A program made the translations under genes and the position numbers. Below are positions 1 to 24,692 of a stretch of DNA of 24,692 bases, in pieces (position 1 is the first letter of the stretch; every line of letters begins with the position of its first letter). This DNA is from a virus, in IMG/VR virus record IMGVR_UViG_3300048837_002361, positions 1-24,692 of that record; one strand, given 5' to 3'. The notes beneath the pieces were generated by a model. It worked only from the letters and a program-made list of their open reading frames with translations. It was not told the DNA's origin and ran no database searches.

Positions 1-1068
1 GTCGCGGCTCTTGGACGAATTGCGGATCGCGCGCTCGACCAGAGCCACTGGCTTCATCGTCGGGTGTAAATCGTTCTTGTGCGGCTTGTCGAAGAACCAG
101 ACATCGCCCTGGTCGCGCGCGCCGCACCAATAGTGATCGGTTCCGCTTTTCCAGCCGTAGAGAATTGGTTCGTATTGGCGCTGATAGTCGGAGCGACCAA
201 GTGTGAAGCTGTTCTTGGCCCAGATCACGAACGTCGACCACTTTCCGCCGGCCTCGCGGAACGCCTTCTGCAGCCGGTCGAGCTCAGACGAGGACATGCA
301 GATGTAGACGGCACCCTTGGTGAGGGCGAGGATATTGACGCAGGCGTCGTAGAGAAGGGCGCCGAAGTCCTTGCCAATTTTGTCGTTCAGGATCGGGCGA
401 TTCTTGCCGCCTAGCTTGTCCTTTGGGGTGTTGGCGTAGTCCACATTGTACGGTGGATCAGTGAACGTCATATCGGCGAGTTCACCTCCGAGGACCTTCT
501 CGACATCGGACAGTATAGCGGCGTCGCCACACAGCACGCGATGCTCGCCGCAGATCCACAGATCGCCGGGACGGCTGATCGGCTCCACTGGCGGCTCGGG
601 TGCCTCGTCGAGGTCGCCGTCGGTGTCGGCATCGCCCAGCAGTAGCTTGTCGAGCTCATCCCGATCAAAGCCAGTCAGCGTCAGATCGAAACCGGACTGG
701 CGCAGATCACCGAGCTCAAGCCGGAGGAGTTCATCACTCCACTCGCTCGATTCCGTCAATTTATTGTCGGCGATCGCATAAGCCTGACACTGCGCCTCGG
801 TCCAGCCGTGGGCGACAATCGTCGGCACTTCGGCGATGCCCTCGAGCTTAGCCGCCTCGAGCCGGCCGTGACCGGCGATCAGCATGCCGTTTTCTCGCAC
901 CAGCACCGGCATGGTCCAGCCGAACTCGCGAAGCGAAGCCCGGATCTGCTCGATCTGCTCGGGCCCATGAAGGCGGGCATTGCGCGGGTTCACGGTGAGC
1001 CGCCCGATGGGCCAGAATTCGATTTTCGCGGCCGGCCAGGCGGCTGAGGGTTTTTGAGCTTCGAGCAT
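1..1068 (-). CDS. ParB-like/DNA adenine (N6/N4) methyltransferase fusion, 3' end outside window
   Basis: Orphan phage-type DNA methyltransferase that would methylate adenine or cytosine amino groups in host or phage DNA. Translating the minus strand from the ATG at 1068 gives 356 residues without a stop, so the C-terminus lies off the left edge. Residues about 15-145 are a ParB/Srx-like domain, with the IAGHGRLEA motif at about 64-72. The methyltransferase follows, with the catalytic DPPYNV motif at about 204-209 and a TMKPVALVE block near the window edge. The AdoMet-binding FxGxG motif would lie outside. It is the last gene seen in the minus-strand phage operon, 140 bp downstream of the tail gene. 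No strong ribosome-binding site precedes the start. The ParB-methylase architecture is common in proteobacterial prophages. Target specificity cannot be read from the sequence. Confidence 0.9.
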   Translation of the reverse strand, partial: MLEAQKPSAAWPAAKIEFWPIGRLTVNPRNARLHGPEQIEQIRASLREFGWTMPVLVRENGMLIAGHGRLEAAKLEGIAEVPTIVAHGWTEAQCQAYAIADNKLTESSEWSDELLRLELGDLRQSGFDLTLTGFDRDELDKLLLGDADTDGDLDEAPEPPVEPISRPGDLWICGEHRVLCGDAAILSDVEKVLGGELADMTFTDPPYNVDYANTPKDKLGGKNRPILNDKIGKDFGALLYDACVNILALTKGAVYICMSSSELDRLQKAFREAGGKWSTFVIWAKNSFTLGRSDYQRQYEPILYGWKSGTDHYWCGARDQGDVWFFDKPHKNDLHPTMKPVALVERAIRNSSKSRD

Positions 1069-1127
1069 TGATATCGTTGGGTTATTTGGCCGCGGGACCA
1101 AACCAAACTGAGGTTTTTCGATTTGGA

Positions 1128-1141
1128 AAAACGCGCGTTTT
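1128..1141. repeat. 14-bp perfect palindrome AAAACGCGCGTTTT
   Basis: The palindrome sits in the 140-bp gap between the methyltransferase and the tail-protein gene. With flanking bases it can also fold as GGAAAA/TTTTCC (1125-1130 and 1138-1143) around a 7-nt loop. It could be an operator or a weak terminator. I see no long T-run to favour termination. Confidence 0.4.
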
Positions 1142-1208
1142 CCGGGCGGCGGCGCCACCGCTTGTGAGGCCCCCGAAGGAAGGACCCGTGACTTGATCCG
1201 AGCGTTCG

Positions 1209-1739
1209 TCAGCGCGGCAGCATGCGTCCGATCTCATGGCCAACGCGGGCAATGATGCTACTGACTCCGCTGTGCCAGGCGGCAGCGCTGTAGTCTTTCA
1301 CAAGCTCGCGTCCGAGATTGGGGCCATAGAGCCAGCGGATCGGCAGTCGCTGCTTCGACGTGCGAATGAAGGCGCGGCCAAACCGCGGTACGATGAACGT
1401 ATGCCGGAAGATCCGGCGCTTGTTCCATGGTGCGGCCGACACGCCCTTACCGCGCTGTTTCCCACCGAACCAGGCGATGTTGGTTTCCTGTCCGCGCGCC
1501 TTGAGCTGATAGGTTAAGGTCGCCGGTGTCGATCGGATGGTCGCCATGGCTTTGTCGACCGCGCCATATTTGATCCCGGTCTGCTTGACGAGTGCGCGTT
1601 TGACCTGCGTGCGACCCTTGTCGCCCTCGTGGTTCAACGCCCGCGACATGGCGGTGCGGGCTTGGCCCTCGCCCAGAGCGGCAAGCTGATTGCCGTATCG
1701 GGCCAGGACTTGGTCGCTGGCATTGATGACGAGTTGCAT
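1209..1739 (-). CDS. Phage minor tail protein Z (GpZ)-like
   Basis: A 176-aa basic protein resembling the prophage minor tail protein Z / tail-completion family. The N-terminus reads MQLVINASDQVLARYGNQL. It is followed by the alpha-helical AMSRALNHEGDKGRTQVKR segment and a KQTGIKYGAVDKAM block typical of that family, then an arginine- and aromatic-rich beta region. It is the only structural phage gene recognised in the window and marks the change from replication genes to late genes along the operon. It lies 142 bp downstream of the DUF6362 gene. No clear Shine-Dalgarno precedes the ATG at 1739, so the start is less certain than the family. Confidence 0.8.
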   Translation of the reverse strand: MQLVINASDQVLARYGNQLAALGEGQARTAMSRALNHEGDKGRTQVKRALVKQTGIKYGAVDKAMATIRSTPATLTYQLKARGQETNIAWFGGKQRGKGVSAAPWNKRRIFRHTFIVPRFGRAFIRTSKQRLPIRWLYGPNLGRELVKDYSAAAWHSGVSSIIARVGHEIGRMLPR

Positions 1740-1881
1740 GATGATGGATGGCTTTGCGCGCGACTCTCGCGATCTTGCCGTCCTTGCTACCGGAATTCCC
1801 CGATTTTGTCTGGTCGAAAAATGTCTGCACAGAATTTATTGCCAACGACAACCCCACGGGTGATTGGAGGCCGACAAGAGC

Positions 1882-2328
1882 TCAGTGCCTGGCCGATCCA
1901 ACGGCTCGAGCCGCCGCGATGAACGAGCGCCGTGATCCCGCACCTGTCTTGCGCCGACCATTGAGCCGCCAGGCGATGACGTACAGCGCATACCGATAGT
2001 GCTCATCGGCTGCCGCGCGCTCCAATCCGACCTTCCAGCAAATCGGCTTCCACCGCAGGCCTGAAGCCCGAAGCCAAACGATCTTCGCATCGATCGGCTC
2101 GAGCCAGTGCAGCCAACCAAGCGTCTCCTCCATCCGGCTGATTGCGGCGGGCGATGGTGGTGGCAGTCGCATCGGCTCAGGCTCTTGCCCAACCCGATCG
2201 GCAAACTCAACGAACATCGTGGGCCATGTGTTGAAGTACCCTGGCACGCGTACAGGCGGCAGGCGCCGGATCACCGATGCGGCTTCAACCAGCCGATCCT
2301 CGACCTCTTGCACAGTCCACTTATCCAC
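1882..2328 (-). CDS. DUF6362 family phage protein
   Basis: A 148-aa protein of the DUF6362 family of alphaproteobacterial phages. It is recognised from the N-terminal KWTVQEVEDRLVEAA, the PPVRVPGYFNTWP block, the EPEPMRLPPPSPAAISRME block and WLHWLEPIDAKIVWLRA. The C-terminal half (about 70-125) resembles a helix-turn-helix of the kind seen in small terminase or sigma-like proteins (IVWLRASGLRWKPICWKVGL), so DNA binding is a reasonable inference but is not shown. The start is a GTG at 2328 preceded by AGGAGG with 8 nt spacing. It overlaps the 66-aa gene upstream by 8 bp, which suggests translational coupling. Confidence 0.8.
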   Translation of the reverse strand: MDKWTVQEVEDRLVEAASVIRRLPPVRVPGYFNTWPTMFVEFADRVGQEPEPMRLPPPSPAAISRMEETLGWLHWLEPIDAKIVWLRASGLRWKPICWKVGLERAAADEHYRYALYVIAWRLNGRRKTGAGSRRSFIAAARAVGSARH

Positions 2329-2521
2329 GCTCAGCCTCCTGGCGTTTCTGTTTGTTGCCGTAGAGCTTTTCGCCGATCTGGCGAATGAACTCCCGCTCGG
2401 GCCAGCTCAGCCGCTGATCGTCGACTGACACCGCGAGCAAACCCTGTTCGCGCCAGCCATCCTGTTTCACCTTCTCGGGCGGCCGCCGCTCGCCGCCGTA
2501 TCCGGGAAGAGACCACCTCAT
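2321..2521 (-). CDS. Small phage protein of unknown function (66 aa)
   Basis: A 66-residue, charged, soluble protein with no transmembrane segment and no recognisable motif beyond a WPEREFIRQIGEKLYGNKQK amphipathic helix. The ATG at 2521 has a good ribosome-binding site (GGAGGTGA). The start overlaps the stop of the DUF6378 gene by 4 bp (ATGA), and the 3' end overlaps DUF6362 by 8 bp. This packing supports a real gene. Function unknown. The position between DUF6378 and DUF6362 suggests a packaging-transition or accessory replication role at most. Confidence 0.65.
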   Translation of the reverse strand: MRWSLPGYGGERRPPEKVKQDGWREQGLLAVSVDDQRLSWPEREFIRQIGEKLYGNKQKRQEAERG

Positions 2522-2814
2522 CGCGTCACCTCCGGCAGCAGCGCGGCGTAGCCAATGACGTCCGTGGCGCTGTCGCGGTGCGCCGGGTCATACGCGAGCC
2601 GCACCAGCTTGAGATCGAGCATGCAGAGCACGACCTGCGCCGGCGTGACGCAGCAGCCAAGGGTGAGCGACCAGCGTGCGGCCACCGCCGCCATGGAGGC
2701 CGCCGGATTGCCGTAGGCCGCATCGCGCTCGGCCATGACGATGGCGGCGTGCCGAAGCATTCGTGCGGATCCAATGCGATTGCGCGGCGTTTGCCGCTCA
2801 GGAGGCCGTCGCAT
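2518..2814 (-). CDS. DUF6378 domain phage protein
   Basis: A 98-aa protein matching the DUF6378 pattern: AERDAAYGNPAASMAAVAA, then the VTPAQVVLCMLDLKLVRL block and a DSATDVIGYAALLPE C-terminus. The family is found next to replication genes in many phages. The helical D...DxxGY...  arrangement recalls MazG-like nucleotide-binding folds, but that is a resemblance only. I chose the ATG at 2814 because GGAGGT lies 6 nt upstream; a GTG at 2817 is possible but too close to it. The start shares one base with the TSCPD gene stop (TGATG), and the stop overlaps the next gene by 4 bp. Confidence 0.8.
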   Translation of the reverse strand: MRRPPERQTPRNRIGSARMLRHAAIVMAERDAAYGNPAASMAAVAARWSLTLGCCVTPAQVVLCMLDLKLVRLAYDPAHRDSATDVIGYAALLPEVTR

Positions 2815-3146
2815 CACGAGACCTCCTGTTGCATCGGGATCGGCATTGCCTGGGCGACGAGATCGATCACGGCACCGATCACGGATGCGGGTTCAGCGTT
2901 GCCAAGACGGCCCATGCTGGCGGCGAGATCAGTCGGCTCGACACCGTGCTGCAGTAGCAGCGAGACGACGACACAGGCGTCGGACAACAGTCCGTCCAGC
3001 GTCGATCCGGTCCGCGTGCCATGGGTGAACACTTCGCCCGGCCGGCCGTCGGGATAGAACCCGACGGTGACAGTGAAGCGGCTGCCGCCATGCTCAATGT
3101 CTGAAGTCGCAGCGAAGCGGCGATGCGGGAGTCGTGCCCGGGTCAT
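2814..3146 (-). CDS. Free-standing TSCPD-like domain protein
   Basis: A 110-aa protein resembling the TSCPD domain found at the C-terminus of class II (B12-dependent) ribonucleotide reductases. The matching core is FTVTVGFYPDGRPGEVFTHG, then TLDGLLSDACVVVSLLLQHG and VEPTDLAASMGRL (about residues 22-82). No reductase catalytic domain precedes it, and the metal-type cysteine motif of full reductases is missing, so it cannot be an enzyme on its own. It may be an adaptor or a nucleotide-pool regulator; this is inference. The start has GGGAGGTG 5-6 nt upstream and overlaps the resolvase stop by 4 bp (ATGA). Confidence 0.7.
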   Translation of the reverse strand: MTRARLPHRRFAATSDIEHGGSRFTVTVGFYPDGRPGEVFTHGTRTGSTLDGLLSDACVVVSLLLQHGVEPTDLAASMGRLGNAEPASVIGAVIDLVAQAMPIPMQQEVS

Positions 3147-3682
3147 CGCACACCTCCCTCAGTCTCGACCGCCCACAGCAGGATAGCGATGGCGTCCGCC
3201 TCATTGTCGTCGGCCGGAGTAAATCCACGCGTTCGCACGGCAGCGATCACTGCTTCCTTGTGGGCGTTGCCCTTGCCGGCGATGAAGCGCTTGATGGTGC
3301 CGACCGGCACGCCCTGGTAGGCGACGCCGCGCTGCTCGCACCATGCCGAGAGCGTCGCCAGCAGACCGCCGAACACATGCGCCGCATCTGTGCCGACGTG
3401 CCTGCGCACCTCCTCGAAGTGCACCGCCTCCAAGGGTCCCGCATGGGCGGCAAAGCCATCGAGCCAGCTGCGGAAGCGCAGGTAGCGGATCCCGCCGCCG
3501 TCATAGCGGCTGGGGCGAAACGATACCGTGCCGCTGGTGATGAGGCCTGTGCCGTCCCGCATTGCCCAGCCGGTGGTGGTGCCGAAATCGAGCGCGAGGA
3601 TCGAAGCTTGTGTGCGATCGATCATCTCTGCCGCGGGTGGGATTGCATTGCCAGCAGGCAGAGTCAGAGTCGTCGAAGCCAT
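3143..3682 (-). CDS. RuvC-like Holliday junction resolvase
   Basis: Phage RuvC-type endonuclease of the RNase H fold, expected to cleave Holliday junctions or branched replication intermediates. With the start at 3682 it has 179 aa. Likely metal ligands are D32 in ALDFGTTTGWA, E90/E91 in FEEVRRH, and E161/D163 in NEADAIAIL; GTIKRFIAGKGNAHKE is the typical family block. The ATG at 3682 is preceded by GGAG. A GTG at 3817, with a near-perfect GGAGGT site directly after the primase stop, would add 45 Pro/Ala/Arg-rich residues without similarity to a fold. I prefer 3682 but the longer form is possible. It lies directly downstream of the primase. Confidence 0.85.
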   Translation of the reverse strand: MASTTLTLPAGNAIPPAAEMIDRTQASILALDFGTTTGWAMRDGTGLITSGTVSFRPSRYDGGGIRYLRFRSWLDGFAAHAGPLEAVHFEEVRRHVGTDAAHVFGGLLATLSAWCEQRGVAYQGVPVGTIKRFIAGKGNAHKEAVIAAVRTRGFTPADDNEADAIAILLWAVETEGGVR

Positions 3683-3818
3683 GGATGGTCTCCGTTCGGG
3701 AAATCGTTCGTGGTCGAGGACGACGGCGGTCTGGTGCTTGGCTGCGCGGGCCGCCGTCGTCTGGCTTTGCGGAATTGGAGGTGCCGGGGTGGGCCGGTGG
3801 CGTACGGGAGGCGGCACA

Positions 3819-6761
3819 TCACAGCACCTCCTTCAACCAATCGGGCGGATTGGGAATTGGGGAATGTCGTTGCGGACATTCACCGGCACATTCACTGCCA
3901 GAAGCCATTGATTTTGTTGGCTCAGGTGAATGTGGTGAATGTGGTGAATGTTTTTCCGGGTCCTCTATCGCGCGCGCATGCGCGCGCGCGCACGTGTAGG
4001 GTCTGGAAAAACATTCACAACATTCACCGACCTCATCCATCCCATTGGGACGATTGCGAAATTCCCGGTGAATGTTGGAATTCGAACATTCACAGACATT
4101 CACAACATTCACCGCAACATTCACGGCCGGTGAATGTTGTGAATGTTTATCCGCGCCTGTTTTTTCATCAATCACCAGTCGCCAGCGTTGCGCGCCGTGG
4201 AGCGTGCCGCATTTTTCAGCGCGCACCGACACGCTGTTGAGCTGGAACACCCGATCACGTAGGCGGCCCAGCGCCTTGCCCAAACGGATGCGCTGCGAGC
4301 GGTCGTTGCCCGATCCAAGCGGCAACGGCGGTTCGCAAGTGAGCGCCGTCTCGTAGAGATCGTTGCTGCCGACCTCCGCGGTGCCGAATCGGTCCCACCA
4401 GGTCGACACGAAGCTGCGCCATACCGACCCCTCGGCATCGGAGGCCTGCATCATCTCTTCGAGGTTGCCGAGGAAGCCATCGATGCCGGCGGTCTCGAGC
4501 ACGCCACCGAGCACCTGCGCCCAGTTCTCATAGCTGCCGATGGTGCCGGTGCCGCGTGGGCGTCCCGCGGCGATCCAGCCTTGACAGAGCGTGAGGCAGG
4601 CAGTCACCAGTCGCGCGCGGTTGGCGCGTACCCAGGTCATCAGATCGGGATGGCGAAAGCCCGCGCGCTGCCAAGGCCGCTCGACATGCGCATCGAGCCG
4701 GATCCGCACAATGCGCCGCGCCATCTCGTTGGAGAATTCCGGATTGTTGCCGGTCGCGATCCAGGCGCAGCGGATTGGGAGCCGGGCCATCTCGGAAGCG
4801 CCAAGGATCCGGTCTTCCCAGAACGGCGCGGTGAGCGCGGCGGCGACTGCGGCGCTGTCGAGCTTGTTGCGCAGATTGTCGATCAGGACGATCGATGGAA
4901 TCTGCCGGAGCTTTGCGGTCACGCGCTTTCGCCATTCCTCGTCATCGCGCCCCTCGGTCATGACGGATGCGCCAGAGCCGGTGAGGATCGTGGCAATGGC
5001 GTCCACCATCAGGGTCGCGCCAGTGCCGGGTGTCGGCTTTTCGATCAGATGCAGCGGGGTGGGCCCATCGATCATGGAGCGTAGGAAGCCGAGCAGCAGC
5101 AGCGCTACGGCGTGGGCGTTCTCGGACCGTGATACGAACGGGAAGTCGCCAAGCAGATCATCGCAGATGAGCGCCCGGGCGTTGGCGATATCGTCGGCCG
5201 ATGGACGCTCCGCAATCGCCGGCACCTCGAAGCCGGGCGCTGGGGAATAGAGCAGCCGCGCATCCGGATGATAGCCGGGGGTAGTCAAAAGCCGGCCCTG
5301 GCGGCCGAACACCGGGGTGTTGACGATGCCAACCAGCACCGGCAGTCCAGGATCGGGCGTTGCCAACACCGACTTGACCAGCAGCGTCGGTGGATGGGCT
5401 GGAACGAGTTCGCCCTTGGCATTGAGGCGGCGCCAATTGCCGAGTCTCGCCAGCATGTGACGCAGCCGTTCATCGGTGAGTGCAATGGCGACCGGGCGGC
5501 CTTCGTCATCCGGTACCACCCAAGTCAGGCCGCTGGCATAGCGAAATAGCCAGGGTGTGCGGTTGGAGGCGAGCAGTAGGCTCCAAGCCTTCTCCACCGC
5601 CAGAGCAAGGTCCCCCTCGTCGGCGCGCATCAAAGGCGATGTGTCGGGCGCGCTGTAGTTGAGCGGCCGGTGCTGACCGATCGGCAACGGCTCTTCATTG
5701 GATTGTGGCTGCGCACGTTCAAGCACGGCACGCACCGCGTCCGCTCCGTCGCGCATCAGCATGTCATTGAAGTCGTCGCCGCACTGCGGCGGCAGTGCGA
5801 TTGCGGTTTCGCGACCCTCGGCCCGCAGGCGCCGCGCGGCGGTCTCGGCGGCGCGCAGACCTGCGCCCGATGCATCGTGATCGGCGAGTATGATAATGCG
5901 CTTGGCTTGTGCTGGAAGTTGTACTTGCTCCAGTCCCGAGGTCGACAGCGCGGCCCAGACGGCGAGTCTCGGGAAAGCCTTCATGATGGCGAGCCCAGTC
6001 TCGATCCCCTCGCAGAGCGCAAGCACGCCGTTGTTGCCGAGGGGAGCAAGCCGCACCGCCCCGGTGCCGTTCTTGCCCAGCACCATGCGCGGTTTGCTGA
6101 CCGGCGCCTTCGTCACGCGGTCCGGCTGCGCCGGATCGACCTGCAGATAGGTCCGGTGCAGCGCGATGACTTCGCCGTCACAACTGCGCACGATGCCGAT
6201 CAGAGCCGGACAGCCTTGCCGCGTCTCCCAATGGGTGAGATCGGCATGCGCCAACAAATCGGCGCCCTCAGGTGCATCAAGATCTCGGCTCGCGAGATAG
6301 GCTTCTGCGGCCGTGCCCTTGAGCGGACCCGCGTGCTGGAGGATGAAAGCGATCTCGCGCGCGGTGTCGTGCTGTTGTTTCGCGCTTGCTGCGGGCGGCT
6401 CCTGGCGCGCTGGCGACCTGAGAGACCAGCCTGTCAGCTCGGCGGCATGGGCATAGAGGTTTCGCCCCTTGAATCCCGTCGCCTCCTCAATCGTGCTGAA
6501 CGGTCCGCCGCCCTGGCTACCGTCAAACTCGTGCCAGTCGCCAGCATGTTCGCCCTTGAGCGCGATGACGCAGCTGCCCTGCTTGCGCGGCGGAGCGCCC
6601 TTGATGTTAGCGAGCCGCCATTCGTCGCCGACACGGCGGCCGTTCGGGAACAGACGCGGCACCCAGGTCTGCGCGCTTGCCCGCAACTCTGCGGCGATGG
6701 CGTCGAGATCGTAGCGGACCTGATGGTTCGGCGGATAAGCGACGTTGTTCAGGTCAATCAC
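3819..6761 (-). CDS. Toprim primase fused to a degenerate ATPase/helicase-like domain (980 aa)
   Basis: Large phage replication protein that starts with GTG at 6761. Residues 1-115 are an N-terminal DNA-binding/primase-associated domain. Residues about 130-350 hold a Toprim domain with E251 and E254 in LCEGIETGLAIM and D294/D296 in ILADHDASG. Residues about 380-720 form an ATPase-like module: a P-loop-like PTPGTGATLM (576-585) in which alanine 582 replaces the usual lysine, SIVLIDNLR (623-630) in the Walker B position, a sensor-like WIATGNNPE, and arginines in ARRIVRIRLD. The structured part ends near residue 866. The last about 110 residues are low-complexity His-Ser-Pro and Asn-Val-Val runs encoded by an octamer array. 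It probably primes and helps open the phage origin. It overlaps the HNH gene by 8 bp. Confidence 0.88.
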   Translation of the reverse strand: MIDLNNVAYPPNHQVRYDLDAIAAELRASAQTWVPRLFPNGRRVGDEWRLANIKGAPPRKQGSCVIALKGEHAGDWHEFDGSQGGGPFSTIEEATGFKGRNLYAHAAELTGWSLRSPARQEPPAASAKQQHDTAREIAFILQHAGPLKGTAAEAYLASRDLDAPEGADLLAHADLTHWETRQGCPALIGIVRSCDGEVIALHRTYLQVDPAQPDRVTKAPVSKPRMVLGKNGTGAVRLAPLGNNGVLALCEGIETGLAIMKAFPRLAVWAALSTSGLEQVQLPAQAKRIIILADHDASGAGLRAAETAARRLRAEGRETAIALPPQCGDDFNDMLMRDGADAVRAVLERAQPQSNEEPLPIGQHRPLNYSAPDTSPLMRADEGDLALAVEKAWSLLLASNRTPWLFRYASGLTWVVPDDEGRPVAIALTDERLRHMLARLGNWRRLNAKGELVPAHPPTLLVKSVLATPDPGLPVLVGIVNTPVFGRQGRLLTTPGYHPDARLLYSPAPGFEVPAIAERPSADDIANARALICDDLLGDFPFVSRSENAHAVALLLLGFLRSMIDGPTPLHLIEKPTPGTGATLMVDAIATILTGSGASVMTEGRDDEEWRKRVTAKLRQIPSIVLIDNLRNKLDSAAVAAALTAPFWEDRILGASEMARLPIRCAWIATGNNPEFSNEMARRIVRIRLDAHVERPWQRAGFRHPDLMTWVRANRARLVTACLTLCQGWIAAGRPRGTGTIGSYENWAQVLGGVLETAGIDGFLGNLEEMMQASDAEGSVWRSFVSTWWDRFGTAEVGSNDLYETALTCEPPLPLGSGNDRSQRIRLGKALGRLRDRVFQLNSVSVRAEKCGTLHGAQRWRLVIDEKTGADKHSQHSPAVNVAVNVVNVCECSNSNIHREFRNRPNGMDEVGECCECFSRPYTCARAHARAIEDPEKHSPHSPHSPEPTKSMASGSECAGECPQRHSPIPNPPDWLKEVL
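3876..4146. repeat. Iteron-like array: 14 copies of ACATTCAC/GTGAATGT
   Basis: I counted fourteen exact copies in 271 bp. ACATTCAC starts at 3876, 3888, 4011, 4020, 4086, 4096, 4105 and 4117. GTGAATGT starts at 3926, 3935, 3944, 4068, 4130 and 4139. Several neighbours are spaced 9 bp (3926/3935/3944, 4011/4020, 4096/4105, 4130/4139). The array lies inside the primase coding sequence and keeps its frame open, producing His-Ser-Pro and Asn-Val-Val repeats. Copies in both orientations and short irregular gaps argue against CRISPR and fit protein-binding iterons, possibly a replication origin. Confidence 0.85.
3934..4028. repeat. Long inverted repeat around an alternating CG-rich tract
   Basis: Arms 3934-3957 and 4005-4028 are 24 bp each with one mismatch; their inner 14 bp (GTGAATGTTTTTCC and its complement) are perfect. 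The centre contains 30 bp of uninterrupted pyrimidine-purine alternation (3969-3998) with a CG palindrome centred on CATG. Such tracts favour Z-DNA or cruciform extrusion under negative supercoiling. The element lies in the centre of the octamer array. Confidence 0.8.
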
Positions 6762-7491
6762 AGTGCACCTGCCCGTCGCCGCCGTTTGCTGGATCTATTC
6801 GTCCGACGTCGTTGAAATCGACTCCCCATGAAGCAGGCAAGCGAACGGAAGTCATCCGCGCGCCGACTATGTGCCACGCAGGCAGCCTGCCTCGCTTTTC
6901 GAGGGAGCGCGCTTGATCCCGTGTAATCCCAAGACGCGCAGCCACGTCGGCAAGGAGCAGCCGTTCACCCCCGAAGGCAAACCATCGAATGTTTCGCTTG
7001 TTGCGGGTTTGTATGTCTGAGGTTGCCCAGCGGCAATTACCTGGTTCGTAGTCTCCATCGGGATCAATACGATCCAAACTGTGCTTGGAGCTCGGTCGCG
7101 GCCCCATGTCTTGAAAAAAGGCTTCAAAGCTGTCAGTCCAAGCCACACACATGCGGATCCCGCGTCCTCCATAGTTGCGGTAGGACGCATTCCGTGGGTT
7201 GTTGCATCGCTTCTTGGCATGGACCCATGCAAGGTATTCAGCAGAAGGACGCCCGTTGGAGGCACTTCCGTGCCGCGTTGACACTTCAATCGCGAGGCAG
7301 CCGCAACTACGACTCCCACCAACGGATGCGCGCAAAGCAAGGCGCAAGCTCTGGCCAAGAACTAATTTTTCCGTGCCGCAGTCACATCGGCACACCCAAC
7401 GCGGCCGACGCGACGCGGGCGTTGCGGAATTTGGCGCTACACTGAGAAGCGTCCATCGACCGACTCTTCGTCCTGGATAAAGCGATTGCAT
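6754..7491 (-). CDS. Phage HNH endonuclease with C-terminal HTH-like segment
   Basis: A 245-aa HNH nuclease of the type often found as free-standing or homing endonucleases in phages. An N-terminal cysteine cluster (C34, C36, C38, C63, C65) can form a zinc ribbon. The YGGRGI motif is at about 107-112, and the nuclease core reads HSLDRIDPDGDYEPGNCRWA from about 137, with N152 and N164. A C-terminal LLLADVAARLGITRDQARSL segment (about 178-197) looks like a helix-turn-helix for site recognition. The ATG at 7491 has GAGGAA 7 nt upstream. It lies between the helicase and primase genes and overlaps the primase start by 8 bp. It may be a mobile nuclease that settled in the operon or a processing nuclease. 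Confidence 0.85.
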   Translation of the reverse strand: MQSLYPGRRVGRWTLLSVAPNSATPASRRPRWVCRCDCGTEKLVLGQSLRLALRASVGGSRSCGCLAIEVSTRHGSASNGRPSAEYLAWVHAKKRCNNPRNASYRNYGGRGIRMCVAWTDSFEAFFQDMGPRPSSKHSLDRIDPDGDYEPGNCRWATSDIQTRNKRNIRWFAFGGERLLLADVAARLGITRDQARSLEKRGRLPAWHIVGARMTSVRLPASWGVDFNDVGRIDPANGGDGQVHCD

Positions 7492-7508
7492 GACTTGTTC
7501 CTCACGGC

Positions 7509-8792
7509 TCAATCGACAATCACCAGGCCCCACTCGGCCCGTGTGATGGCGGTGTAGAGCCAGCGAGACCGATCCTCCGCCGTGCGGCCGAGACCGTCGT
7601 CGAATACGACAACCGACCCGTAGGCGCTGCCTTGCGCCTTGTGACAGGTGATGGCGTAGCCCCAGACCGTCTCGATCAGTCCCCGCATCTCCTTCCAATC
7701 GCGACGGGCCCGCTCGCTGTCGAAGACAACATGATCGTCGTAGTGCCCCTTGTAGAAGCGATGCCGGCCGGCAATGGACGTACCGTCTTCGGTGGTCACG
7801 GTGGCGCTGAACGATAGGTGCCCCTCGTGCTGGATATCGGCGAGCGACACAAACATGCCGTTGATCAGGCCGAGGTCGTGACGGTTCTTGAGGCAGATAA
7901 TCTTCTCGCTACGACCTTCCGGATGCGCGCTGAGAAAGCCCGCGGCATGCTTCATGGCGGCGTTAAGATGGAGCCGCGTTGCGTTGCGGCCGCAGATCAC
8001 CTGGCCGCCGCGCAACAGCTGCTCTGCCAAAACGTCGGTCCGGCGCATTTTCCAGACATGATCGTCATGACCGCCATAGGGGATCGGTTCACCCTGCCGC
8101 GCCATTGTGGCAAGCCGGATGATGGCGCTCTCGCCCGCCTGTCGGTGGATCTCGGTCAGCATGACGTCGGGCGGTGCATCGGTGAAGGCGCCAGAGCCCT
8201 TGATCGGCGGCAACTGGCCAGGATCGCCCAGCACCAGGATCGGCTTGCCGAACGCGAGCAGGTCGGCGGCCATCTCGGATCCCACCATGGAGACCTCGTC
8301 GAGCACAATAAGCTCGGCGTCGCGAACCAGCGATTGTTCGTTGAGGACAAACCGGGGCTGGTGAATGTCGGCAAGCCGCAGCTCGAGGCGCTTGAGCCGC
8401 TCCATCGCAAACAAATGCTCGGCTGGCGGCAGGCTGCCGAGCCCGGTGCGCAAATCAGCCGCCTCCTTTTCGACTCGCGCGATCTCCTCGGGCGTTGCCT
8501 CCGAGACCCGATAGATCAGGCTATGAATGGTCGAGGCTGGCGTGCCCTTGCGCGTCATCACCAGCGCGGCCTTGCCGGTGTAGGCCGCAAACAGCACGCC
8601 GCCGGGGGCGATGCTGTCGCGGTTCTTGGGTGTGAGCCCGAGTGCGTCGATGGCATGCGCGGTGATGGTGCTCTTGCCCGAGCCGGCATAGCCGAATAGC
8701 CGAAACACCGGAGACTTGCGGCCCGGGTCGCGGTACCAACCGACAATCGCGTTGATGGCGGCGGCTTGCTGAGGTGATGGCGTGAAGGTCAT
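7509..8792 (-). CDS. RecD/Pif1-like superfamily 1B DNA helicase
   Basis: A 427-aa ATP-dependent helicase, likely 5'-to-3', acting in phage replication or recombination. The motifs appear in order: a Q-motif-like PSPQQ near residue 7, Walker A GYAGSGKST (34-42), Walker B LIVLDEVSMVGSE, motif III LVLGDPGQLPP, motif V YAITCHKAQGSAYGSV and motif VI RWLYTAITRAEWGL near the C-terminus. It is shorter than cellular RecD (about 600 aa) and lacks the N-terminal RecBC-interaction domain, as is usual for phage versions. The ATG at 8792 has GGGAGG upstream and overlaps the Cas4-like nuclease stop by 4 bp, so the nuclease and helicase are translationally coupled and may act together on DNA ends. Confidence 0.9.
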   Translation of the reverse strand: MTFTPSPQQAAAINAIVGWYRDPGRKSPVFRLFGYAGSGKSTITAHAIDALGLTPKNRDSIAPGGVLFAAYTGKAALVMTRKGTPASTIHSLIYRVSEATPEEIARVEKEAADLRTGLGSLPPAEHLFAMERLKRLELRLADIHQPRFVLNEQSLVRDAELIVLDEVSMVGSEMAADLLAFGKPILVLGDPGQLPPIKGSGAFTDAPPDVMLTEIHRQAGESAIIRLATMARQGEPIPYGGHDDHVWKMRRTDVLAEQLLRGGQVICGRNATRLHLNAAMKHAAGFLSAHPEGRSEKIICLKNRHDLGLINGMFVSLADIQHEGHLSFSATVTTEDGTSIAGRHRFYKGHYDDHVVFDSERARRDWKEMRGLIETVWGYAITCHKAQGSAYGSVVVFDDGLGRTAEDRSRWLYTAITRAEWGLVIVD

Positions 8793-9559
8793 ACCGCGCC
8801 CTCCCAGCAGTGCTTCGCATAGAAGCACCAACGACAGAGATGGAAGTCGGAGTTTTGGGCGATGCGCGGTGGCAACTCACCTGCTTCCGCGGCGCGAATG
8901 ATGTCGACGGCCTTGTCGGAGAGCGCCTGAGCCGTCTTCGGATCAAAACCGACGATCTCGTGATGGAGCGTCTGGGTGTCCTTGTTCAGGGCGGTGAATA
9001 GAGCCGTTGGGAGATCCATGTAGGCCATGTAGATCTGCAGCTGAGCGTAATAGATTGGCTTCGACAGCTCGACCCCGCGCTTGACGAGATCGGCCCAGGA
9101 CTTGGCGTTGAGCGATTTATGTTCGAACAGCGCTGGCCAACTGATCCCTACATCCGGCCCGGCAACGATCACGCCGTCGATATGACCGCGAATGCGTCCG
9201 CCCGCGATCGAGAAGCCGAACTGCCGTCCGTCCTGTCCTTTATCGCGCAGGTCAAAACCGGCGTTACGCAACCAGCGAATGGAGAGATCCTCGAACTGGT
9301 GTCCGGCATCAAAGATGCGCAGCATCCGACCGTCGAAGCCCTTGCCATCATCAATCGGCACATGTGTGAGCTCGTAGACGAGCTTGCGCGCGCAGGGTTC
9401 GCCAATGCGGCTGCCGCCGAGATAGTCGCGGGGGCGCTGCATTCGATTGCGATCGATCAGCGCGCTGTCGATCAGCGCGTTGATGTGGTGAGCCGGACTG
9501 CTCGCGACCAGGCGAGCGCAGCCATAGACGAAGCCCGATCCGCAATTGAGGTCGATCAT
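8789..9559 (-). CDS. Cas4-like PD-(D/E)XK nuclease with Fe-S cysteine set
   Basis: A phage exonuclease-like protein, about 256 aa from the ATG at 9559. Numbered from an upstream TTG at 9571, the core residues are H91 (AGHQFE), D132 (GHIDGVI), E150 and K152 (FEHKSL) and the YYAQLQIYM helix near 175-183. C60 and a C-terminal trio C246, C249 and C255 form a Cas4/AddB-type [4Fe-4S] pattern. The expected role is trimming DNA ends to make single strands for the Sak4/SSB pair and the coupled helicase. The ATG at 9559 has GAGG upstream; the TTG start would add four residues. There is no CRISPR array or cas1/cas2 nearby, so this is a phage recombination nuclease and not a CRISPR adaptation component. 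Confidence 0.87.
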   Translation of the reverse strand: MIDLNCGSGFVYGCARLVASSPAHHINALIDSALIDRNRMQRPRDYLGGSRIGEPCARKLVYELTHVPIDDGKGFDGRMLRIFDAGHQFEDLSIRWLRNAGFDLRDKGQDGRQFGFSIAGGRIRGHIDGVIVAGPDVGISWPALFEHKSLNAKSWADLVKRGVELSKPIYYAQLQIYMAYMDLPTALFTALNKDTQTLHHEIVGFDPKTAQALSDKAVDIIRAAEAGELPPRIAQNSDFHLCRWCFYAKHCWEGAV

Positions 9560-9567
9560 CGGCGGCC

Positions 9568-9912
9568 TCAAAATGGAATGTCGCCGTTGAGCGACTGACG
9601 CTGCATCGAGTCCTGGAAGCCATCGACACAGGCCTCAATGATGCGGTCGATGTCATCGGCGGTCCGGTCGTGGAATGGCGCCATTAAACCGAGTTCGGTC
9701 AGAACCTCGGCGAGGAACCGTCGCGCGTCCTTGATGGCGCGCTGCTCCATGTCGGTCTTGTCGATCATGCCTTTGTTCCTTTTGGCGATGGCCGCGCCTG
9801 CGCGCAGACAGCGGTGCGAGCAGAAAGCGAAGGTCGGATATCGATCGGGCCGTAGTTCGTGCGTGTAGTAGAAGCCGATGGCAGCTCGGCTGCAGACGGC
9901 GCAGACCCTCAC
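9568..9912 (-). CDS. DUF6511-like zinc-finger phage protein
   Basis: A 114-aa protein starting at a GTG at 9912. It opens with MRVCAVCSRAAIGF and has a second FCSHRC motif, together a CxxC...CxxxC zinc-binding set. The rest is helical (KGMIDKTDMEQRAIKDARRF, then a DIDRIIEACVDGFQ end) and matches the DUF6511 pattern of alphaproteobacterial phages. The GTG overlaps the stop of the 77-aa gene by 4 bp (GTGA), the usual coupling in this operon. Longer forms starting upstream at 10083 would overlap that gene almost completely and are disfavoured. Function unknown; the zinc knuckle suggests nucleic acid or protein binding. Confidence 0.72.
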   Translation of the reverse strand: MRVCAVCSRAAIGFYYTHELRPDRYPTFAFCSHRCLRAGAAIAKRNKGMIDKTDMEQRAIKDARRFLAEVLTELGLMAPFHDRTADDIDRIIEACVDGFQDSMQRQSLNGDIPF

Positions 9913-10142
9913 CCCAGCAGCAGTGTCGAGAACCTCCGCGACACGGAGTCGCCGGGTTGCTGCGCGATCCTCTGAGAGGTCAGCACGATGAAGCGGCTGA
10001 TGGCGTTCTGCGCCATGGCCTCGAGTTCGGGCATGGTCAAAGAGCGGATTGGCTGATGAAGCCTTCCTCTTCCTGCGAGCCATTCGCCGATCGCTATCGC
10101 TGCTTCATGCGTAGTGTGAGCCTGCCACTCGTCGTCGGTCAT
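9909..10142 (-). CDS. Small phage protein of unknown function (77 aa)
   Basis: Helical 77-aa protein beginning MTDDEWQAHTTHEAAIAIG, with the conserved-looking RSLTMPELEAMAQNAISRF block. I recognise the pattern from alphaproteobacterial phage operons but know no function. Its ATG at 10142 lies 4 bp after the stop of the SSB-like gene (GGGTGAGGGCATG), and its end overlaps the DUF6511 start. No membrane segment or cysteine cluster is visible. The tight operon position is the main support that it is real. Confidence 0.65.
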   Translation of the reverse strand: MTDDEWQAHTTHEAAIAIGEWLAGRGRLHQPIRSLTMPELEAMAQNAISRFIVLTSQRIAQQPGDSVSRRFSTLLLG

Positions 10143-10146
10143 GCCC

Positions 10147-10878
10147 TCACCCGTTGAGCCAGGCGGGCCCGGGCGGTTTGGCCGCGGGCGCGACGTTACT
10201 GGCTGGCGGCTGCGACCAAACGGCTACATTTGCCTGTGGCGTTGGCGATTGCGACTGCTGTCCGGTTTGCGGCTTGTTCTGCGACCAAGCCGGCTGCTGC
10301 GAATTGGTCTTGACGGCGGTCGCACGCGCGCGGCTCGGGCTCGCCGGCACGTCCTTGCCATCCATCACCAACTTCCACTCCTGCTCGGTCGGCAGCACCA
10401 CGCGATCGAGACGATTCTGGTCGCCATAGCGGGGGTCTTCACTCGTTTCGACCTTGATCTTGGCGATGAAACTGATGCCGGACAGATCGGCGAGGCCGCG
10501 CAGAATGCGCTTCTGCTTTGCGGCTTCGCTCATGTCCTGTGGATCGAGGCCGAGCGCGCTGTCGATCATCGCGCGGAAGCTGCTCTTGGATATCTTCCAG
10601 GCGATCGAGACCCCGTTCTCGTCGACCTTGCCGCCTTGTACTGTAAAAATCTGCCAGAACTTGCGCCGGGCATGCGGCCCCTCCAGCACGGTGAATTCGC
10701 AATCGAGCATCCGCACGTCGCTGGTGGGATCCTTGGCGGGCCGCAGCAAGCCCCGATCGACCTCGACCTCACCGTCAATCCCGCCGGGGCGGATGGTCAT
10801 GGTGACTTTGGCAAAGCTGCCATCCGGGATCAGTTCGCTTGTCTTCTGTTGCTCGGCATCGTTCATGTCGAAAGCCAT
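10147..10878 (-). CDS. Probable phage single-stranded DNA-binding protein (Sak4 partner)
   Basis: A 243-aa protein starting MAFDMNDAEQQ. Residues about 1-165 form a beta-rich domain with the blocks VTMTIRPGG, VRMLDCEFTVLEGPHARRKF and WKISKSSFRAMIDSALGL. Residues about 170-243 are a Gln/Pro/Ser/Ala-rich flexible tail ending PPGPAWLNG. A folded domain plus disordered tail, directly downstream of a Sak4-like ATPase, is the usual arrangement of phage SSB proteins of the DUF669-like group; the SSB role is inference from context. I chose the ATG at 10878 because GAAGGG lies 9 nt upstream. An ATG at 10887 overlaps the ATPase stop by 4 bp and would add three residues. Confidence 0.7.
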   Translation of the reverse strand: MAFDMNDAEQQKTSELIPDGSFAKVTMTIRPGGIDGEVEVDRGLLRPAKDPTSDVRMLDCEFTVLEGPHARRKFWQIFTVQGGKVDENGVSIAWKISKSSFRAMIDSALGLDPQDMSEAAKQKRILRGLADLSGISFIAKIKVETSEDPRYGDQNRLDRVVLPTEQEWKLVMDGKDVPASPSRARATAVKTNSQQPAWSQNKPQTGQQSQSPTPQANVAVWSQPPASNVAPAAKPPGPAWLNG

Positions 10879-10883
10879 GTTGG

Positions 10884-11717
10884 TCATCCCTTCGTGATTG
10901 CGTTGATCTTGGTGAGCAGCGCGCCGAGGTCCGGCGGCTCGGTGATGTCGAGGCGTCCGCTGCGGTCCTTGGCAGGGAGCCCAAAGGTGTTGCCGGAGCG
11001 GCAAACGAGGCGGCGGATGTCGCCGCGCTCAGGGTCATGGCGCCAACTCTCGCCATCACGGGCAAACAGGCTCATGGTGATGACTTGATCGACGATGCCG
11101 GGCAGTTCGCGGGCGGCTTTGCCTCCTTCCATCTGCGGCTGCCAGGTGACGCGGTTGAACTCGTCGGTGACGCGCTCAAGGATCCCAACGAAGATCACCG
11201 TTCGCGCCGGTGCGTGCTGCAGATGCTTGAGCAGAGCGATAACTTCGCGGGCGAGCAGGCCGTAGGCGCCGCGGGTGTCGGGCTTGCCAGTCTTTTCCGA
11301 GAAAGCTTCGGGCCGAGTCTTCGCCCAGGCCATGGCTTGGCGGGTCAGATCGGTGATGCTGTCGACGAAGATGACCCGCTTGCCCGCGATCATGCGGACG
11401 AGGTCGGGGTAGGTTTCGGCGAGGTGCCGGTAGTGACCTTCCGAGAAGAAGCTAGATGCGTCCGCCGCAGGGTTGATGCCGCCAACCAGGCACCCGATGT
11501 CAAGTGCGTCCGTAAAAGTGCGGACCGGAATGCTGTCGCCCGGCCAATCCTGTACCGATTTCATGCCGGCTTCGAGGTCGATGCAAAGCGAATCCTGCGG
11601 CGGCAGCGATTTCAGCAACGATGTCTTACCCACTCCGCTTGGACCGAAGATTGCCATGGTGGTCTTCGCGCCGGCCGAGGACAGCCGTTCGTCGGCGCTG
11701 ACGATGCGCAGCGCCAT
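10884..11717 (-). CDS. Sak4-like RecA-fold ATPase (phage single-strand annealing/recombination)
   Basis: A 277-aa AAA_24/Sak4-type ATPase, expected to bind ssDNA with its SSB partner and promote annealing or recombination. Walker A is GPSGVGKTS (25-33) and the Walker B region is KRVIFVDSITDLT, followed by QAMAWAKTRPEAF and a switch-like segment. The ARTVIFVGILER strand is the likely sensor. The ATG at 11717 has GGGAGG 8 nt upstream and shares a base with the preceding stop (TGATG). The gene order ATPase, SSB, nuclease, helicase is a coherent recombination cassette. A general ATPase is the alternative if partner evidence fails. Confidence 0.83.
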   Translation of the reverse strand: MALRIVSADERLSSAGAKTTMAIFGPSGVGKTSLLKSLPPQDSLCIDLEAGMKSVQDWPGDSIPVRTFTDALDIGCLVGGINPAADASSFFSEGHYRHLAETYPDLVRMIAGKRVIFVDSITDLTRQAMAWAKTRPEAFSEKTGKPDTRGAYGLLAREVIALLKHLQHAPARTVIFVGILERVTDEFNRVTWQPQMEGGKAARELPGIVDQVITMSLFARDGESWRHDPERGDIRRLVCRSGNTFGLPAKDRSGRLDITEPPDLGALLTKINAITKG

Positions 11718-12010
11718 CAGCGGCCTCCCTCGGAGATGGCATCGACCGCGCGGTCGGCGCCGAGTGCCCCAGCTTGGCGAGCGAGGTTGTAGAGCTTGCG
11801 CAACGCATGCAGCCGGTCGCCGACGGCGTTGAATTCCGCCTCCGTCACCAGCATCGCGAACGCGACGTCGTCGAGCGTGGCATCCTCGACCGCCTTGTCG
11901 GTGGCCGGCCGGTGTGGTGCTTCGAGCGTCGGAATGGCAATAGTGTCCGGCAGTGCTTCGAGCCAGCTATGGCGCTTGCGTAGCGCGGTCACTGCAGCAG
12001 ATTCGGTCAT
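11717..12010 (-). CDS. Small phage protein of unknown function (97 aa)
   Basis: A 97-residue helical protein starting MTESAAVTALRKRHSWLEAL at the ATG at 12010, which has AAGAGG 7 nt upstream. The C-terminal half (DDVAFAMLVTEAEFNAVGDR) is predicted helical with a regular hydrophobic pattern. No catalytic motif is visible. It overlaps the Sak4-like gene by one base, which suggests expression in a fixed ratio with it. A longer reading frame upstream (to 12340) runs antiphase across the 113-aa gene, is Arg/Ser/Thr-rich and is not credible coding. Confidence 0.65.
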   Translation of the reverse strand: MTESAAVTALRKRHSWLEALPDTIAIPTLEAPHRPATDKAVEDATLDDVAFAMLVTEAEFNAVGDRLHALRKLYNLARQAGALGADRAVDAISEGGR

Positions 12011-12069
12011 CGGGAGACCTCTTCGTTGATGCTGAGGGGAAATATTGGTTCGGCGAGGTGCGGGCCCAT
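12007..12069 (-). CDS. Possible 20-codon coupling mini-ORF
   Basis: A 20-codon frame (MGPHLAEPIFPLSINEEVSR) whose ATG shares one base with the stop of the 113-aa gene (TGATG) and whose stop overlaps the next ATG by 4 bp (ATGA). It fills the gap exactly and could carry ribosomes through by termination-reinitiation. No homology is expected at this length; chance is possible. Confidence 0.3.
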   Translation of the reverse strand: MGPHLAEPIFPLSINEEVSR

Positions 12070-12410
12070 CACGTGACCCCAGCCAACAGCAGCGATGACA
12101 GCGATGCCGGAACCGTCTTCGGCTTCGAGCGCGCGATGGCGAGATAGCTGTAGTCGTCGGGACCGTGGCGGCGCTGAACGAGGTGGACCAGCTTCTGCTC
12201 GCCGGCCCACCAGGAGCGGCGCGCGAGGCGCACGAGTTCGGCGCGGTCGCGGTCGGGAAGGCGCGTCCCATGCGAAAGCGTGTCCAGTGGCAGAAAGCCG
12301 CGGTAATACTCCAGGACATCGCCGGGAACCGCCTGCCCAATCCAGCCGCACAGTTCGGTTTCGTTGATCCGCAGACGGACGCTCGGTAGCTTGGTGATGG
12401 TGCTGATCAT
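12069..12410 (-). CDS. Phage protein of unknown function (113 aa)
   Basis: A 113-aa protein with a pattern seen in alphaproteobacterial phage early operons: PSVRLRINETELCGWI, GDVLEYYRGFL, then RLARRSWWAGEQKLVHLVQR and HGPDDYSYLAIARSKP. The charged, aromatic-rich middle (about 58-90) could be a nucleic-acid-binding surface, but no named domain is recognised. The ATG at 12410 has GGAG 6 nt upstream. It is the first gene after the sigma-like factor, 34 bp downstream of its stop. Function unknown. Confidence 0.68.
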   Translation of the reverse strand: MISTITKLPSVRLRINETELCGWIGQAVPGDVLEYYRGFLPLDTLSHGTRLPDRDRAELVRLARRSWWAGEQKLVHLVQRRHGPDDYSYLAIARSKPKTVPASLSSLLLAGVT

Positions 12411-12444
12411 AATTGGCTCCTACTCGCCACGCGGCTGAACCGTC

Positions 12445-13020
12445 TCACGCGGCCCTCAGGCCGACGGCGAGCAAAGCGAGACGGATGTCTTTCACGCGGC
12501 GGTAGAGGCTGCTCCTTGCCCCACGGCCGCCGCCCGCAAGCCGATCGACGGTCGTCCGGGAAAGCGCGGCGCAGAGGGCGCCGTCGTTCGGATCGAGGGT
12601 GCCGAGGCCACGCGCGACATCGAGTCGGCGCTCGACCTCGGCAAAGGCATCGACCGGCTGACCGAGGTAGGCGGCGAGACCGTCCTCTTCGGCGAAGAGG
12701 TCGCCTCGGGTGGCGCTTTCGCTATCGGGGAAGGGCTCGTCGAGAGAGGCCGGCACGGCGCCATAAAGCCGGCGCTCGCGCTTTACCTTGTTCGCGATAC
12801 GGGTGGCTTTGTTCGCCATGACGATGCCGGCGAAGGCGCCGAGGGAACCACGCTCCGGATCGAAGGCCGGCAGACGGGCGACCATGTCGAGAAAGAATTC
12901 CTGACGGAGGTCGGCGAGATCGTCGTAGGGAAGACGCAGCTGGCGGCCCAGGCGGCGAGCCGCAATGTCGGCTTCATGCTGGATGATCTGGAGGGAGGTA
13001 GAGGTGAGTTGGGTCGTCAT
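12445..13020 (-). CDS. Phage sigma-70-like factor
   Basis: A 191-aa protein with sigma-70 region 2-like helices: YDDLADLRQEFFLDMVARL and FDPERGSLGAFAGIVMANKA (about 35-75), followed by RIANKVKRERRLYG. A C-terminal region 4-like helix-turn-helix follows (LSRTTVDRLAGGGRGARSSL). It would direct host RNA polymerase to phage promoters, or act as a small DNA-binding activator. The ATG at 13020 has GAGG 9 nt upstream; six more residues could be added from an ATG at 13038. It heads the long minus-strand operon, just downstream of a repeat cluster that may be its operator. It is shorter than typical ECF factors with linkers, but both functional ends are present. Confidence 0.78.
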   Translation of the reverse strand: MTTQLTSTSLQIIQHEADIAARRLGRQLRLPYDDLADLRQEFFLDMVARLPAFDPERGSLGAFAGIVMANKATRIANKVKRERRLYGAVPASLDEPFPDSESATRGDLFAEEDGLAAYLGQPVDAFAEVERRLDVARGLGTLDPNDGALCAALSRTTVDRLAGGGRGARSSLYRRVKDIRLALLAVGLRAA

Positions 13021-13081
13021 CGGACAGTGCCTCGTCATCGCGTTTTGATGACGGGAAGATGCCCATGCTCCGGCCTAGAAA

Positions 13082-13135
13082 CCTGTCCCGAGCCTCTCCT
13101 GAACCTCTCTCGAAAATGCCACTGCCCGAGAGGTT
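13082..13135. promoter_or_regulatory. Iteron-like 11-bp repeats with an inverted copy, candidate operator
   Basis: Three 11-bp imperfect direct repeats (CCTGTCCCGAG, CCTCTCCTGAA, CCTCTCTCGAA) follow each other at 13082-13114, and an inverted copy (GAGAGGTT) lies at 13128-13135, pairing with AACCTCTC at 13102-13109. Spacing of one helical turn suggests cooperative protein binding. The cluster sits between the winged-helix gene stop and the sigma-like gene start, where an operon promoter is expected. I cannot place -35/-10 boxes with confidence. Confidence 0.5.
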
Positions 13136-13143
13136 TTGCAGAA

Positions 13144-14133
13144 TCAGATGACTCGTGCCGCGTCCGGCGCAAGCATGAGCTGATAGCCGACGCGACGCGT
13201 CATTTTGATGAGGGCTTTTGCTGCGTTCGGCGAGAGACGGCCGGCCTTGCACAACGCTGACCTTAATCGGCTGATCGTCTTTTCAATCTGTTCTTCGTTA
13301 GTGTTCTTGTTCCCAGTAATTTCGCGAATCGTCTCGGAGATTGAATTCCGCGGCACGATGCCGTTCTGGTCTGTAAGCTCATTTGCAAGGAGGACAAGCA
13401 CGGCAAAGTCGCGACGCGTCAATTTGACCTCGCTTCCGTCGAACCGAGCCCGATGCCCTTGAGTATCGACAGTGAGCCGTTCTGTCTCGGACGGAGCGGT
13501 TGCAACCCGGCCGGCCGGAATCGATATTGCAAAAGGGTGCTGATTGTCGCCCGTCAGAATGTGTTCTATCGCGACCACAGCGATCTGATCCGCCGACAGG
13601 CGCTTGAGAATGTCGCTCGTCAGGTTGCGTTCGGTGGGCGTCAGAATGGTCGCCGGGGCGCCAGATGCACGCCCCTTGAGCGCAAGCGCGGTTTCGCCAG
13701 CGTTGCGCGCGTTGAGGCCTCGGACGACATAGAATTCACGCCGGCGACTGCCGCGCCCCAGCGCGCCAAGCCACAGGGTTCTCGATGAGATACTTTCGAC
13801 TCGCGGCCCCTCGAAGCGGTTGGCGCCACGGAATTGATGGCACAGCGCAGCAAAATCGATGTCGTACTGCTGAGTCGTGCGTGCCGAAACCAGAACCGTC
13901 TCGTCCTCGCCATCGAGACTAACGGCTGCAACGTGCTCGCCGACACGCGCTAGTACGATGGTGCCCAGGTCGGACGACAATGCACGCTCGATCAAAATCC
14001 CAAGCCGCTCGAATTGACGAACCAACGCCGGAGAAAATCCAGCAAGGTCGTCGCCATCGACGCAGGTGATCGGATGCCGATCACTCCGCCGCAACAGCAG
14101 TCGGCATAACGCCGCGTGAGAGCCGGATGCCAT
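13144..14133 (-). CDS. Protein with C-terminal OmpR-type winged helix, unknown N-terminal domain
   Basis: A 329-aa protein. Residues about 1-215 (from CRLLLRRSDRHPITCVDG to SIPAGRVATAP) match no domain I know. Residues about 220-325 look like an OmpR/PhoB (Trans_reg_C) winged helix: VKLTRRDFAVLVLLANEL, then EEQIEKTISRLRSAL as the recognition helix and RRVGYQLML as the wing. There is no response-regulator receiver domain or membrane segment, so it is not a classical two-component or ToxR-type protein. The start at 14133 overlaps the 420-aa gene by 53 bp; 14166 or a later start is possible. It probably regulates its own operon or the sigma-like gene next to it. Confidence 0.7.
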   Translation of the reverse strand: MASGSHAALCRLLLRRSDRHPITCVDGDDLAGFSPALVRQFERLGILIERALSSDLGTIVLARVGEHVAAVSLDGEDETVLVSARTTQQYDIDFAALCHQFRGANRFEGPRVESISSRTLWLGALGRGSRRREFYVVRGLNARNAGETALALKGRASGAPATILTPTERNLTSDILKRLSADQIAVVAIEHILTGDNQHPFAISIPAGRVATAPSETERLTVDTQGHRARFDGSEVKLTRRDFAVLVLLANELTDQNGIVPRNSISETIREITGNKNTNEEQIEKTISRLRSALCKAGRLSPNAAKALIKMTRRVGYQLMLAPDAARVI

Positions 14134-15343
14134 TGCGTTCCAGATGCTCCATGATCTGCTTCTCAAAAGAATGATCGCGGAAGCTGGCCACGTTAGGCGG
14201 CTTGACCTTGACGATGACCTTTACTTCCTTGCCATCGACATTGAGACGGAACTCAAGCTTCACGTAACCTATCCGCAGATCCTCCAAATCGACGTCGGGT
14301 GCGAGATCGATCAAGCGCCCGATCGCATCCCGGCTGTCCCGAACAGTCATGGCCCAGGGGGAATATCGGGTCTTACCCTCGACCTCGTGCTCGCCCTCGT
14401 CGACCTGAATTTCCTTCACGAGCACGCACAGAACCTGAGAATCCCAGGCATGATGGAACCGAAATGCTGCACCCTGCTTGCGGATGGGATCGAGGGTGTA
14501 AAGCCGTTGGCTGTCGTCGCCTGGGAAGAACTCGCGATCCCCAAGCATGTGTTCGGCAAATAGATCCCGCAGCTTTTTACGCTCCACCGCGGCACTCGCG
14601 CTAATCCAAACCCGGCCAGAAGCCGCGTGATAGCGGATCGTGTCCTGTGCAATCTCGCGATAGGCCAGCGTTCGCTCGGCGCCATTGTCCTCGATATTGG
14701 CGGTCATGGCATTTTTGCCGTGCAGCACCAGGATCTGCACCTCGTCGCGTTCGGGATACCATCTCACGTCGCAGTAGCGTCCGAGGTAACGATTGGCAAA
14801 ATATGCCGATGCCGCCGCTTTCAAGGCGGTGCGCGCCGTTTCATCATCATGCCGAGACTCGACATTTTCTTGCACTCCAACCCATTCGCTGGGCGAGCGA
14901 ACCGACCAGAACGCATGAATGTCGAGCGTTTTATCGAAAACCGCCCTGTGGTCGAGGTAGGCTCGCAGCGCAAGGTGGCGCGGCGTCAGGTGACGGCCGT
15001 CGCTTTCCTCGATCTCTTCCTTCGGTACCAGGTTCACGTCGGCAAGATCGGCCTGCTCTTGCAGCAGGCGAGCGCCGTTGGTGTCCGAAAGCACCATGAT
15101 CTTGTGGAGCGCGTCCAAGAGCTCCGCCGGGAATCGCTCATCGGTTCTGCGAAAAAACTCGAAAATGGCTTCGCGCTTATCATTTTCGTCTGCCGGCAGA
15201 GCGTCCCAGTCGAACGCGATCATTGACGCGTATGGCGCCAGGAGGCGTTTGAGTAGGTCGAGATCGACCGTCCTGGCGAACTCGCGATTGACGAATTTCT
15301 TGACGTTCTTGGCCATGCTAGCCTTCCATGAATCGTCATTCAT
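14081..15343 (-). CDS. Unknown 420-aa protein, first gene of a two-gene module
   Basis: A 420-aa soluble, charged protein starting MNDDSWKASMAKNVKKFV at the ATG at 15343, which has GGAG 5 nt upstream. I recognise no family. The N-terminal about 110 residues are helical, the middle (about 180-300) alternates strands and helices (RYCDVRWYPERDEVQILVLHG, trimmed to NVE and AYRE segments), and the C-terminal about 90 residues are beta-rich, with KLEFRLNVDGKEVKVIVKVK. There are no signal peptide, membrane helix, P-loop or nuclease motif. It overlaps the winged-helix gene by 53 bp, so the two are a unit. It could belong to a defence, lysogeny-control or element-maintenance system; this is inference from location only. 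Confidence 0.7.
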   Translation of the reverse strand: MNDDSWKASMAKNVKKFVNREFARTVDLDLLKRLLAPYASMIAFDWDALPADENDKREAIFEFFRRTDERFPAELLDALHKIMVLSDTNGARLLQEQADLADVNLVPKEEIEESDGRHLTPRHLALRAYLDHRAVFDKTLDIHAFWSVRSPSEWVGVQENVESRHDDETARTALKAAASAYFANRYLGRYCDVRWYPERDEVQILVLHGKNAMTANIEDNGAERTLAYREIAQDTIRYHAASGRVWISASAAVERKKLRDLFAEHMLGDREFFPGDDSQRLYTLDPIRKQGAAFRFHHAWDSQVLCVLVKEIQVDEGEHEVEGKTRYSPWAMTVRDSRDAIGRLIDLAPDVDLEDLRIGYVKLEFRLNVDGKEVKVIVKVKPPNVASFRDHSFEKQIMEHLERNGIRLSRGVMPTAVAAE

Positions 15344-15385
15344 GTTCTCCGTGGTCCTTAAGTGTGATTCGGCGGGGAGTCGATT

Positions 15386-15401
15386 CAAAATCATCATTTT
15401 G
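15386..15401. promoter_or_regulatory. 16-bp dyad CAAAATcatcATTTTG in a divergent promoter region
   Basis: The 120-bp gap between the minus-strand 420-aa gene and the plus-strand cassette holds a perfect 6-bp dyad (15386-15391 and 15396-15401). Its A/T-rich sequence stands out from the GC-rich flanks. A binding site for the winged-helix protein or another regulator controlling both directions is a plausible reading. Confidence 0.4.
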
Positions 15402-15463
15402 GGACGGATTATGCGCCCCGTGAGTAGAGGCCTTGGGAGATTGCCCCTCATCCACGGCTGGCG

Positions 15464-15670
15464 ATGCAGCTCCCGAATCCCATTGATCCAGAACGCCTCT
15501 CCGCCGCCGAGCGGCTCGCCGAAGTCGCCGAAATCCTGGCCGCTGCCCTGATCCGTCTGCGGGCCCGACAGTCAACGCCTTTATCTGCCGCCTGTGGAGA
15601 GAGTTCACTCGACTGTATCGCCAACCAGAGCGGTCATACCGACATTCTCACGCATGGAGGCTCGGATTGA
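15464..15670 (+). CDS. Small conserved protein of the DUF2924-recombinase cassette (68 aa)
   Basis: A 68-aa protein with PNPIDPERLSAAERLAEVAE and ILAAALIRLRARQS, the form I know from the first gene of DUF2924/serine recombinase cassettes in rhizobia and relatives. The helical ERL..ERLAEVAEILA segment could mediate dimerisation. The ATG at 15464 lacks a clear Shine-Dalgarno. The stop overlaps the DUF2924 start codon (TTGA), so the cassette is translationally coupled. Function unknown. Confidence 0.65.
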   Translation: MQLPNPIDPERLSAAERLAEVAEILAAALIRLRARQSTPLSAACGESSLDCIANQSGHTDILTHGGSD

Positions 15671-16116
15671 CCGACACTGTTCTGGCCCAACTGGCTGCCC
15701 TGAAAGTCGCGCCGATCGGCGCGCTCAAGCAGAAATGGCGCGATCTCTTCGAGAGCGAGCCGCCGCCCTATAACAGGCGCTTCCTTGAGCATCGGCTGGC
15801 CTACCGGATTCAGGAACTGGCCTATGGCGGCCTCAAGCCCGAGACCTTGAAACGTCTGCGCGAGCTGGCCGAGACGCTCGATGGCGGCAAGGTGGATGTG
15901 CGGCGGCGCCGCGCAGACCACGATCGCCCCATCGCTGGCACCCGGCTTATTCGCGAATACCAAAGCGTTGAGCATTGCGTGACGGTGCGCGACGACGGAT
16001 ACGAGTACCAGGGTCGTCCCTACAAATCGCTGTCAGCCATTGCGCGCGCCATTACCGGCACGCAATGGAACGGGCGCGTCTTTTTCGGACTCAAAAACCA
16101 GCGGGTGGCCCGATGA
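15667..16116 (+). CDS. DUF2924 domain protein (recombinase-associated)
   Basis: A 149-aa DUF2924 protein. Diagnostic blocks are LKQKWRDLFESEPPPYNRRF, LEHRLAYRIQELAYGGL, GTRLIREYQSVEHCVTV and the C-terminal YQGRPYKSLSAIARAITG...WNGRVFFGL. The C-terminal part has the shape of a small DNA-binding fold. The start is a TTG at 15667 with GGAGG about 8 nt upstream, overlapping the previous stop; the end overlaps the recombinase ATG by 4 bp (ATGA). DUF2924 genes normally sit directly before this type of recombinase and may help it as an accessory or directionality factor; that role is inference. Confidence 0.88.
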   Translation: MTDTVLAQLAALKVAPIGALKQKWRDLFESEPPPYNRRFLEHRLAYRIQELAYGGLKPETLKRLRELAETLDGGKVDVRRRRADHDRPIAGTRLIREYQSVEHCVTVRDDGYEYQGRPYKSLSAIARAITGTQWNGRVFFGLKNQRVAR

Positions 16117-17426
16117 AGAAGCCGATCGTGCGAAAGCTTCGCTGCGCGGTCTATACCCGCAAGTCGAGCGAGGAGGGGCTCGAACAGGAGTTCAATTCAC
16201 TCGACGCCCAGCGCGAGGCTTGCGAGGCTTACATCGCCAGTCAGAAGCCAGAGGGCTGGGTGCTGGTGCCGGACCGCTACGACGACGGCGGGATCTCTGG
16301 CGCGACCCTGGAGCGGCCGGCGCTGAAACGTCTGCTGGTCGATATCGAGGACCGGCGCGTCGATGTCATTGTTGTCTACAAGATCGACCGGCTCAGCCGT
16401 GCGCTGATGGATTTCGCCAAGCTGGTCGAGGTGTTTGATCGCAATAGCGTCACCTTCGTCAGCGTGACGCAATCTTTCAATACGACGACGTCGATGGGGC
16501 GGCTGACACTCAACATCCTTCTCAGCTTTGCCCAGTTCGAGCGCGAGGTCATCGGCGAGCGCATTCGCGACAAGTTTGCCGCTTCCCGCAGGAAGGGGAT
16601 GTGGATGGGTGGTTTCGTCCCGCTCGGCTATGACGTTAGGGATCGCAAGCTGGTCGTCAATGAGGCCGAGGCGGCAGCAGTCCGGACGATCTTCGAGCGC
16701 TTCATCAAGATCGGATCCGCGACCGAACTTGTGCGCAAGCTCCGGGCCGAAAATGTCCGGGGCAAGCAGGGCAAGCTCGTCGACAAGGGCTATGTCTACA
16801 AGCTACTTAACAACCGGGTCTATGTCGGCGAAGCAGTGCACAAGGGCGTGGCGTATCCCGGCGAACACCAGGCCATCATCGACCGGGTCCTCTGGGATCG
16901 CGTCCACACCGTCCTGCGCGAGAGCCCGCGTAAGCGCGCTGCAAACACACGGGCCCAGACGCCCGCGTTGCTCAAAGGTCTAATCTTCGGGCCGACCGGT
17001 CGGGCGATGACCCCGGCGCATACGCGCAAGGGCGGCAAGCTCTACCGCTATTATGTCTCAACCGACGTGCTCAAACGTGATGCCGACGCGTGTTCGGTTC
17101 GGCGAGTCCCCGCGGCCGAGATCGAGAGCGCCGTCGTCGACCAGTTGCGCGGCCTCCTGCGCACGCCTGAGATCATTGTCGGCACGTGGCGCGCGGCCAA
17201 ATCGATGGGCTATATCTCGGAGGCCGAGGTGCGCGAGGCGCTGCACCGGCTCGACCCGCTCTGGGACGAACTCTTTCCCGCCGAGCAGGCACGCATCGTC
17301 CAGCTACTCGTCGAGCGCGTTGATGTCAGCCCGGATGGTGCCGATATCCGGCTGCGGACCGAGGGACTGACAAATCTGATCGCCGACCTGCGTGCGGTCA
17401 GACCGGAATCTCGGAGGGCGGCGTAA
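16113..17426 (+). CDS. Serine recombinase (integrase/resolvase type), 437 aa
   Basis: Large-type serine recombinase catalysing site-specific DNA exchange through a 5'-phosphoserine link. The N-terminal catalytic domain has YTRKSSEEG with the likely nucleophile S18, then DRYDDGGISGATLERPAL and KIDRLSRALMDFAKL, and the helix E block FAQFEREVIGERIRDK. A Recombinase (PF07508) domain follows (GYVYKLLNNRVYVGEAVHKG). The zinc-ribbon region (LKGLIFGPTGRAM...YYVSTDVLKRDADACSVRRV) keeps the spacing but has F/T and S where cysteines are usual. The 437-aa length is short for the family. The start at 16113 overlaps DUF2924 by 4 bp, and the stop overlaps the next start (TAATG). Confidence 0.92.
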   Translation: MKKPIVRKLRCAVYTRKSSEEGLEQEFNSLDAQREACEAYIASQKPEGWVLVPDRYDDGGISGATLERPALKRLLVDIEDRRVDVIVVYKIDRLSRALMDFAKLVEVFDRNSVTFVSVTQSFNTTTSMGRLTLNILLSFAQFEREVIGERIRDKFAASRRKGMWMGGFVPLGYDVRDRKLVVNEAEAAAVRTIFERFIKIGSATELVRKLRAENVRGKQGKLVDKGYVYKLLNNRVYVGEAVHKGVAYPGEHQAIIDRVLWDRVHTVLRESPRKRAANTRAQTPALLKGLIFGPTGRAMTPAHTRKGGKLYRYYVSTDVLKRDADACSVRRVPAAEIESAVVDQLRGLLRTPEIIVGTWRAAKSMGYISEAEVREALHRLDPLWDELFPAEQARIVQLLVERVDVSPDGADIRLRTEGLTNLIADLRAVRPESRRAA

Positions 17427-17830
17427 TGGGCGAGCACCATTCCAACGGCGACGGTCGTAGCGTGACTGTGAGGGTGCCGATTTCGATTCGTAGGCGAGGC
17501 GGGCGAAAGCTCGTCCTCGCGCCCGACGGCGCCGAGGTGACTGCCGCCCCCGTGACCCGGCATGTCGACAACGTCATGGTCAAGGCTCTCGCCCGGGCGT
17601 TCCGCTGGCGCGATATGCTGGAGAGCGGCGAGTACGCCACCATTCGCGAGATCGCCGCCGCCGAGAAGATCAACGAAAGCTATGCCGGTCGTGTGTTACG
17701 GCTGACGCTTTTGGCCCCGGAGCTCGTTGAGGCGATCATGCAAGGTCGGCAGCCGGCATGGTTAGGGCTAAATGTTTTAATGAAAGGGCTGCCGGCCTTG
17801 TGGTCTGAACAGTTGCCGCGGGCCTCCTGA
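17426..17830 (+). CDS. KorB/ParB-like helix-turn-helix protein of the recombinase cassette
   Basis: A 134-aa basic protein. Residues about 52-110 carry a helix-turn-helix region (ATIREIAAAEKINESYAGRV) followed by LRLTLLAPELVEAIMQG, which resembles the KorB/ParB HTH-to-helix pattern. The N-terminal about 45 residues are Arg/Val-rich, without a domain. It is the last gene of the coupled cassette, with TAATG at the join. It may be a recombination directionality or repressor protein; there is no direct evidence. A CCTGAAT/ATTCAGG hairpin overlaps its stop. Confidence 0.75.
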   Translation: MGEHHSNGDGRSVTVRVPISIRRRGGRKLVLAPDGAEVTAAPVTRHVDNVMVKALARAFRWRDMLESGEYATIREIAAAEKINESYAGRVLRLTLLAPELVEAIMQGRQPAWLGLNVLMKGLPALWSEQLPRAS

Positions 17831-17845
17831 ATGCTCTGATTCAGG
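17826..17845. terminator. Stem-loop at the end of the recombinase cassette
   Basis: A perfect 7-bp stem CCTGAAT/ATTCAGG with a 6-nt loop spans the stop codon of the HTH gene. No T-run follows, so factor-independent termination is doubtful. It could limit read-through into the restriction locus or be an RNA-stability element. Confidence 0.3.
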
Positions 17846-18097
17846 ATGCGGCCCGGCCCTGCGGGTGACGGCCCCTGTCGCGCGATAATGTGCCCTCGAC
17901 CGGCTGCGGTCGGTCCCGCATCCCGCTTGCGGAGCGCTATGGTGATGCTCCTTCGGCTGCCCTAATACCGGTTCTCGGGCTGCCGAATTGACCGGAGTTG
18001 CGTTTAACCGCCGAATGCCATTCGCCCGCCTAGGAGTTTGCGATTGCACACGGATCGGGGCAATTTGGGCAGATTCGCGGGAAGGGAGCTCAGCTGA
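17831..18097. other. 267-bp intergenic region before the type III R-M locus
   Basis: This stretch contains a CGACCG/CGGTCG hairpin (loop GCTG, near 17895-17912) and a GGGAG Shine-Dalgarno-like run ahead of the mod ATG at 18098. I find no tRNA, no convincing ORF and no clear -35/-10 pair. It presumably holds the promoter of the restriction-modification operon. Confidence 0.5.
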
Positions 18098-19612
18098 ATG
18101 CCGATTTTACAGTGGTTAGACCGCGAAAAGCACGTTCGCGCGGCCGAAGCCATTCCGTATCGCTTGCTGGAGGCCGACGACACGCATAGCGCTGGCGATC
18201 CCGATACGCCCAACATGCTTATTCAGGGAGACAACCTGGAAGCGCTCAAAGCGCTGCTGCCTTACTACGCCGGCCGTGTGAAATGCATTTACATAGACCC
18301 GCCGTACAACACCCGGAGTGCGTTCGAGCACTACGACGATAATCTAGAGCATAGCATTTGGCTGGGCACGATGCGCCCGCGTCTCGAAATTCTAAGAAAC
18401 CTCTTGTCGCCGGATGGATCGATCTGGGTTTCTATTGACGATAACGAAGGTCATTATCTTAAGGTGCTGATGGATGAGGTCTTCGGCAGAAACAAATTCC
18501 TAATCACCAATCTCTGGCAAAAGCGATTTTCTCGCGAAAACCGAGAGGCGATAGGGGACTCGCATGACTTTATATTGGCTTATGCACTCGATCCAATTGC
18601 CTTCAAAGCCCAGCGCAACCTTCTGCCTTTAGGCGAAAAGCAGAGGGCTCTGTACCGAAACCCTGATGATGACCCTCGTGGGCCCTGGCAATCGGTCTCA
18701 CTGCTCGCGCAGGGATATCGACCCAACCAGATGTACGAGATCACCGCACCGAATGGTCGCGTGCATGTGCCACCTCCTGGAAATTGCTGGAAAGTTATCC
18801 GCTCCGAGTACGACAAGCTAATCAAAGATAACCGTGTGTACTTTGGCCAAAATGGGCAAGGCGTTCCTCGCCGAAAGGAGTTTCTGTCGAACGCAAAAGG
18901 TCTAGTGCCGTGGTCGTGGTGGCCTCATGAAGAGTGCGGGCATACCGGGGAAGCGAAACAAGAAGTAAACGAATTGTTCGGCGCGGATGTAAGCTTTGGA
19001 ACGCCAAAGCCTGAGCGTCTGATACAGCGAATACTTCATATCGCGACGAATCCAGACGACCTGATTCTGGACTCGTTTCTCGGCTCGGGAACCACGGCCG
19101 CTGTTGCTCACAAGATGGGTCGCCGCTACATCGGAATAGAAATGGGCGAACACGCGCTAACCCACTGCATTCCCCGGCTCAGCAAGGTTGTTGAAGGTGA
19201 GCAAGGCGGTATTTCCGAAGCAGTTGGGTGGAAAGGCGGCGGGGGCTTTCGCTTTTACAAGCTCGGCGCGCCAATTTTCGACGCCTCGGGCCAGGTTAAT
19301 CCTGAGATCAAGTTTGCGCACCTCGCCGCGCATGTTTGGTTTTCCGAAACACACACCGCGCTCCTAAAGCGCGCGCGCGGCCCGCATTTGGGCACCCATA
19401 ACGGCGTTGCCTACTACCTGCTTTACAATGGGATTCTCGGCGACAAGAGGCCCGACGGTGGCAACGTACTGACTATGAAGACGCTGCAGCAGCTCCCAAA
19501 GCACGACGGTCAAAAAATCATTTACGGAGAAGCCTGCCGGATCAGTACCACGCGGTTGAACCAGTTGGGTGTCGTGTTCAAACAAACGCCCTATGATTTG
19601 AAAGCGCGATAA
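18098..19612 (+). CDS. mod: Type III restriction-modification DNA methyltransferase subunit (Mod)
   Basis: A 504-aa adenine-specific methyltransferase of the beta group, which gives the type III system its sequence recognition and protects the host. The catalytic DPPYNT is at 67-72 and the AdoMet-binding FLGSGTT at 327-333, the order expected of type III Mod. GDNLEALKAL (44-53) is the usual motif before DPPY. The region between about 135 and 300 is the target recognition domain and carries a WSWWPHEECG segment. Type III Mod proteins are often 600 aa or more, so this is compact. It overlaps res by one base (TAATG). Its base composition is visibly more AT-rich than the phage operon, which suggests separate acquisition. 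Confidence 0.93.
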   Translation: MPILQWLDREKHVRAAEAIPYRLLEADDTHSAGDPDTPNMLIQGDNLEALKALLPYYAGRVKCIYIDPPYNTRSAFEHYDDNLEHSIWLGTMRPRLEILRNLLSPDGSIWVSIDDNEGHYLKVLMDEVFGRNKFLITNLWQKRFSRENREAIGDSHDFILAYALDPIAFKAQRNLLPLGEKQRALYRNPDDDPRGPWQSVSLLAQGYRPNQMYEITAPNGRVHVPPPGNCWKVIRSEYDKLIKDNRVYFGQNGQGVPRRKEFLSNAKGLVPWSWWPHEECGHTGEAKQEVNELFGADVSFGTPKPERLIQRILHIATNPDDLILDSFLGSGTTAAVAHKMGRRYIGIEMGEHALTHCIPRLSKVVEGEQGGISEAVGWKGGGGFRFYKLGAPIFDASGQVNPEIKFAHLAAHVWFSETHTALLKRARGPHLGTHNGVAYYLLYNGILGDKRPDGGNVLTMKTLQQLPKHDGQKIIYGEACRISTTRLNQLGVVFKQTPYDLKAR

Positions 19613-22227
19613 TGGCTATCACACTCAAAAAATATCAAGTCGCGACGCTTGCCGCATTGAAGGAGTACCTGGAAGCTGCGCGCACCATTGGTGCCAAACC
19701 CGCCTATGAGCAGCTTGATAAAGCTGGTGTCGCCGAAACACGGGCATATCAACCGCTGCAAGGGCTCGAAACAGTCCCCTATGTTTGCCTGCGTCTCCCG
19801 ACCGGCGGCGGGAAAACCTTGCTATCCGCGCACACAGTCAAGGTTGCTGCCGATGCCTACCTGGAAAAGGAGTTTCCGATTGTTTTGTGGATGGTGCCGA
19901 CCAACACGATCCGATTACAGACCCTCGAAACTCTCCGAAAGCCCGGCAATCCCAATTACGAAGCACTGAGCGAGGCCTTTGGCGGCCGTTTCCGCGTGTT
20001 TGACATTGCAGATTTTGTGCAGATCACGCCTGCCGACTTGAAATCCAATGCCTGCATTATCGTAGGTACGATGCAGACCCTTCGGGTGAACAATACAGAT
20101 GGCCGGAAGGTCTATGCCCACAACGAGAACATTGAGCCGCATTTCAGCGCGGTACCGAACAGCACGCCGGGCCTGGACGTGATTGAGGATGGGGATGACA
20201 AGGGCAAGCTAAAGTTCAGCTTCCGGAATTTGCTGGCGCTGCATCGTCCGCTGGTCATCGTGGACGAAGCCCACAACAACACGTCCGCGCTGAGTTATGA
20301 GGTTCTGCAGCGCGTTAATGCGGCCTGCGTTGTTGAGTTCACGGCCACGCCGGCCGACGACAGCAACGTATTGCATAACGTCTCGGCCACCGAGCTCAAA
20401 GCCGAGGAAATGATCAAGCTGCCGATCCGGCTCACGGAGCACAAGAGTTGGGAGGATGCGGTCCGCGACAGCATACTGACCCGGCAGCGCTTGGAGGACC
20501 TTGCGCGAACCGACGCCGACTACATCCGTCCGATTGTTCTCTTCCAGGCCGAGGAGAAGGGACAGGAAGTCACCAAGGAAATCCTTGAAAAGCATCTGGT
20601 TGAGCAAGAGAAAATCCCACGCGACAAGATCGCGATGGTGACCGGTGATCAGCGTGAGCTGGATGGTATCAATCTTTTTGCTCCCGACTGCAAGATTGAC
20701 TTCGTGATCACCGTTGAAGCCTTGAAGGAGGGCTGGGATTGTTCGTTTGCCTACGTTTTTTGTTCGGTCGCGACCGTCAAGTCAAAGAAGGACGTTGAAC
20801 AGATACTGGGCCGCGTTCTCCGTATGCCCTATGCCAAGAAGCGCAAGGAATCCGACCTCAATCGCGCCTACGCCCATGTCTCCCGCGCGTCCTGGCCAAA
20901 TGCCGTAAAGCAGCTCCACGACCGGCTTGTGGACATGGGTTTCGAGGATACCGAAGCCGATGCCTTCATCGAAAAGACCGGGGACCTGGAGCTGATCGGC
21001 GGCAGTATCGGTTCACTGTTCGACAAGGTGCCGCCGCCGACGGTCATAGACCTTCCGGATGATCTGACGGCGCTGGAGCTCACCATGGAGGAGCAGTCGG
21101 CCGTCAAAATTGAGAAGACCGATCAGGGGACGCGCGTGACCTTGAGCGGCCAGGTCTCCGAGGACGTGATCGCCAAACTCAGCGAAGCCGTCAAAAGCGA
21201 TGAGGGCCGGCAGAACCTGCAGGCTGAAGCCAAGCGGCACAAAGCGGTGTGGCAGCTTTATTCGTCGCCGGCAGAGCGCAAAGTGCCGTTTGCGTTGCCG
21301 CAGCTCAGCTTCACCTTCGAGGGCGAGCGCGAGCTTGCCGAACAGGAGGCGTTTTTAGGCCTTGGGGGGTGGAACCTGCTGGATTATCCGGCCGAGCTTT
21401 CCGAAACCGATTTCAAGCTCACCGAGAGCGGGGTCGAATGGGAAATCGACCTCAACCGTGCCGGAAAAATCACCGAAAAGACCGTGGGCAAGGCCGAGCA
21501 GTATAACCTTGATCTGATTGATACCGGCTGGACCGATGAGCAGCTTTGCCGCTGGCTAGAGGGGAAGGTCAGACAGCCTGATCTCACACAGCCCGTTGTC
21601 CTGGAATATGTACGCCGGACAATGGCGCATCTGGAGAAGCGGCGCTTGCCGTTGACGGCTTTGGCACGTTGGAAGTTTGTGCTGTCAAAGGTCCTGGTAC
21701 AGAAGATCAGTCAGCACCGCGGACAGGCCAGCAAAGATCGTTACCAGCAGTTCCTGTTTGCGCCAGATGCCAAGGTCGAGGCGAGCTTTGATTTTAGCTT
21801 CGACTTTGCGGCCGTGCCGTACGCTCCGCATTGGAGTTATGTCGGACATCCTTATCAGTTCCAGAAGCACTACTACGCAGCGATTGGAGAGCTGAAGAAC
21901 CAGGGCGAGGAATATGAATGCGCCAAGGCGCTCGATATGAACGCCAAGGTGAAGCATTGGGCCCGAAATCTTGACAAGCGCGGGTTCTGGTTGCCGCTGG
22001 CCCAGAGAAAGTTCTATCCCGATTTCGTCGCTGAGCTGATCGATGGCCGGTTCTTGGCTCTGGAACACAAGGGTGAGATTTATGCGACCAACGACGACAG
22101 CAAGGAGAAGCTGAACATCGGCGGCCTTTGGGAAGAAACGAGCGGGGGCAAGGCGCTATTCTTGATGACCGTGGTGGAGAAAGGCAAGCCTGGGCTATCC
22201 GAGCAAATTGCCGCGAAGGTCGGCTAG
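19612..22227 (+). CDS. res: Type III restriction endonuclease subunit (Res)
   Basis: An 871-aa helicase-nuclease that, with Mod, translocates and cuts unmodified DNA. Superfamily 2 motifs: Walker A PTGGGKT (63-69), TMQTLR, DEAH (218-221), FTATPA (243-248) and QILGRVLRMP (motif VI). The C-terminal endonuclease has the PD-(D/E)XK signature with D804 (YPDF) and E818/K820 (EHKGE). Length and domain order are normal for Res. All catalytic motifs are intact, so the locus is likely active. It overlaps mod by one base, so the two are co-translated. A DUF3800 remnant begins 20 bp downstream. Confidence 0.95.
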   Translation: MAITLKKYQVATLAALKEYLEAARTIGAKPAYEQLDKAGVAETRAYQPLQGLETVPYVCLRLPTGGGKTLLSAHTVKVAADAYLEKEFPIVLWMVPTNTIRLQTLETLRKPGNPNYEALSEAFGGRFRVFDIADFVQITPADLKSNACIIVGTMQTLRVNNTDGRKVYAHNENIEPHFSAVPNSTPGLDVIEDGDDKGKLKFSFRNLLALHRPLVIVDEAHNNTSALSYEVLQRVNAACVVEFTATPADDSNVLHNVSATELKAEEMIKLPIRLTEHKSWEDAVRDSILTRQRLEDLARTDADYIRPIVLFQAEEKGQEVTKEILEKHLVEQEKIPRDKIAMVTGDQRELDGINLFAPDCKIDFVITVEALKEGWDCSFAYVFCSVATVKSKKDVEQILGRVLRMPYAKKRKESDLNRAYAHVSRASWPNAVKQLHDRLVDMGFEDTEADAFIEKTGDLELIGGSIGSLFDKVPPPTVIDLPDDLTALELTMEEQSAVKIEKTDQGTRVTLSGQVSEDVIAKLSEAVKSDEGRQNLQAEAKRHKAVWQLYSSPAERKVPFALPQLSFTFEGERELAEQEAFLGLGGWNLLDYPAELSETDFKLTESGVEWEIDLNRAGKITEKTVGKAEQYNLDLIDTGWTDEQLCRWLEGKVRQPDLTQPVVLEYVRRTMAHLEKRRLPLTALARWKFVLSKVLVQKISQHRGQASKDRYQQFLFAPDAKVEASFDFSFDFAAVPYAPHWSYVGHPYQFQKHYYAAIGELKNQGEEYECAKALDMNAKVKHWARNLDKRGFWLPLAQRKFYPDFVAELIDGRFLALEHKGEIYATNDDSKEKLNIGGLWEETSGGKALFLMTVVEKGKPGLSEQIAAKVG

Positions 22228-22246
22228 GAGGAGCCAATACGCGCTT

Positions 22247-22323
22247 ATGTCTTTCAGCGATTTCATTGTTTATATCGACGAGAGAGCGGAGATCACAATC
22301 TCACGACGATCACACCAGCCTAG
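22247..22323 (+). pseudogene. Frameshifted N-terminal remnant of a DUF3800 gene
   Basis: From the ATG at 22247 the frame reads MSFSDFIVYIDE, the typical start of DUF3800 proteins. A 2-nt AG duplication near 22283 breaks the frame. In the shifted frame the next residues are SGDHNLTTI, again the DUF3800 pattern (DESGDH), and a TAG stop follows at 22321-22323. The remaining about 200 residues of the family are gone. GGAGGAG lies upstream, at the end of res. Full-length DUF3800 genes are often found beside restriction genes. Confidence 0.6.
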
Positions 22324-22742
22324 ATGAACAGACATAATCTCCCCTGTTTTCAGGGAAAGTCCCACGCGTGGCAACCGACCGGCAAGGTGGCAACCTAAAT
22401 AACGCGTGATGTCTAGTGATATGAAGGCGTCCTAACCTAGCGACATACGCGCCGGAGTTGGCTTGAGGTCCTTCACCCATAGGTTTTCCTCATTTCTTGA
22501 ATGAAATCGGTGCCTTACCGGGTGAAGACCGCGTTCACCCTGGTCTTCACCCTTCATGGGTTCAAACGGGCGTCAGCGGTGACCAAAAATAATTCACAGG
22601 TATATGCGTTTTTCTAAAATCGTGCAAGTCATTGATTTTGCTCGGTACAAACCAAAAGGCCGAGGTCGCCGGTAATTAAAATCTACTTTTGCGGTAACGG
22701 CCCCTTGTGGGTTCCAGAATCCGCGGCTATTTACGCGTTACC
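22324..22742. other. Intergenic region with TTCACCC repeats
   Basis: About 420 bp without a convincing gene, AT-richer than the surroundings. It contains three TTCACCC direct copies (22472-22478, 22534-22540, 22546-22552) and one inverted copy (GGGTGAA, 22520-22526), and a perfect 11-bp inverted repeat (22520-22530 and 22542-22552). ACGCGT occurs more than once. It could contain an operator or attachment site for the integrase-like gene downstream. No promoter can be placed reliably. Confidence 0.5.
22520..22552. repeat. 11-bp perfect inverted repeat GGGTGAAGACC / GGTCTTCACCC
   Basis: The arms are 22520-22530 and 22542-22552, with an 11-nt spacer that itself holds a TTCACCC copy (22534-22540). 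It lies about 190 bp upstream of the integrase-like start. It is suitable as an operator for a dimeric protein or as a hairpin. Confidence 0.65.
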
Positions 22743-23933
22743 ATGAAAGACCCGGCCCTGATGACTCACGCGGAACGGATGAGCCTGCTAATGGGCACGC
22801 TGTACCATGAGCTGGATCCGGCCCGGTGCGCTACGCTTGCTTTAGAAATGGCCGAGCTGAGTGAAAAAGAGCAGGCGGACTTTATGTCGATGCATCAAAT
22901 GGCGTCGCAGCGCATCGGTCAGTCAGTTGGTACCGCCAGCGGATATGGGAATGCGGTCGGAGTGGGCCAAGCTATCCATCCTGCCGTTAAAAGTTACGAT
23001 GGTACCGTCAAGGCGCTTGCCGAAGCTTACCGCACAGATCCGAATTCGGGTTATCTCAAAAAAATGCACAACACCCGGCTCACCTACGAAAAGCACATAG
23101 ATCGCATCGTTCGCGAGTACGGCCCGAAGAAAATCGGTGATCTCAATGTCGATCAGGTTTGCGAAAACTGGCTGAATGTCGGTCCTGCGATCGGACGCGC
23201 GCTGATCGGCATGCTGAGGATCATGGTGACCTACGGCGGAGATGCGCTGAACGACGATGCCTGCTCGAAGGTGTCTTTCCAGCTCAGCAATCGACGGCTG
23301 CGACGGTCTCACCAGATAGACCCGCTGATTACCGAGACTGAGCCGATATCAGAGATGCAATCACGCGACCTTATCCTCGAGGCACACTCAATGGGGCGTC
23401 CGTCAATAGCCCTCGCTCAAGCGCTCATGTTCGAATGCGGCCTTAACCAAAAGGACGTCATCGGAGAGTGGGTGCCCGCAACTGAGCCTGGCGACGGCGA
23501 GGTGTACGGAGACGAAAAGTGGACCCGGGGCCTGCGCTGGGAGGAAATCGATTCCGATTTCATTCTCCGCCACAAGAGCATCCGGGGGGTCGATACGATC
23601 GACTTAAAGGGCAAAGCGATGGTGTTGAACGAGCTGAATTATCTCATGCCGCCTGCGATGCAGAGCACTCATGCGATCAGAGAGTTCTTGCCGAAAAGCG
23701 GCGCCGTAGTTCGCAGTGAACGCCATAACAACCTGCCGTGGAGGTCTTCTGAATTCCGGCGTCTCTGGCGGTCTTTCGCCAACAACGTCGGCATACCGAA
23801 GAACGTGCGGAACAAAGTCGCGGCCGATCGGCTCGGTGATGATGACGACGAAGAAGAGGAGATCTCGGAGAGCAAGGGCGCTCGGCGAGCGCGAGCCATT
23901 CGGGTCAAAACCAACGATATCGCCAGCGGCTAG
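22743..23933 (+). CDS. Degenerate tyrosine-integrase-like protein without catalytic C-terminus
   Basis: A 396-aa protein from the ATG at 22743 (a GTG at 22707 would add 12 residues; neither has a clear Shine-Dalgarno). An N-terminal helical region about 95 aa long is followed by a SAM-like core-binding domain (AYRTDPNSGYLKKMHNTRLT, then YEKHIDRIVREYG). The next part matches the start of the integrase catalytic domain (FECGLNQKDVIGEWVPATEP, then GLRWEEIDSDFILRHKSIRG). Asparagine stands where the family has the catalytic arginine (RQKDVIGEW), and the distal His/Arg and Tyr blocks are absent. The tail is instead an acidic run (DDDDEEEE) and a basic end. It probably cannot recombine DNA but may still bind it. 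Confidence 0.7.
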   Translation: MKDPALMTHAERMSLLMGTLYHELDPARCATLALEMAELSEKEQADFMSMHQMASQRIGQSVGTASGYGNAVGVGQAIHPAVKSYDGTVKALAEAYRTDPNSGYLKKMHNTRLTYEKHIDRIVREYGPKKIGDLNVDQVCENWLNVGPAIGRALIGMLRIMVTYGGDALNDDACSKVSFQLSNRRLRRSHQIDPLITETEPISEMQSRDLILEAHSMGRPSIALAQALMFECGLNQKDVIGEWVPATEPGDGEVYGDEKWTRGLRWEEIDSDFILRHKSIRGVDTIDLKGKAMVLNELNYLMPPAMQSTHAIREFLPKSGAVVRSERHNNLPWRSSEFRRLWRSFANNVGIPKNVRNKVAADRLGDDDDEEEEISESKGARRARAIRVKTNDIASG

Positions 23934-24464
23934 GGGTCCAAGCCTAGTTCGCGAGACTGGAAGGGGTGAAGCGATCACCCCTTCCTCACACCACCGGCTG
24001 TGCATCCGGGCCGTATCACCGGTGCAGTTGGCAAAGTGCTTCTCTTCGCGGAGGGCACGCCCTGAGGACGACGGCGGATACGGCAGGCCGTCGCATAAGA
24101 GGAAAACCATGAACCCACCCCCTTAAGGTGACTTCATGAATCAAGGCACGCCGTCGGTGGCAGCCGGCGGCGTGCTGCCTTTATATAGGGATTCAGCCAC
24201 GGCGGAGCAAGAATCCGGCTCGGGCCGGCATCTGTGTCGGTTAATATTGGGTCTCGAATGAACCGGTTGGCAGAACCTAACGAATGCCGGCCCTTGCAAC
24301 TCCGAAGGTTGGAGACTCTGCATACTCGACCTCAAAATGGCGAACGGGCAGCTTTCAGATAACGTCCTCAACTTTGCAAAGCCTCGAGCGGATCTGCACG
24401 GTTTGCCGATTTCACTGATACTGCAAGAGTATCTCGTTAAAGCGGGTTTGATGGACAAAAAACC
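23934..24464. other. 530-bp region without a convincing gene
   Basis: It contains a strong hairpin (23959-23985), a possible group II intron 3' remnant (minus strand, about 23950-24050) and an inverted repeat (24222-24231 and 24284-24293). A short plus-strand frame (24337-24468, 43 aa, starting MANGQLSDNVLNFAKPRADL) looks fairly natural but has no ribosome-binding site and runs 4 bp into the minus-strand gene; I do not call it. Most of the other frames here are Arg/Ser-rich shadows. Confidence 0.45.
23959..23985. terminator. Strong 11-bp hairpin downstream of the integrase-like gene
   Basis: Perfect stem GGAAGGGGTGA/TCACCCCTTCC with a 5-nt loop, 26 bp after the stop at 23933. No T-run follows on the plus strand, so rho-independent termination is uncertain. 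It contains the same GGGTGAA heptamer seen upstream of the gene. On the minus strand it could be domain VI of a group II intron remnant. Confidence 0.5.
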
Positions 24465-24692
24465 CTAGAAGAGGTCTGGAAGATCGACCTTCAGACGAAG
24501 GCTTACGAGGTGAATTCCGTTCTTGAGTTTGTGTTTCTCAACGTTGTGCCCGAGCTGCATCGAGATGTCGATCACGCGCGAGGAGAAATCCTGAAGGGTT
24601 ACGTTCCGCCGGACCCCGTGCTGGGCCAGGTAATCGACAAAATTCGGATAGAGCTGCGAGCGGGTGGAGTGCTCCGAAGAGATCCCGCCCAT
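24465..24692 (-). CDS. C-terminal fragment of a primase/helicase-like phage or plasmid protein (5' end outside window)
   Basis: 75 residues read from the right edge to a TAG at 24465. The sequence (TRSQLYPNFVDYLAQHGVRR, then TLQDFSSRVIDISMQLG and a KNGIHLVSLRLK end) resembles the small winged-helix C-terminus of D5-type phage/plasmid primase-helicases, which ends with a Y..F..YL...G pattern followed by GI..L. The catalytic domains would lie beyond the window. A methionine at the edge is probably internal. This suggests a second mobile element starts here. The assignment is by pattern only. Confidence 0.45.
   Translation of the reverse strand: MGGISSEHSTRSQLYPNFVDYLAQHGVRRNVTLQDFSSRVIDISMQLGHNVEKHKLKNGIHLVSLRLKVDLPDLF

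Follow-up and report, generated by a model that had tools for sequence, protein, structure and literature searches.

An octamer array inside a phage primase gene, inferred to be an origin read by the gene's own C-terminal winged helix

Why should the 3′ end of a phage replication gene be crowded with copies of a single octamer? The window, the whole stretch of a virus record that we analyzed (24.7 kb; 24,692 nt), contains 14 exact ACATTCAC/GTGAATGT octamers at positions 3876-4146, eight on the plus strand and six on the minus strand by exact-match count, where chance would place 0.004 copies of ACATTCAC within 271 bp. A first-pass annotation had proposed that these are iterons bound by the primase itself or by a partner, with the gene carrying its own origin. 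Our analysis supports binding by the primase itself: with a probability of roughly 85%, we read the array as the iteron field of a phage origin inside the 3′ end of its own initiator's gene, of the P4/SaPI type, with the block exchanged as a specificity cassette. Binding of the octamer by the initiator is strongly supported by covariation, a recognition code, and the predicted fold, in the absence of binding data. Origin activity is inferred by analogy with known systems, without wet evidence.

All 14 octamers lie within the open reading frame 3819-6761 (-), in its last 110 codons and past the last predicted folded domain. None of 100 shuffles of the window reached 15 octamer copies; a single extra ACATTCAC at 8361 is within chance (shuffle mean of 0.48 per window), and an octamer with one mismatch at 3860-3867 (-) makes a fifteenth array copy. 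In gene orientation, the layout reads >9>13<12<9<10<18>48<9<67>9>9>38<12<16>, in which 9-bp spacing is frequent and inverted arms of 19-31 nt are present. The earlier description of the cluster is therefore confirmed in its density, in its two orientations with frequent 9-bp steps, and in its place at the 3′ end of a replication gene, here a 980-aa Toprim primase-ATPase; the low-complexity tail said to accommodate it is indeed predicted to be unstructured (Table 1). The switch in GC skew that had been suggested as a check was not clearly seen at the array, the signal being weak. What the first reading missed is that the octamer differs between homolog lineages, that IHF-like sites lie in the spacers, and that a 30-bp alternating tract occupies the center.

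Table 1. Coordinates, strands, and supporting evidence of the features of the initiator gene and its octamer array in the window.
Feature	Position	Strand	Evidence or detail
Primase-ATPase-winged-helix initiator gene P0001, 980 aa	3819..6761	-	Pfam Toprim_3, DUF7146; PHROG 10537, 510; AF2 model
Zinc-binding-like and Toprim primase region, residues 1-360	5682..6761	-	Domain matches; structure comparison 1q57 Z 16.4, 1d0q Z 8.1
ATPase/helicase-like region, residues about 380-775	4437..5624	-	PHROG 10537 match; P-loop-like KPTPGTGAT, sensor-like ATGNN; poorly modelled
Winged-helix domain, residues 775-867, inferred octamer-binding	4161..4439	-	AF2 pLDDT 85.5; fold matches; covariation
Predicted recognition helix, residues 820-834, including 821, 825, 829	4260..4304	-	AF2 model and covariation
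Predicted wing hairpin, residues 844-864; 855 and 857 at turn	4170..4232	-	AF2 model and covariation
Low-complexity, unstructured C-terminal tail carrying the array	3822..4160	-	pLDDT below 50 for 867-980; frame open in 112/112 homologs over 900 aa
Outer octamer block nearest winged helix	4068..4146		4139(-), 4130(-), 4117(+), 4105(+), 4096(+), 4086(+), 4068(-)
Inner octamer block, 2 copies 9 bp apart	4011..4027	+	Starts 4011, 4020
Inner octamer block, 3 copies 9 bp apart	3926..3951	-	Starts 3926, 3935, 3944
Outer octamer block nearest stop codon	3860..3895		3876(+), 3888(+), 3860(-, 1 mismatch)
IHF-consensus-like site AATCAATGGCTTC, 1 mismatch, in 30-bp spacer	3901..3913	-	Consensus comparison
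Purine/pyrimidine-alternating tract, 30 bp, array center	3969..3998	.	Tract scan

The first 360 residues of the initiator model like a T7 gp4/DnaG-type primase (AF2). With regard to the P4-type union of primase and helicase in one protein, the Toprim primase half is clear, and the ATPase-like half is poorly modelled with a lysine-less P-loop; because the P-loop is without its lysine, helicase activity is uncertain. In the conserved P-loop-like KPTPGTGAT or GTGAS (window 4990-5070, residues about 565-590; L315, L317), alanine replaces the Walker A lysine; the relatives L310 and L311 have GTGKS, and in the window family the P-loop of the ATPase-like domain is non-standard. The region that follows, modelled as residues 775-872, is predicted to form two helices, a third helix at 820-834, and a hairpin at 844-854/857-864. 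A fold search with this model returned winged-helix proteins, including Z-alpha domains, as its best matches, but these were middling, and its sequence gave no convincing match to solved structures.

We collected 112 distinct homologs over 900 aa from viral contigs, genome contigs, and alphaproteobacterial genomes; the full-length protein was found in no cultured phage of the collection searched. Every one of the 112 tails carries an array, and the octamer word differs between phages (ACATTCAC, ACGTTCCC, AGGCTCAC, AGGTCCCC, AGGTTCAC, ATCCTCCC, and others). In 109 homologs, the words fall into 21 types of the form AnnnnCnC, beside which stands a CCTCACAC class in shifted register. Within one gene, the copies largely vary in concert, with minority variants mostly one letter off, and across lineages, orientation is near-constant and spacing closely conserved (typically <20<17>38<9<9<64-70>9>9>38<12<16>). 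Mean identity among homologs is 68% in the core, 48% in the winged helix, and 31% in the tail, and the proposed check, that the array be kept at the DNA level while the tail drifts, holds on both counts. Homologs without the octamer had been named as grounds for refutation; they exist in the literal sense, as most lack ACATTCAC, but in its place they have a different octamer, one that agrees with the recognition helix they encode. No second octamer cluster was detected in the loci (36 copies outside the array versus 43 expected) or in the L007 record, which spans 40 kb, and these records are possibly fragments. The arrays of L018, L043, L076, L095, and L116 mix two or three variants of the octamer and look like states between specificities. 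In L010, the frame stops after 892 aa while the octamers go on; this could reflect a frameshift, or else the tail peptide may be dispensable.

The octamer can be read from the protein. Mutual information with octamer positions is highest in the winged helix, directly before the tail: helix residues 829, 825, and 821 track octamer positions 2, 3, and 4, as do residues 857 and 855 of the wing for positions 5 and 7. In a tree-aware co-change test over 605 variable columns, using a tree built from residues 1-780 with the winged helix excluded, residues 829, 825, 821, 857, and 855 each ranked 1/605 for their respective positions (p = 2.7e-10, 4.3e-10, 1.0e-7, 1.3e-15, and 4.9e-11). Shared ancestry alone does not explain this co-change, because all protein columns share one tree. 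The N-terminal domain, which the first-pass annotation had taken as the octamer-binding part, is not borne out, as the covariation points to the C-terminal winged helix, residues 775-867.

Across 1343 single sites, position 2 pairs K829 with C (480/566; some T), R829 with T, I/M829 with G, and L829 with C. Position 3 pairs T825 with G (983/1040), I825 with A or C, and V825 with C, and position 4 pairs R/K821 with T and N/H821 with C (N821, 125/125), Q821 being mixed. In the wing, A857 goes with T at position 5, T/S/V857 with C (T857, 127/128), and L857 with A, while H855 goes with C at position 7 (814/840) and R/Q855 with A (Q855, 218/219). A residue-to-base code had been written down before further homologs were fetched. 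When applied to 18 new homologs with AnnnnCnC octamers, several of them close relatives of one another, it was correct at 86/87 covered positions, compared to 67/90 for a guess of the commonest base; the sole miss was L215, with V825 and T at position 3. A nineteenth new homolog belongs to the CCTCACAC class, outside the code's cover. This octamer class, seen in L049, L099, L129, and L191, goes with a different helix start (KTVDTAELGRG or similar) and a shifted register.

In the predicted structure, residues 821, 825, and 829 lie on helix 3 with i, i+4, i+8 spacing, and 855 and 857 lie at the turn of the wing; as far as the model can be trusted, the five residues are positioned as expected for a winged helix bound to DNA. 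Pairing of K829 or H855 with a C:G pair, and of Q855 with A, fits the usual chemistry. R821-T and N821-C go against it, and the contacts at residue 821 may therefore be indirect. That the initiator's DNA-binding domain determines the iteron sequence is supported by covariation and out-of-sample prediction, evidence that is statistical and not physical. Recombination linkage of the adjoining winged helix and array could add to the correlation, but linkage would not yield residues spaced i, i+4, i+8 that each follow a single base.

Comparison of close relatives suggests how specificity changes. DNA identity between L197 and L287 is 94-98% up to about codon 820, drops to 52% in the wing and 69% in the array, and returns to 91-97% from the gene end; L260/L285 and L053/L061 have a similar pattern. 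Judged from these alignments, such divergence fits the replacement of a block holding wing and array together; rapid divergence of the block is a remaining possibility. Since the recognition domain lies next to its inferred target within the same gene, a single recombined segment of a few hundred bases can bring in a new specificity.

The spaces between octamers are also patterned. Sites bent by IHF or a similar protein are a common, though not universal, feature of iteron origins. In most homologs, IHF-like consensus sites occur in the 30-bp spacers, mostly at a fixed position and inverted, one per strand; the right spacer comes within one mismatch of the IHF consensus in 63% of cases and the left in 84%, versus 0.3% for control windows of the same genes. 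In the window, only one of the two sites is recognizable (3901-3913), the left one being degenerate. At the array center, an alternating tract has a median of 28 bp across homologs versus 6 in controls, and the length of the center varies mostly in steps of three. An AT-rich melting region, usual but not universal in iteron origins, is absent from the array center, which is GC-rich instead (62% GC and alternating in the window, with spacers of 48-50% GC). Purine/pyrimidine-alternating tracts can form Z-DNA or cruciforms.

These elements can be rationalized into a working model. The winged helix would read A-n2-n3-n4-n5-C-n7-C, with 829, 825, and 821 setting bases 2, 3, and 4, and 857 and 855 setting bases 5 and 7. 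Two half-sites, roughly inverted, would flank the GC-rich alternating tract, each built of tandem octamers 9 bp apart, a 30-bp spacer usually with an IHF-like site, and further octamers. By inference, IHF would bend each spacer, initiator molecules would load on both halves as two oligomers, and the DNA between them would open; the same initiator protein would then unwind and prime, and a host polymerase would extend.

Systems of this kind are known. Lambda O has its origin inside the initiator gene and type-specific iterons, as inferred here, but it is a loader of the host helicase and not a primase-ATPase. A close layout is that of P4 (alpha protein, ori, and crr; NC_001609), where the primase-helicase gene gives way at once to clustered octamers, oriented both ways and including tandem pairs 9 bp apart. 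P4 octamers (GGTGAACA and variants) make up the annotated crr directly 3′ of the alpha gene, with the spacing >9>43<18<14> occurring twice; the ori cluster reads <10<11<22>43<10<, and the inverted step is 43 bp. The P4 iteron TGTTCACC has seven letters in common with ATGTTCAC, found among the present arrays. In contrast to the single in-gene array here, crr is not part of the alpha coding region, and P4 has a further octamer cluster about 4.7 kb away; separate ori and crr clusters were not seen in our loci or the L007 record, fragments though these may be. No sequence similarity between the DNA-binding domains was detected, hhalign of the winged helix against P4 alpha giving no match, and the P4 origin-binding domain is absent among the fold-search matches listed, which neither shows nor excludes homology.

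In SaPI, PICI, and SCCmec elements with Cch2-type proteins, a C-terminal domain recognizes iterons located immediately 3′ of the helicase gene (PMC7581432), and PICI origins have two iteron sets around an AT-rich region (PMC6092414). SaPI/PICI Rep and SCCmec Cch2 resemble the present initiator, as inferred, in reading iterons with a C-terminal domain, whereas their iterons lie outside the gene; here, they are in-gene, the center is GC-rich and alternating, and the primase is Toprim-type. In geminiviruses, closely related members have different iterons, each set interacting with its own Rep in a sequence-specific manner (PMC12548392), but Rep is a rolling-circle initiator of an ssDNA virus with iterons upstream of the gene. 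In Vibrio PLE, the origin and the RepA initiator domain vary together as exchangeable modules, and origin-directed nucleases such as Odn may select for diversity (PMC8263062); unlike here, RepA is of the RepA_N family and its iterons, of about 30 bp, lie in a non-coding region. Among distant relatives, L312 has a CCTATGCC array inside the ORF tail and L314 a TGGCCACA array directly 3′ of the gene; scanning with the L312 protein brought up no viral relatives. L317, a Methanosarcinales virus, encodes a related protein (PHROG 10537) followed directly 3′ of the gene by nine TACCCGCA. Relatives of the ATPase region in Caulobacter phage phiCbK, Ruegeria phage RpAliso, and phage phiAsp2 have no comparable array near the gene. 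N15 repA was considered as an in-gene octamer comparison and rejected, as no octamer array occurs in 20000-36000 of NC_001901. A literature search found no earlier report of such arrays, with most subscription journals outside its reach. In summary, the kind of system is known, and the variant consists of the in-gene placement, the one-array layout, the GC-rich center, and the readable code.

Could the array serve another purpose? The initiator might bind it mainly as a regulator, by autorepression or as a transcription roadblock before the RuvC-like gene, with the origin elsewhere. Initiators often autoregulate, and the array does sit at the border with the downstream gene. We consider this unlikely, as the 3′ end of the gene is no promoter position, 12-14 octamers, arranged in two half-sites and accompanied by IHF-like sites, exceed a repressor's need, and no second octamer cluster was seen in the loci or the L007 record. 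Partition and packaging sites also use repeat arrays, but a centromere-like or packaging function is very improbable: no result of the analysis points to it, the octamer varies with the DNA-binding domain of the replication protein itself, and neither a partition pair nor a small terminase is among the genes identified.

Two readings place selection on the gene products, and we give hardly any weight to either. Inverted octamers might pair in the transcript and control expression; inverted arms do exist, and concerted change would preserve pairing, but an RNA-level element does not account for the base-by-base tracking by recognition-helix and wing residues, for the IHF-like sites, or for the arrays directly outside the gene in distant relatives. 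Selection of the short peptide repeats as protein is just as hard to sustain. The frame stays open in all homologs over 900 aa, 107 of which have WL within the last 12 residues, yet copies in two orientations and several frames yield different peptides, and the tail is poorly conserved and predicted to be disordered. An origin inside the initiator gene remains our preferred explanation.

The initiator gene is accompanied by genes for a Dda-like helicase, a Cas4-type exonuclease, a Sak4-type ATPase, and a RuvC-like resolvase. Farther along, window positions 15975-22227 hold a serine recombinase followed by an apparent restriction-modification pair (a methylase-like ORF at 18098-19612 and a helicase-like ORF at 19612-22227), judged from translations only.

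It is a long-standing question how an initiator and the dozen copies of its target can switch specificity in step. This family provides no fewer than 21 octamer types and a readable amino-acid-to-base code, together with mixed arrays resembling intermediates and pairs of nearly identical genes whose difference lies in the specificity block. From five residues, the code predicts which octamer a phage carries, and it is testable at the bench with a small domain; the array could help locate likely origins in uncultured prophages. More tentatively, and with less than even confidence, we suggest that a large family of alphaproteobacterial prophages may keep its whole origin in the initiator gene and diversify its identity by exchanging a wing-or-helix and array block of a few hundred bases, possibly against cross-use, incompatibility, or origin-directed nucleases, with the GC-rich alternating center as a new opening element.
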